Shown here: positions 1 through 50,076 of the stretch, piece by piece
Layout of the letters: the number at the start of each line of letters is the position of its first letter
Numbering within the stretch: position 1 is the first letter of the stretch
NCBI GenBank assembly: GCA_017443945.1
Contig: JAFSXS010000090.1
Location: 1 to 50,076, forward strand
Length of the DNA stretch: 50,076 nucleotides
Reading direction: 5' to 3'
Source of the DNA: Synergistaceae bacterium
Lineage (GTDB): Bacteria; Synergistota; Synergistia; Synergistales; Aminobacteriaceae
The notes under the pieces: generated by a model
Database searches by the model: none
What the model was told of the DNA's origin: nothing
What the model saw: the letters and a program-made list of their open reading frames with translations, nothing else
Translations under genes and position numbers: made by a program

Positions 1-28
1 ATCCTGAGCCAGGATCAAACTCTCAGTT
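1..28 (-). rRNA. rrs: 16S ribosomal RNA, first ~28 nt only
   Basis: The reverse complement of the first bases contains the near-universal 16S 5' sequence AGAGTTTGATCCTGGCTCAG (the 8F/27F primer site). The gene therefore starts here and runs leftwards out of the window. The mature 5' end is placed a few bases before that motif by analogy with other bacteria. Too little is present for taxonomy. It is preceded by a ~160-nt leader and a strong promoter at 195-222. Confidence 0.95.
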
Positions 29-194
29 ATTTTGTTTGATTTCTAGCTTTATAATCGCAAAACAAAAATTCATATTCTCATCTGTAAATTAGCTCTGTCA
101 ATATACTCGAAATTTGTTATTATTTCGCTCGTCTTGCTTGGTTCCTGACTTCTTCTCTATTGAGCGTCTGTCTCTCTCAAGCGCAACAAGGGAA

Positions 195-222
195 ATTATA
201 CACCCTATTTCTTAGATGTCAA
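195..222 (-). promoter_or_regulatory. rRNA operon promoter
   Basis: On the minus strand there is a consensus -35 TTGACA (217-222), a 16-nt spacer and a consensus -10 TATAAT (195-200). The predicted start near 188 leaves a ~160-nt untranslated leader before the 16S gene. Both hexamers are perfect, as expected of an rrn promoter. A weaker TTGACA-like element lies within the leader. Confidence 0.85.
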
Positions 223-347
223 CACTTTCATAAAAAAATTTTTTGTGCATGTGATAAATTATCGTGAAATATTGTGATTGCCTGTTTTGTGTGATAAAAA
301 ATTTCTTGCAGATATTGATTTTATTGCGTGTTATAATCGTTTTCGAG

Positions 348-1103
348 GTGAGAAAAATTATACTCGTTACAGTTTTGACAGTTGCTCTAAACAGTTCTGC
401 AACAATCGCGCGGACTATCGAGTCAGTCATGAAGCAGACTTATAACAATATTGAATATATAATCGTCGACGGAAACTCACAAGACGACACAGTAAAAATC
501 GCTGAGTCATACCGCGAAAAATTTAATGCTATACCGGGCCGCACTATGAAAATTATCTCTGAGCCTGATTTGGGAATGTATGACGCTCTCAATAAGGGCG
601 CAAGACTCGCAAATGGCGTTATAGTAGGTCAAGTCAACTCCGACGATTTTTACGAGCCTGACGCAGTGAAAACTATGGCAGAATTATACGAGCGCGAAAA
701 ATTTAATGTTGCATGGGGAACTGTCAGAATAAAAACGGGTAAAGGAATCATTATCAAGCACGCGAAATTACCTAAAGGAGGGGGAGGCATGACTACAACC
801 CATTGGCACCACGCTTCGACCTTCTCAGAACGAAAAATTTTACTCGAATATCCTTACATATTAGAAGACTTCTGCGACGATTTCGATTTTATATTACGAT
901 GTTATTGTGAAGGCAAGAAATTAAGCGTTACAGATAAAGTTATCTCAAATTTCAATTTCGGCGGAATGAGCACACAAAAAAGTTTAAGCGAGGTCATAAG
1001 AAGATGGAAAGCTATTTGCAAAATTTATAGGCGTTACGGGTTGAGCAAATTATATTATGTGCAAAGATTTATATATGAATTTACTAAATATTTAATGGCA
1101 TAA
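348..1103 (+). CDS. Glycosyltransferase family 2 (first of a tandem pair)
   Basis: A GT-A fold family-2 glycosyltransferase, expected to transfer a nucleotide-activated sugar at the cytoplasmic face during surface-glycan synthesis. What is seen: an N-terminal beta strand, ALNSSATIARTIESV, then YIIVDGNSQDDT (nucleotide-binding DG motif), SEPDLGMYDALNKG, and a DDF segment standing in for the DXD motif. At about 250 residues it is a compact catalytic domain without membrane helices. The next gene is a diverged copy. The start is uncertain. GTG at 348 is the nearest conventional codon, but it overlaps the only Shine-Dalgarno-like GAGG (345-348), which is spaced 8 nt from an in-frame ATT at 357. 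An upstream ATG at 264 would add an unconserved hydrophobic leader. The donor and acceptor sugars cannot be told. Confidence 0.85.
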   Translation: MRKIILVTVLTVALNSSATIARTIESVMKQTYNNIEYIIVDGNSQDDTVKIAESYREKFNAIPGRTMKIISEPDLGMYDALNKGARLANGVIVGQVNSDDFYEPDAVKTMAELYEREKFNVAWGTVRIKTGKGIIIKHAKLPKGGGGMTTTHWHHASTFSERKILLEYPYILEDFCDDFDFILRCYCEGKKLSVTDKVISNFNFGGMSTQKSLSEVIRRWKAICKIYRRYGLSKLYYVQRFIYEFTKYLMA

Positions 1104-1119
1104 GGAGGAAGATTAAATT

Positions 1120-1854
1120 TTGCTGGTTACAATTTTGACAGTCGCTCTAAATAGTTCAGCAACGATCGCGCGGACAATCGAGTCAGTAATGAATCAGACT
1201 TATAACAATATCGAATATATAATAATTGATGGAAATTCACACGATGACACAGTAAAAATCGCTGAATCTTACCGCGAAAAATTTAATGCAACTCCCGGAC
1301 GAACTATGCAAATTATTTCTGAACCTGATAAGGGAATGTATGACGCTCTCAATAAAGGCGCAAGGCTCGCTAATGGAGTTATCGTCGGACAAATTAACGC
1401 TGATGATTATTACGAACCCGACGCAGTTCAAACTATGGCGGAATTATACGAACGTGAAAAATTTGACTTGGCTTGGGGAAGTATTCGAGTCATTAAGCGT
1501 ACAGGCAACATGATAAAACACGCAAAAAGGGGCTTTTTATGGACTACTTCGCATTGGTGCCACCCGGCGGCGTTTGCTGCAAGAAAAATTTTGCTTGAGT
1601 ACCCCTATCCGTTGACTAATTCACATGATGATTTCGACTTTGCTACACATGTTTATCTTGACGGCAAAAAAATTATTACTCTCGATAAAGTTATCAGCAA
1701 TTTCACTTTCGGGGGCATGAGTACGCAGAAAAGTTTTGCAGACGTTAAGAAGCGCATTAACGAAATTTACGGGATTTACAAGAAATACGGCATGAGCAAA
1801 TTTTATTATCTACATAGATTATTATTTGAGGCGGTTAAATATATTCTCACTTAA
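1120..1854 (+). CDS. Glycosyltransferase family 2 (second of a tandem pair)
   Basis: This is a paralogue of the preceding gene, with the same order of motifs: ALNSSATIARTIESV, YIIIDGNSHDDT, SEPDKGMYDALNKG, a C-terminal DDFDF, then NFTFGGMSTQKS. Long stretches are identical at DNA level, so this is a fairly recent tandem duplication. The copies differ most around residues 125-150, where acceptor specificity may lie. A strong AAGGAGG (1102-1108) precedes the start. It is 11 nt from TTG (used here) and 8 nt from an in-frame ATT at 1117. The 3' end overlaps the convergent YunG-like gene by 8 bp. The role is inferred to be in cell-surface glycan assembly; substrates are unknown. Confidence 0.85.
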   Translation: MLVTILTVALNSSATIARTIESVMNQTYNNIEYIIIDGNSHDDTVKIAESYREKFNATPGRTMQIISEPDKGMYDALNKGARLANGVIVGQINADDYYEPDAVQTMAELYEREKFDLAWGSIRVIKRTGNMIKHAKRGFLWTTSHWCHPAAFAARKILLEYPYPLTNSHDDFDFATHVYLDGKKIITLDKVISNFTFGGMSTQKSFADVKKRINEIYGIYKKYGMSKFYYLHRLLFEAVKYILT

Positions 1855-2281
1855 AATTTTTCGCGAGTTCAGATTTTATATATTCGTAGCGTAATTTTTT
1901 CTCGGTCTTAGCAAAGTGAGTCGCGCGGGATTGTTCCGGATTGTGGGTGTAATCAAGTTCTTCACTGCCAAATTGCTCGCTGGTGAGATCGAAAATTTTT
2001 CCGTCAACGTCGTTATAACAGTGATAATTTCCGCCAGGCCTCAGAATCCCGTAAACTTTCCCGCCAAAAATGTCCTGTGCAAGAAATGCCGTAATCGAAC
2101 ACTGACCAAGCGTTATATTTTCTTCGCTCCAATTTTCCCGAAGTCTAGGCGCACATGAATATTCACACCAAATTTTTAAGAGCGCGTTATATAAATCGCA
2201 GGGAGTCTCTATATTTGCATAGTCGTGATTAATCGCGTGAACGTTTAAAGCATTTTCCCAGCCGTAAAAATTGTATCGCAT
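1847..2281 (-). CDS. YunG-like family protein
   Basis: A 144-residue soluble protein. The middle carries GQCSITAFLAQDIFGG, followed by HCYND and FDLTSEQF. That order (Gly-Gln-Cys, His, Asp-Leu-Thr-x-x-Gln-Phe) resembles the YunG family, whose Cys and His suggest a papain-like or transglutaminase-like fold, though no activity is established. No signal peptide or membrane segment is seen. The start ATG has a GAGG-type ribosome site. It is convergent with, and overlaps by 8 bp, the second glycosyltransferase, and is separated by about 80 nt from the downstream iron operon. Family assignment is moderate; function unknown. Confidence 0.6.
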   Translation of the reverse strand: MRYNFYGWENALNVHAINHDYANIETPCDLYNALLKIWCEYSCAPRLRENWSEENITLGQCSITAFLAQDIFGGKVYGILRPGGNYHCYNDVDGKIFDLTSEQFGSEELDYTHNPEQSRATHFAKTEKKLRYEYIKSELAKNFK

Positions 2282-2364
2282 TCTATAACCTCACATAATT
2301 ATATTTTGACTGCCTCGAACATTTTTATTTTACAATAATATCATGTCCGGGGCGGTCTATAAAT

Positions 2365-3069
2365 TTATTGCCCTCTTAGCTTGAGAGCCTCACCGAAAGT
2401 AGCTGACTGGTCAATATCGTCTATAATTTTCCCGTGTTCGAGAATAATTTTTCTTTGCGCAACGTCGCCGACTTCAGGATCATGAGTAACTATTATAATC
2501 GTAACGCCCTCACTATGAAGCCGCCTAAATAAATCTACTACAATTTTTTCGTTTTCCTCGTCAAGATTTCCGGTTGGTTCGTCGCCCAATAAAATTTTAG
2601 GAGAATTTATTAATGCACGGGCAATACAGACTCTCTGCTGTTCTCCTCCTGAAAGCTGGGCGGGCAAGTGCTTTGCTCTGTCCTTGAGTCCGACTTTCTC
2701 AAGTGCTTCCATTGCTTCTGACTCGTCGGGCATACTGTGATAATATTGTGCGACCATGACATTTTCTAGTGCCGTCAAGTAGCTTATAAGGTGAAATTGT
2801 TGAAAGATTAACCCTATTTTATCGCGCCTAATTCGAGTCAGACTCGCTGCGTTTTCTTTGCTTATGTCGACTCCATCAAGAATAACATTTCCAAGTGAGG
2901 GCGTATCCATGCAGCCGATAATATTAATCATCGTTGTTTTGCCGGATCCTGAAGGCCCCATTATTGAGAGCCAGTCGCCTGCGTTGACGGTTAAATTTAT
3001 ATCTGCTAATGCTTTGAGACTGCCATAAATTTTTGAAACATTTTTTAGCTCTAAAATTTTGCCTGCCAT
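2365..3069 (-). CDS. ABC transporter ATP-binding protein (MacB/LolD type, iron operon)
   Basis: An ABC ATPase of 234 residues with Walker A GPSGSGKT (about 38-45), Q-loop FQQF, signature LSGGEQQRV, Walker B ILLGDEP and H-loop THD. The LFRRLHSEG...VTHDPEV pattern is typical of ATPases that serve FtsX-type permeases (MacB, LolD). It is the last gene of the minus-strand operon and directly follows the two FtsX-like permeases. In Campylobacter and other bacteria this ATPase/permease set accompanies FTR1 and P19. By analogy it energises a step of periplasmic iron handling whose substrate is not settled. Start ATG with GGGAG upstream. Confidence 0.88.
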
Positions 3070-3075
3070 AAAAAA

Positions 3076-4281
3076 TTATTCTCCCTTCAAGACTATTGCA
3101 GGATGTATATCCATTACTTTGCGCACAGGAATTATCGAGGCCATTACGGTTATTGCGATAAAAACTATTATGGTAACGGGAATTAACGCCCACTGAAAAT
3201 TTATAGCGCGCCCGAAAACATTTAGACTCACACGCTGGGCAAATTCAAAACCGAGCCAGACTCCTAATGCACCGCCGATAAAACCCAGTAAAACGCCCTC
3301 GCCGAGTAATTCTCCCATGACAAATTTATTTTCTGCGCCGAGAGCCTTTTTTAACGCAATTTCCCGCCGTCGTTCTGCTACCATTGCCATCATAGTTGTA
3401 TATACTGAAATCATAGTTATAATCAGCACAACAACTGTAACAAGCAATACTAACGCCTGCAATTTTCCTAATACTATATCCTGCGATTGAGTAAGCCTTC
3501 TCACTGCACGGGGCTGTAAATCCGGTAAATCATGCTCGATCTTGGCCGAAATAATTTCTAACTCTTTTGCGTCTGCTATTACGCTGCATTCTATAACGTC
3601 AGCCCTGAAAGTATCGCCGATTAAGTCATTTAACATATCAATATCTGCGAAAATAAAGCCCTCTTCAGCTCCTCCAGTTGAGACAATGCCGCATACTGTA
3701 AAAGTTTTATGAAAGTTTTGACGCGCTAAATCACGTTTTTGATTCTCTGCTGCTGAAAGATTCTGTCCTGACGCTTGAGCCTGCTCGCCGTATTTAACGC
3801 CCTGTACCATGAATGAGTCGCCGAGATTCAAATTTAACGTCTCTGCAATCTCATGACCGACCATAACACGCAAATTTTCCCGCGAATTTCCCCAGCTCCC
3901 GTCAATATACCAGAACGGACTGTTTTTTTCTGCCTGCTCTAAATCAGTGCCGGCTATGATGTATGGCTGCTCGTTAATTTTCACTGTCTGATAACGATAT
4001 GGAGCAATCCCGACTAATTTATCTGAGCCGATTAAATTTTTTAACGAGTCAAGAATCCCGCGCGTAATCTTTGAGTCCCCTCTAGGCAAAATAATTAAAT
4101 TCGCTCCGTATGACCTAAATTCGCGCCCTAATTGATCGGGAATATCATAATAAATAGTAACGAGTCCAGATAAAATTGTCGCACCTATCGCAATAGCAAG
4201 CACCGCAATAATTAATCTTGATGCACGGCGAATTAATGAACTTGTTACCATTTTTATATACATTTTCTGTCTATTTGCCAT
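3076..4281 (-). CDS. FtsX-like ABC permease (iron operon, second permease)
   Basis: A 401-residue membrane protein with the MacB/FtsX arrangement. It has one N-terminal transmembrane helix (about 14-40), a large extracytoplasmic domain and three C-terminal helices (about 280-395), ending VMDIHPAIVLKGE, the usual FtsX-family tail. The EIALKKALGA segment, conserved in FtsX-type permeases, precedes TM3. It overlaps the upstream permease gene by 11 bp and is followed after 6 nt by the ATPase, implying translational coupling and one complex. It matches the paired permeases of the FTR1-P19 clusters. It probably forms a heterodimer with its neighbour; the transported or mechanically transduced ligand is unknown. 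Confidence 0.85.
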   Translation of the reverse strand: MANRQKMYIKMVTSSLIRRASRLIIAVLAIAIGATILSGLVTIYYDIPDQLGREFRSYGANLIILPRGDSKITRGILDSLKNLIGSDKLVGIAPYRYQTVKINEQPYIIAGTDLEQAEKNSPFWYIDGSWGNSRENLRVMVGHEIAETLNLNLGDSFMVQGVKYGEQAQASGQNLSAAENQKRDLARQNFHKTFTVCGIVSTGGAEEGFIFADIDMLNDLIGDTFRADVIECSVIADAKELEIISAKIEHDLPDLQPRAVRRLTQSQDIVLGKLQALVLLVTVVVLIITMISVYTTMMAMVAERRREIALKKALGAENKFVMGELLGEGVLLGFIGGALGVWLGFEFAQRVSLNVFGRAINFQWALIPVTIIVFIAITVMASIIPVRKVMDIHPAIVLKGE

Positions 4282-5566
4282 GTAGAACCTCCGTCGGCTT
4301 CAGTGCCATTAAATAACGTATCGCTGGAATGCTGCCGATTAACGTAACGAAAAATAATATTACTGCAACAATTAATATGACCATCCGCGCAATTTCTATA
4401 TATGAGCCGAATACAGTTTGTCCGATAATCTGCGCAAAGCCTATGCCCAGAAAATAACCCAGAATACCGCCTAATAAGCCCGTAATCATTACTTCAACGA
4501 GGACGAGTAAAGCAATTTGCCAGTTATACGCGCCCAAAGCCTTTAAGAGTCCTAATTCCTGACTTCGTTCTATGACACTTGCTGTGATTAAATTCGAGAT
4601 TGCAAGAGCTGAACCTATCGAGCTTAAAATCGTAATCAGAATCATTAATAGAGTCGTCTTGTTTAAAATTGTGCCTTCTGACTCTGCAACCTGTCTGACT
4701 GCTTTTGCGACTCCGTCCCTTATTACTTCTTGAATCTGATGACAAATCGCGCTCACATATGCAGTACAGTACCATGTTTCGTATTCATCAGGTGAAAGAC
4801 TTCGGGGATCCTGCGCGGCCTTGCGTGCTAAATCATTATCGGGCGTAGTGAGTGCAGAGACTTCTATACTTGAAATTTTGCCGTGAAGATTCATTAATTC
4901 CTGCAACGATTCGAGCGGCATTAAAATTTTTTCGTCAGAGTTTCCGCCGTCATTGAAGATAGCTTTTACGCGAAAATTTTTTACGATGCCGTTATTTGTC
5001 AAAGTAATTGCGTCCCCGATGTTAATATTATTTCTTGAGGCGAGCAATTTTCCTATCATTACTGCGTCATTGTCTGACTCGTTGAGCCATTCGCCGGAAA
5101 TTTCCCACCATGTGCGAATAGCTTTCAAGCCCGTATTTAATTCTTCGCCCGTTGATAAAGTCGCGTGCTTCTCCGGCCAAGTTCCGAATAAAGCTGCTTC
5201 ACCGATTACACCCGGACGGCCTTTAACCTGTAAAACTGCGTGTCCTTCCAAGATAGGGGCAAAGTCTAAAATATTGAATCCCCAGAAAATTGACTTGAGC
5301 TTGAAAATATCTTCCTCGTATAAAAATTTGTCGTTGACTCCGAGTCCTGTCAGCCCGTATAAATCGCTCATTAGTGCTGCATCCTTGTGCCTGACCGTTA
5401 TATTTGCGCCGTAAACTTTTAATTCCCGGTTGACCTTATCGCCGACACCTAACATTACATTCATCATAGCAGTAGAGAGCGAGACACCTAATATTACAGT
5501 GAAAGCTATCATCAACATTTTATTTTTCTGACGGATTAGAGTCTTTGTTACCATTCTCCAAAACAT
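4271..5566 (-). CDS. FtsX-like ABC permease (iron operon, first permease)
   Basis: At 431 residues it has the same topology as the next gene: an N-terminal helix (about 13-35), a long periplasmic domain (about 45-295), three C-terminal helices, SQELGLLKALGAY before TM3, and a final LKPTEVLHGK. The periplasmic domain contains two Cys in a CTAYVSAICHQ stretch that could ligand metal or form a disulphide. GGAGG lies 15 nt before this ATG, and an in-frame alternative could sit slightly upstream. It lies between the DUF2318 gene and the second permease and presumably pairs with the latter and the ATPase in the inner membrane. Confidence 0.85.
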   Translation of the reverse strand: MFWRMVTKTLIRQKNKMLMIAFTVILGVSLSTAMMNVMLGVGDKVNRELKVYGANITVRHKDAALMSDLYGLTGLGVNDKFLYEEDIFKLKSIFWGFNILDFAPILEGHAVLQVKGRPGVIGEAALFGTWPEKHATLSTGEELNTGLKAIRTWWEISGEWLNESDNDAVMIGKLLASRNNINIGDAITLTNNGIVKNFRVKAIFNDGGNSDEKILMPLESLQELMNLHGKISSIEVSALTTPDNDLARKAAQDPRSLSPDEYETWYCTAYVSAICHQIQEVIRDGVAKAVRQVAESEGTILNKTTLLMILITILSSIGSALAISNLITASVIERSQELGLLKALGAYNWQIALLVLVEVMITGLLGGILGYFLGIGFAQIIGQTVFGSYIEIARMVILIVAVILFFVTLIGSIPAIRYLMALKPTEVLHGK

Positions 5567-5620
5567 TTTTGTGTATTCATGCCTCCAAATCTATAAAATC
5601 AAAGTCAAAACCTTAAAATT

Positions 5621-6829
5621 TTATCTAAATCTATTTTCGTGAGCCTCTAAAACTTTGACATCTATAAAAATTTTTCCGTCCTTAATCTCATATTCAAACG
5701 GTATCGGATTACAACCGCCCTTAAAACCTATAGTATTCTTATTCATGACGACATCACAACGCTTGCATACGACTTCTTCATCTCCCCGCTCAAAATATCC
5801 CGCAATCCCGCAGATTTCGCACGCGTCAAGTCCGATCCCGTATGCTGTCCCCGCAGGTTTCTTCACCGCAAGAAATCTCACATCATAGCCGTTTGGAGTC
5901 ATATACGAAAATTTATGCAAATGTCCGTCTGAAATATTTTCGAGCTTAATAGAAATTACCCCGTTTGAAATCTCGTAAGGCTCCGGCTGAATCTCTACCG
6001 GCGGTTTATTGTCGTAATAGTGCAGAACTGTAACAGTAAAAATCGCAAGCATTCCAAATATCGCAAGACTCATAGACCAGCGGCGGCAATCTCTTAAACG
6101 CGCTTTTTCTTTGCGGAGTAATGCTTTGTTCGGGAACTCGTGAGACGGCCTTAAATGTGTAATAATAACAAAGACTAACATAATTACAGCCAACGCAAGC
6201 TCACAGAATAAAAACGCGTTCGGGTTCGCATTGTGCCAGATCATAACGTCAAATACTGAAATATTCATGAACGAGTCAGAAATTTTTAACAGCTTCAATT
6301 TTTGCAGAGCCACTACAGCCGACGCAATATATTCAAGTGCAAATATTAGAATCGACAAAATCATGAATAAATAACTCTGACTCGCTGTATTCAAAGATTT
6401 ATGGACTTCATAACCGCCCAGCGTGATTAACAGACATAAAATTATTCCCAGCGTATAACCTAAAGCGCGTAACATTGCATTTGTGCTGATCCCTGCCTCG
6501 CCGAAATAAATAAATTCCCGCGTAAACTGCAATATCGGCGGCAATAAATACATAAACGCAGCAAATATCATTATCGACAGCAATACAAGATTCATGAGCC
6601 AGATAAATTTTTTCCTGATAATAGCTGTCAATCCCGTAAAAATTAAGACACTCACAGATATTAACGCAAGACTTATCACGACTCGCCGGTTAAACGCAAG
6701 CAAAATTAAATTCATGCCCTTAGGATCGTATAATCTCACGCAAAAAACTATAACGCCCGCTATAATTCCCAGCAATGAAGCTAATACAACAAATTTTTTG
6801 CGCGAAAAACTGAATATTACTCCCAACAT
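5621..6829 (-). CDS. DUF2318 Fe-S-containing membrane protein of the FTR1/P19 system
   Basis: A 402-residue integral membrane protein with about nine hydrophobic helices (residues 10-285). It has a C-terminal extracytoplasmic domain with paired cysteines, ACEIC (about 335-340) and CKRC, then a third Cys in GGCNP. This is the DUF2318 Fe-S-like membrane protein that co-occurs with FTR1 and P19 and is thought to take part in electron transfer during iron uptake. Coordinates use ATG 6829, which lacks a ribosome-binding site. An in-frame extension back to ATT at 6880 would add 17 residues that complete a first helix. That codon has GGGAG 9 nt upstream, and an in-frame stop lies just before it. Confidence 0.85.
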   Translation of the reverse strand: MLGVIFSFSRKKFVVLASLLGIIAGVIVFCVRLYDPKGMNLILLAFNRRVVISLALISVSVLIFTGLTAIIRKKFIWLMNLVLLSIMIFAAFMYLLPPILQFTREFIYFGEAGISTNAMLRALGYTLGIILCLLITLGGYEVHKSLNTASQSYLFMILSILIFALEYIASAVVALQKLKLLKISDSFMNISVFDVMIWHNANPNAFLFCELALAVIMLVFVIITHLRPSHEFPNKALLRKEKARLRDCRRWSMSLAIFGMLAIFTVTVLHYYDNKPPVEIQPEPYEISNGVISIKLENISDGHLHKFSYMTPNGYDVRFLAVKKPAGTAYGIGLDACEICGIAGYFERGDEEVVCKRCDVVMNKNTIGFKGGCNPIPFEYEIKDGKIFIDVKVLEAHENRFR

Positions 6830-6974
6830 AAAAGCAAAGGCCGCTAAATGATCAGTAACGGCGACGAGATATTTTAAAATTTTCCCTCACTCCCTCACAA
6901 CACAAAAACGGGAGACTCTGCAATTAAGCAAAGCCCCCTAGATAAAATTTTTACGAATGAAGCCGCGTTATAAA

Positions 6975-7559
6975 TTATTGCAGCTGTTCGCCGGTGTAAT
7001 TCCAATCAAATACTACTGTATGAGTCTTGAAGAACTCTTTTGCGCCTTCTTTAGCTGGTACGCCGGTCTCGTCATCAATGTGAAGTAAATAATCCGTCGG
7101 AGGCTCAATTATAAATTTCAGCTTGTAAGGTCCAACGGGGAGTCCCTTCTTGATATTTGATCCGTAGTGAGGGCCGTCGCTCGCGTTCATGGGCATAAAT
7201 GAACCTGACATTACAACAGTGCCGTCAACTTTTGCGATCTCATACTTAACTGTGAGATATGCCGGCCAAATGTCTTCACCGTTGCCGAAACCGTATTTAA
7301 TTGCGTCTTCAGGCTTCAAATGAATATCTGCTTCCAAATGCAGGTCTGAGTCTTCACGTGATACACCTTTTCCGGCCGGGTACATGTCAACGGGCTGGAA
7401 ATATACCGCTGCTACGTTGTAGGGGCCGACCTGAGTCTCACCGATCGGAATCTCTTCAAAACCTGTTTCACCGGGTTTAACTGGTACTGCTGCTGCTCCG
7501 AAAGCTGCTCCGGCAAATGCAAGAGTGAGCATTAATACAGCGAGAATAAATTTTTTCAT
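6975..7559 (-). CDS. P19-type periplasmic iron-binding protein (Tp34/P19 family)
   Basis: The first ~22 residues form a classic signal peptide (MKK, hydrophobic core, AFG-A). The mature protein contains EADIHL, a Met-rich FMPMN segment and DGPHYG, which correspond to the His/Met metal ligands of the P19/FetP/FtrA family. It ends in the conserved THTVVFDWNYTG tail. In Campylobacter and E. coli these proteins bind copper and iron in the periplasm and hand iron to the FTR1 permease. At 194 residues it is normal length for the family. A strong GGAGGT site precedes ATG. It lies 60 nt downstream of the FTR1 gene in the same operon. Confidence 0.9.
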   Translation of the reverse strand: MKKFILAVLMLTLAFAGAAFGAAAVPVKPGETGFEEIPIGETQVGPYNVAAVYFQPVDMYPAGKGVSREDSDLHLEADIHLKPEDAIKYGFGNGEDIWPAYLTVKYEIAKVDGTVVMSGSFMPMNASDGPHYGSNIKKGLPVGPYKLKFIIEPPTDYLLHIDDETGVPAKEGAKEFFKTHTVVFDWNYTGEQLQ

Positions 7560-7619
7560 GATAATTATTTACCTCCTAGAAAAATTTTTATAAATCTCCC
7601 GCATTAACTATCATACGGG

Positions 7620-8999
7620 TTATTTATCCTGATTCTTTCTCTTCCTGAAAATGTGCGGGATCATTATCCATACTGCCGCGATTACAAGCATTATTTGCGG
7701 AATAAGAGTCTCTGCACGGTCGTAAATGCTCAATATCTCAATTGAGAAACCTTTCATAGCGGGAATTACTGTACGTCCCGTTATAACGTCGGCTTCTGTG
7801 AGCTCAACAACTCCCTTGCCCATAAATGAAATACACATCAGGAATAATAAAACGCTCGTGAACATGAAGAACGCACGCAAAGGCAGTTTCACGCTGAAAT
7901 ATCTAAACGCGACCCATACAGCAACAAGAACAAGAATCCCCGCGCCGATTCCATATGCAATATAAGCCGGGTTGCTCATTCCGCCTGTAAACGCTGCTGA
8001 ATAGAATAATATCAATTCTGCGCCCTCACGCATTACCGCAATGAATGCCGCAAAAATTAATGTCCATTGACTCTTTGAATCTATTGACTGCTGAACTTTG
8101 CCGCTAATATAATTTTCCCACGCGATATTATCAGCTTTCGACAACATCCAATTGCTGACATAAAATAATACTGCCACCGCAAGAAACATCGTCCAGCCCT
8201 CTAATAATTCACGTGCGACTCCGCTTTGTTCGCCCATTAGAGTCTCAAGCAGCCAAGCAAGAATAACGCTCGCTATAATCGCCGCAAATGACCCTAAATA
8301 AACGCCCTTCAGCATGTTCTTATTTCCCGTTTTGATTAAGTACGCAACAATAGCCACGATTACGAGAATTGCCTCGAGTCCTTCACGCACAAGAAGCCCG
8401 AACGCCGTCAAGAATGTAAGCCAGTCTCTATTAACGGGAGCTCGTTTTTCCGTTGAAGCAGGAGCAGGGGTCGGAGTCTCGGCAGGTTTTGCAGGTTCAG
8501 CAGCTACTACAAAATCAGGCTTTGAAACTTGAGTATCACTATATAACGCGAGGCCGAGCGAGTCAGGATCATCAATTTCTACTTTACCGTCTAAGACCAT
8601 TGCGTCCTTATAAACTTTTATCTTGAGATCCTCTATTTGCTGCATCAACAAATTTTTTTCTTTGTCCTGATTGCCTAGTAAAACATGTTTTATGTCTCTA
8701 AATTGCGCCTCTATGTGATTGACTCTTGCCGCCGAAATCGCATACATTACAGTGCTTTCAAAGCCTTGAACCTCGTAATATTTAAAATATGCGTCGTTCA
8801 CGTGATTATAAGCGTCCTTGTATTTATCGGCCTTAACGTCTTCGATAGCTGCGTTAAATTCAAGTGCCATATCAGCAGCAACCCCGCGCCAGTCGTCATA
8901 ACGTTTTTTCTTCTTTGCGGCCTGTGATTCATTCACGCACGAAAAAATTAGCGCACAAATCACAAGCACAAGCATAACAGCTCGTTTATTCCTGAACAA
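7620..8999 (-). CDS. FTR1-family iron permease (FetM/FtrC-like)
   Basis: An inner-membrane iron permease with an N-terminal signal-like helix, a ~150-residue periplasmic helical domain (including an Ala/Pro/Thr-rich linker) and seven membrane helices. The two signature REGxE motifs are present: VREGLEAILVIVAI in TM1 and MREGAELILFYSAAF in TM4. These Glu residues bind Fe3+ in the FTR1/Ftr1p family. It is the first gene of the operon, under the promoter at 9054-9082. Start choice: AAGGAG stands 10 nt before TTG at 8999, whereas a TTG at 9008 lies too close to it. Function assigned with high confidence; the preferred iron chelate cannot be read from sequence. Confidence 0.9.
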   Translation of the reverse strand: MFRNKRAVMLVLVICALIFSCVNESQAAKKKKRYDDWRGVAADMALEFNAAIEDVKADKYKDAYNHVNDAYFKYYEVQGFESTVMYAISAARVNHIEAQFRDIKHVLLGNQDKEKNLLMQQIEDLKIKVYKDAMVLDGKVEIDDPDSLGLALYSDTQVSKPDFVVAAEPAKPAETPTPAPASTEKRAPVNRDWLTFLTAFGLLVREGLEAILVIVAIVAYLIKTGNKNMLKGVYLGSFAAIIASVILAWLLETLMGEQSGVARELLEGWTMFLAVAVLFYVSNWMLSKADNIAWENYISGKVQQSIDSKSQWTLIFAAFIAVMREGAELILFYSAAFTGGMSNPAYIAYGIGAGILVLVAVWVAFRYFSVKLPLRAFFMFTSVLLFLMCISFMGKGVVELTEADVITGRTVIPAMKGFSIEILSIYDRAETLIPQIMLVIAAVWIMIPHIFRKRKNQDK

Positions 9000-9053
9000 A
9001 TGAGTCAATCTCCTTCTGAAAAATTATGTGAGTCAAACTTTATTACGTGAAAA

Positions 9054-9082
9054 ATTTTAGCAGTGTTTATTTTTCCGGTCAA
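9054..9082 (-). promoter_or_regulatory. Promoter of the FTR1-P19 iron operon
   Basis: Minus strand: -35 TTGACC (9077-9082), spacer of 17 nt, -10 TAAAAT (9054-9059). Transcription would start near 9047 and run into the FTR1 gene. No convincing 19-bp Fur-type palindrome was recognised around it, so iron regulation is assumed from function only. Confidence 0.65.
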
Positions 9083-9107
9083 GAGAAAAAGTTAATTGCA
9101 GCAAACT

Positions 9108-10100
9108 TTACAGCAAAATAATTTTTCTGCCTTCGAGTGAAAGAGTTGCGCTGACTCTGAAATTCAGCATGTCCTGACGCAAATTAAATGAAGGCTCATA
9201 AAGTTTTACAGAGTCGAGTCCGTTAGTGTTTATTCCTGCGAGAGAAAAAATTTTTTGAAGGCGCAAATTTCTTGTAGTGCCTCTGATTGTGCCGGGGTTG
9301 TCAATTATTACGCGCGGAGGATTTGAGATAATATTTATATTTATGTGATTGTCGATATTGTAATCTGAGTGAATGAGCGCATTTATAAAAATTTCCCTGA
9401 ATGAGTCTGCGCACTTGTTAGAAAGTTTTAGAGTCAGTCTAGGCAAAATTTTTGTGTAAGCGTCCCAGATATTATTTGCTTCAAGTGAAATTATTTGCGT
9501 GTGATGAAGTTCTGCGCGAATCTCTAAACGTCTGCCAAACATTAGCGCACCTGCAAAAGTTAAGTGTTTACCCGAATAAATAAAGCTCCTCCGCAAAAAT
9601 TCTTGATTGGTCAAAAATTTATATTCATCGTGCAAATTTGTTAGAACGCTGCGAAATTTTTTTATGCAATCTTCATCAAGCGAGTCAAAAACGGGGAAAT
9701 CATCGCGGGAAAATTCCAGAGAGTCAGAGGCCATTAAAATTTTTGCGTGCCTGCCTGACATGAGATTAACGCCTTCAACTCTGCGAAAGACTTTGTTATG
9801 TAAATTTTGCGGTTTGTCGTGCCATGAAAGAGCTTCAACGGGAAAAATTATGATTCGTGCAGGAGAGTCAAATATTTGCGAGTCCGGCCTGAAAATTTTT
9901 GTGTTGTCGGGCAAACCTGAAATTATTATATTGTCCTGTGTATCGAGTTCAGCACCTGCGATTATCCATCCGCCGAAACTATTTGCGAGCGCGTTAATTG
10001 ACTCGGGAATCTTATAAAGCTCGTCGCCCCGTAAAAATTGTCTGTCTTGATTCGCCGTTTTTCGCAGGAAGTCTTCAAAGCTCGAAAATTTTGCGCTCAC
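9108..10100 (-). CDS. AlbA_2/HATPase_c_4 ATP-binding regulator-like protein, coupled to a sirtuin
   Basis: A 330-residue soluble protein with two recognisable parts. Residues about 18-130 resemble an AlbA_2 (Schlafen-type) domain: ELYKIPESINALANSFGG followed by IIAGAE. Residues about 195-330 resemble HATPase_c_4: SFREIFINALIHSDY, then PPRVIIDNPGTI. Proteins of this kind are often annotated as RecG-like or DNA-binding transcriptional regulators and occur near defence genes, but activity is rarely shown. The GTG start overlaps the sirtuin stop by 4 bp (GTGA), so the two are translationally coupled. The C-terminus is shorter than in members that carry a winged helix. DNA binding and ATP use are inferred. 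Confidence 0.7.
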   Translation of the reverse strand: MSAKFSSFEDFLRKTANQDRQFLRGDELYKIPESINALANSFGGWIIAGAELDTQDNIIISGLPDNTKIFRPDSQIFDSPARIIIFPVEALSWHDKPQNLHNKVFRRVEGVNLMSGRHAKILMASDSLEFSRDDFPVFDSLDEDCIKKFRSVLTNLHDEYKFLTNQEFLRRSFIYSGKHLTFAGALMFGRRLEIRAELHHTQIISLEANNIWDAYTKILPRLTLKLSNKCADSFREIFINALIHSDYNIDNHININIISNPPRVIIDNPGTIRGTTRNLRLQKIFSLAGINTNGLDSVKLYEPSFNLRQDMLNFRVSATLSLEGRKIILL

Positions 10101-10939
10101 AATAATTTTTCTAGGATTTCGCCAATGTCAGAATCAATGCTGATAGAACGTTCAGAAATTCCTGCGCGTGAAGGTATATGAGCCTCACCGAGATTTATGC
10201 AGCAGTAAAAAGCGTCTGGCCATTCACGAGTCATTTTCCAGAATGGAAATTTTATTATTCCTGGCGTGTTGTAGCCTGTGCCGAGTTCGAGGAACAAAGT
10301 TTTTTTCTTGCAGCTATCATCAAGGAAACGGGAATAATTTTTTGCTGCTTTGTGCCATCCGGAGTCCTCGACGAAAGTATCATCAATGCGCAAATTTGTT
10401 GTCATTTCCCGGCCGCATTTAGGGCAGTGAGGGATTAAATTTTCGGGGACTCGCATATTTTTCTGGCCATAAAACATTTTTGTGATTATTTCTTCGTTGT
10501 CATAAGTCTTATAGTGGCATGGCAGCGGACATTGAAATAAACCGTAATCGCCTTGAGTGTAAAAGAGTCTAGTTTTGTCAAATCCGGCGCGTTGGAAGCA
10601 GTGATCTACATTTGTTGTGATGACAAAATAATTTTTCCCGTCCAAGATATTCAATAAATTATTATAAACTGGTTTGGGCGGATTAGTGAAGCGGTTCAAG
10701 AAAATATTTCGACTCCAGAATGCCCATTTTTCGGAGCTTGACTCGAACGTGCAGAAGCCTCCTGAATACATGTCATGGAAATTATATTTTTTCTCGAAGT
10801 CAGCGAAATTTTTTGTGAATCTCCCGCCGTCGTAAGTGAGTCCAGCTGAAGTTGAGAGTCCTGCGCCTGCTCCGATTATTATTGCTTGAGACTCGTTTAA
10901 TGCGTTTTTGAGTCGCGTAAATTTTTCTGTCTCTGTCAT
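10097..10939 (-). CDS. Class-M-like sirtuin (Sir2 family, SirTM type)
   Basis: A 280-residue NAD-binding Sir2-fold protein. The N-terminus has GAGAGLSTSAGLTY, where deacetylase sirtuins have GAGxSxxxGIPxFRG. TTNVDHCFQ follows, then FYTQGDYGLFQ, where the usual catalytic HG pair is replaced by QG. Zinc ligands are CPLPC and CPKC. These features, together with DDTFVEDSGWH and LELGTGYNTPGIIK, match the SirTM group, which in Firmicutes ADP-ribosylates lipoylated GcvH-like carriers and is encoded with a macrodomain. No macrodomain or lipoate gene is present here; the partner is an AlbA_2/HATPase protein. AAAGGAG lies upstream of ATG. ADP-ribosyltransferase activity is inferred. Confidence 0.8.
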   Translation of the reverse strand: MTETEKFTRLKNALNESQAIIIGAGAGLSTSAGLTYDGGRFTKNFADFEKKYNFHDMYSGGFCTFESSSEKWAFWSRNIFLNRFTNPPKPVYNNLLNILDGKNYFVITTNVDHCFQRAGFDKTRLFYTQGDYGLFQCPLPCHYKTYDNEEIITKMFYGQKNMRVPENLIPHCPKCGREMTTNLRIDDTFVEDSGWHKAAKNYSRFLDDSCKKKTLFLELGTGYNTPGIIKFPFWKMTREWPDAFYCCINLGEAHIPSRAGISERSISIDSDIGEILEKLL

Positions 10940-11233
10940 GAAATTTTTTCAACTCCTTTTGCGCATATTATAGTTTATGGGAGGGAGATTTTGTTTTTTG
11001 CTGCCGAGAGGTGTTGCTTATAATGGCATGACAGAAAAAATATTTTATAGCTAAAAAACTTATTAACATATATAAACATGAGTTACGTAATGAAAAATTC
11101 AGGAAGAGAACATTAAACATTTTCGGAAAACTATGACAAAATATTTTTGTTGAGTGTATATATATTAAAACTTGAATATTTACAAAAAATTTGTTGTATG
11201 TGTGCGAGACAAAATCCCTAAAACTCTGAATTA
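10940..11233. other. AT-rich spacer between the sirtuin operon and IS remnants
   Basis: About 290 bp of very AT-rich sequence between the sirtuin start and the right end of an IS3 remnant. An open frame on the minus strand (10968-11252) has no ribosome site, no domain and a Phe/Ile/Ser/Asn-rich random-looking translation, so it is not called. The promoter of the sirtuin operon should lie near 10950-11000, but no clear -35/-10 pair was seen. Confidence 0.4.
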
Positions 11234-11234
11234 T

Positions 11235-11690
11235 TGTCAATAAAGTAGACACATAAAACAGGAAAAATAAAAATTATATTGTATTTTCTTTCTCAAAAAA
11301 TATTTCTCTTTCATCAGGTGAAAGTCCGCTATTAGCACTATGAGGGTGTTTAGGATTATAAAAACTGTTTTGTAAAGCAAATTTCTAATTTTTTCTGAAG
11401 TGTACTGAGAGCCCCTATCTGAATGAAATATAATAAGTGAGAGACAGTCTCTATTATTCCATTCATGAACTATACTTTTCTCGACAAGTTTAGCATTCAA
11501 ACTCTGAGAAAGTTGCCAACTGATAATTTTTCTTGCAAAAAGATCCATTACTACACAAAGATAGCAAAAACCTTTGGAGGTACGAATATAAGTTATATCA
11601 CTAGCCCAGACTTGGTTAGGTGATTTAGGATTAAACTGTTGTTTCAATAAACACTTTCGGAAAGTAAATTTTTATGCATGACATTATAAA
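11235..11690 (-). pseudogene. IS3-family (IS150-like) transposase OrfB remnant
   Basis: The fragment begins inside OrfB with KQQFNPKSPNQVWASDITYI (first catalytic Asp), then VVMDLFARKIISWQLS and IIFHSDRGSQYTS (second Asp). It then jumps, with an internal deletion of about 40-50 residues and a frameshift near 11370, to FYNPKHPHSANSGLSPDERE. The Glu of the DDE triad is lost. The true C-terminus ends at about 11279, not in the frame read through from upstream. The element's right terminal repeat, TGTCAATAAAGTAGACA, starts at 11235. The N-terminal part of OrfB and all of OrfA are missing, cut by the MITE-like element at 11700. Non-functional. Confidence 0.85.
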
Positions 11691-11789
11691 TTAATATAAG
11701 GGAGTGTCAGATTTTTGTGTAAATGGAATCCGAAATTCAGTATTTGCAAGGTTTCAATTTTCTAATTACACAAAATTTTGGACAAACCC
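11645..11789. repeat. Inverted long repeat, copy A
   Basis: A 145-bp segment repeated in inverted orientation at 48556-48693 with only a few substitutions and one 7-bp length difference. It comprises a 90-bp MITE-like element (11700-11789) plus about 50 bp of the adjoining IS3 remnant, including ACTTTC-GG-AAAGT. Because the flanking IS3 sequence is shared, the MITE had already entered an IS3 copy before the segment was duplicated. Confidence 0.85.
11700..11789. mobile_element. MITE-like element with 25-bp imperfect terminal inverted repeats
   Basis: The two ends read inwards GGGAGTGTCAGATTTTTGTG and GGGTTTGTCCAAAATTTTGT, and both continue with GTAA. These are imperfect inverted repeats resembling the ends of IS256-family elements (GGG..TGTC...TTTGTGTAA). 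With 90 bp and no coding capacity it fits a miniature element mobilised in trans. No clear target duplication was seen. It sits between an IS3 remnant and an IS5 remnant. Confidence 0.65.
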
Positions 11790-11807
11790 TAATTACGGCC
11801 TCCGCAA

Positions 11808-12214
11808 AAATTTCCCCTGTAATATAAAATTTATTACTATTTGAGCTTTTTGTGTGTATTTCTTTTTCTTGCCGCTGTAGTATTCTGATGTTCCCTTTTT
11901 AGCCGCTTGATTTTACTTTCAGTTTTTGTTTATCAGAGAGCTTAAATTCTTCACATGAAGCCAATGTTTTTCTACAAGTTTTATTATGTCATATGTTGTA
12001 CTTACGGATATTTCATATTCGTTTGCAATATCTTCCATAGTACGATAATTGCGATAATAAGCTAAAAAGATGCACAAAAGTATTAATCTCAGGCGGACAC
12101 CTCCCATTTTATGGCTTTCTATAAATTTATCAAGCACGATAAAAAATGTATTACGCTTAACACCTAAAATCCTTTGAAATTTTTCATATGTAATTTTTCT
12201 ATTTGCTCTGTATG
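11808..12214 (-). pseudogene. IS5-family transposase N-terminal remnant
   Basis: Reading on the minus strand, ITYEKFQRILGVKRNTF (about 12195-12145) and LRLILLCIFLAYYRNYRT match the helix-turn-helix that opens IS5-family DDE transposases. The EYEISVSTTYDIIK recognition helix follows. In-frame stops then occur at 11919 and just after it. Beyond them the same frame resumes with SEYYSGKKKKYTQKAQIVI (about 11875-11820), the segment after the first catalytic Asp. The catalytic core beyond this is absent, and the MITE-like element begins about 20 bp further on. No start codon with a ribosome site is visible. A decayed fragment, not a gene. Confidence 0.75.
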
Positions 12215-12239
12215 ATTCCGAAAAAGTTTATACAAGAAA

Positions 12240-12270
12240 TATAAATAAACCCCGTACACACTCGCACGGA
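12240..12270 (-). terminator. Probable terminator of the Hxs operon
   Basis: On the minus strand CCGTGC-gagtgt-GTACGG (12252-12269) can form a six-pair stem with one G-T pair, followed by GG and a U-rich run TTTATTTAT. It lies about 40 nt after the hxsB stop. Confidence 0.5.
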
Positions 12271-12310
12271 GAAAAATTTTCTTATCGTGATAATTTACAT
12301 GCGAAAAATT

Positions 12311-13723
12311 TTAATTATTTGCCCACTGTTGCAAAATTGAAACTTCTGCGGGATTATTGCGATTAATAATTTCGAATAAATGCGTTAATATACCCTTTGC
12401 AATTACACATTTATAAAAATTTTCGCCGTGTTGAATTAAATCACCTTCGAGGCCGTAATTAATAACAGGGCATACAGCACAATAAGGCATATACACACAA
12501 TCACAGCACATCGGAAGAGACTCAATGCATGAAGCTGTGCATATTGCATGTGCGGCAGGCGACAACATTAATTCGCGGTAAGTGTTGTCAACAGTTCCCA
12601 AGCAAAAAATATTATCGCCCATATTCGCAAACATTCGGCCTTCGTCGCAAGTATAAATATTTCCGTCGAAATTAACAGCAATTTGTCCCGTTGCAGCACC
12701 GCAAGGAGAACGAAATTCAGTGTGGCCGGCTGATTCATTATTTAGAATGCGTCTCAAGTAAATACAGGCCGTAGACTCTGTAATATAAATTCCCTGCTGA
12801 CACTTTTTGAGCATATAATCAAGCACTCTGCAATAAAATTTTACATATTCTTCCGGAGTATAGCCTATAATATCCCAATTTTCACGAGCACGCCCCAACG
12901 GTGTCAGCGGTCGAATATAAATATTATTCATTCCGTTAGATATGTATTCGTCAACTATTTCTTCAGGAAAATTCAATGATTTTTGGGTTGTTGTCTGAAT
13001 AGCACTGATTACAGGATTTTTCCCGGACTCTATGCAAAGTTTTCTGTATAAATCTGCTCCTGCGTGCCAAGCGTCATAACTTGATTTATTCACAGACAAA
13101 GGCCGGTTATATTCGTGTATGATTCTATTGCCGTCAAGAGACGTAGAAATATGTATATCATTATCAATCAGCCAGCGTAATAAATCAGAGTCAATATTTG
13201 TGAAATTGCTTACTATTGCAAAATCGACGTGTTTTCCGTGCTCTTTAAAAATTTGCCGTGCATATGAAATAGTGAATCTCAAAGCCTCTGGATTTAGTGT
13301 AGGTTCGCCGCCCTGAAATTCAATCGTCATATGTGAAACGGGAGATTGTACAGCTAAATTAACAGCTTTCCTGCATACTTCAACAGAAATTTTTGATATA
13401 TTTGCTTCTCCCGCCTGACAGTAAATACAGCGTTGATTACATGAATCAGTCAATACAATTATAAAAAGTTGTGCAGCACTCAAGAGACATTTTTTCATCG
13501 CGGCCATATCATGCTGAAATTTTGATATATATTTGTCCCTGTCATAGTAAACAAAACCGAGTTTTTGCAGAGAATTAAATATATTGCTTTCTGGTGATAA
13601 TCTGCCTTCTACAAAATCATAAAATTTATCTTTGCTCAGGAAAAAATATTTGCCCATATCATTTGTCAGCAAAAAATCCCCGTTAAATTCCGTCCAGTTA
13701 TAATAAGCTGTAAAATAATTCAT
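12311..13723 (-). CDS. hxsB: His-Xaa-Ser system radical SAM/SPASM maturase HxsB
   Basis: A radical SAM enzyme of 470 residues. Residues about 1-85 form a non-catalytic N-terminal domain that may bind the precursor. The [4Fe-4S]/SAM motif is TDSCNQRCIYCQ (about 92-103), and a GGEPTLN segment follows at about 140. The C-terminal SPASM-type region has many cysteines: CGAATGQ, YTCDEGR, CTASC, MCCDCVYMPYCAVCP. This matches HxsB of the His-Xaa-Ser peptide-maturation system, one of two rSAM enzymes thought to modify HxsA. It is the last gene of a five-gene run (hxsA-hxsD-A24-hxsC-hxsB). The ribosome site is AAAGGTG. The chemical modification made is unknown. Confidence 0.85.
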   Translation of the reverse strand: MNYFTAYYNWTEFNGDFLLTNDMGKYFFLSKDKFYDFVEGRLSPESNIFNSLQKLGFVYYDRDKYISKFQHDMAAMKKCLLSAAQLFIIVLTDSCNQRCIYCQAGEANISKISVEVCRKAVNLAVQSPVSHMTIEFQGGEPTLNPEALRFTISYARQIFKEHGKHVDFAIVSNFTNIDSDLLRWLIDNDIHISTSLDGNRIIHEYNRPLSVNKSSYDAWHAGADLYRKLCIESGKNPVISAIQTTTQKSLNFPEEIVDEYISNGMNNIYIRPLTPLGRARENWDIIGYTPEEYVKFYCRVLDYMLKKCQQGIYITESTACIYLRRILNNESAGHTEFRSPCGAATGQIAVNFDGNIYTCDEGRMFANMGDNIFCLGTVDNTYRELMLSPAAHAICTASCIESLPMCCDCVYMPYCAVCPVINYGLEGDLIQHGENFYKCVIAKGILTHLFEIINRNNPAEVSILQQWANN

Positions 13724-13737
13724 GTGCGATTCACCTT

Positions 13738-14583
13738 TTAATACGGCCTAATGTTTATATCAGGCATAATTTTCGTAGTACGGAAAAATCCTCCGCAATC
13801 ATTTTTTCTCGTGCAAATTCCGCATTCATTCAAGTATTCAATTTTTGAAGGTGTAATACTTTTTCTGTATATAGTCTGCAAATTTTTATCTACAATGCAG
13901 AGCGGATAATTATATAATTCGACTTCTACGCCGTTCATAATGAGTATATAAGCTGCTTCACGAACAAACGGCCATAATTCATCATAACTGCACCAGACTT
14001 TATTTCTGTTAATCATAGCATTGCCCATCATCTCAAGCCCCATTAAACAGACATGACTGCAATAGGGATATTTTTTCGCAATCATAAAAGCGAGTGCAGG
14101 CAAATTTTTATAATTGAGTCTTGATGTTACTATACGGATTTCGATATGTTCTCCGGATTTATGAAGATTATCAAGCCCGCACAGAGTCTCGTTAAAGCTG
14201 CCTTCAGTCTGTGAAATATAATCATGAAGTCCGGAATTATCAGCATGAAGAGGAATCCCTAATAAAGTTTTATACGGCCTAACTTTTTGGAAATCTGAGA
14301 GAAAATCTTTATACGCAAATGTACGCCCGTTTGTGAGAATGTGCAGTATCGCGGAAGAAAAATAATTTCTGCAATAATCAACCAGATTCAGAAAATCGTC
14401 GCGCAGTATTGTAGGTTCTCCGCCGGTTATACATATATATTCAGTATGGGGACTCATTGAGGCAATAAATTTTTTCAGATTAGTTAGCGGCTCAGATTTT
14501 GCATTAAGCCTGAAATTTTCCGTGTATGGACACATTATACAGTTAGAGTTGCAAAGCCCCGTAGTAAATATAGTATCTGCCAT
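13738..14583 (-). CDS. hxsC: His-Xaa-Ser system radical SAM maturase HxsC
   Basis: A 281-residue radical SAM protein. The cluster motif is CNSNCIMC (residues about 11-18), followed by YICITGGEPT (about 50) and strands of the partial TIM barrel (LHILTNGR). The C-terminus has CGICTRKNDCGGFF, a Cys-rich auxiliary motif characteristic of HxsC. It lies 14 nt upstream of hxsB and 19 nt downstream of the A24-peptidase-like gene. Like HxsB it is expected to act on HxsA; whether the two act in sequence or as a complex is not known. AGGGGA lies before ATG. Confidence 0.83.
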   Translation of the reverse strand: MADTIFTTGLCNSNCIMCPYTENFRLNAKSEPLTNLKKFIASMSPHTEYICITGGEPTILRDDFLNLVDYCRNYFSSAILHILTNGRTFAYKDFLSDFQKVRPYKTLLGIPLHADNSGLHDYISQTEGSFNETLCGLDNLHKSGEHIEIRIVTSRLNYKNLPALAFMIAKKYPYCSHVCLMGLEMMGNAMINRNKVWCSYDELWPFVREAAYILIMNGVEVELYNYPLCIVDKNLQTIYRKSITPSKIEYLNECGICTRKNDCGGFFRTTKIMPDINIRPY

Positions 14584-14602
14584 AAAATTTTATTTCCCCT
14601 TT

Positions 14603-15595
14603 CTAGCGTCCAAGCAAAATGAATCGCAATATTTCAATTAATACAGCTCCGGCAATAAAAGGCGCAAAGGGCATCATTTCGACTATAATTATATTGCTGT
14701 GATTGTTCCTGCACCAAATTTTTATAGCTTTAGCCTGACTCTTTGTGATTCGAGACCTTCTATTTTCCGTTGTAATCTTTGGGAGTTCAGGATCAGTACA
14801 TTTTTTCATAGCCCATAACGAAACAAAAGCTAGAATCATTCCCGGCCGTATTTCATCCGCTGAAATTTCCCGGTAAGTATTGACTCTGACTCTATTGCTG
14901 ATAAATTCTATTATAGACGCTATAACGAGGCTGAGAGCTAAATTTATAAAAGTGTTTGATAATATACTGAATATCAAGCCCATAAGGCCTATTATTTTTC
15001 TTGCAGGGTCAAATTTATTATGAATCAGAAATATTAACGCGATCGAAAATAGTACGCACAACATTTGATTTGCATAAAAGAAGTCGGGCGCGCAAGTGTT
15101 CAGCAAAATATTAAAGAATGATATTACACCTGCATTTGCGAGAATAGAAATAGCGTTACGAAAGCTGAAATTATAATTTATGTTGATTTTACCGCCATTT
15201 TTGCGCATAAAAGTTGTTATAATCAAGAAAATATACCCAAGCGCAAAGGAATATATAACGAAATTCAATGCAGGAAAAATATTCCCGTCTCTCACAACAT
15301 AAAAGCGCATAGGAAAAATTAACGAGATAACAATATAAAATTTGCAGTCCCCCGGTGCCCAAATATCTGTCATATAAAATATTACAGCCGTTATGACTGC
15401 GAATAAAAAATTTATTGCAAACGGTAAAATCTGAATCGATAATGACTGCGAGATAAAATATTCACTAGCAACAATAACCGTCCAGACAGCCAAGAAAATA
15501 ATTAAATGTTTGTTTCTCACTCGTCCTGAGCTAATATCAGTGAAAGCTCCAGTTATTGAGGCAATTAATACGAGTAATATATATGCAGGAGTCAT
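14603..15595 (-). CDS. A24 prepilin-peptidase-like membrane protein within the Hxs locus
   Basis: At 330 residues and with about eight membrane helices, it resembles the peptidase domain of type IV prepilin peptidases (A24). TGAFTDISSGRVRNK places an Asp at about residue 20 at the end of TM1. DIWAPGDCKFY places a second Asp at about 83, corresponding to the GxGD catalytic motif but with A-P-G-D. Both catalytic Asp are therefore present. Residues about 220-300 form a soluble insertion, and a last helix follows. ATG lies 3 nt after the hxsD stop, so it belongs to the operon. It may cleave HxsA, whose Lys-Gly before a hydrophobic stretch resembles a prepilin leader. No pilin genes are present. 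Confidence 0.75.
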   Translation of the reverse strand: MTPAYILLVLIASITGAFTDISSGRVRNKHLIIFLAVWTVIVASEYFISQSLSIQILPFAINFLFAVITAVIFYMTDIWAPGDCKFYIVISLIFPMRFYVVRDGNIFPALNFVIYSFALGYIFLIITTFMRKNGGKININYNFSFRNAISILANAGVISFFNILLNTCAPDFFYANQMLCVLFSIALIFLIHNKFDPARKIIGLMGLIFSILSNTFINLALSLVIASIIEFISNRVRVNTYREISADEIRPGMILAFVSLWAMKKCTDPELPKITTENRRSRITKSQAKAIKIWCRNNHSNIIIVEMMPFAPFIAGAVLIEILRFILLGR

Positions 15596-15598
15596 TAT

Positions 15599-16027
15599 TT
15601 ATTCTTCAGACCAGCTAGCAAAAATATTTTTCTCATCCTCGCGCCAATTTGATTTTATTTCTACTGTGTCGGACTCTGAAATTTCCCGTTCAGGTTCAAT
15701 GCATGAAGCATAAAGGGAGCGCGCTACAAGTAATTCTCTTATACCCTTTGTACGGCGGGCAGTGTCAAGCCTAATCATTTGAAAGCTAAGTTCCTTCATG
15801 ATAATTGCTATTTCCTGCTCGATAGAAATTAATTTTTCGGCTGATTCAAAGAATACATTAATAAATGCACCGTCGTTCTCATAATAAATAATATATTTCT
15901 CGTGAAAACGATATAGAGCTTTCATAACAGCTTCACGGGCGTATAAATTTCTGTCGAGTCTTATAACAAAACCGTTATTCGTCAGTTCATATGATTTCAA
16001 ACTTTTTCTCCGTAATGATACTACCAT
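15599..16027 (-). CDS. hxsD: His-Xaa-Ser system protein HxsD
   Basis: A small soluble protein of 142 residues. The N-terminal half (GFVIRLDRNLYAREAVMKAL, about 17-36) looks like a short ferredoxin-like beta-alpha unit. The C-terminal half has FQMIRLDTARRTKGIREL and LVARSLYAS, resembling the conserved end of HxsD, the small partner of the HxsB/HxsC enzymes. HxsD has no demonstrated activity and may act as a peptide-recognition or chaperone component. Its ATG overlaps the end of hxsA by 7 bp (ATGGTAG), indicating coupled translation of precursor and partner. Confidence 0.75.
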   Translation of the reverse strand: MVVSLRRKSLKSYELTNNGFVIRLDRNLYAREAVMKALYRFHEKYIIYYENDGAFINVFFESAEKLISIEQEIAIIMKELSFQMIRLDTARRTKGIRELLVARSLYASCIEPEREISESDTVEIKSNWREDEKNIFASWSEE

Positions 16028-16305
16028 TTAAACATATTATTGTTATGGCTTGCATGACTCGCGTGGCTTGAGTGGCTCGAATGACGCGGATAAGTATAAT
16101 TGCTATGGCTCATATGACCAAAATTACTGTGGCTGCCGTGCCAAGCAGATGCATCGTCTACACAAAGGGTACACGCAAGCACCACCATTAATGACCCCAC
16201 CGCGAGAAGCTGTCCCTTCGGTATACTGGCCTCTTCATCAAGCAGAAAATCTGATATAGAATGATTGACAACTGACTCAAGCTCACTAAATAACTTCTTC
16301 GACAT
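16021..16305 (-). CDS. hxsA: His-Xaa-Ser repeat precursor peptide HxsA
   Basis: A 94-residue precursor. Residues 1-30 form a polar, helical leader (MSKKLFSELESVV...). K30-G31 is followed by a hydrophobic stretch (32-49) and D-D-A-S-A (50-54). From 55 on comes a His/Ser-rich tail with six H-x-S triplets (starting at H56, H64, H75, H78, H81, H84) and extra H-S pairs, ending NNNMFKW. This is the HxsA signature. The hydrophobic stretch could be a signal sequence cut after ASA, or a prepilin-like segment cut after G31. It is the first gene of the operon and overlaps hxsD. A GGGA ribosome site precedes ATG, and a TATAAT-like -10 lies at 16348-16353. Confidence 0.88.
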   Translation of the reverse strand: MSKKLFSELESVVNHSISDFLLDEEASIPKGQLLAVGSLMVVLACTLCVDDASAWHGSHSNFGHMSHSNYTYPRHSSHSSHASHASHNNNMFKW

Positions 16306-16362
16306 GATTAATTATTCCCATTAAAAAATTTTATCTGAATTGCTACCATTATACATGAATAA

Positions 16363-16539
16363 TTATTTAACTGGGACTATATCAGGCGATACAGGAGTCT
16401 TCACGTATGGGACATAAATATTTGAGTGATAATTATAACTGCTGCTATGGTTATGGATACTACACGCAAGCACCACCATTAACGAACCCACCACAATTAT
16501 TCTTCACTTAACAGAAATTATAGCCTCTTCGTGCAACAT
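16363..16539 (-). pseudogene. Decayed second HxsA-like precursor
   Basis: Immediately upstream of hxsA, the minus strand carries a related but shorter precursor: MLHEEAIISVK, a TGA stop (16504-16506), RIIVVGSLMVVLACS, then SIHNHSSSYNYHSN and a Pro/Val-rich end at 16363. VGSLMVVLAC is identical to residues 36-45 of HxsA, and the DNA around it is nearly identical too. The TGA aligns with the glycine codon (GGA) of the Lys-Gly site in HxsA, a single base change. The first ~20 residues are missing. A GTG at 16494 could still start a 43-residue peptide holding the hydrophobic segment and some His/Ser residues. Most likely a decaying duplicate. Confidence 0.65.
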
Positions 16540-16642
16540 AAATATAAAAAATTTTTCGCGCTCTTGTCATGAAGTCAGTAAATTTTTTTGCATGATATAA
16601 TCACAAAAAACGCGCACTATAATTTGTAAGGAGGCTTTATTT

Positions 16643-17221
16643 ATGGCAATAAGTTTATCAAAGGGTCAAAAAGTAGACCTCACTAAGGGCAACCCGGGAC
16701 TCTCGCGCTTACTTGTCGGACTCGGCTGGGATGTGAACAAATACGATACCGGTTCAGATTTCGACCTCGACGCAGCAGCATTTTTACTCGGTGCAAACGG
16801 CAAAGTTACGAACGACTCAGATTTCATATTCTATAACAACGCGCGGCACTCATCGGGAGCAGTTCAGCATATGGGCGACAATTTAACCGGTGCAGGAGAC
16901 GGCGACGACGAAGAAATTAAAATCGATCTCTCCAGAGTTCCGGCAAATATCGAAAAAATTGCGTTCACCGTTACTATTCACGAAGCAGAGTCAAGACGGC
17001 AAAATTTCGGACAGGTCTCAAACGCTTTTATTAGAGTTGTCGACGAGGCCAAGAATCAGGAATTAATACGCTACGATTTGGGCGAAGATTTCTCGATTGA
17101 GACAGCTGTTGTTGTCGGTGAACTTTACAGGAACGCGGGCGAATGGAAATTTACAGCAACAGGTTCAGGCTTCAAAGGCGGTCTGCGTGCGTTGTGCGTT
17201 AATTTCGGCGTGAACGTCTAA
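16643..17221 (+). CDS. terD: TerD-family stress protein
   Basis: A 192-residue soluble TerD-domain protein, starting [15 protein letters not shown]. It has the calcium-site pattern [13 protein letters not shown] and [17 protein letters not shown], with the acidic residues that bind Ca2+ in characterised TerD proteins. The family is tied to tellurite resistance, phage inhibition and membrane stress, with no single agreed mechanism. It is the first of three adjacent genes (TerD, AIM24-like, TerD). AAGGAGG lies before ATG. A TATAAT at about 16618 lies upstream without a convincing -35. Confidence 0.9.
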
Positions 17222-17908
17222 ATGAAATACGAAATTTTACATCAGGACGCTTTTCCCGTCGTTAAGTGCGATTTACAAACCGGCGAGTCAGTCAAGGCCG
17301 AGTCTGATGCAATGGTCGCAATGTCTGCAAATCTCGATATTTCCGGTTCAATGGGCAATAAAGGCTTTCTCGGAGGTTTGGCGCGAAAATTTTTAACGGG
17401 AGAAAGTTTTTTCTTTCAGCGTGTAACAGCAGCAAGAGGCCCCGGCAGTGTTTTATTTGGTCATCCTGCACCGGGCGGAATAATTGATGTAAATCTTGAC
17501 GGCTCTTACGGACTGAGAGTCCAGAAAAATGGATTCTTAGCGTCAGAAGAAAGCATAGAAATTGATACAACAATGCAAAATTTATCGCAAGGGTTATTTT
17601 CTCGTGAAGGATTCTTTGTCTTGAACGTTCACGGACGCGGGACTGTTTTTCTTAGCAGCTTCGGGGCAATCCACGCAATTAATTTAGCAGACAACGAAGA
17701 ATTTATTATTGATAACGGACATTTAGTCGCTTGGCCTGATTACATGCAATATAAAATCGAGAAGGCTGCTAGCGGGTGGTTCTCAAGTATTGCGAGCGGT
17801 GAGAGTCTTGTTTGCAGATTCACAGGGCCGGGAACGGTTTTAATTCAAACGAGAAATCCCGACGCTTTTACAACATGGCTTAAATCTTTAGGCATAGGAG
17901 GCAATTAA
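17222..17908 (+). CDS. AIM24 / TIGR00266-family protein
   Basis: A 228-residue beta-rich protein without membrane helices. KYEILHQDAFPVVKCDL opens the N-terminus. ESFFFQRVTA and PGGIIDVNLDG lie in the middle, and GTVFLSSFGAI and GPGTVLIQTRNP near the end. These are hallmarks of the AIM24 (TIGR00266) domain, a trimeric beta-helix-like fold of unclear function that is often encoded beside TerD proteins. Its ATG follows the terD stop directly (0 nt), and the second TerD gene starts 3 nt after its own stop, so the three are one transcription unit. Function unknown. Confidence 0.85.
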   Translation: MKYEILHQDAFPVVKCDLQTGESVKAESDAMVAMSANLDISGSMGNKGFLGGLARKFLTGESFFFQRVTAARGPGSVLFGHPAPGGIIDVNLDGSYGLRVQKNGFLASEESIEIDTTMQNLSQGLFSREGFFVLNVHGRGTVFLSSFGAIHAINLADNEEFIIDNGHLVAWPDYMQYKIEKAASGWFSSIASGESLVCRFTGPGTVLIQTRNPDAFTTWLKSLGIGGN

Positions 17909-17911
17909 TAA

Positions 17912-18520
17912 ATGGTAAATTTACAAAAGGGTCAAAAAGTTGAACTCAGGAAATCTGACGGAGGCTCGCTAAAAAAAGTTGTAATCGGTCTCGGCTGGGA
18001 CGAAATAAAAAAGGAGTCGGGCGGATTCTTGGGCGGTCTGTTCGGAGGCGGGAAAAAGACTCACGATATTGACTGCGACGCAACTGTATTTTTGTGCGTG
18101 AACGGCAAAGTAACAGACTCTGAAGACGTAGTTTATTTCGGGAATCTCAAGCACTCATCAGGAGCAGTCCGTCATATGGGCGATAATTTAACCGGTGCAG
18201 GCGAGGGCGACGACGAAGAAATTTTTATAGACCTTACATCACTTCCCGCAAAATACGATAAAATTATATTCGTTGTAAATATTTATAAGGCCAATGAGCG
18301 CGGACAGCATTTCGGAATGATTAACAACGCTTTTATCAGAATCTATGACGGCGATAATAATCAGGAATTATGCAGATATAATTTATCAGAAAACTATGAC
18401 TCAATGACTGCTATGATATTCGGAGAAATGTATTTACGCAACGGCCAGTGGAAATTTAACGCAATCGGCCAGGCAACACACGATAATTCAATCAGCGAGC
18501 TTTTACGGAGATTCGCTTAA
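17912..18520 (+). CDS. TerD-family stress protein (second copy)
   Basis: A paralogue of the upstream TerD (202 residues). KGQKVELRKSDGGSLKKVV opens it. A Gly/Lys-rich insertion (GGFLGGLFGGGKK, about 30-45) follows, then HDIDCDATVFLC and the same [17 protein letters not shown] acidic loop. It ends with a short polar tail (ISELLRRFA). The insertion resembles TerX-like members that interact with other Ter proteins. AGGAGG precedes ATG. It probably acts with the first TerD and the AIM24-like protein. A DUF533/TerB-like gene at 40.8 kb could belong to the same stress network, but it is not linked. Confidence 0.88.
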   Translation: MVNLQKGQKVELRKSDGGSLKKVVIGLGWDEIKKESGGFLGGLFGGGKKTHDIDCDATVFLCVNGKVTDSEDVVYFGNLKHSSGAVRHMGDNLTGAGEGDDEEIFIDLTSLPAKYDKIIFVVNIYKANERGQHFGMINNAFIRIYDGDNNQELCRYNLSENYDSMTAMIFGEMYLRNGQWKFNAIGQATHDNSISELLRRFA

Positions 18521-18540
18521 AGGAGGGGAAATTTTTACTC

Positions 18541-18753
18541 ATGAAATTTTACGACTTAGAATGGCTTGCTAAAGAATGCGGGACTACTAATAAATATGAG
18601 ATTACCGCTAAAGTTGCAGCAGAGGCACGCAGAAAAAGTGAAGAAGCATCGTACGACAGAACTAATCCGACAAACGAGCTTTTTATCTCTGACGTTCTCA
18701 GCGAAATAGAAGCAGGCACAAGCCCCATCAACGCACACACAGTCAATGAATAA
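18541..18753 (+). CDS. rpoZ: RNA polymerase omega subunit (divergent)
   Basis: A 70-residue protein with NKYEITAKVAAEARRKSEEA (about 17-36), matching the omega pattern NxxExxxxAAxRARxL, and NPTNELFISDVLSEIEAG, matching the region around the second conserved helix. Its position directly before coaBC and priA is the conserved rpoZ-coaBC-priA order. Omega helps fold the beta' subunit. It overlaps coaBC by 8 bp (ATG inside its last codons), so the genes are coupled. GGAGGGG lies upstream. The sequence is divergent, so the call leans partly on context. Confidence 0.78.
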   Translation: MKFYDLEWLAKECGTTNKYEITAKVAAEARRKSEEASYDRTNPTNELFISDVLSEIEAGTSPINAHTVNE

Positions 18754-19948
18754 ATTTACTAACGGCCGCAAAATCTTACTGGGCATCACAGGAGGTATAG
18801 CGGCCTACAAGATTCCGTTCTTAGTGAGACTGCTAAAGAAATCAAATTGCGAACTCGAAATAATTATGACTCCTTCAGCAGAAAATTTTGTAACGCCTAT
18901 GACTCTTGCGACACTTGCAAATAAACGGGTTTGGCGCGAAAATGATTTTATCGCAGAAGGTCATAATATCCCGCACATAAAATTATCTGAATGGGCTGAT
19001 GTCATAGCTATTGCACCGTGCAGCGCGAACACTCTTGCGAAAATTTCACACGGGATCGCGGACAATTTATTAACTTCAACGATTTTAGCGGCTTCATGTC
19101 CGATTATAATTTTTCCTGCTATGAATCAAAAAATGTTCATGAATCCAGCTACACAGGTGAATATAAAAATTTTGTCAGAGCGGGGCATAAATATAATAGA
19201 ACCTGCTTCCGGCGATTTGGCGTGCGGTGAGTCAGGTCGCGGGAGAATGCCTGAACCTCAAGAAATTTTTTACGAGCTTCAAAAAGTTTTGTGCGGCGTT
19301 AATGACATGTCCGGGAAAAAAGTTTTAATCACAGCAGGGCCGACTCATGAATATTTAGATCCCGTTCGTTATATATCAAATCCGAGTACAGGAAAAATGG
19401 GCGTGGCTATGGCTCGTGCGGCGTGGCTCAGGGGTGCTGACGTTAAATTAATCGCGGGGCCGGCAGATATTGACTCATACGGTTTTGAAGTGATTCGCGT
19501 GAGTTCTGCACAAGAAATGCTAAATGCCGTAATGAAAAATTTAGAATGGGCTGATTTTATCGTGAAAGCTGCTGCGGTCGGTGATTATCGGGCAAAAAAT
19601 TTTAACGCTCAGAAAATAAAACGTGAGGGAAAAGACTCGCTAATTATTGAACTCGTGCAGAATCCCGACATAGCCGCCGAAGTAGGAAGACTCAAATGCG
19701 AGAATCAAATTTTAATCGGTTTTGCTGCTGAGACAGAAAATATTTTGACTCATGCACGGGAAAAATTATCGCGCAAAAATCTTGATTACATTCTGGCAAA
19801 TGACGTAACCGGCAAAGATTCAGGTTTTGCGAGCGACTCTAACATAATAAGGGTAATCCCCAGAGACGAGACAAAGGACGAAAAAATTTTTACGGGTCTG
19901 AAACAGGAAATAGCGTTTGAAATTTGGGATTATGTGCTGTCTAATTGA
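18746..19948 (+). CDS. coaBC: Bifunctional phosphopantothenoylcysteine decarboxylase/phosphopantothenate-cysteine ligase
   Basis: CoaBC of normal length (400 residues), carrying out two steps of coenzyme A synthesis. The CoaC part (1-190) has GITGGIAAYK (FMN binding), the catalytic His in IPHIKLSEWAD, APCSANTLAKI, PAMNQKMF and the substrate lid CGESGRGRM. The CoaB part (190-400) has VLITAGPTHEYLDPVRYISN and KAAAVGDYR, with Lys residues for phosphopantothenate and CTP binding. It overlaps rpoZ upstream, and the priA coding region begins inside its last codons, so the three genes form a tight cluster. Confidence 0.95.
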   Translation: MNKFTNGRKILLGITGGIAAYKIPFLVRLLKKSNCELEIIMTPSAENFVTPMTLATLANKRVWRENDFIAEGHNIPHIKLSEWADVIAIAPCSANTLAKISHGIADNLLTSTILAASCPIIIFPAMNQKMFMNPATQVNIKILSERGINIIEPASGDLACGESGRGRMPEPQEIFYELQKVLCGVNDMSGKKVLITAGPTHEYLDPVRYISNPSTGKMGVAMARAAWLRGADVKLIAGPADIDSYGFEVIRVSSAQEMLNAVMKNLEWADFIVKAAAVGDYRAKNFNAQKIKREGKDSLIIELVQNPDIAAEVGRLKCENQILIGFAAETENILTHAREKLSRKNLDYILANDVTGKDSGFASDSNIIRVIPRDETKDEKIFTGLKQEIAFEIWDYVLSN

Positions 19949-21692
19949 CGTGATAATAACTTGGCCGCTATGGGGTGCATTGACTTACGAGTGCGAAATT
20001 GTACCAGAGTCCGGCGCGCGCGTTCTTGTTCCTGTACACGGCAGAAATAGAGTCGGCTTCGTTCTCGGTGCAAGCAAAATAAATATTGACTCATCAGTGA
20101 AAATTAAGCCCGTCGCAAAAATTATTGATTCTCATCGCGTAATTGACTCTGATTTATGGGATATGGCACTATGGGCGGGGAAAATCTGCATGTGCGGAGA
20201 AGGCAGCGCGTTAAATCTTATATTGCCTCAAAAATTTTTAGACGGTGAAATAATTGCGCTTTCACAAATTTATCACGATGAGTCAAAAACTTTTCATGAG
20301 TCAAGCTGCTTTAACCCCTTTGATGACGTGAGAAATAATTTTTACATTGACTCACTCTCACAAAATGGGCGTTCCCTTATGTTACTGCCGACTCACGCAA
20401 GAGCAGCTAATTTTTTCGAGAATTTACCGGACTCCTTGAAATCTCAAGCGTTATTATGGCCTTCGACGAGCAAAAAAATTTGGGAAGCATGGCAGCTCGT
20501 TCACATGAAAAAATTTAATATCGTAATCGCAGCACCAGGGGGAATCTTTGCGCCCCTATCGCCTGACAGAATAATAATAGAGGACGAGTCAAACCCTTCA
20601 TATGTAATTCCCTATGCGTTAAATATTTCAGCGAGGAGTCTTGCGGGCCGTAGAGCATATTTCAATCACTCAGAACTAATCACGGGAGGTGCTGTCCCGT
20701 CACTAAAAACTTTCAAGCGTCTTAAACCCGAACAGGAAATCAAACCCGACCGCAAAAATATCATAATCGTTGACATAAATTATTCGCGCAAAACTCAAGA
20801 AAAGGGCATCGAAGGCAGTATACCGCTGACATTTTCATTGATAAAGCGCACTTACAAAGAATTAATACAAAAACGTAATGTAATCTGGATTCTAAATCGT
20901 TTAGGCGAGTCATCAGAAGTTTTCTGCGGGAATTGCGGCGAGTCAGTCAAGTGCGTTAAATGCGGCCACATCATGAGAAGCGAGGACGACGGGAAAATTT
21001 TACACTGTAGATTTTGCGGCCAAGTCAGAGAGACTCCGGAAAAATGCGAGTATTGCGGATTCGATATTTTGCGCGGGAAACGTCCGGGACTCGAAGCTCT
21101 TGCGAAAATTATTGCTCCCTACTACAAAAATATTTACATTTACGGCGATAAATCGAGAAAGAAAAATTTTAGAGGTCTCATATTAAGCACTATAAGAGGC
21201 TTGGAACTCTGCGAAAAAATTAATCCCTCGTTAATTGCCTGGCTCGATATAGATTCTGAGCTATTGAGACCCGACTATAACACGAGATTTAACGCTTTTA
21301 GGATGTTATATGACTCATATTTTCGAGGGCGTAAGAATGACTCAGAGAGAAAAATTTTAGTTCAGGCGAGAATATCAGGAAAAATTTTCGCGAGTCAGCT
21401 TTATGACGGCTGGAAAAAGTTTTTAGACTCTGAACTTATTGCACGTAAAGAGTATAATTTACCCCCGTACGGCTGTATGATAGAAATTGACTGCGATGAT
21501 GAGTCATTGCGTGAAAGAATTATAGAGACTCTAGAGTTAAATAATTTTTTCGTGATGGATCCGGGAGATATAAATTTGCCGTTAGTAGTCAATACAAATT
21601 ATCTCGAAAGTGTGAGAAAACTTTTAGAGCCTCTATTCACAGCCGGACACAAAAATAAAATTTGTCCAAATATCACAATAAGGAGCGAGTAA
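19932..21692 (+). CDS. priA: Primosomal protein N' (PriA), apparently lacking helicase motifs
   Basis: PriA recognises stalled forks and reloads the replisome. The N-terminal DNA-binding domain (RVLVPVHGRNRVGFVLG) is recognisable. In the middle, the zinc-binding arrays CGNCGESVKCVKCG and CRFCG...CEYCG (about 330-380) follow a WILNRLG segment. LDIDSELLRPDY and YNLPPYG near the end align with the C-terminal helicase and PriA domains. No GxxGSGKT Walker A is seen, DEEH is replaced by EDES, and the QVAGRAGR motif is unrecognisable, so ATP-driven unwinding seems lost, as in actinobacterial PriA. The start is uncertain: ATG 19932 (chosen), TTG 19917 or GTG 19950; none has a good ribosome site. Confidence 0.8.
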   Translation: MCCLIDVIITWPLWGALTYECEIVPESGARVLVPVHGRNRVGFVLGASKINIDSSVKIKPVAKIIDSHRVIDSDLWDMALWAGKICMCGEGSALNLILPQKFLDGEIIALSQIYHDESKTFHESSCFNPFDDVRNNFYIDSLSQNGRSLMLLPTHARAANFFENLPDSLKSQALLWPSTSKKIWEAWQLVHMKKFNIVIAAPGGIFAPLSPDRIIIEDESNPSYVIPYALNISARSLAGRRAYFNHSELITGGAVPSLKTFKRLKPEQEIKPDRKNIIIVDINYSRKTQEKGIEGSIPLTFSLIKRTYKELIQKRNVIWILNRLGESSEVFCGNCGESVKCVKCGHIMRSEDDGKILHCRFCGQVRETPEKCEYCGFDILRGKRPGLEALAKIIAPYYKNIYIYGDKSRKKNFRGLILSTIRGLELCEKINPSLIAWLDIDSELLRPDYNTRFNAFRMLYDSYFRGRKNDSERKILVQARISGKIFASQLYDGWKKFLDSELIARKEYNLPPYGCMIEIDCDDESLRERIIETLELNNFFVMDPGDINLPLVVNTNYLESVRKLLEPLFTAGHKNKICPNITIRSE

Positions 21693-22156
21693 CAATTAAT
21701 ACTAAATCACTTATAAACGGTGCATTAATCGCAGCATTGTATGCAGTTCTTACGGTTATTCTTGCGCCGATTTCTTACGGGCCATTACAGTGCAGGGTCT
21801 CGGAGGCGTTGACTCTTTTGCCGTTCTATTTGCCTGAAGCTGTGCCGGGACTCTTTGCCGGTTGTGTCATCGCGAATATTTACGGAGGTTTCGGCATTCT
21901 TGATATAGTTTTCGGGTCTCTTGCGACTCTTATTGCAGCTGTATTGACTCGTAAATCAAGAAATATTTATATCGCTGCATTATGGCCGGTGGTCTCGAAT
22001 ATGATTATTATAGGCGCATTGCTGCATTATCTCGAAAATGTGCCGTTAATCATGACGGGAATTTATGTCGCACTCGGTGAAATTGGCGCGTGTTATATAA
22101 TCGGTGTGCCGTTGATGAAAATTTTAGAGCGCAGAAATATAATTCACAGGCAGTAA
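21662..22156 (+). CDS. queT: QueT-type ECF transporter substrate-binding membrane protein
   Basis: A small membrane protein with five to six helices, about 155 residues from its likely start. LIAALYAVLTVILAPISYGP and CRVSEALTLLPFYLPEAVPG are the signature of QueT, the S-component thought to capture a queuosine precursor and dock to a shared ECF energy module. That module is not in this window. The coordinates use TTG 21662, which overlaps priA and has no ribosome site. A perfect AAGGAG (21680-21685) stands 9 nt before an in-frame ATT at 21695, which would give MNTKSLINGALIAAL, a typical QueT start. No preQ1 riboswitch lies in front. Confidence 0.85.
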   Translation: MSKYHNKERVTINTKSLINGALIAALYAVLTVILAPISYGPLQCRVSEALTLLPFYLPEAVPGLFAGCVIANIYGGFGILDIVFGSLATLIAAVLTRKSRNIYIAALWPVVSNMIIIGALLHYLENVPLIMTGIYVALGEIGACYIIGVPLMKILERRNIIHRQ

Positions 22157-22183
22157 TTGTTATATAATAGTCGTGCATTGATA

Positions 22184-22212
22184 AAAGATTCTTGCGAGAG
22201 TAAGTAATCTTT
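22184..22212. other. Hairpin between queT and the OmpH gene
   Basis: AAAGATTCTT (22184-22193), an 8-nt loop, then AAG-T-AATCTTT form a ten-pair stem with one bulge. No T-run follows, so it is either a weak terminator or processing site for queT or an operator near the downstream promoter. Confidence 0.4.
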
Positions 22213-22216
22213 ACGG

Positions 22217-22245
22217 TTTAAAGCAAAGTAAATAAATGCTAGAAT
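22217..22245 (+). promoter_or_regulatory. Promoter of the OmpH/Skp-like gene
   Basis: -35 TTTAAA (22217-22222), 17-nt spacer, -10 TAGAAT (22240-22245), 35 nt before the ATG at 22281. A further TATAAT (22162-22167) lies upstream without a good -35. Confidence 0.5.
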
Positions 22246-22280
22246 GCAGGGCATAAAATTTTTGGAGGAATGTTTTAATA

Positions 22281-22748
22281 ATGATGTCAAGAAAGATTTT
22301 ATTAATCGTAACAGTAATTACACTTTTCGTGATGAGCAGTGCAATAGCCGCCAACGCAGCAGCAGCAAAGCCCAAACCCGCACCCGCAGCAGGAGCAGAT
22401 TTTGTCGGAGTAGTCGACAGAGGAGAAATTCTCAATAATCACCCGAGATTACAGCAAGTTCAGCAGCAGCTCGCACAAATCGCACGTCAGAAAGAAAGCG
22501 AAGCCAAAGCCGCCGCAGATAAAGAGACAGATACAGCCAAGAAAGCACAAGCAGTCCAAGCTAAAAGACTCGAACTCGCACAGGAAGAGCAAAAGTTAAT
22601 GGCTCCCATTTATAGAGATTGTGAGCAGGCAGTCAGAGAAGTTGCAGTAAAGCGCAAATTAACTCTCGTGCTTGATAAATTCGTTGTCTTAATCGGCGGA
22701 GTCGATATTACTCAAGACGTTATCCAGCAGTTAGCGAAGAAAAAATAA
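22281..22748 (+). CDS. OmpH/Skp-family periplasmic protein
   Basis: The first ~30 residues form a signal peptide ending in an Ala-rich stretch, followed by an Ala/Pro/Lys linker. FVGVVDRGEILNNHPRL matches the first beta strand of Skp (OmpH), and a long Ala/Gln/Lys/Glu-rich segment (about 60-115) is the coiled-coil tentacle. LTLVLDKFVVLIGGVDIT, the returning strands, ends it with DVIQQLAKK. Skp chaperones outer-membrane proteins; in some lineages such proteins instead support S-layer or cell-wall assembly. Its presence supports a diderm envelope. GGAGG precedes ATGATG. The next gene starts 6 nt after the stop and is probably cotranscribed. Confidence 0.82.
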   Translation: MMSRKILLIVTVITLFVMSSAIAANAAAAKPKPAPAAGADFVGVVDRGEILNNHPRLQQVQQQLAQIARQKESEAKAAADKETDTAKKAQAVQAKRLELAQEEQKLMAPIYRDCEQAVREVAVKRKLTLVLDKFVVLIGGVDITQDVIQQLAKKK

Positions 22749-22754
22749 TTTCTC

Positions 22755-23951
22755 ATGCGTAAAATTTTTGCGTTAATCGTAATCGTTTTATGCTTAGTTA
22801 ATCCGGCGTTCTGTGCTCAGCGTGAAATAAAACATGACTGGGTATGGAACGTCTTAGTCATTCCGCCTGCAAACGGCTGGGACTCTGAACCGGGAAAATC
22901 TATTAACACCGCTTTAAAATGGTGCGAGGCAGAAATTTCTGACTCAGGCTCAGGCGTGGGCGGTCATGACTTGAAATTTATCAGATTGAATCTCAACACA
23001 AGCAGCGATAACCCCGCAAGAGATTTAAATTTTCCGATTGATGACCATACAGCCGCGATAATGAGTTTTGCTTTATCGCCCGAAATTGATAGAGTCCTTG
23101 TTGCCCGACTCGCAGGCCGTGAAATTCCTTTAATGCTTGCAGGCGGTGAAAGTGTCTTGATTGATTTCGGTGGTCGTCCATTTCCGAATATTTTTGCGCT
23201 TGATTTATTTCGTGATTACAGGTGCAATGCTTTCACGGAGTATGCTAAGAGAATCTATAACCGCGAGAAAAGAATCGCACTGGCCGCTAGCAGATTTACA
23301 GTCAATCAGGAACGGGAAGCAAAAATTTGTTATACAATGCTCGATAATGCCGGATTTATGCCTATGCCTTACTGGGCGGACGCGTCTGTTCATGATACAT
23401 TTGCTATGATGGCCGAAGAAATAGAAAGCTATGAGGGCGAGAATGCCGGAGTAATTATTTCTTTCATGGGCAGCATGGGAGCGCGCGAAATTTGGCGTAA
23501 TTTTATGCGTCTTCGTTCGAGCTGGCGTTTATGGAATTGTGCAGAACCTGACTCAAGTTATTTATCATGCAGAGGAATGATTTTCGCGGATCAAAATATT
23601 TTACTTGCTTCAATGGGCGGCTTTATCGAGACAAAGCGCGAATTATGGCGTACACGTGCAATGCATATTGATGATACAGTCGCAGCAGGCCGGGCAGTTG
23701 CTTTAACAGAATGGCTCAAGAAAGCTATTGAATTAATGCCGAAGCCGATTGACAATTTGCCGAGAAATTTATTATTACGAAATCTTGAACGCGCTGACTC
23801 AATACCGTTTGGGAATCAGAATTTAAATATTTCTTCACGCCTTCACAGACCAGCAGAACGAAATGTATTTATCGTCGAAGTAAGAAACCGCAAATATGAT
23901 AATCTTGACGTTGTAAGCACAAAGGGACTCGCCTATATTCCCGGATATTAA
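22755..23951 (+). CDS. Type-1 periplasmic binding-protein-like exported protein
   Basis: At 398 residues, with a signal peptide (cleavage likely after AFC-A, about residue 20). The mature part resembles a Leu/Ile/Val-type substrate-binding fold: NVLVIPPANGWDSEPGKSIN (strand 1), a mid segment with GREIPLMLAGGES and RIALAASRF, and AGVIISFMG in the second lobe. No ABC permease or ATPase genes adjoin it, so it may be an orphan sensor-like or scaffold protein rather than a transporter part. It follows the OmpH-like gene by 6 nt with no strong ribosome site, suggesting coupling. The ligand is unknown. Confidence 0.65.
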   Translation: MRKIFALIVIVLCLVNPAFCAQREIKHDWVWNVLVIPPANGWDSEPGKSINTALKWCEAEISDSGSGVGGHDLKFIRLNLNTSSDNPARDLNFPIDDHTAAIMSFALSPEIDRVLVARLAGREIPLMLAGGESVLIDFGGRPFPNIFALDLFRDYRCNAFTEYAKRIYNREKRIALAASRFTVNQEREAKICYTMLDNAGFMPMPYWADASVHDTFAMMAEEIESYEGENAGVIISFMGSMGAREIWRNFMRLRSSWRLWNCAEPDSSYLSCRGMIFADQNILLASMGGFIETKRELWRTRAMHIDDTVAAGRAVALTEWLKKAIELMPKPIDNLPRNLLLRNLERADSIPFGNQNLNISSRLHRPAERNVFIVEVRNRKYDNLDVVSTKGLAYIPGY

Positions 23952-24039
23952 AAATTTTTTTCCCTGTTTATATGATAGAATTAAAACGTTTTGTATTACC
24001 TGATTAAGATCTAGCTAAGTTAGGAAGTTATATATACTA

Positions 24040-25371
24040 ATGGGAAATTTTATCATATCTAAATTCGGAGGCAGCGCGTTTGCAAATTCCGATATGGCCA
24101 AGAAAACAGCCGAAATAATTACGTCTGACCCTGCACGCAGATACATTTTTGTGTCAGCACCGGGCAGAAGATTCAAGAATGATTTGCGCGTAACTGATTT
24201 ATTGTATTTGACTCATTCGCGGTTCAAGAGCCGTGATAATTACGACGAGACATTGAATCAAGTCAAAGAACGTTTCACAGAAATTATACAGGGCTTGGGA
24301 ATAGATTTTAACATTGACGCAGAAATTGACGTTATCAAGCGCAACTTGTTATCAGGCAAACCCAGCGAAGAAATTGCCAGCCGCGGAGAATACATCATGG
24401 CAAAAATAATTTCTCTTTACCTCGATTGGCAGTTCGTCGACGCTTCAGAAATTATTTTCTTCAAGATTGACGGGACTCTTGACCTTGCTAAAACTCTTGA
24501 ACGCTCAGAAATGAGACTCAAAAATGTAAATCACGCAATAATACCGGGCTTTTACGGATCAATGCCGGGCTACGGGATAAAAACTTTCACACGCGGCGGG
24601 GGCGATACTTCCGGCGCACTTGTTGCACTGGCCTTAAAAGCTGATTTATACGAAAAATGGTCGGAAACTACAGAAGTTTTCACGGCGGATCCCTCAATTG
24701 TTGATCACCCTCACAAGATAAGGCACGTTACATATGCTGAACTCCGCGAGCTTACGTACATGGGCATTAAAGTTATTTACGAGGACGTTATACATTTATT
24801 GCAGAGCGCGAAAATTCCCATCAGTATACATAATATATATAATCCTTCAGACAAAGGAACGCTCATAACAGAAGATCTAGCGGAAGATTCACACCGCAGT
24901 GTTGCAGCTTGTATCGCCGGACAGAGACATTTTAAGGCAATCAGAATCGAGAAATTTGGACTCAACCGGCTTCACGGCGTAGGAGAAAAAGTTTTTGGGA
25001 CGTTCGCAAAATATGGAATTTCCTGCGAGCATTACGTATCAGGAATTTATAATTTCTGCATAATCGTTAGGAACATGGTATTTGACCTCAACAGAGCGCA
25101 AATTTTCGAGGAAATCAAGAAGGCAATCAACCCCGAAAGTATCGAAATGGATAATGATTTGTCGCTCATTGCAATTATCGGCAAGGGCATGGGCACAGAA
25201 AAAGGAATCTTCGCGCGAATCTTCAACGCTATAGCAGCAGTAGGCGTAAAAATTCATTTCATCAGTCAGGGAGCAGACGATTTAAATATAGTAATCGGAG
25301 TCTATGATGCAGATTTCGAGAAAACTATTAAAGCACTCTACGACGCAATGATTTTCGAGGAGAAAGAATAA
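24040..25371 (+). CDS. lysC: Aspartate kinase
   Basis: Phosphorylates aspartate as the first step to lysine, threonine, methionine and diaminopimelate. KFGGSAFAN starts the ATP-binding kinase fold (KFGGSS in most members), SRGEYIMAK holds the substrate Arg and Glu, and TRGGGDTSGALVALALK is the phosphate-binding loop. Two ACT domains fill residues about 300-443 (FGTFAKYGISCEHYVSG, IFARIFNAIAAVGVKIHF), implying feedback control by lysine or threonine. At 443 residues it is the usual length for a monofunctional enzyme. AGGAAG lies before ATG. It stands alone, with a strong terminator just after it. Confidence 0.9.
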   Translation: MGNFIISKFGGSAFANSDMAKKTAEIITSDPARRYIFVSAPGRRFKNDLRVTDLLYLTHSRFKSRDNYDETLNQVKERFTEIIQGLGIDFNIDAEIDVIKRNLLSGKPSEEIASRGEYIMAKIISLYLDWQFVDASEIIFFKIDGTLDLAKTLERSEMRLKNVNHAIIPGFYGSMPGYGIKTFTRGGGDTSGALVALALKADLYEKWSETTEVFTADPSIVDHPHKIRHVTYAELRELTYMGIKVIYEDVIHLLQSAKIPISIHNIYNPSDKGTLITEDLAEDSHRSVAACIAGQRHFKAIRIEKFGLNRLHGVGEKVFGTFAKYGISCEHYVSGIYNFCIIVRNMVFDLNRAQIFEEIKKAINPESIEMDNDLSLIAIIGKGMGTEKGIFARIFNAIAAVGVKIHFISQGADDLNIVIGVYDADFEKTIKALYDAMIFEEKE

Positions 25372-25375
25372 TAAC

Positions 25376-25401
25376 GGGGGAAAACGCTCCCCCATTTTTT
25401 T
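25376..25401 (+). terminator. Intrinsic terminator of lysC
   Basis: GGGGG (25376-25380), loop AAAACGCT, CCCCC (25389-25393), then A and a run of seven T. It lies 4 nt after the lysC stop and separates it from the convergent RND gene. The T-run is only on the lysC side. Confidence 0.9.
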
Positions 25402-25403
25402 AT

Positions 25404-28400
25404 TTACTCGTCGTCTTCGCTGTCGTCGTCTTCATCAGGACAAGGGACGTTATAAAATATCGCCGTCAATACCGGAATAATAATTAACGTCAATACAGTA
25501 CTGACTGTCAAGCCCGCCATTATCGTAACAGCCATCGGACCGAACATTACATCCCATATCAACGGAATCATCCCTAAAACTGTAGTAAACGCCGACATCG
25601 CAACAGGTCTTAAACGCGCAACAGCATCATTTACGATAGATTTATATTTATCACGGCCGGCCGCAAAATCCGCGCTGACTTGATCAAGCATAACGATAGA
25701 ATTTTTTGCGAGCATTCCTACAAGCGAGAGAAGACCCACAATCGCAAGAAAACTTACATCCATTCCCGCAAGCCATAAGCCCCCGACAACGCCTATTAAT
25801 ATTAACGGCAATGAAATAAATATTATAATTGTCTGTCTGAAACCGTTAAATAAAAATATCATGATAACAAACATTATTAATATCGCAGCAGGAAAAGCTA
25901 CGGCCATCCCCGCAATTGATTCATCTGAGAGTTCATGCTCTCCGCCCCATTCAAGCGAATAACCGAACGGAAGTTTTATTGCTTCAATCCTGGGCTTGAT
26001 TCTTGCTAGCATTTCATCAGCGTTCATGCCGAATTTTACTTCACTCATTGCAGAAATATAACGGCTTCTGTCCCGCCTCATGATTATATTATCCTCAAAG
26101 ACTGTCTCAAGATTCGAGAAAACTGTACCCAGCGGCACAACTTTATTCAACAACGGCGACCACACCGGCACAGAGCTTAATAACTCGATATTGTTTCGTT
26201 CTTCAGGGATTAACGCCGCATAAATTGCCAAAGATTTATCACCTTCACGAAATGCCCCGATTGTTATTCCCGTTGTTGCCATTTGAGTCGCATAATTTAT
26301 TAACGGTCTGCCGAGTCCAAGTGCCTGCATTTGATCCTTCAAGATGTGAGGCCGTATAACCTCGACTCTTTCACGCCAATTATCACGCACAAATTTTGAT
26401 GAAGGATCCTGCCTCATTATGTCGCACGCCTGATTCGCAAGTTTACGCAAAATTTCAGGGTCATCACCGTAAAATCTTGCGCCGATTTTCTCGCTCATTC
26501 CTGAACCCCTAGCAAATAACCTGCAATAACCTTCGACAGGAGTCATTTTTTCGTCAATATATTTCTGAGTCTCTAACAGCATTTGACGTGTAAATTTTGC
26601 GTCCTTCAACTCTACCATTAATTGCGAGAATGCATTACTGCCTTCAGGAGGTGAATACGTCAGCATGAATCTTAATCCGCCGCCGCCTATAAATTGCGAG
26701 ACATTTTTTACATTCGGATTTGATGAGATAAAGTCAGCTAATTTTTTCGTCGCTTCCTCCTGAGCCTTTAACGATACGCCTTCAGGACTCCATAAATCTA
26801 TGTTGAAATATACTGTCTCAGCGTCAGGGAAAAAACTGGTCTTCATGGTCGTAAATATCATCATTGAACCCGCAAATAATGCAACAGTTACCATTACAGT
26901 TATTAATTTATTGCGCAGACATAGTTCAAGAAATGATTTATACAGCTTGAATAAAAAACTGTCGTAGGGGTCTCCTTCCTGCTTTGACGGCTTGAGAAAA
27001 ACTTTCCCCAGCACAGGAGCAGCAATTAAAGCAGCAAACCAGCTCAATATCATAGAAATTCCTACAACTTGAAATAAACTGCGCAGATATTCACCAGCCT
27101 GAGCCTTTGACAGTCCAACCGGAGCAAATGCAAGAACAGCTATTATCGTACCGCCCAGCATCGCCCATTTTGATGACTCTACAGAATCGCTCGCAGCATC
27201 TTCTAGAGTCATACCTCTTTCAACGCCGACAAGCATTCCTTCAGCGACAACGATTCCATTATCAACAAGTGAACCTAACGCAATAATTAACGCAGCCAGC
27301 GACACCATCTGCAAAGTTATTCCGGTGTAATTCATTATTGCCAGCGTCCCAGCTACAGTAATCAACAAAACAAGTCCGATAATCAATCCCGAACGCAGGC
27401 CCATAAAAATTAACAGCACTCCTACGACTATTGCAAGAGATTCCATCAGGTTAATCAAGAAATCATCTGTAGACTTCACAACTTGATCCGACTGCATATA
27501 AATTTCGTTGAGCTCAATTCCGACGGGTCTGAATGCTTCTAACTCCTTCAAACGTTTTGAGACTGCACGGCCCATATTAACGACGTTCCCGCCCTCAACT
27601 GTAGAAATTCCTATAGCTAATGCCGGGCGATCGTTAAATTTCAGCTTGAATGACTGAGGGTCTACATAATCGCGTCTTATTGCTGCAATGTCTCGAAGGC
27701 GCGTTAAATTTCCTCCTGCACTGCCGATTACTAAATTTCCGATGTCCTCAACAGAAATAATTGCGCTTGTCGGCGAAATTCGTATATATCTATCACCGAG
27801 CGTAATATTTCCTGCTGCCGATAAAGTATTTTGCTGAGTCAGTGCTGCAAAAATTATAGCAGGCGATAAACCTAATGCAGATAATCTTGACGCGGAGAAC
27901 TCGATATAAATTCCTTCTGTCTGCTCACCTAAAATTTTAACGCTTGCAACACCGGGAACGAGCACTAAATTTTTCTTGAGAAAGTCTGCATAATCGTATA
28001 ATTCTTTCATTGTGTAGCCGTCGCCTACAAGTGCGTAATATTGCCCGTAGACCTCGCCGAAATCGTTATTTATTATTATAGTTGCTCCTGAAGGCATATA
28101 AATTTGCGCGTCATTAACTTTTTGTCTTAACTTGTCCCATATTTGCGGGAGTTCTTGACTCGTGTATTCGTCTTTGATGTCAACATAAATTATTGTCATT
28201 CCTGCCGTTGAACGCGAGCGGATGTGCTTAATTTCTCCCATTGCTTGAACAGCGTCTTCGATTCGGGCTGTAACTTCCTGTTCGACCTCGTAAGCACTTG
28301 CACCGGGGTAAATTGCGCTGATAACTGCTGTCTTGATAGTAAATGAAGGATCTTCGAGCTTGCCGATCTGAAAATATGCCATGACACCCCCGACAAGAGT

Positions 28401-28460
28401 CAATAAGCAGATAAACGCAACGACTCGAAATCTTTTAATGCTTGCTCGTGCTATGTCCAT
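25404..28460 (-). CDS. RND-family efflux pump permease
   Basis: A 1018-residue inner-membrane proton-driven exporter with the AcrB/HAE layout: TM1 at the N-terminus (RFRVVAFICLLTLVGGVMAY), a large periplasmic porter loop, TM2-6, TM7 near 530, a second porter loop and TM8-12. In TM4, ALGSLVDNGIVVAEGM has Asp followed by Asn where AcrB has two Asp. Such replacement is common outside the AcrB group. It ends in an acidic tail (CPDEDDDSEDDE). It follows the adaptor gene by 4 nt. No TolC-type outer-membrane gene is nearby, so an unlinked one must be used. Substrates cannot be predicted. Confidence 0.9.
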   Translation of the reverse strand: MDIARASIKRFRVVAFICLLTLVGGVMAYFQIGKLEDPSFTIKTAVISAIYPGASAYEVEQEVTARIEDAVQAMGEIKHIRSRSTAGMTIIYVDIKDEYTSQELPQIWDKLRQKVNDAQIYMPSGATIIINNDFGEVYGQYYALVGDGYTMKELYDYADFLKKNLVLVPGVASVKILGEQTEGIYIEFSASRLSALGLSPAIIFAALTQQNTLSAAGNITLGDRYIRISPTSAIISVEDIGNLVIGSAGGNLTRLRDIAAIRRDYVDPQSFKLKFNDRPALAIGISTVEGGNVVNMGRAVSKRLKELEAFRPVGIELNEIYMQSDQVVKSTDDFLINLMESLAIVVGVLLIFMGLRSGLIIGLVLLITVAGTLAIMNYTGITLQMVSLAALIIALGSLVDNGIVVAEGMLVGVERGMTLEDAASDSVESSKWAMLGGTIIAVLAFAPVGLSKAQAGEYLRSLFQVVGISMILSWFAALIAAPVLGKVFLKPSKQEGDPYDSFLFKLYKSFLELCLRNKLITVMVTVALFAGSMMIFTTMKTSFFPDAETVYFNIDLWSPEGVSLKAQEEATKKLADFISSNPNVKNVSQFIGGGGLRFMLTYSPPEGSNAFSQLMVELKDAKFTRQMLLETQKYIDEKMTPVEGYCRLFARGSGMSEKIGARFYGDDPEILRKLANQACDIMRQDPSSKFVRDNWRERVEVIRPHILKDQMQALGLGRPLINYATQMATTGITIGAFREGDKSLAIYAALIPEERNNIELLSSVPVWSPLLNKVVPLGTVFSNLETVFEDNIIMRRDRSRYISAMSEVKFGMNADEMLARIKPRIEAIKLPFGYSLEWGGEHELSDESIAGMAVAFPAAILIMFVIMIFLFNGFRQTIIIFISLPLILIGVVGGLWLAGMDVSFLAIVGLLSLVGMLAKNSIVMLDQVSADFAAGRDKYKSIVNDAVARLRPVAMSAFTTVLGMIPLIWDVMFGPMAVTIMAGLTVSTVLTLIIIPVLTAIFYNVPCPDEDDDSEDDE

Positions 28461-28464
28461 TGAT

Positions 28465-29610
28465 TTAATCCTCCGTCAAGAGTCTAACGTGCTGGCCTTC
28501 GTGCAAAAAATTGACTCCTGCTGTAACGATGATATTTCCGCCTTTGATATTGCCTTCTATCTCGATAAATGAGTCATTGCGAATCGTTCCAAGAGTAACT
28601 AAAATTTTGCGGATTCGGCCTTCTTCGTAACGCCACACGAAATTATTTCCGTCCTGATTCAAAATTGCGCTTGTAGGAACGAAAAATTTATTATTTTCGC
28701 TTGTATCGCCTGTAAAATCAGCTTCGACGGTTACGGCCATTCCGGGCAAAATTCTAAAATCTTGCTGCGAGGGCATGACGGCTGTTACGGGATAAGTATT
28801 CGCGCCGGTTGTTTGTGTAGCGACCTCTTTAATTTTCAGCGGAAAAACTTTATCGGGCAGAGCGTCAAATCTTGCATGAATCGTGAATAAATTTGCGTTT
28901 GCCTGCAATTCCTGAAGGTTATTAACTTTGCGGATCGGTGCGAGCAAAATATCATTATCGGGAATGTTGAAGACTATTTCTAACGTGCTGAGATCCTGAA
29001 GGCTGAAAATTGTCTGCTTTGCGTTTATGTCCTGAAAATTTTCGGCGGTTCTGTCTGCGATTACTCCTTCAAATGGAGCTGTTAATCTCGTATCGTTTAA
29101 TGAATCTCTTGCGGCCTTGACGTTTGCTTCTGCTGTTCTGACTGCGGATCTTGCTACGTCCAATTGCGTTTTGTAGGTGTCATAAGTTGCGCGGGGGACT
29201 ACTTTTTGTTTGTATAAATTTTCGTAGCGTTTGAAATTTGCTTGAGCGTCTTTGTATTGTGCCTGAGCTTGTGATAATGCGCTTTGAGCCTGTGATAATC
29301 TCGTGTTAAAGTCTCGCGGGTCAAGAGTTGCGAGTAATGCACCTTTTTTGACGTGTGCGCCTTTTTCGACTTTAATATCGTTGAGAGTCCCTGCTACCCT
29401 GAATGACAAATCTGCGCGTTTGCCTCCTTGAACGGTTCCGAAATAGTGTCTGTTAAATGACGCTCCGGAATCTTGAAGAGTTATAGTGCGTACTGGTCTG
29501 ATAATTTCGGGTTCGGGCTGGGATTCTTGTTTTGTGCGTAAAGTGTTGAATCCGTAAAGAATGCCGGCGACAAGAGCAGCCCCGACTAAAAATTTTATAA
29601 TATGCTTCAT
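28465..29610 (-). CDS. RND efflux periplasmic adaptor (membrane fusion protein)
   Basis: A 381-residue AcrA/HlyD-type adaptor with an N-terminal membrane anchor (about 7-25) without a lipobox. A lipoyl half-motif (FRVAGTLNDIKVEKGAHVKKG, read over two lines) follows. A coiled-coil hairpin spans about 105-170 (SQAQSALSQAQAQYKDAQAN, then EANVKAARDSLNDTRL). The second lipoyl half is APFEGVIADR, and a beta barrel and membrane-proximal domain complete it. It links the RND permease to an outer-membrane channel. CAGGAG stands before ATG. It is encoded 4 nt before the permease in one operon. Confidence 0.9.
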   Translation of the reverse strand: MKHIIKFLVGAALVAGILYGFNTLRTKQESQPEPEIIRPVRTITLQDSGASFNRHYFGTVQGGKRADLSFRVAGTLNDIKVEKGAHVKKGALLATLDPRDFNTRLSQAQSALSQAQAQYKDAQANFKRYENLYKQKVVPRATYDTYKTQLDVARSAVRTAEANVKAARDSLNDTRLTAPFEGVIADRTAENFQDINAKQTIFSLQDLSTLEIVFNIPDNDILLAPIRKVNNLQELQANANLFTIHARFDALPDKVFPLKIKEVATQTTGANTYPVTAVMPSQQDFRILPGMAVTVEADFTGDTSENNKFFVPTSAILNQDGNNFVWRYEEGRIRKILVTLGTIRNDSFIEIEGNIKGGNIIVTAGVNFLHEGQHVRLLTED

Positions 29611-29719
29611 GAGTCACACTCCTGTAGATTTGTGATATTGCGTGAAATTATAAAACTTTCAGCAATTTATTTCCTCTGTATATTATAAGATTGTGTGATT
29701 GCGCGTGTTTTGTGTTTTT

Positions 29720-29759
29720 CCGCCGCCGAGCAGGGTGGGCGGGTGGGGCGAGGCGGCGG
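29720..29759. other. GC-rich hairpin enclosing a four-tract G-quadruplex motif
   Basis: CCGCCGCC (29720-29727) and GGCGGCGG (29752-29759) are complementary arms. Between them the plus strand reads GGGTGGGCGGGTGGGG (29733-29748), four G-tracts with single-base loops. The base composition contrasts sharply with the AT-rich surroundings. Confidence 0.7.
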
Positions 29760-29811
29760 ACGACGAAGCCTGAACGAAGTAAATATGTGCGGTAAAATTT
29801 ATTTACTCTTT

Positions 29812-29834
29812 ATAGCAAACGCACTTGAATAGCT
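29812..29834. repeat. 23-bp dispersed repeat, copy 1
   Basis: ATAGCAAACGCACTTGAATAGCT recurs in inverse orientation at 48491-48513 with one mismatch. The ends (ATAGC...GCT) are partly self-complementary. Confidence 0.6.
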
Positions 29835-29937
29835 GTAAAAATGTACGTTCTTATGCTGTGGCCAACGAGAGTAACCGCTTTTAATGCTTTCACTATATTA
29901 AAGCGGACAGAGTGTTTACTGCCCGCAAAAAATTTAT

Positions 29938-31872
29938 TTACTCCTGCTCGTTCTTAGTGTGAAAATGGAACATCACAATACCTAATGGCGGTAAAGTCAG
30001 CATTAATGAATAAGGATAACCGTGAGACTCGCTTAAGTCTGACTCCATTCCTCCGCAATTACCGAGACCGCTTCCGCCGTATTTCTCTGCATCAGAATTT
30101 AATATTTCCTTCCAGAATCCTGCGCGTGGGACTCCGACTTTATATCCGAAACGAGGTACAGGCGTAAAATTAGCTGCACATAAAATATATTCGTCGTCGC
30201 TCTTGCCCTTACGAATCCAGACTATTACGCTTTGCTGCCAGTCAGAACAGTCAATCCATCTAAAACCGTCCGGCGTAAAATCGAGTTCATAAAGAGGCTT
30301 ATACGTTTTCAGAGCGTGATTTAAATCTCTGACCCAATCTTGAATCCCGCGAAATTCAGGTTTTTGCAGCAAATGCCATTCAAGCGCCGAGTCATGATTC
30401 CATTCGAGTCCCTGCGCAAATTCACAGCCCATAAATAATAATTTCTTGCCTGGATGCGCCCACATATAACCGAATAAGAGTCTCAAATTCGCGCGTTTCT
30501 GCCACCAGTCGCCCGACATTTTATTAATTAATGAACCCTTGCCGTGAACTACTTCATCATGAGAGATCGAGAGCATAAAATTTTCACTGAACGCATACCA
30601 GATACTAAACGTCAATTGATTCTGATGCCAGCTGCGATAAATCGGCTCAAGACTCATATAATCTAACGTGTCATGCATCCAGCCCATATTCCATTTCATG
30701 CCGAATCCCAAACCGCCCAAGAAAACCGGACGCGTTACCATAGGCCAGTCTGTGCTTTCTTCTGCGATTGTCTGAATCGTTCCAAATCTGCCAAATAATT
30801 CGCTGTTGAGGTCGCGCAAAAGTGAAATAGCTTCGAGATTTTCTTTTCCGCCGTAAACATTTGGAATCCATTCGCCGTCTCTGCGTGAGTAATTGAGATA
30901 TAACATTGAAGCAACTGCGTCGATTCTCAATCCGTCAGCATGATATTTATCGATCCAGAATGCAGCACTTGAGATCAAGAAACTTCTAACTTCATTGCGG
31001 CCGTAATTAAATATGTAGCTGCCCCAGTCAGGGTGATAACCTCGTCGCGGGTCTTCATGCTCATAAAGTGCAGTCCCGTCATAGCGTGCGAGTCCAAAAT
31101 CGTCCGTCGGGAAATGACTCGGCACAAAGTCAAGGATTACTGCAATATTTTTCTTGTGAAGTTCGTCAACAAGTTTCATAAAATCTTCAGGCGTTCCATA
31201 TCTGCAAGTCGGCGCAAAATATCCTAATGTCTGATAGCCCCACGAGCCGTAAAAAGGATGTTCCATGACCGGCAGAAATTCTACAGCGTTAAAGCCCATG
31301 TCCTCGCAATATCCGGGTAATTCTTCGGCCATTTCTTTATATGAGAGCGATAAACCGACGTCCCAATGTCTGCGCCAAGATCCTATATGAACTTCATAAA
31401 CGCTCAATGGTGCGCCGAGATTCATTTTTTCGCCTCTGTGTGCAAGCCATTCAGAGTCGCCCCATTCATATTCGGGCCAGTGAGTAATTGATGATGTTCT
31501 CGGAGGAAGTTCAAATAAGCGCGAGAATGGATCCATTTTTTCTTTGATTTCGCCGTGAACGTTTTTGATGCAGAATTTGTAAAGCTCCCATTTTTTGAGG
31601 TCGGGTACAAAACCTTCCCAGATTCCTGAACCGTCCCATCGAGGCGCGAGAGGGTGTGCTTCAGTGTTCCAATAGTTGAAATTTCCGACAACAGAGACAG
31701 CCTGTGCATTTGGTGCCCATACACTAAAGGCGACTCCTTCTGCACCGTCTGCCGGATCAGTGAAGGGAATTGCGCCCATTTTGTCATATAAACTGTAGTG
31801 AGTGCCCTGCTTAAACAAGAAAATATCATAATCGCTTAGTGCTGATACTCCGTGTCTTATACTTCCTGCCAT
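29938..31872 (-). CDS. glgB: 1,4-alpha-glucan (glycogen) branching enzyme
   Basis: A GH13 branching enzyme of 644 residues that makes alpha-1,6 branches in glycogen. The N-terminal CBM48 domain (VSVVGNFNYWN, about 58-68) precedes the (beta/alpha)8 barrel. DFVPSHF is region I. DGLRIDAVASMLY holds the nucleophile Asp, TIAEEST the acid Glu, and SISHDEVVHGKGS the transition-state Asp. A C-terminal beta domain closes it. The length equals family norms. AGGAGGT precedes ATG. No other glycogen genes are in the window, so it is a stand-alone gene here. Confidence 0.94.
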   Translation of the reverse strand: MAGSIRHGVSALSDYDIFLFKQGTHYSLYDKMGAIPFTDPADGAEGVAFSVWAPNAQAVSVVGNFNYWNTEAHPLAPRWDGSGIWEGFVPDLKKWELYKFCIKNVHGEIKEKMDPFSRLFELPPRTSSITHWPEYEWGDSEWLAHRGEKMNLGAPLSVYEVHIGSWRRHWDVGLSLSYKEMAEELPGYCEDMGFNAVEFLPVMEHPFYGSWGYQTLGYFAPTCRYGTPEDFMKLVDELHKKNIAVILDFVPSHFPTDDFGLARYDGTALYEHEDPRRGYHPDWGSYIFNYGRNEVRSFLISSAAFWIDKYHADGLRIDAVASMLYLNYSRRDGEWIPNVYGGKENLEAISLLRDLNSELFGRFGTIQTIAEESTDWPMVTRPVFLGGLGFGMKWNMGWMHDTLDYMSLEPIYRSWHQNQLTFSIWYAFSENFMLSISHDEVVHGKGSLINKMSGDWWQKRANLRLLFGYMWAHPGKKLLFMGCEFAQGLEWNHDSALEWHLLQKPEFRGIQDWVRDLNHALKTYKPLYELDFTPDGFRWIDCSDWQQSVIVWIRKGKSDDEYILCAANFTPVPRFGYKVGVPRAGFWKEILNSDAEKYGGSGLGNCGGMESDLSESHGYPYSLMLTLPPLGIVMFHFHTKNEQE

Positions 31873-31939
31873 GTGATAAATTACCTCCTAATAAAAAATT
31901 TTTCGTGATTGAATCATATTGAATGAATAATATCATGTT

Positions 31940-32968
31940 TTAGAGAATTTCACGCACAAATTCATCACACACTATTTGAAAGCCTTTCCATGACCAGTGA
32001 GTATCAACCAGCCAGTATAAATCTTTCTCTCCGCGTTCAAGTGCTTTGCGCAAAATTTTCTTAGTGTTCACGAATATATAATTTTTGCCGGGCATTGAGT
32101 CAAGTTCTGCGAATAAATTATTTTCCGGCCGGCCGTGCTTGTTGATTATATACGGGAAATACAAATCATATTTATCAACGCAGGGCATGAAGACGAGCTT
32201 TATATTTTTCGCGCGTAAAATTTCGGCAGCGTTATTTAAATTTGCGTGAATCATGGCAGGATTAATAGACTCGTGCAGATAATTTAAATCTTCATAATAA
32301 GTCAACAAAATATTTTCTTGTCCCGGATTAGTAAATAAATTCTGATTGAGAGTGTTTATATATACTTCAGGGCTTAATTGTTCGGGATGAAAGAGTCTGT
32401 AGAATTTGTTTGACAGATAATTATAATTCGCTTTAATCATTATGGGAGCAAATAAACCGTCTGAAAGATTCTTAGATTTATTATCACTCAGCACAATATC
32501 AGATTTTACAGAATTTGCTTGTATTTCTTTAGTGCCTAACCTGCCATTTACATAACGCCCGACACTTTCAAGAATTATGACTCTAGGCTTCAATTTATCA
32601 ATCAGGCCGGAATTTACGAGAATATATAAATCTTCAACGGGACTAAATGTTAGACTAAAGTTTAAGACTCTCAAGCCGTATTTATCCGTCAAATAATCCT
32701 GATAATAATTTTTTCCGCCGCCATTGCTGAAAGAGTCTCCTATGGTGATTACGTCAAGGCCGGAACTCAAATAATCGCGAAATTTTGTGTGTCTGCGTGA
32801 ATAATTTGCTATTTGTGTGAGTGAGTCTGTAGTTGCAAAACTTCCCATACGTGATAAATCGCCCCTGAGAAAAATTTTTTTGTTGAAACCGTACCACATT
32901 GCAAGATTCAACGCCATAAACGCAAATAATAATATTACAAGCGAGTAAAAATATTTCTTAGCTGTCAT
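31940..32968 (-). CDS. SGNH/AlgJ-like exported protein
   Basis: A 342-residue protein anchored by one N-terminal helix (about 8-27). DVITIGDSFSNGGGKNY has the GDS motif of SGNH hydrolase-fold acyltransferases, and VDTHWSWKG near residue 320 carries the matching Asp-x-x-His. This is the arrangement of AlgJ/AlgX-type proteins. With the MBOAT protein encoded upstream it probably O-acylates (likely acetylates) a surface polysaccharide in the periplasm. AGGAGG lies before ATG. A 315-bp gap with tandem repeats separates it from the MBOAT gene, which is unusual for such a pair. Confidence 0.75.
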   Translation of the reverse strand: MTAKKYFYSLVILLFAFMALNLAMWYGFNKKIFLRGDLSRMGSFATTDSLTQIANYSRRHTKFRDYLSSGLDVITIGDSFSNGGGKNYYQDYLTDKYGLRVLNFSLTFSPVEDLYILVNSGLIDKLKPRVIILESVGRYVNGRLGTKEIQANSVKSDIVLSDNKSKNLSDGLFAPIMIKANYNYLSNKFYRLFHPEQLSPEVYINTLNQNLFTNPGQENILLTYYEDLNYLHESINPAMIHANLNNAAEILRAKNIKLVFMPCVDKYDLYFPYIINKHGRPENNLFAELDSMPGKNYIFVNTKKILRKALERGEKDLYWLVDTHWSWKGFQIVCDEFVREIL

Positions 32969-33022
32969 AAATATAAAGCCTCCTAAAATTTATTATTGAG
33001 TTCGTGTCAGATCATAAAATTT

Positions 33023-33194
33023 CAGCTCAATGCTATTAATTGCTTCAGCTCCCTAACCCGGCATTAAAAGCTAGCTCGTCATAATAAATAAATAACTCCA
33101 GTTCAATGCTATTAATTGCTTCAACTCCCTAACCCGGCATTAAAAGCTAGTTCGTCATAATAAATAAATAACTCCAGCTCAATGCTATTAATTT
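33023..33194. repeat. 76-bp direct tandem repeat, two copies and a partial third
   Basis: Units start at 33023, 33099 and 33175 with CAGCTCAATGCTATTAAT or a one-base variant. Copies 1 and 2 differ at only a few positions, and the third stops after about 20 bp. Each unit contains TAACCCGGCATTAAAAGCTAG. The repeats abut without spacers and have no coding frame. Confidence 0.92.
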
Positions 33195-33283
33195 ATCGCG
33201 CGAACACGTTCGTTCTGCCCACCCACCCACCCGGACTCAAGGGGTAGCGCGAACAGGCAAAAATTTTTTCGTGATCCAACGCT
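33195..33283. other. G-quadruplex-type motif and GC-rich spacer
   Basis: CCCACCCACCCACCC at 33218-33232 places four GGG tracts with single-T loops on the minus strand, the sense strand of the flanking genes. A small palindrome CGAAC-AC-GTTCG lies at about 33201-33212. The rest of the spacer leads to the end of the MBOAT gene. Confidence 0.6.
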
Positions 33284-34579
33284 CTAAAACTGGAAATATA
33301 AGAAATCGCTGACTCCTGAATAATTAAAAAGTGCTATTACAGCAAGTGCAAAACTCGCAAGCAGCCATATATAACCAGATCTAAATCTCTTCATAATCAA
33401 GTCTTGACTATTAGGAAATAAAAGCGTAATCAGAGTCGCAGAAAGAATTAATTTTTTGTCGCCGGCATGTCCGAAATTAAACGGGTTCAACATTGCATAT
33501 AAAATTTTTGCAGCAGTATTTAAATTTTCAGCTCTGAATATTACCCAGCAGAAAATCACACAAATAAACGTAATCCCCCATGAAATAACCGCAGGCAGCT
33601 TTATATTTAACCTCCGCCACTGATGATTAATTGCAAGCATTAAACCGTGCAAAGCTCCCCATAAAATAAACGTGAGTCCGAATCCGTGCCATAATCCAGT
33701 AAATAACATAGCAATAATTACATTGCGCGTTCTCTTAATCTCACCTTCGCGGCTGCCTCCCATAGGAATATAAATATAATCTCTTATCCAGCGGCCTAAT
33801 GAAATATGCCATTTACGCCAAAAATCTATAATACTCAGTGATTTATAAGGCGAGTCAAAATTTACAGGCAGATTCAAACCAAACATCAGCCCAAGTCCTA
33901 CAGCCATATCAGAATAACCGGAAAAATCAAAATATAACTGCATTCCGTAACCGACCGCACCCGCCCAAGCCTCAATAAATGTAACTGTACCGGCATTAAC
34001 AAATAAATTATTCGCAATGGAAGCTAGTGAGTCAGCAATAAAAATTTTCTTGAATAATCCCATAATAAAAAGTGTTAAACCCTTCGCTAATTTATCATGG
34101 TTAGGCAAAATATTATTTAATTCCGGCAGAAATTTTTTGCAGTCAACTATAGGCCCCGACGTTATACACGGAAAAAATGCAACGCAGCCCGCATAATTCA
34201 ATAACGGCACAGATTTTATTGACTCACGGTAAATTTCGATTAAATATCCTGTCTGAGTGAACGTATAAAACGATATCCCAGGCGGTAAAATATTTGTTGA
34301 CTTAAAATATATCAACAACGCAAAATTAAATGTTATTCCAGCAAATAACCAGAATTTACGCAAATTTTTCCGCGCAATCATGAGACTCATAATATAATTT
34401 ATCAGCAATGAGACAATCAAGACAGGAAAAAATTTAACGCTCATTAAACCGTAAAATATCAACGAGATAATCACAAGCCATAACAGAACAAAATCTTTGC
34501 TGAAACTCGAAGCAATAAAGAATCCCGCAAGACTCACAGGCAGAAATATATAAATAAATTCTAACGACGTGCAGAGCAT
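33284..34579 (-). CDS. MBOAT-family O-acyltransferase (AlgI-like)
   Basis: A 431-residue polytopic membrane protein with about ten helices. IIDFWRKWHISLGRWIRDYI and YIPMGGSREGE are the AlgI/DltB-type signature. GLWHGFGLTFILWGALHG contains the invariant active-site His of MBOAT enzymes. Such proteins move acyl groups across the membrane for polysaccharide O-acetylation, passing them to an SGNH partner, here the downstream AlgJ-like protein. GGAGG lies before ATG. A six-copy heptamer repeat lies 155-196 bp upstream of the start. The polymer modified is unknown, and no alginate biosynthesis genes are present. Confidence 0.9.
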   Translation of the reverse strand: MLCTSLEFIYIFLPVSLAGFFIASSFSKDFVLLWLVIISLIFYGLMSVKFFPVLIVSLLINYIMSLMIARKNLRKFWLFAGITFNFALLIYFKSTNILPPGISFYTFTQTGYLIEIYRESIKSVPLLNYAGCVAFFPCITSGPIVDCKKFLPELNNILPNHDKLAKGLTLFIMGLFKKIFIADSLASIANNLFVNAGTVTFIEAWAGAVGYGMQLYFDFSGYSDMAVGLGLMFGLNLPVNFDSPYKSLSIIDFWRKWHISLGRWIRDYIYIPMGGSREGEIKRTRNVIIAMLFTGLWHGFGLTFILWGALHGLMLAINHQWRRLNIKLPAVISWGITFICVIFCWVIFRAENLNTAAKILYAMLNPFNFGHAGDKKLILSATLITLLFPNSQDLIMKRFRSGYIWLLASFALAVIALFNYSGVSDFLYFQF

Positions 34580-34939
34580 TATAATAAATCCTCCGCAATT
34601 TTTGAGGCAGCTAATTTTTTTGTGAGAGTAAATGAATCGTTGCGTGAACTAAAATTTTTGCGCGTTCTTGTAGTTGCAAATGTAGTTGAAAAATGTACGT
34701 CCTTGCGAAAATAAATATTTGAGTCAATAATTAAGGCGATAGGCGATAGGCGATAGGCGATAGGCGATAGGCGATTATACACGATTTTAAATTTTGTGTC
34801 AAGTTATTTTCTCTCCGATTCTGTGATAATTTGTGAAAATTTTTGCAAACATTATAGCATTGTGAATGAATAAATTTTTTCAGGGTATAATATCAACAAT
34901 AACTAATTATACATATAAATTTAGGGAGGAATTTATTTC
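34580..34939. other. Divergent promoter region between MBOAT and TPR genes
   Basis: A 360-bp AT-rich gap with divergent genes. It contains the heptamer tandem repeat (34734-34775). On the plus strand a TATAAT at about 34886 lies before the TPR gene, with TTGTGA some 20 bp upstream as a weak -35. The minus-strand promoter was not recognised. An open frame over the repeats on the minus strand is a by-product of them. Confidence 0.5.
34734..34775. repeat. Heptanucleotide tandem repeat (AGGCGAT) x 6
   Basis: Six perfect contiguous copies of AGGCGAT. The unit is not a multiple of three and lies in the non-coding region upstream of the MBOAT gene. Confidence 0.95.
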
Positions 34940-36781
34940 ATGCGCATAAAAATTTTTATTCTGACTCTATCGTTATCGCTGATAATAACGGCTTCGGCAA
35001 ATTCTGCAACACTCACAAATACAGATCCTCATGTCGGCGAACAAGTAATTTTTTCCGTTCAGACTTCGCAAATACCTTCTGGCGGTTCTGTTGAATGGTC
35101 AGTAGCTCCTACAACGGGAAAGACTCCCGCGAGAATCTCACTCAGAGCAGGAGGCCGCGAATTTGCTTTTACGCCTCTCGACACAAAGCCGGTGAAGGTT
35201 ACAGCAAATTTCATAAACAGTCAGGGCGATATTGTCGAGACTTCAGAAAAAGTTATCAACCCCGGCGAATTTGTAATTAATGCTTCTGTCGTGGTCGATA
35301 AGCCTTTAACTTTGTGGGACGCTGAGAAACATTCAAATTTTGTGCTTGAACCAAGTGATTTATTAGCTAACACTCCTATAAAGATTCGCGCGGAACTTGC
35401 ACCCGATTTTAAAGGCGAACACACGTTTAAATGGGTCTCTGACGCAGCAACGGCATTAATGAGTCAAGACAATGACGAAATTTTTATACGGCGAGGCAGT
35501 GTCGGCGAGAGTGAATTAACTGTAACAGCTTTTAACTCGTCGGGAATAAGACTCGGTCAAGGTTCAACGAAGGTAAAAATTAATATCCCCATGTCAAGAT
35601 ATGAGGACTCATCGAGAGAGCGCGAGGCTTGGAATTTATGGCAGAAAGCTCAAGAGTCATGGGAAGCAAAGAAATACGCAGAAGGTGTCAAACTCGCAAC
35701 ACGTGCAGCAGGACTCGCCCCCAGAGATAAAGAAATTTCCGAAGGTCTGCGCGCAATGAACACTAATTTTGCAAGGTTCACTAAGGCCGAAAAATTGCGT
35801 TCTGACGCTGTAACACTCGACAAAAACAAAAAATTTGACGATGCATTGAAAAATTTGCGTGCAGCTGCTGTGATATGGCCGCTCGATACTGACGCAGAAA
35901 AAATTTCAGAGGCCGAACGCAAAGTAAATGATTACAGATTACTCGTTCAGCAGTCTAACTGGCTTATTGACACGGGACGGGCTTATGACAGCGAAAACAT
36001 GTTCGAGGAAGCAATTGACTATTACACAAAGGGTATAGCAATAGTTTCAAATGATGCAGTAAGCGAACGAATCGAGCGCATAAAGAATCGATTAACACTC
36101 ATTGCAAACGCAGACAAATACGCAGGTGAGGGCAATACTTTAGAGCGCGAAGGAAATTTAACGGAGGCTTTGCAGCGTTATGGAGCAAGCGTTTTGAGCA
36201 ACCCCGACGCAACTTTGAAAGCTCATATTGAAGAATTGCAAAATGTTATTTCACGGCGGGAACGTCAAGCACAGGCACTTTACCGCGAAGGAAATGAGTT
36301 ATTACGCAAGAATCAGAATCAGGAGGCATTGAAACGCTTTAGAGAGAGTCTAAACGTTTGGCCCAACGATCAAGCAAGACAACGCGCGAATCAATTACGA
36401 AATGTGAGATTACCAGCTGATACAGTCTTGAGAGGGCCTGAAGATTTCGGAATCGGAACAAGAATCGACGCTCAAAGAATCACGAATCAAGCTGACGAAT
36501 TATACGCGCAGGGAAAATTTGATGAGGCCTTAGCACTTTACAGAAGGGCACAGACAATTTCAGCAAATCCGCAGCTAAAAGACTGGCTCACAAGATTCGA
36601 GCGCACAATCAGAGAACGAGACGCAGTAAACGCAGCAAATAAACAAATCGCACAAGCCAACGCACTATATAAGGCCGGAAAAGTAAAAGAAGCTCTCGAT
36701 TTGTACAGACAGAGTCTCGCAACACATCCGAATCCCGAAATAGAAGCGTTCTTAAAGCGTCAGGGGGCTGCGTCCAAGTGA
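34940..36781 (+). CDS. Exported TPR-repeat protein
   Basis: A 613-residue protein with a signal peptide (1-23, ending ASANSA). Residues 24-220 are beta-rich and look like two Ig-like domains (VGEQVIFSVQTSQIP, VKVTANFINSQGDIVETSEK). From about 225 to 610 comes a helical array of at least six to eight TPR-like units (AEGVKLATRAAGLAPRDKEI, ALKRFRESLNVWPND, ALALYRRAQTI, ALDLYRQSLATHPNPEI). It probably scaffolds proteins in the periplasm. AGGGAGG precedes ATG. The last codon overlaps the GTG of the next gene, a ParA ATPase, implying coupled expression although the products act in different compartments. The domain call is secure; the function is unknown. Confidence 0.75.
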   Translation: MRIKIFILTLSLSLIITASANSATLTNTDPHVGEQVIFSVQTSQIPSGGSVEWSVAPTTGKTPARISLRAGGREFAFTPLDTKPVKVTANFINSQGDIVETSEKVINPGEFVINASVVVDKPLTLWDAEKHSNFVLEPSDLLANTPIKIRAELAPDFKGEHTFKWVSDAATALMSQDNDEIFIRRGSVGESELTVTAFNSSGIRLGQGSTKVKINIPMSRYEDSSREREAWNLWQKAQESWEAKKYAEGVKLATRAAGLAPRDKEISEGLRAMNTNFARFTKAEKLRSDAVTLDKNKKFDDALKNLRAAAVIWPLDTDAEKISEAERKVNDYRLLVQQSNWLIDTGRAYDSENMFEEAIDYYTKGIAIVSNDAVSERIERIKNRLTLIANADKYAGEGNTLEREGNLTEALQRYGASVLSNPDATLKAHIEELQNVISRRERQAQALYREGNELLRKNQNQEALKRFRESLNVWPNDQARQRANQLRNVRLPADTVLRGPEDFGIGTRIDAQRITNQADELYAQGKFDEALALYRRAQTISANPQLKDWLTRFERTIRERDAVNAANKQIAQANALYKAGKVKEALDLYRQSLATHPNPEIEAFLKRQGAASK

Positions 36782-37848
36782 AAATTTTAGGATTCTGCAA
36801 CCTCAAAGGCGGAGTCGGAAAAACTACGGCATGTCAAAATATTGCTGCTGCTCTTGCCTCACTCGGTAAAAAAATTGCAGTAATCGATATGGACCCTCAA
36901 AGCAATTTAAGCGCGGGATTTGGTGTAATGCCACTTGCGAGCGAGCCTCAAGTTTTTGATTTATTGTCAGGTTCTATGACGTGGGACGAGGTTGTAATTC
37001 GCAAAGAAAATATTGATATAATTCCCAGCTCGTTAAATCTCGTCATGGCAGAATTGAATCATGAAGGCGCGATAAATAATGATACAGTTTTGCGCGATTC
37101 ACTGACTCAATTAGAATCAGACAGATATGATTACATTTTGCTTGATAGTCCTCCTCAATTAGGAGTCTTCACGAGAAATGTATTAGCGGCCTGCAACAGT
37201 ATTATTGTCCCGATGGACGGCGGTTATTATAGTTATCTGGGCTTGAACCTGCTTAACTCGTCGATTCAGATTTTCCGCGACAGATTGAATCCTGATTTGA
37301 ATATTGCCGGGATTCTCATGACAAATTATAATGCGCGTCTTTCTGTTGCTAGAAAAATTTACGATAGAGTCAAGAAAAATTTCAGCGATAAACTTTTTGA
37401 GACCTGCATAAATCAAAACGTGAGTCTCATAGAAGCGTCAAGAATGGGATTATCAATTTTTGCGTACTCTCCGCGCTCTAAAGGTGCACAGTGTTATAAA
37501 GCTGCTGCAATAGAATTATTAAAGCGTGAAGGCGTTATTATTGACGAGTCTCAACCCGAACCAGAACCAGAACCCGACACCAAGCAAAAAATTATTGACA
37601 TGCTCAATGACTCGCAAAAAAATATGTGGCTGTCGATGTTAAGTGCTGTTAGTGATATTTCCTGCGCTGAAATAAATATAGATTCGCTCAAGTCAGAATT
37701 TGAAAGCGTTGATCATGACGCAATAACATTTTATATTTTGACTGACGAGGGGAATTTATCGCCGGTTATTATTTCATCGCAAATAAAAGAATCCGTCAAG
37801 CTGGCACTAAAATTTGACGAAAACGGCTCTGTTAATGCTTACATGTGA
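36778..37848 (+). CDS. ParA-family ATPase with a C-terminal extension
   Basis: A deviant Walker-A ATPase: KGGVGKTTACQNIA (about 9-22), DMDPQSNLSAGFG and DSPPQLG. Residues 1-250 match Soj/ParA proteins. After an EPEPEPD linker a ~95-residue extension follows, with no recognised domain. ParA-type ATPases position DNA, chemoreceptors, enzyme complexes or flagella. No parB or parS is seen nearby, so chromosome partition is not a safe conclusion. GTG starts inside the end of the TPR gene. A hairpin with a T-run sits between this gene and the second parA. Confidence 0.85.
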   Translation: MKILGFCNLKGGVGKTTACQNIAAALASLGKKIAVIDMDPQSNLSAGFGVMPLASEPQVFDLLSGSMTWDEVVIRKENIDIIPSSLNLVMAELNHEGAINNDTVLRDSLTQLESDRYDYILLDSPPQLGVFTRNVLAACNSIIVPMDGGYYSYLGLNLLNSSIQIFRDRLNPDLNIAGILMTNYNARLSVARKIYDRVKKNFSDKLFETCINQNVSLIEASRMGLSIFAYSPRSKGAQCYKAAAIELLKREGVIIDESQPEPEPEPDTKQKIIDMLNDSQKNMWLSMLSAVSDISCAEINIDSLKSEFESVDHDAITFYILTDEGNLSPVIISSQIKESVKLALKFDENGSVNAYM

Positions 37849-37856
37849 GAGATAAA

Positions 37857-37886
37857 GCCCTTGACTCGTTCAGGGGCAAATTTTTT
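37857..37886 (+). terminator. Terminator or attenuator between the two parA-like genes
   Basis: GCCCTTGA (37857-37864), loop CTCGT, TCAGGGGC (37870-37877) form an eight-pair stem with one G-T pair, followed by AAA and six T (37881-37886). It lies 8 nt after one stop codon and 24 nt before the next ATG. Confidence 0.7.
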
Positions 37887-37909
37887 ATGCAGGAGGCAAA
37901 TTATTTATC

Positions 37910-38830
37910 ATGAAAGTTGTATCAGTTATTAACTATAAGGGCGGAGTCGGCAAGACTACATTAACGGCGAATTTAGGTGCTTATGCTGCATCAGTTGGGA
38001 AAAGAGTCTTGATGATTGATTTAGATCCGCAGTCAAATTTGACATTTAATTTTATTGCGCCGTCGGACTGGGCAGAACGTTACTCCGGCAAAATGACTCT
38101 GAAGAATTGCTTTGACCCCGTAACGAAAGATAACGCAAATGAGATAATGCCCTTATCAGAAGTAATAATTTCCGCGCGTGCAGACGATAAGACACTAGAT
38201 ATTATCAGCTCGCATTTAGATTTAATAGAGACCGATATGGAATTAGCAGCTATTGCAACAGTTGCGCCGAATATTCAAGGACTCGCAAGAAACGCATTAA
38301 GAGTGTACAGTTATTTACGCAATGGATTATATGAACTAAGAAATAATTATGATTTAGTTATGATTGATTGTCCGCCAAATTTTTATACTCTCGTGAAAAA
38401 TGCCATTGTTGCGAGTGATTATTATATAGTACCTGCTAAACTTGATTATTTGTCGACTTTGGGAACGGAAAATTTACAGGTTGGACTCGAAAAATTTTTA
38501 ACTGAATACGACGAATATAGAAAAATTTGCAAGGAAAAGCCATATCAGCCGGTTTTTATTTCGGAGCTTGGAGTCGTTCCCATAATGGTCGAATATTCAA
38601 AGGGTGATACGCTGTTAAAGACTATGGCAGCATTTGAGGACGAATTAAGAAAGAAACATTACATATTTACTCGAGTCAGAAATAACGCGTCTGTATTCGG
38701 GTCTGCTCCTAAAATAGGTCTTCCGGTAGTGTTGACAACGCCGAGATTTTTATTTAGCAGCACTCATAAGAAAATTAAAGCCGAACTACAGCAGCTCGGC
38801 CAAGAATTTATAAACAAGCTCGAAATATAA
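37910..38830 (+). CDS. ParA-family ATPase (second)
   Basis: A 306-residue ParA-like ATPase with NYKGGVGKTTLTANL (about 8-22), MIDLDPQSNLTF and MIDCPPNFYTL. Compared with the first, it has extra segments at about 45-90 and 200-235, typical of the longer ParA variants found with regulator or chemotaxis modules. GGAGG stands before ATG. It lies 61 nt downstream of the first parA-like gene, behind a hairpin that may reduce its expression. It is nearly convergent with bioY (1 nt between stops). The two ATPases may form a heteromer or work on the same cargo. Confidence 0.85.
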   Translation: MKVVSVINYKGGVGKTTLTANLGAYAASVGKRVLMIDLDPQSNLTFNFIAPSDWAERYSGKMTLKNCFDPVTKDNANEIMPLSEVIISARADDKTLDIISSHLDLIETDMELAAIATVAPNIQGLARNALRVYSYLRNGLYELRNNYDLVMIDCPPNFYTLVKNAIVASDYYIVPAKLDYLSTLGTENLQVGLEKFLTEYDEYRKICKEKPYQPVFISELGVVPIMVEYSKGDTLLKTMAAFEDELRKKHYIFTRVRNNASVFGSAPKIGLPVVLTTPRFLFSSTHKKIKAELQQLGQEFINKLEI

Positions 38831-38831
38831 T

Positions 38832-39359
38832 TTACCGCTTCCAAGTAAATTTATTCGGGAAAAATATTTTAAGTCTCTGCACAACAAGCCCGGCAGCAAC
38901 ACTCTTCACAATATCGCCGGGCAAAGGCATCAACACGAAATAAATTAATAGACTCTTTGCGCCTAGTTCATTGCCTATATAATATTTGCTCACAAAATAA
39001 TAATATGGAATCCCTACTGCATAAATAAAAGCTATTCCCGCCAAAGCTCCCGCAATCCACGTTAATAAGCAGGGATTAAATTTTTCTGCAGCATAACCCG
39101 AAATCCACGCGCCCCCGATAAAGCCCAGAATATAACCAAATGTCGGAGTAATCGTAAAGAACGGCAAGCCCGCGAGTCCTGCACCGATATAAACGCATAC
39201 TGATACAGCACCGTAAAATTTTCCCAGAATCAAACCGGCCAAGACTACAAATAAAGTCTGTAAAGTAAGAGGCACTAAAGGAGTCGGGATTCGTATATAA
39301 GTCCCTACAGCAATTAACGCCGCAAATAACGCGCATAAAATAATATATTTTGTCTTCAT
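38832..39359 (-). CDS. bioY: Biotin transporter BioY
   Basis: A 175-residue membrane protein with about six helices. IRIPTPLVPLTLQTLFVVLA and GLAGLPFFTITPTFGYILGF are the BioY signature. GAWISGYAAEK and GDIVKSVAAGLVVQRL follow near the end. BioY is the biotin-binding S-component that works alone or with a shared ECF module. Its ATG overlaps the birA stop by 4 bp, so uptake and ligation of biotin are coexpressed and probably controlled by BirA itself. Confidence 0.93.
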   Translation of the reverse strand: MKTKYIILCALFAALIAVGTYIRIPTPLVPLTLQTLFVVLAGLILGKFYGAVSVCVYIGAGLAGLPFFTITPTFGYILGFIGGAWISGYAAEKFNPCLLTWIAGALAGIAFIYAVGIPYYYFVSKYYIGNELGAKSLLIYFVLMPLPGDIVKSVAAGLVVQRLKIFFPNKFTWKR

Positions 39360-40324
39360 GATAGATTCTCCCTCACTGTAAATACTTCACCGGAGCGCAA
39401 AATTTCTTTACCGCCTGACTCATTTATGATAATTAATCCGCCGTTATCGTCGATTCCCTGAACGAGTGCGAACATTTTTTGCGAGTCTTTCATGTAGGTG
39501 ATATTTTTTCCTGTCAAAATTGAGCGTTCACGATATAAATTTATTAATTCCGGCGAGCTTAAATTTTCGGCGAAATCCATAATGTAATCTGCTATTTTTG
39601 CGCAAATTGAATTTCTTGTGCAAGTCATATTATTATCGCTGAAAAGTGCTCCTGCGTTGTAATTGCCGGAAAATTTTTCAGTCGTTATATTTATGCCGAT
39701 TCCTGTTATGACGCTTTCAATTTCTCCGCTTTCAAAGCCTGTTACGGCCTCAGTTAGAATCCCGCAAATTTTTTTACCGTTCAAGTAAATATCATTTACC
39801 CATTTTATGACAGGCTTAAATCCGCAAAGATCTTCAATAGTCAAGCACACAGCTACAGCAGCAGCAATAGTTATAAATTGAAATCTTGAGGACTCAATTT
39901 TCGGACGCAGAATCAGACTCATATATAAGCCTGTACCCGCCGGCGAGTCAAAAGAATGTCCGAATCTCCCCCGGCCTGCTGTTTGTGAGTTTGCAGCAAT
40001 TAGAGTCCCGTTTTCGGCACCGTCCAAAGATATTTTTTTCGCGTAATTATTAGTGGAGTCGATTTTGTCAAAGCAGATAACATTTTTGACTCTTGAGTCA
40101 TCACGCAAATATGATTTAATGCCTTTGTCAGTCAATACATCACTAAAATTTTCGAGTGAATAGCCTTTATTCGGGACAGCTTTAATTTTATGGCCGTCTT
40201 TACGGAGTGAGTCTATAGCTTTCCATATTGCAGCCCTTGAGACATTGAGAGAACCTGCTAAATTTTCACCTGATATAAATTTTCCCCTGTTTGATTCTAA
40301 AACTTGTAAAACTTTTTCACGCAA
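39356..40324 (-). CDS. birA: Bifunctional biotin-protein ligase/repressor BirA
   Basis: A 322-residue enzyme that attaches biotin to carboxylase carrier proteins. Residues 1-62 form a winged helix (GENLAGSLNVSRAAIWKAID), so it can repress transcription. The ligase domain (about 75-265) has DSTNNYAK, GRGRFGHSFDSP (biotinyl-AMP loop) and VIKWVNDIYLNGKKICGIL. A small C-terminal SH3-like domain closes it. TTG at 40324 is the start, since an in-frame stop lies immediately before it and AGGAGGT is well spaced upstream. A candidate BirA operator overlaps its promoter (40351-40384), implying autoregulation with bioY. Confidence 0.92.
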   Translation of the reverse strand: MREKVLQVLESNRGKFISGENLAGSLNVSRAAIWKAIDSLRKDGHKIKAVPNKGYSLENFSDVLTDKGIKSYLRDDSRVKNVICFDKIDSTNNYAKKISLDGAENGTLIAANSQTAGRGRFGHSFDSPAGTGLYMSLILRPKIESSRFQFITIAAAVAVCLTIEDLCGFKPVIKWVNDIYLNGKKICGILTEAVTGFESGEIESVITGIGINITTEKFSGNYNAGALFSDNNMTCTRNSICAKIADYIMDFAENLSSPELINLYRERSILTGKNITYMKDSQKMFALVQGIDDNGGLIIINESGGKEILRSGEVFTVRENLS

Positions 40325-40350
40325 TTAATTTATTACCTCCTGATTTAAAA

Positions 40351-40384
40351 TCGTCAACGCAGAAATTATATAACTAGTTTACAA
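40351..40384. promoter_or_regulatory. Candidate BirA operator overlapping the birA-bioY promoter
   Basis: Half-sites TCGTCAACG (40351-40359) and AGTTTACAA (40376-40384) are separated by 16 bp. They resemble the BirA palindrome (TTGTTAACC - 14 to 16 bp - GGTTAACAA): the second half fits at 8 of 9 positions, the first only loosely. The spacer contains the minus-strand -10 TATAAT (40366-40371), so binding would block transcription. Confidence 0.5.
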
Positions 40385-40396
40385 TTAATGCGACTC

Positions 40397-40426
40397 TTGC
40401 GGAAAAAATATTTTATCGGCTATAAT
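40397..40426 (+). promoter_or_regulatory. Promoter of the XRE regulator gene
   Basis: -35 TTGCGG (40397-40402), 18-nt spacer, -10 TATAAT (40421-40426), about 40 nt upstream of the start codon. It is divergent from, and next to, the birA operator. Confidence 0.6.
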
Positions 40427-40468
40427 TCGTGAAATAAATCAATCTTTTATGCAGGGGGAAATCATAAA

Positions 40469-40849
40469 ATGTCATTAAGCGCAAATATTAGACTTGCACG
40501 CAAAACAGCAGGTCTCACGCAAATTCAATTAGCTGATAAATTAGGGGTCTCAATTGCAACATTAAGACGCTGGGAGGCAGGCGAGACAGCACCAACAGGA
40601 ACGCGAATAATAGAGCTTGCAAACCTGTTAAAAATTTCTCCTGATGACATCGTAGCAGATAAAACCGTAACAAATCGGCAGGGGCGCGCAAGTGTTTATT
40701 ATCCAAATTCGAGCGAATCAAATGGAATGTTAGTATATGAGGGAGAAGGCACAAGAATCGAGCTTCCCCCTACGGAAAAAGGTTATGAGTTATTTAATCG
40801 CTTAGTCGAAAATCTCATAAACAAGCGCAAAGAAAATCAGCAAATGTAA
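40469..40849 (+). CDS. XRE-family HTH regulator
   Basis: A 126-residue protein. Residues 3-60 are a Cro/C1-type helix-turn-helix: NIRLARKTAGLTQIQLADKL and then VSIATLRRWEAGETAPT. The C-terminal half (70-126) is short, with VYYPNSSESNGMLVYEGEGT, and has no known ligand domain. AGGGGGA precedes ATG. Its end overlaps the convergent DUF533 gene by 13 bp. Divergence from birA-bioY does not prove a shared role; its targets are unknown. Confidence 0.88.
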   Translation: MSLSANIRLARKTAGLTQIQLADKLGVSIATLRRWEAGETAPTGTRIIELANLLKISPDDIVADKTVTNRQGRASVYYPNSSESNGMLVYEGEGTRIELPPTEKGYELFNRLVENLINKRKENQQM

Positions 40850-41571
40850 CTTGTATTGCTTGTGCCGGTCATGTCTTCAATATTTCTGATAACGTCGGCA
40901 GTAAGTCCCATTCCTTTAGCGAGTTTGTCGAGATAATTTCTTTCTGCGTCGGTGTCTACTTCAATGGCCATTAATGACGCTGCATAGACTTGTGCTGCTA
41001 AATCCGGCCTGTTTCGTGTGGCTGATAAAATTTTTGCTGTCTCCATAGGCGCATTAAGTTTGCTGATTACGTAATTGACTCCTTCTTGGCCGACTCCTGA
41101 CTCTTGTAATTTTTTCATAATTTGATTGAGTTCGTTAGAGTCAACTTGTCCGTCAGATTTTGCAGCGTCGATCATTGCGAGTAAAATAATTTCTGCGTCA
41201 GTTGCCTGCTGCTGAGGTGTCGGCTGTGTGTATGCGGGGACATTTGCGGGAGCTGGTGTACTTGCGTTGCTGCCTCTGTTAGTGAAAGCCTTATAAGCCA
41301 TCATTCCAAGCAAGCCCATTAGACCGCCGCCGAGTGAATTTAATGTAGTGCTTCGCGAACCTCCGCCAAGTGCGCCGAGTAATGCTCCTATTCCTGTAGC
41401 TGCAAGATTATCGCCGCCGACTCTGTCTTTAACTGCCTGACCTGCGCCCATGAGAGAGCTTAATATATCTTGAATCCCTCCGCCCGCGCGTGAAACCCTT
41501 TGATTTGATGAAGGAGTCATCCCTCCGCCCTGAATCATTGAGCCTAATAGATCCATAAAATTTAATGCCAT
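40837..41571 (-). CDS. DUF533/TerB-like protein
   Basis: About 244 residues. The N-terminal half is Gly-rich with two hydrophobic segments (GIGALLGALGGG and GGGLMGLLGMMAYKAF, about 75-105), followed by a Pro/Thr/Ala linker (110-125). The C-terminal half is a TerB-like all-helical domain (AEIILLAMIDAAKSDGQVD, then ERNYLDKLAKGMGL). This matches DUF533 (YebE-type) inner-membrane proteins of unknown role, sometimes envelope-stress regulated. ATG 41571, with AAAGGAG 11 nt upstream, is preferred over a longer frame to 41619. It is the third gene after trmFO and cobJ. Confidence 0.8.
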   Translation of the reverse strand: MALNFMDLLGSMIQGGGMTPSSNQRVSRAGGGIQDILSSLMGAGQAVKDRVGGDNLAATGIGALLGALGGGSRSTTLNSLGGGLMGLLGMMAYKAFTNRGSNASTPAPANVPAYTQPTPQQQATDAEIILLAMIDAAKSDGQVDSNELNQIMKKLQESGVGQEGVNYVISKLNAPMETAKILSATRNRPDLAAQVYAASLMAIEVDTDAERNYLDKLAKGMGLTADVIRNIEDMTGTSNTSYIC

Positions 41572-41612
41572 AGAAATTTTTGCTCCTTTCGTACGTGAAA
41601 TTATTAGTGATT

Positions 41613-42350
41613 CTAGCATGTTTGAAAAATTTTATAGCCCCTAGGAGTGATAATTTTTCCGTCAAGTATGTAGCTTTGTGAATTGCCTATTATTACGGTG
41701 CAGGACATATTTATTAATTTGCAGTCTTGAATTTGTGAGAGAGTCATAATTTCGTGATATTCATTTTCTCTGTCAGAGTTCATCACAAAACCAGCGGGCG
41801 TTGAAGGTGATTTATAATCAAGTAAGATTTTGCAGGCTCGTCTAAAATTTTCGGGTCTGTTATTGCTAGCTGGATTGTATAAGCAAATTACAAAATCTCC
41901 CGTGCAGGCAGCTATTAACCTTTTCTCGATAATTTTCCAAGGAGTCATTAAATCGCTGAGACTTATATTTACATAATCATTCATTAACGGAGCACCCAAA
42001 ACAGCCGCAGCAGAATTAGCCGCAGTCATCCCGGGAATAATAATAACTTCTTGGCCGCTGTCTCGTGCAGTCTCAAGCATTAAGCCCGCCATACCGTAAA
42101 CGCCAGAGTCCCCGCTTGAGATTAACGCAATATTTATATTTTTCCCGCGTGAAAGATTTAATACTTCTTGACAACGTAAAATTTCTTGTCTCATCGAGTA
42201 AGCAATAAAGCATTTTCCGGGCAGAATATCGCGCACTAAGTCAATATATTTTGTGTAGCCCGCGATAATTTCGCACGACTTTAACGCCTTTAATGCACGC
42301 GGAGTAATTGAGTCATGTCCGCCCGGCCCTATGCCTATTACGTAAATCAT
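41613..42350 (-). CDS. cobJ: Precorrin-3B C17-methyltransferase
   Basis: A 245-residue SAM-dependent methyltransferase of the tetrapyrrole (Cob/Cbi) family. MIYVIGIGPGGHDSITPRA carries the N-terminal GxGPG loop, ISSGDSGVYGMAGLM is the CobJ/CbiH motif, and PGMTAANSAAAVLGAPLMND lies in the SAM site. CLYNPASNNRP is typical of CobJ/CbiH, which contracts the corrin ring. It starts inside the trmFO stop (4 bp overlap). No other cobalamin genes lie in the window, so the pathway is either scattered or partial. Confidence 0.9.
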   Translation of the reverse strand: MIYVIGIGPGGHDSITPRALKALKSCEIIAGYTKYIDLVRDILPGKCFIAYSMRQEILRCQEVLNLSRGKNINIALISSGDSGVYGMAGLMLETARDSGQEVIIIPGMTAANSAAAVLGAPLMNDYVNISLSDLMTPWKIIEKRLIAACTGDFVICLYNPASNNRPENFRRACKILLDYKSPSTPAGFVMNSDRENEYHEIMTLSQIQDCKLINMSCTVIIGNSQSYILDGKIITPRGYKIFQTC

Positions 42351-43651
42351 ATATTTTCTACAAATTTTGTCATTGCTGCTACTGATTTATCACGTAAAAT
42401 TTTAGCTTTCTCGTCTCTGTCTTTAACTCCTTCAGGCGGCGTGAAGATTCCAAAATTTACGTTCATCGGCTGGAAATTTTTGGGCTTCGTCGTCTGCAAA
42501 TAATGTAATAATGAACCTATTGCAGTATCTCTCGGCCAAGTTAAAAGCTCTTTCCCCGCGAGTGTATAAGCTGCGTTAAGTCCTGCTATGAGTCCCATTG
42601 CTGTACTTTCAAGATAGCCTTCGACTCCTGTTAATTGTCCTGCGATAAAAATTTTGTTCCATTTTTTGAGTCGCAAATATTCATCAAGTACGGCCGGAGC
42701 ATTAACAGATGTATTTCTGTGCATTACACCGAGTCTAACAAATTCAGCGTGCTCAAGTCCCGGAATCATCGAGAAAACGCGTTTTTGTTCACCCCATTTT
42801 AAACCGGTCTGGAAGCCTACTAGGTTATATAATGTTCCGTCAAAATTGTCCTGTCGTAACTGAACTATTGCAAAGAAATCTTCATTGCCTGTTTGTGGAT
42901 TCACGATTCCTACAGGTTTTAGCGGGCCGAATCTCATGGAGTTAAAGCCGCTCTCTGCAATTGCTTCAATGGGCATACATCCGCGAAAATATTTTCCCTT
43001 CTCGAAATCGTGAGGTAAATTCCTCTTTGCTTTAACTAGCGCATTATAAAATTTTGTGTACGTCTTCTTGTCGAACGGGCAATTAATATAATCCGTATCA
43101 TGACCGTAACGCCCAGCGACAAAAGCCTTTTTCATGTCGATTGAATCTTTTGTTACAACGGGTGCTATTGCGTCATAGAATGAAATTTGCTGATCTGCTA
43201 AGACTTTGAGATTTGCTGCTAATTTTCCGCTGGTTAAAGGCCCTGAAGCAATTATTGTGAGTCCCCTCGGAAGTTTCTCGCACTCTTTACGAATTATTGT
43301 GATTTTGTCATTCGATGTAATTTTTTCTGTTACCAAAGCTGCAAATTTATCACGGTCAACTGCTAAAGCTCCGCCGGCCGGGACTCTTGTTGCCTGAGCG
43401 CACGAAAGAATCAGAGAGTCAAGTAATGCAAGTTCCTCTTTCAGAATGCCTTGACCAGTGAGTCTGTATTCTCTATTCTCGGATCCTAGAGAGTTGCTGC
43501 AAACGAGTTCGGCAAGAAATCCGGTTTTGTGTGCTGGAGTTAATTTTTCCGGCCTCATCTCGTAAAGTTCGACAGTATAACCCCTTTTTGTCAACTGCCA
43601 CGCTGCCTCACACCCTGCAAGGCCGCCGCCTATAATTTTTACGTCTGCCAT
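42347..43651 (-). CDS. trmFO: Methylenetetrahydrofolate-tRNA uracil-54 methyltransferase
   Basis: A folate/FAD enzyme making ribothymidine-54 in tRNA. The N-terminus is an FAD-binding Rossmann motif (IIGGGLAGCEAAWQLTKRGY). It then has YEMRPEKLTPAHKTGFLAEL, CSNSLGSEN, GRYGHDTDYINCPFDKKTY and EGYLESTAMGLIAGLNAA, all hallmarks of TrmFO (formerly GidA-like). The length (434) is normal. GGGAGG stands before ATG. The gene opens a trmFO-cobJ-DUF533 run on the minus strand. TrmFO replaces SAM-dependent TrmA in Firmicutes and several other phyla, including Synergistota. Confidence 0.95.
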   Translation of the reverse strand: MADVKIIGGGLAGCEAAWQLTKRGYTVELYEMRPEKLTPAHKTGFLAELVCSNSLGSENREYRLTGQGILKEELALLDSLILSCAQATRVPAGGALAVDRDKFAALVTEKITSNDKITIIRKECEKLPRGLTIIASGPLTSGKLAANLKVLADQQISFYDAIAPVVTKDSIDMKKAFVAGRYGHDTDYINCPFDKKTYTKFYNALVKAKRNLPHDFEKGKYFRGCMPIEAIAESGFNSMRFGPLKPVGIVNPQTGNEDFFAIVQLRQDNFDGTLYNLVGFQTGLKWGEQKRVFSMIPGLEHAEFVRLGVMHRNTSVNAPAVLDEYLRLKKWNKIFIAGQLTGVEGYLESTAMGLIAGLNAAYTLAGKELLTWPRDTAIGSLLHYLQTTKPKNFQPMNVNFGIFTPPEGVKDRDEKAKILRDKSVAAMTKFVENI

Positions 43652-43687
43652 TATAAATATTCCCTCCCGTTAAATATGTGTAGTTTA

Positions 43688-45541
43688 TCATGATTGAGCT
43701 TTCTTATTTAGGCATGATTTAAGTATTCTCATCATTTCGAGACTCTTAAAAGGTTTCGGCAGGTAGTCATCAAATCCGTATGAAATATATTCTGCTCTTG
43801 CGTTTGCGCTTGAATTTGCGGTTAGTGCGATAAATTTCGTACCGTTGGCGTATTTCTTTGCGTGCTTAAGTGTCTCGATTCCGTCCATGCCGGGCATTTT
43901 GTGATCAAGAAATACAATGTCATAATGCTTTTCTTTCATCATGTCAATTGCATTTTCTCCGCTCTCTGATGTGTCAATATGTGCCTGCGAGTCTTTAAGC
44001 ATTCCTTTAGCGACTACTAAATTAACGGGCGTATCATCGACAACTAAAATATTTGCGTCCGGCCAAGTGTCGGGGGCTGAGTCTTCTTCTTCCTGCTGTT
44101 GTTTGTTAGCGTTTAAGAATTCTTCATATTTTCTGATTGTGAACTCGTCTCCGGATGAAATTTTCTGCGGGATCGTCATAATAAAAGTAGTTCCCTCGCC
44201 GTAAACGCTTTTTATCTCGATAAAGCCGCTCATAATTTCTACAATGTTACGCACGAGATTCAAGCCTAAGCCCGCACCCGGAATGTGTCGAGTCTCTAAG
44301 ATATTTGCGCGCTCAAAGGGGTCAAAAATTTTCTGACTCTCTTCTTCTCTCATGCCGATTCCTGTATCTTGAATCGTGAAGACTAATTTTATATTGTTCG
44401 TAACTCTTTCGCCCGACACTGTTAGAGTGATTTGACCCTTTTCCGTATATTTTGCTGCGTTGTCGAGTAAATTAATTAGTGCCTGCTTGAGCCTCAATGA
44501 ATCCCCGTATAAATGCTCGCTTAAATCTTTATCAGCGTTCAACACAAATTTTAATGCGGGCTTGTACTTGATTCGCTCAGTAACGTAAATTTCGCACTCC
44601 TTCAGCATGTCCCAAAGGTGGTAATCATTCTCGAAAAGTTCCATTTTGCCGGCCTCAATCTTGGAAATATCTAAAATGTTATTCACGAGATTTAATAAAT
44701 ATTCGCCGGATTTCTTTACGTCAAGTGCTGCATTTCGAGTCTCCTCGTCCGTTGCCTCATTTAGAATCATCTCATTGATTCCTAAAATTGCGTTCATGGG
44801 CGTTCTGATTTCGTGTGATGTGCTTGCTAAAAAATTGCTCTTGGCCTTGTTCGCGATTGTAGCTTTCTTGATTGATTTCTCGGTTCTGATTCGTGCGTCT
44901 TCGGTTTCTTGCTTTGCTATGATTAATTGCTTGTAGGTCGGTGCTTCAAGGTAGAAAAACGTAAAGAACAGCATTATTGCCGCAATTGAATACACCAGCG
45001 GGAAATCTTGATTGAATAAATATTGAATCACAAACGCGTCAATCAGCAGCAAAAATAAAAGATTCATAACGAGAAATTGACCGTTGCCGTAATATTTCTG
45101 ATAGACGAGCTGCAAAATAAATCCTTCAAGCGCAAAGAATACAGCAAATCCCGGACAAAACAGTGTATAAAGTTTTTCATCAGTACTCAGCAGGAACAAC
45201 ATCAAGACACTTGCACATAACATGAAAAAATTTGTGTGAATCAGCGTTTTATTAATTGAACGTGTATAAGCAGCGATATAACACATTAAGCAGTAAGCAT
45301 TTATATTTACCAGTGAATAAAAAATTTTGTGTGCCGAAATATTTGCGTCAAGTGCGGGAAAAAGTTCAAGCGAGGTCTCAAACACTGCCGATATAAAAGT
45401 TGTCAGCACAAGCAGCATAAACCGCCGGTTAATCTCGTAAGTTGTCGAGAGTCTGCCAGCAAGAAAAGCAGTCAGCACAGCCAAGAACGGCAGCACAGTA
45501 ATTTCTATGAACGTGTAATTAATTTCTCCTAAAGCAATCAT
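43688..45541 (-). CDS. Membrane hybrid sensor histidine kinase
   Basis: A 617-residue two-component sensor with seven N-terminal helices (about 10-210), much like other 7TM sensory modules. A short coiled coil follows, then HisKA with SHEIRTPMNAILGINEMI (phospho-accepting His about 244), HATPase with DNAAKYTEKG (N box), DTGIGM (G1) and GAGLGLNLVRNIVEIMSG (G2). A linked receiver domain has VDDTPVN, VFLDHKMPGMDG (Asp) and ALTANS/YLPKPF. No separate response regulator gene is adjacent. AAGGAG lies before ATG. It is divergent from the two APC permease genes, 116 bp away, so they may be regulated from the same region. The signal is unknown. Confidence 0.9.
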   Translation of the reverse strand: MIALGEINYTFIEITVLPFLAVLTAFLAGRLSTTYEINRRFMLLVLTTFISAVFETSLELFPALDANISAHKIFYSLVNINAYCLMCYIAAYTRSINKTLIHTNFFMLCASVLMLFLLSTDEKLYTLFCPGFAVFFALEGFILQLVYQKYYGNGQFLVMNLLFLLLIDAFVIQYLFNQDFPLVYSIAAIMLFFTFFYLEAPTYKQLIIAKQETEDARIRTEKSIKKATIANKAKSNFLASTSHEIRTPMNAILGINEMILNEATDEETRNAALDVKKSGEYLLNLVNNILDISKIEAGKMELFENDYHLWDMLKECEIYVTERIKYKPALKFVLNADKDLSEHLYGDSLRLKQALINLLDNAAKYTEKGQITLTVSGERVTNNIKLVFTIQDTGIGMREEESQKIFDPFERANILETRHIPGAGLGLNLVRNIVEIMSGFIEIKSVYGEGTTFIMTIPQKISSGDEFTIRKYEEFLNANKQQQEEEDSAPDTWPDANILVVDDTPVNLVVAKGMLKDSQAHIDTSESGENAIDMMKEKHYDIVFLDHKMPGMDGIETLKHAKKYANGTKFIALTANSSANARAEYISYGFDDYLPKPFKSLEMMRILKSCLNKKAQS

Positions 45542-45657
45542 GTCATGAAGGACTCCTTATTTAATTTGCTCTGTTGAATAGTATAGCATTATAAAAATTT
45601 TCAGCGTGATATAATTCAATCAGCATTTAACATAAATAATAAAGGACAGACTCGACA

Positions 45658-47079
45658 ATGCTATTTTTTAATTTTGACGCAGAGAGACATCTTGACAGAA
45701 AATTAACACCCATTAACGTATGGTCGCTTGCATTCGGCTGTGTAATAGGCTGGAGCGCGTATGTTATGCCCGGTACAATATTTCTCAAGAACGCAGGCCC
45801 TATCGGAACATTAATAGCTATGGAGCTTGCGACGTTCACAATGCTTGTAATCTCGTACAACTACAGCTACATGATTCACAAATTTCCAATGACGGGCGGA
45901 GAATTTATTTATGCAAAAATGGCGTTCGGCGCGAGACACGGATTTATTTGCGCGTGGTTTCTGAGTTTGTCGTATCTGTCTGTAATTCCGTTAAATGCTA
46001 CAGCTTTGAATTTAATTATGCGTGCTGTATTCGGTGATTTATTTCAATTCGGGTTTCATTATTCTATTGCGGGCTATGATATTTATTTCGGTGAAATGCT
46101 TGTTGTTATAAGTGCGTTGATAATATTCGGAGTAATTGACTCGTTCGGTGTAAATTTTACGGGCAGGCTGCAAACATTTTTAGTTATGATTCTATTAGGA
46201 GGAATATTATTTGTTATCGGCGGAACAATTTTCAGTCCCAGAGTCAACGCTTCAAATATTCAGCCTATGTTTCACCCGATAGACGCAAAATTTGACAAGA
46301 GCATAATATCACAAATTATAGCTGTTGCTGTAACTGCTCCGATGTCGTTTATAGGGTTTGACACAGTGCCGCAGATGACGGAAGAGTCAAATTTTTCGCC
46401 CGACAGCACAAAAATTGTAATGGACACAAGTATTATTTGCGGAGGATTTGTGTACATTGCGCTGACATTTTTAGCGTGTTCGATTTTTCCGGCGGCTTAT
46501 AATTCTTGGCCCGAATACATTAACGATATAAGCAATCTCAACGGCGTTACAGCTTTCCCGACGTTAAATGCAGCTTCTATGATAATGGGCAGAACGGGAT
46601 TATTTTTTATAGTTGCGTCAGTGTTTGCGGCAATGCTGACGGGTATAATAGGTTTCTATATTGCAACAAGCAGATTACTTTACTCAATGGCGCGCGATAA
46701 AATGATTCCGGAATGGTTTGGCCGTCTTAACAGAAATAATGTCCCGACAAACGCTGCTATTTTCTGCATGACAACGGCGGGTATTGCTTCACTTTTAGGG
46801 CGTGCGATTTTGGGATGGATATTTGATATGGCTTCAATCGGAGGTGCTATCGGGTTTGCTTATACGTCAATATCGGCGTGTAAATACGCTTTTCACGAAC
46901 GTAGACTCGATATAATAATTTTTGGGCTGCTAGGATTTATTTTCTCGTGGTGCTTTGCTTTATTGCTGCTTGTTCCGATTCCGGGATTAAATGTTTCAAT
47001 CGGCAAAGAGTCTTACGGATTATTACTTGTCTGGATTGCTTTGGGGATAACTTTTTACACTAGGAGCAAGAAAAAATGA
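45658..47079 (+). CDS. APC-family amino acid permease (first of two)
   Basis: A 473-residue transporter with 12 predicted helices. It starts LTPINVWSLAFGCVIGWSAY (TM1, where APC proteins bind the substrate backbone at a G-x-G-like break). It continues with FPMTGGEFIYAKMAFGARHG, VTAPMSFIGFDTVPQMTEES (TM6) and IATSRLLYSMARDKMIPEWF, the APC hallmark. It exchanges or imports amino acids or amines; the substrate cannot be told. GGAC precedes ATG. A TATAAT at 45610 lies 48 nt upstream. It shares a 4-bp overlap (ATGA) with the next permease, a clear paralogue. Confidence 0.88.
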   Translation: MLFFNFDAERHLDRKLTPINVWSLAFGCVIGWSAYVMPGTIFLKNAGPIGTLIAMELATFTMLVISYNYSYMIHKFPMTGGEFIYAKMAFGARHGFICAWFLSLSYLSVIPLNATALNLIMRAVFGDLFQFGFHYSIAGYDIYFGEMLVVISALIIFGVIDSFGVNFTGRLQTFLVMILLGGILFVIGGTIFSPRVNASNIQPMFHPIDAKFDKSIISQIIAVAVTAPMSFIGFDTVPQMTEESNFSPDSTKIVMDTSIICGGFVYIALTFLACSIFPAAYNSWPEYINDISNLNGVTAFPTLNAASMIMGRTGLFFIVASVFAAMLTGIIGFYIATSRLLYSMARDKMIPEWFGRLNRNNVPTNAAIFCMTTAGIASLLGRAILGWIFDMASIGGAIGFAYTSISACKYAFHERRLDIIIFGLLGFIFSWCFALLLLVPIPGLNVSIGKESYGLLLVWIALGITFYTRSKKK

Positions 47080-48485
47080 GCACACATTTACGTCTTCGGC
47101 GCAGATTAACGGCTTTCAACACTTGGTCGCTTGCATTTGGAGGCGTAATCGGATGGGGATCTTTTGTTATGCCCGGGACAGTTTTTCTAAAGAGGGCTGG
47201 GACTCTAGGGACGTTAATAGCTATGGAACTAGCAGCGTTTATAATGTTGATAATCTCATACAGTTATGCTTATATGATTCACAAATTTCCAGTTACGGGA
47301 GGGCAATTTTTTTACGCGGATAAGGCATTTGGTTCAAGACACGGATTTATTTGCGCGTGGTTTCTTGGGCTTTGCTATATTTCTATAATTCCGATGAATG
47401 CGACTGCGTTGTGCTTAATTTTCAGGGCGTTGTGCGGAGATTTGCTGAAATTCGGATTTTATTACAAGTTAGCGGGTTATGATATTTATTTTGGTGAAAT
47501 TCTGCTTGCTTGCGTTGCTTTGATATTATTTGCGTATATAAGCTCTCTAAAAGTTTATTACTCTGGGAGACTTCAATCAATATTTGTAATTTTGCTGCTT
47601 GCGGGAGTTCTTGTTACTCTTGCAGGATTAATTACCAGTCCCAACACGAATAAAAGTGATTTGCTGCCGATGTTTTATCCTGATGACAGCAGGAATTATT
47701 TGACACAAATTATTTCTGTCTTAGTTGTTGCTCCGTGGGCGTTTGTCGGCTTTGACATAGTGCCGTTATTGTCAGAGGAGTCGAGATTTTCGCGTAATTA
47801 TACAAAATCTATTATGGACATTGCTATTTTGTGCGGCTGCTTTGTGTATATTGTTCTTAATGTTATAGCTGCTTCAGGCTTTAGTGAAAAATTTTCCGGC
47901 TGGGTAGAATATGTAAACGCGCTTCCTAATTTAAACGGGATAGAAGGTATTGCGACATTCTCAGCAGCACATAAAGTTTTGGGACGTACGGGAATATTTT
48001 TCATGAGTCTTGCGGCTTTTATGGCAATGTTGACGGGGATAACAGCGTTTTATACAGCAACGAGCCGGCTGCTTTACTCAATGTCGCGAGAAAAAATGCT
48101 TCCGTCGTGGTTTGGGAAATTGAATCGTAATAATATCCCGTTGAACGCAGTAATATTTTGTATGGCAGTATCGATTCTTGCGCCTTTTGCGGGACGTAAT
48201 GCGCTGGGTTGGACGGTTGACATGTCATCAATTGGAGGAGCTGTGAGCATGGCTTATACTTCATTAGCGGCGATTCATTTTGCCAGGTCTGAAGAGAAAA
48301 AAAGAATCGACATGATTATATTTGGAGGTGCGGGATTTATTTTTTCTGTGATATTTGCGTTATTGCTGCTTGTGCCTGTTGGATTTGATTGTTCGCTTGA
48401 AATGCCTTCGTATGTATTATTAATTATGTGGACGATTTTAGGAGTTATATTTTACAAGAGAAAAAATTTCATTGCTGATAAATAA
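47076..48485 (+). CDS. APC-family amino acid permease (second of two)
   Basis: This 469-residue permease is a paralogue of its neighbour, with the same segments: FNTWSLAFGGVIGWGSFVMP, FPVTGGQFFYADKAFGSRHG, VVAPWAFVGFDIVPLLSEES and TATSRLLYSMSREKMLPSWF. In TM1 it has GVIGWG where the first has GCVIGWS, so specificity may differ. TAGGAG lies before ATG, inside the end of the first gene. The two are plausibly a recent tandem duplication, each able to transport alone, or a heteromer. After the stop no clear terminator is seen, only an AATAGC...GCTATT inverted repeat. Confidence 0.88.
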   Translation: MSTHLRLRRRLTAFNTWSLAFGGVIGWGSFVMPGTVFLKRAGTLGTLIAMELAAFIMLIISYSYAYMIHKFPVTGGQFFYADKAFGSRHGFICAWFLGLCYISIIPMNATALCLIFRALCGDLLKFGFYYKLAGYDIYFGEILLACVALILFAYISSLKVYYSGRLQSIFVILLLAGVLVTLAGLITSPNTNKSDLLPMFYPDDSRNYLTQIISVLVVAPWAFVGFDIVPLLSEESRFSRNYTKSIMDIAILCGCFVYIVLNVIAASGFSEKFSGWVEYVNALPNLNGIEGIATFSAAHKVLGRTGIFFMSLAAFMAMLTGITAFYTATSRLLYSMSREKMLPSWFGKLNRNNIPLNAVIFCMAVSILAPFAGRNALGWTVDMSSIGGAVSMAYTSLAAIHFARSEEKKRIDMIIFGGAGFIFSVIFALLLLVPVGFDCSLEMPSYVLLIMWTILGVIFYKRKNFIADK

Positions 48486-48490
48486 TAAAT

Positions 48491-48513
48491 AGCTATTCAA
48501 GTGCATTTGCTAT
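48491..48513. repeat. 23-bp dispersed repeat, copy 2
   Basis: AGCTATTCAAGTGCATTTGCTAT is the reverse complement of 29812-29834 with one mismatch. Confidence 0.6.
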
Positions 48514-48555
48514 TATATGTACAGGCGGATTTGAACGTCATTAGCGAATTTGTTA

Positions 48556-48693
48556 GGTTTGTCCAAAATTTTGTGTAATTAGAAAATTGAAACCTTGCAA
48601 ATACTGAATTTTGGATTCCATTTACACAAAAAAACTGACACTCCCAATTTACAATGTCATGCATAAAAATTTACTTTCCGAAAGTGTTTATTG
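48556..48693. repeat. Inverted long repeat, copy B, with MITE-like element (48556-48645)
   Basis: This is the reverse complement of 11645-11789. It includes the 90-bp MITE with its GG(G)TTTGTCC and GACACTCCC ends and 48 bp of the adjoining IS3 remnant, ending at TTTCCGAAAGTGTTTATTG. Copy A has 7 extra bases directly beside the MITE end. Confidence 0.85.
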
Positions 48694-48700
48694 TGTTCTA

Positions 48701-49052
48701 CTAATTCGCGCCTAATTGAAATATGAGCTGCCTAAGTCCCGAACAAGACTCCACGCACACCGACCGCCGTTTTTTCACATTCGCAGGAATAGCAATAAAA
48801 TAGTAATTCCGTTTTCTTGTGTCAGTGAGAACAGTTAAATTTTTGTTGATTATTTCTGCGTCAATATTACCCTTGAAGGGCGATTTAAAATTTTCCGGCT
48901 GCGTTGTTATTCTTTGAAACGCTGTCGAGATAAATAATTTCCGGCTTAGTGATTAAGTGCTGCATAAGATTCATTGCTGAAATTCTTAACATTGTTCTAC
49001 TGGTGTCAAAACCAGTGAAGGCCGGTCCTCTGAAATTTTCTAAAGGGTGTCG
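48701..49052 (-). pseudogene. Frameshifted remnant of an unidentified gene
   Basis: Two minus-strand frames abut. The first is LENFRGPAFTGFDTSRTM and ISAMNLMQHLITKPEIIYLD. After a one-base shift near 48915 the second runs ENFKSPFKGNIDAEIINKN, LTVLTDTRKRNYYFIAIP and RSVCVESCSGLRQLIFQLG, ending at 48701. Codon use and amino-acid content look coding in both parts. No start is present: the frame is cut close to an IS5-type remnant at 49063, which may have inserted into the gene. Not recognised as a known family. Confidence 0.5.
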
Positions 49053-49062
49053 TTAAAGTATC

Positions 49063-49587
49063 TTAAGCCACATTACCATACAGCAAATTTGTACCGATGC
49101 TAAACATGTTGACGTATTTTTTGCATATCGCGTCGCTATTCCACGCCAACGTTTCAACTCTAAAAAATGTATTTTCTACTATGTGACGAAATTCATAATA
49201 TCGTTGCTCATGGCGGTTTCTCTTCGGCGGAATTACTACTTCCATTCCAGCTTCTTTGACTGCTTCCAATACATTATTTGTATCATATCCGCGATCAGCA
49301 AGTAAACTTTTTGCATTTATTCCTTGAATGAGTTGGGGAACTTGTGTGCTATCTGCTATTGTTCTGCTTGTTATAATAATTCTTACTGGCATTCCAAATG
49401 AATATTTATTTTTGTGTGGAGCCCCCTTTTGTACGCCCCATATCTTGTTTACCTCCTACAGCTACAGTTGCGTCATAATGTACATTAACGTAGGAAGCAT
49501 CTATCATAAGCCATTCAAAGTAAGGGGGGGCTTGCGATTATCTTTCACCGGACGACTCTGTGTATCTGCTCTATCTGAAATAACGTA
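49063..49587 (-). pseudogene. IS5-family (IS427-like) transposase remnant
   Basis: Two overlapping minus-strand frames. The first (49587-49406) has YFEWLMIDASYVNVHYDATV and VGGKQDMGRTKGG with the first catalytic Asp, ending at a TAA. The second (about 49418-49063) continues with GMPVRIIITS, LLADRGYDTNNVLEAV (second Asp), MEVVIPPKRNRHEQRYYEFR and HIVENTFF with the Glu, to the C-terminus. The join falls in an A-rich stretch, CACAAAAATAAAT. Some IS427-group elements use such a shift, so that alone does not prove decay. The N-terminal HTH part is absent, and upstream stops mark it as broken. It belongs to a different group from the IS5 remnant at 11.8-12.2 kb. Confidence 0.75.
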
Positions 49588-49671
49588 TTATTTTGCTTCT
49601 GATTCGATGTAAATGGTGTTATCCTAATAAAATAGACAGCAAAATAAGAAATTTAGGAAGGAACATAAAAT

Positions 49672-49971
49672 ATGGGAACTCGTTCAGTAAAATATAATGA
49701 TGACTTCAAAAAGAGTCTCGTTAGTATGTACGAAAACGGCAAATCGCAGTCTCAATTAGTCCGAGAATATGGGGTTTCCTTAAGTGCTTCCAGATGGATT
49801 AAGCTTTTTTCTGAAGTTAAGTTTGACGATGAAACAATTATTAGTGCCAAGCAAATAAGAGAACTTCAAAAACGTAACGCTGCACTTGAGGAGGAGAATA
49901 CAATATTAAAAAAGCCCTTGCCATATTCACGCCACACTCAAGCAACGTTTATAAACTCCGGCATGAAATAA
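49672..49971 (+). CDS. IS3-family transposase OrfA
   Basis: A 99-residue helix-turn-helix protein that binds the IS ends: KYNDDFKKSLVSMYENGKSQ, then EYGVSLSASRWIKLF. A leucine-zipper-like segment follows (IRELQKRNAALEEENTILKK). AAGGAAGG-type site before ATG. A slippery A-AAA-AAG at about 49908-49914 follows the zipper. A -1 shift there gives ALAIFTPHSSNVYKLRHEIK, the expected link toward OrfB. The unshifted frame ends at 49971. Part of an IS150-like element. Confidence 0.85.
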   Translation: MGTRSVKYNDDFKKSLVSMYENGKSQSQLVREYGVSLSASRWIKLFSEVKFDDETIISAKQIRELQKRNAALEEENTILKKPLPYSRHTQATFINSGMK

Positions 49972-49975
49972 AATT

Positions 49976-50076
49976 AAGACGTTATGCAGGGTTCTAAAAG
50001 TTAATCGCAGTTCTTATTATGAACATTTTTATTCTCCAATCTCTAAAAGGGAGCTAGAAAATCAAAAATTAAGAAC
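49976..50076 (+). CDS. IS3-family transposase OrfB, N-terminal start (partial)
   Basis: IKTLCRVLKVNRSSYYEHFY and SPISKRELENQKLR match the beginning of IS150-type OrfB and run to the window edge. The frame differs from both the orfA frame and its -1 product, which ends at a stop at 49996-49998. Either a second shift occurs or the copy carries an indel. The catalytic core is outside the window. Confidence 0.65.

Follow-up and report, generated by a model that had tools for sequence, protein, structure and literature searches.

Results

A compact HxsA3-type operon with an A24 gene

The window, by which we mean the whole 50,076-nucleotide stretch of Synergistaceae DNA that was analysed, contains a complete and compact HxsA3-type operon, hxsA3-hxsD-A24-hxsC-hxsB, on the minus strand at 12311-16305. 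Hxs (His-Xaa-Ser) was reportedly described by Haft and Basu as a radical SAM peptide system of HxsA, HxsB, HxsC and HxsD in a mobile-element form, and we take its four families to be NCBIfam TIGR03976-TIGR03979. When the four proteins of the window were scored against the curated NCBIfam cut-offs, the radical SAM/SPASM maturase HxsB (12311..13723, minus strand) matched TIGR03978 with 465.5 bits (cut-off 370), the radical SAM maturase HxsC (13738..14583, minus strand) matched TIGR03977 with 280.5 bits (cut-off 267.9), and the precursor (16021..16305, minus strand) matched the HxsA3 family NF038309 with 69.4 bits (cut-off 65). HxsD (15599..16027, minus strand) scored 43.4 bits with TIGR03976 (E 3e-11), which is under its curated cut-off of 50, but the gene lies at the expected position and is kept in all complete A24 loci. 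HxsD is a probable leader-binding or scaffold protein, although Foldseek gave no PDB match for its model at E <= 0.001 that would speak for a leader-binding fold.

Between hxsD and hxsC lies a fifth gene (14603..15595, minus strand), which encodes a 330-residue protein of the Peptidase_A24 family (PF01478), a predicted FlaK-type GxGD membrane peptidase. The genes hxsA3 and hxsD overlap by 7 nt, and the following gaps are 3 nt (hxsD to A24), 19 nt (A24 to hxsC) and 14 nt (hxsC to hxsB). An earlier note had claimed an HxsA with six H-x-S triplets together with HxsD, HxsC and HxsB, a fifth gene between hxsD and hxsC with both A24 aspartates, and the same open reading frames and spacing; the family scores and our own reading of the open reading frames bear out each of these claims. 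The precursor subtype, HxsA3 (NF038309), had gone unnamed there.

The HxsA3 precursor of the window has 94 residues and is composed of a charged leader of 29-31 residues, a hydrophobic segment, an AxA site and six H-x-S triplets. Residues 24-54 (16144..16236, minus strand) hold the leader motif EEASIPKG-Q and the hydrophobic segment ending in ASA, and judged from the sequence they are the candidate cleavage region for the A24 protein and signal peptidase I. The motif occurs in 41 of 41 precursors of A24 loci. Upstream of hxsA3, a six-frame reading against a related locus (L014) revealed a decayed second hxsA copy (RIIVVGSLMVVLAC...HNHSSSYNYHSN...; about 16366..16503, minus strand) that the earlier note had missed. 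Its start and repeats are gone, and its intact counterpart stands at the same place in L014 (9964-10401).

The genes flanking the operon encode FTR1, a Sir2-like protein, an integrase-core fragment, TerD, AIM24, a second TerD, CoaBC, PriA and QueT. Among the ten nearest flanking genes there is no pilin, pilus ATPase or secretin, in agreement with what had been noted before. The ordinary prepilin peptidase (PilD) of the window genome (2.4 Mb) lies on another contig (locus L018) and is the sole other A24 gene.

Catalytic residues and kinship of the A24 protein

The A24 protein of the window scored 24.7 bits with PF01478 in one scan and 27 bits in the genome search (gathering threshold 26.5), and 32 of its 34 relatives matched the same family. 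The two GxGD-family aspartates are D20 (codon 15536-15538, minus strand) and D83 (codon 15347-15349, minus strand), which stand in PGDxK/AGDxK motifs. D20, N28, G82, D83 and K85 are invariant in 46 of 46 aligned rows (44 of them distinct), so that a lack of conserved aspartates at Hxs loci, which the earlier note had named as grounds for refutation, was looked for and not found. D20, G82, D83 and K85 are also invariant in all 18 related A24 proteins of the multi-radical-SAM clusters described below.

The only PDB profile match of Hxs-A24 was the archaeal preflagellin peptidase FlaK (MEROPS A24B, PDB 3s0x), aligned through both catalytic aspartates. The AlphaFold model (pLDDT 89.9) was aligned by VIA-align to 3s0x with Z 11.5 over 169 residues at rmsd 3.5 (next row 5.2). 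Foldseek returned no significant PDB match for this model, and FlaK is thus indicated only by the second aligner and the sequence profile. The archaeal family PF06847 was matched by the C-terminal part of 3 of the 34 Hxs-A24 proteins, and FlaK_Arch weakly by four. Unlike FlaK, Hxs-A24 is bacterial, is tied to radical SAM maturases rather than archaella and has no archaellin, and its motif is W-x-[AP]-GD as against GGGDGK in 3s0x. Taken with the structural model, these matches point to Hxs-A24 as a FlaK-type GxGD membrane peptidase, its activity being predicted.

Bacterial prepilin peptidases (PilD, ComC and TadV; PF01478) share the Peptidase_A24 domain, but they form a separate branch and have no Hxs genes nearby. 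In our tree the compact Hxs-A24 proteins form one clade (SH-aLRT 96), and the pilus-type A24 proteins fall outside. We considered the Hxs-A24 as the general prepilin peptidase of the cell and rejected it, as the window genome has a separate PilD and the genome of Oscillibacter ruminantium gave no A24 match other than its Hxs-A24. The HxsA3 family NF038309 was matched by the window precursor and all 36 aligned relatives, but NCBIfam names the precursor only and has no model for its A24 partner.

Distribution in Synergistota and Clostridia

We scanned one genome per species for HxsB over 84,980 species and analysed the 80 nearest HxsB loci. In 43 of these 80 loci (41 complete loci of Clostridia and two of Synergistaceae) an A24 gene stands between hxsD and hxsC, and the same holds for the window and L016, all four complete Synergistaceae loci being positive. 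The Clostridia loci, which are from Lachnospiraceae, Oscillospiraceae, Clostridium, Desulfosporosinus and others, have the gene in all 41 complete cases, where "complete" leaves out L031 (whose contig starts within hxsB) and L101 (an orphan hxsB). In Clostridia the A24 gene usually touches or overlaps its hxsD and hxsC neighbours; in L054 it is present and broken by an assembly gap. The other refuting condition of the earlier note, absence of A24 genes beside the Hxs loci of relatives, was likewise not borne out, with the gene found in 41 Clostridia and four Synergistaceae complete loci. A24-bearing Hxs occurs across many gut bacteria.

HxsB was found in 7 of 188 Synergistota genomes, and the order hxsA-hxsD-A24-hxsC-hxsB in four, all of the window's genus; in a fifth genome of this genus (G061) hxsB and hxsD alone remain. 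Searched with a profile built from the A24 proteins of the four full-operon genomes, the 188 Synergistota genomes gave full-length Hxs-A24 relatives only in these same four (Fisher 7e-7). Among 378 Lachnospiraceae genomes, full-length Hxs-A24 was present in exactly four, each time beside hxsB (Fisher 2e-8). Six Lachnospiraceae genomes have hxsB, and two of these are without A24: in one the locus is cut by the end of a contig, and in the other hxsB is an orphan with an internal deletion. As a control, none of the 26 other (pilus-type) A24 loci in Lachnospiraceae has HxsB, HxsC or HxsD within about 1.5 kb to either side. In distance correlation the divergence of A24 tracks that of HxsB (Mantel r 0.85) and HxsC (0.84). 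Position, exclusivity and co-inheritance together support the idea, already in the earlier note, that the A24 is a dedicated and conserved part of an Hxs subtype.

Hxs loci and related A24 proteins in other phyla

The whole genomes behind 36 non-Clostridial HxsB loci were searched for A24, and 21 of them gave a match. Nearly all these matches are A24 proteins with W-x-A-G-D-[AS]-K that adjoin HxsC-like or HxsC4-like radical SAM genes. This type of A24 shares a contig with hxsB in Elusimicrobia, Moraniibacteriota and one Omnitrophota genome, and is found away from that contig in Deltaproteobacteria and Myxococcota. Clusters of the HxsA4/HxsC4 type (NF038313, NF038332) likewise have a related A24 beside HxsC-like enzymes, but they contain four or more such enzymes, and the A24 comes last in the module, in many cases at a distance from hxsD-hxsB-hxsA. 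Even the best HxsC4 score in these multi-radical-SAM clusters fell short of the cut-off. The association of A24 with Hxs is thus not local: its compact form is kept across two phyla and is recognisable in several more.

The mobile-element form of Hxs shares the HxsB, HxsC and HxsD families and an H-x-S repeat target, but its HxsA carries a Sec signal right at the N-terminus, its genes are in the order D-B-C, and it has no A24; in the A24 type, a leader precedes the hydrophobic segment and the A24 gene lies between hxsD and hxsC. In our set, A24 was absent from seven plasmid Hxs loci of the mobile HxsA/A2 type, and their readable HxsA proteins begin with an ordinary N-terminal Sec signal, followed by a long spacer and then the repeats.

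The HxsA3 precursor and its leader

Precursors of A24 loci follow one plan, namely a P-K-I-x-K-S leader, the motif E-E-G/A-x-I-x-R/K-N/G/S, a hydrophobic segment, V/A-x-A and the H-x-S repeats. Leader, hydrophobic segment and spacing are common to 41 of 41 precursors. The distance from the junction of leader and hydrophobic segment to the first repeat is 23-24 residues in 40 of them, and 40 of 41 have a signal-peptidase-I-like site directly before the repeats, which suggests a second cut outside. Such a site could alone account for the export of HxsA3. Two precursors (L060 and L064) have in addition a C-terminal hydrophobic segment with a Lys tail, like membrane anchors.

In type IV prepilins the leader stands before the hydrophobic tract and remains cytoplasmic, and it is on that side that cleavage occurs; a class III signal peptide has a hydrophilic leader of 6-26 residues and a hydrophobic tract of about 21, and Gly at -1 is a requirement of the bacterial prepilin peptidases to which archaea offer many exceptions (PMC4471445). 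HxsA3 of the A24 loci has the class III order of leader and then tract, but the leader is about 26-35 residues and the tract about 17-19. Because of this motif order and the spacing from junction to repeats, the HxsA3 leader would be a recognition leader that precedes the membrane segment, as in type IV prepilins. The junction residue is Gly in 13 of 41 precursors (including those of Synergistaceae), Asn in 19 and Ser in 9. The conserved Gly lies several residues before the junction, in EEG (Ala in Synergistaceae). Two candidate sites for A24 fit these features, the junction R-[N/G/S]|K (K-G|Q in the window) and E-E-[G/A]. In the alignment with 36 relatives, no Glu stands at +5 of the hydrophobic tract. 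This Glu is often absent from class III signal peptides of archaea.

The type of leader and the presence of A24 go together, which makes HxsA3 the likely substrate. The comparison took in the 21 non-Clostridial genomes in which HxsA could be read. A24 was found in 12 of 15 genomes with a hydrophobic segment in HxsA and in none of six without (p 0.0015, a value that ignores shared ancestry, as the six genomes without the segment may be related, and that moves to 0.014 if the match in G605, an ordinary short A24 left uncounted, is counted). With EEG plus hydrophobic leader as the criterion, the counts were 12 of 14 and 0 of 7. The first A24 match of L085 was false and was dropped. Two loci (L091 and L106) with HxsA of the EEG type gave no A24 match; they are from metagenome-assembled genomes, which may be incomplete. 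Of all our results, this correlation speaks most strongly for HxsA as the substrate of A24.

A MORN-repeat partner

In 33 of the 43 loci, hxsA is immediately preceded, and often overlapped, by a gene for a secreted MORN-repeat protein, and CWB2, SLH or peptidoglycan-binding modules occur in single members of this group of proteins. The window locus has lost the MORN gene along with one of two hxsA copies, and L014 retains both. The modified His-rich HxsA3 product is probably placed on the cell surface.

Discussion

From the computed operon, its conservation, the catalytic residues, the FlaK-type fold, the exclusive co-occurrence and the correlation of leader and A24, we infer that the A24 protein is quite likely a dedicated class-III-type leader peptidase for HxsA3 that acts together with export to the envelope, where the act of cleavage, its site and the surface location are part of the proposal. 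We also lean towards the wider reading that a radical-SAM-modified peptide has here a GxGD aspartyl protease of FlaK type for its leader peptidase, with removal of the leader tied to membrane insertion. Prepilin and preflagellin peptidases cut the leader on the cytoplasmic side near the hydrophobic segment. For Hxs we propose the following order of steps. To judge from the known families, HxsB and HxsC would act on HxsA3 in the cytoplasm and modify its H-x-S triplets, with the N-terminal leader and its EE[G/A] motif as guide and HxsD as probable helper. The hydrophobic segment would enter the membrane next, with the leader still inside, and the A24 would remove the leader at the cytoplasmic side near the segment. 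Release of the H-x-S product, or its anchoring in the membrane facing outside, would then depend on signal peptidase I or on retention of the segment, and in most relatives the secreted MORN-repeat protein may act with the product at the cell envelope.

The A24 belongs to the GxGD family, and so it could act like signal peptide peptidase, clearing or regulating the signal segment left after signal peptidase I without releasing the leader itself. The signal-peptidase-I-like site before the repeats in 40 of 41 precursors and the conserved small residues (GS/GT) within the hydrophobic segment would fit such a role; we nevertheless think it unlikely, as the kinship of A24 is with FlaK, whose known job is leader cleavage, and not with presenilin or signal peptide peptidase, and a clearing role would not obviously require a gene in every operon. 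A24 could instead process another operon protein, such as the MORN-repeat partner, or a pilin-like protein encoded elsewhere, with HxsA3 exported without its help, but we consider this quite unlikely. The MORN gene does adjoin hxsA in 33 of 43 loci, and the MORN proteins begin with signal segments, in some of which the charged n-region is long (L043), but A24 is present without a MORN gene in the window, in L016 and in about 10 of the 43 loci, and its presence follows the leader type of HxsA in distant phyla.

The earlier note had proposed that the precursor is cut at the membrane like a prepilin and perhaps polymerised. The leader/A24 correlation supports the first part indirectly, in that the precursor is the likely substrate; the second part found no support. 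A leader followed by a hydrophobic segment does give HxsA3 a class-III-like architecture, yet we hold assembly into a pilus-like filament after A24 cleavage to be very improbable, since no assembly ATPase or platform protein occurs in the ten flanking genes of the window or the gene families common to the loci, Glu5 is missing, the signal-peptidase-I-like site would remove the hydrophobic segment, the mature part is short and of low complexity, and the nearest relative of A24 is FlaK and not PilD. We therefore rejected polymerisation of this kind. An accidental or hitch-hiking position of the A24 gene beside Hxs, or an inactive scaffold role for its protein, is hardly credible even with the window protein scoring near the Pfam threshold: conservation speaks strongly against a chance neighbour, with invariant catalytic residues, the same place in two phyla, exclusive co-occurrence and co-inheritance.

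In the open literature that we searched (subscription papers being outside the search), we found no description of a link between A24 and Hxs or HxsA3; the literature searched likewise gave no structure of any Hxs product, and no product, function or export route of Hxs. The parts proposed here are ordinary and their union is unusual, in that a radical SAM peptide system would have a FlaK-type leader peptidase dedicated to it. If A24 does act as a leader peptidase, RiPPs would gain a mode of leader processing that we found nowhere described in the literature searched; it would reach from Clostridia and Synergistota as far as Elusimicrobia and Deltaproteobacteria, and would yield modified His-rich repeats displayed at the envelope. 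The catalytic aspartates of A24 offer a direct handle: if they are mutated, the modified precursor should accumulate and so become accessible to mass spectrometry. The dedicated membrane protease and the envelope-associated MORN partner indicate a probable destination for the product of the widespread Hxs system, and leader removal by A24 would give peptidases of the prepilin and preflagellin type a place outside filament systems, in maturing modified peptides.

Decay and neighbours of the Hxs locus

The window carries a decayed second copy of hxsA (16366-16503), which has lost its leader start and its repeats, and an intact counterpart of this copy was found in L014, a locus of the same genus. 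Transposase remnants (an integrase core and a short HTH; 11237-12137) adjoin hxsB in the window. In three loci of this genus, the Hxs genes adjoin TerD or AIM24 genes (window, 16643-18520; L015, 4530-6282; L017, 15733-16422). L017 has the CoaBC-PriA-QueT synteny in common with the window, and its Hxs genes are reduced to hxsB and hxsD.

Hxs genes on plasmids and in other settings

A plasmid search returned 317 Klebsiella plasmid records with HxsB. In the one Klebsiella plasmid inspected (L026, IncN), hxsD, hxsB and hxsC lie near mer genes, and no H-x-S repeat protein was found within about 5 kb of them. In a Clostridia genome (L101, 5983-9720), a membrane protein with an HSSH-rich tail is encoded two genes away from an orphan HxsB, and it is possible that this protein is a different target for that HxsB.

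Modules with several radical-SAM genes, about four of them HxsC/HxsC4-like, end with a WxAGDxK-type A24 peptidase (L160-L178 and L100) and occur in Deltaproteobacteria, Elusimicrobia and Moraniibacteriota. Two elusimicrobial secreted proteins (L100, 4640-5467; L177, 7571-8365), which adjoin Hxs or A24 modules, have a common TTYYPAP-x-G-x-Y motif.

Additional proteins of the A24 loci

A short second HxsD-like protein (about 70 aa) is encoded between hxsD and the A24 gene in L033, L034, L036 and 18 more Clostridia loci, and is absent from the Synergistaceae loci. Directly 5' of hxsA, L029 encodes a secreted or membrane MORN-repeat protein (2139-2864), and a MORN-repeat gene likewise directly precedes hxsA in 32 further A24 loci. 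Some of these MORN proteins contain CWB2, SLH or PG-binding domains. The MORN-repeat protein looks like a sixth, as yet unnamed, Hxs component.
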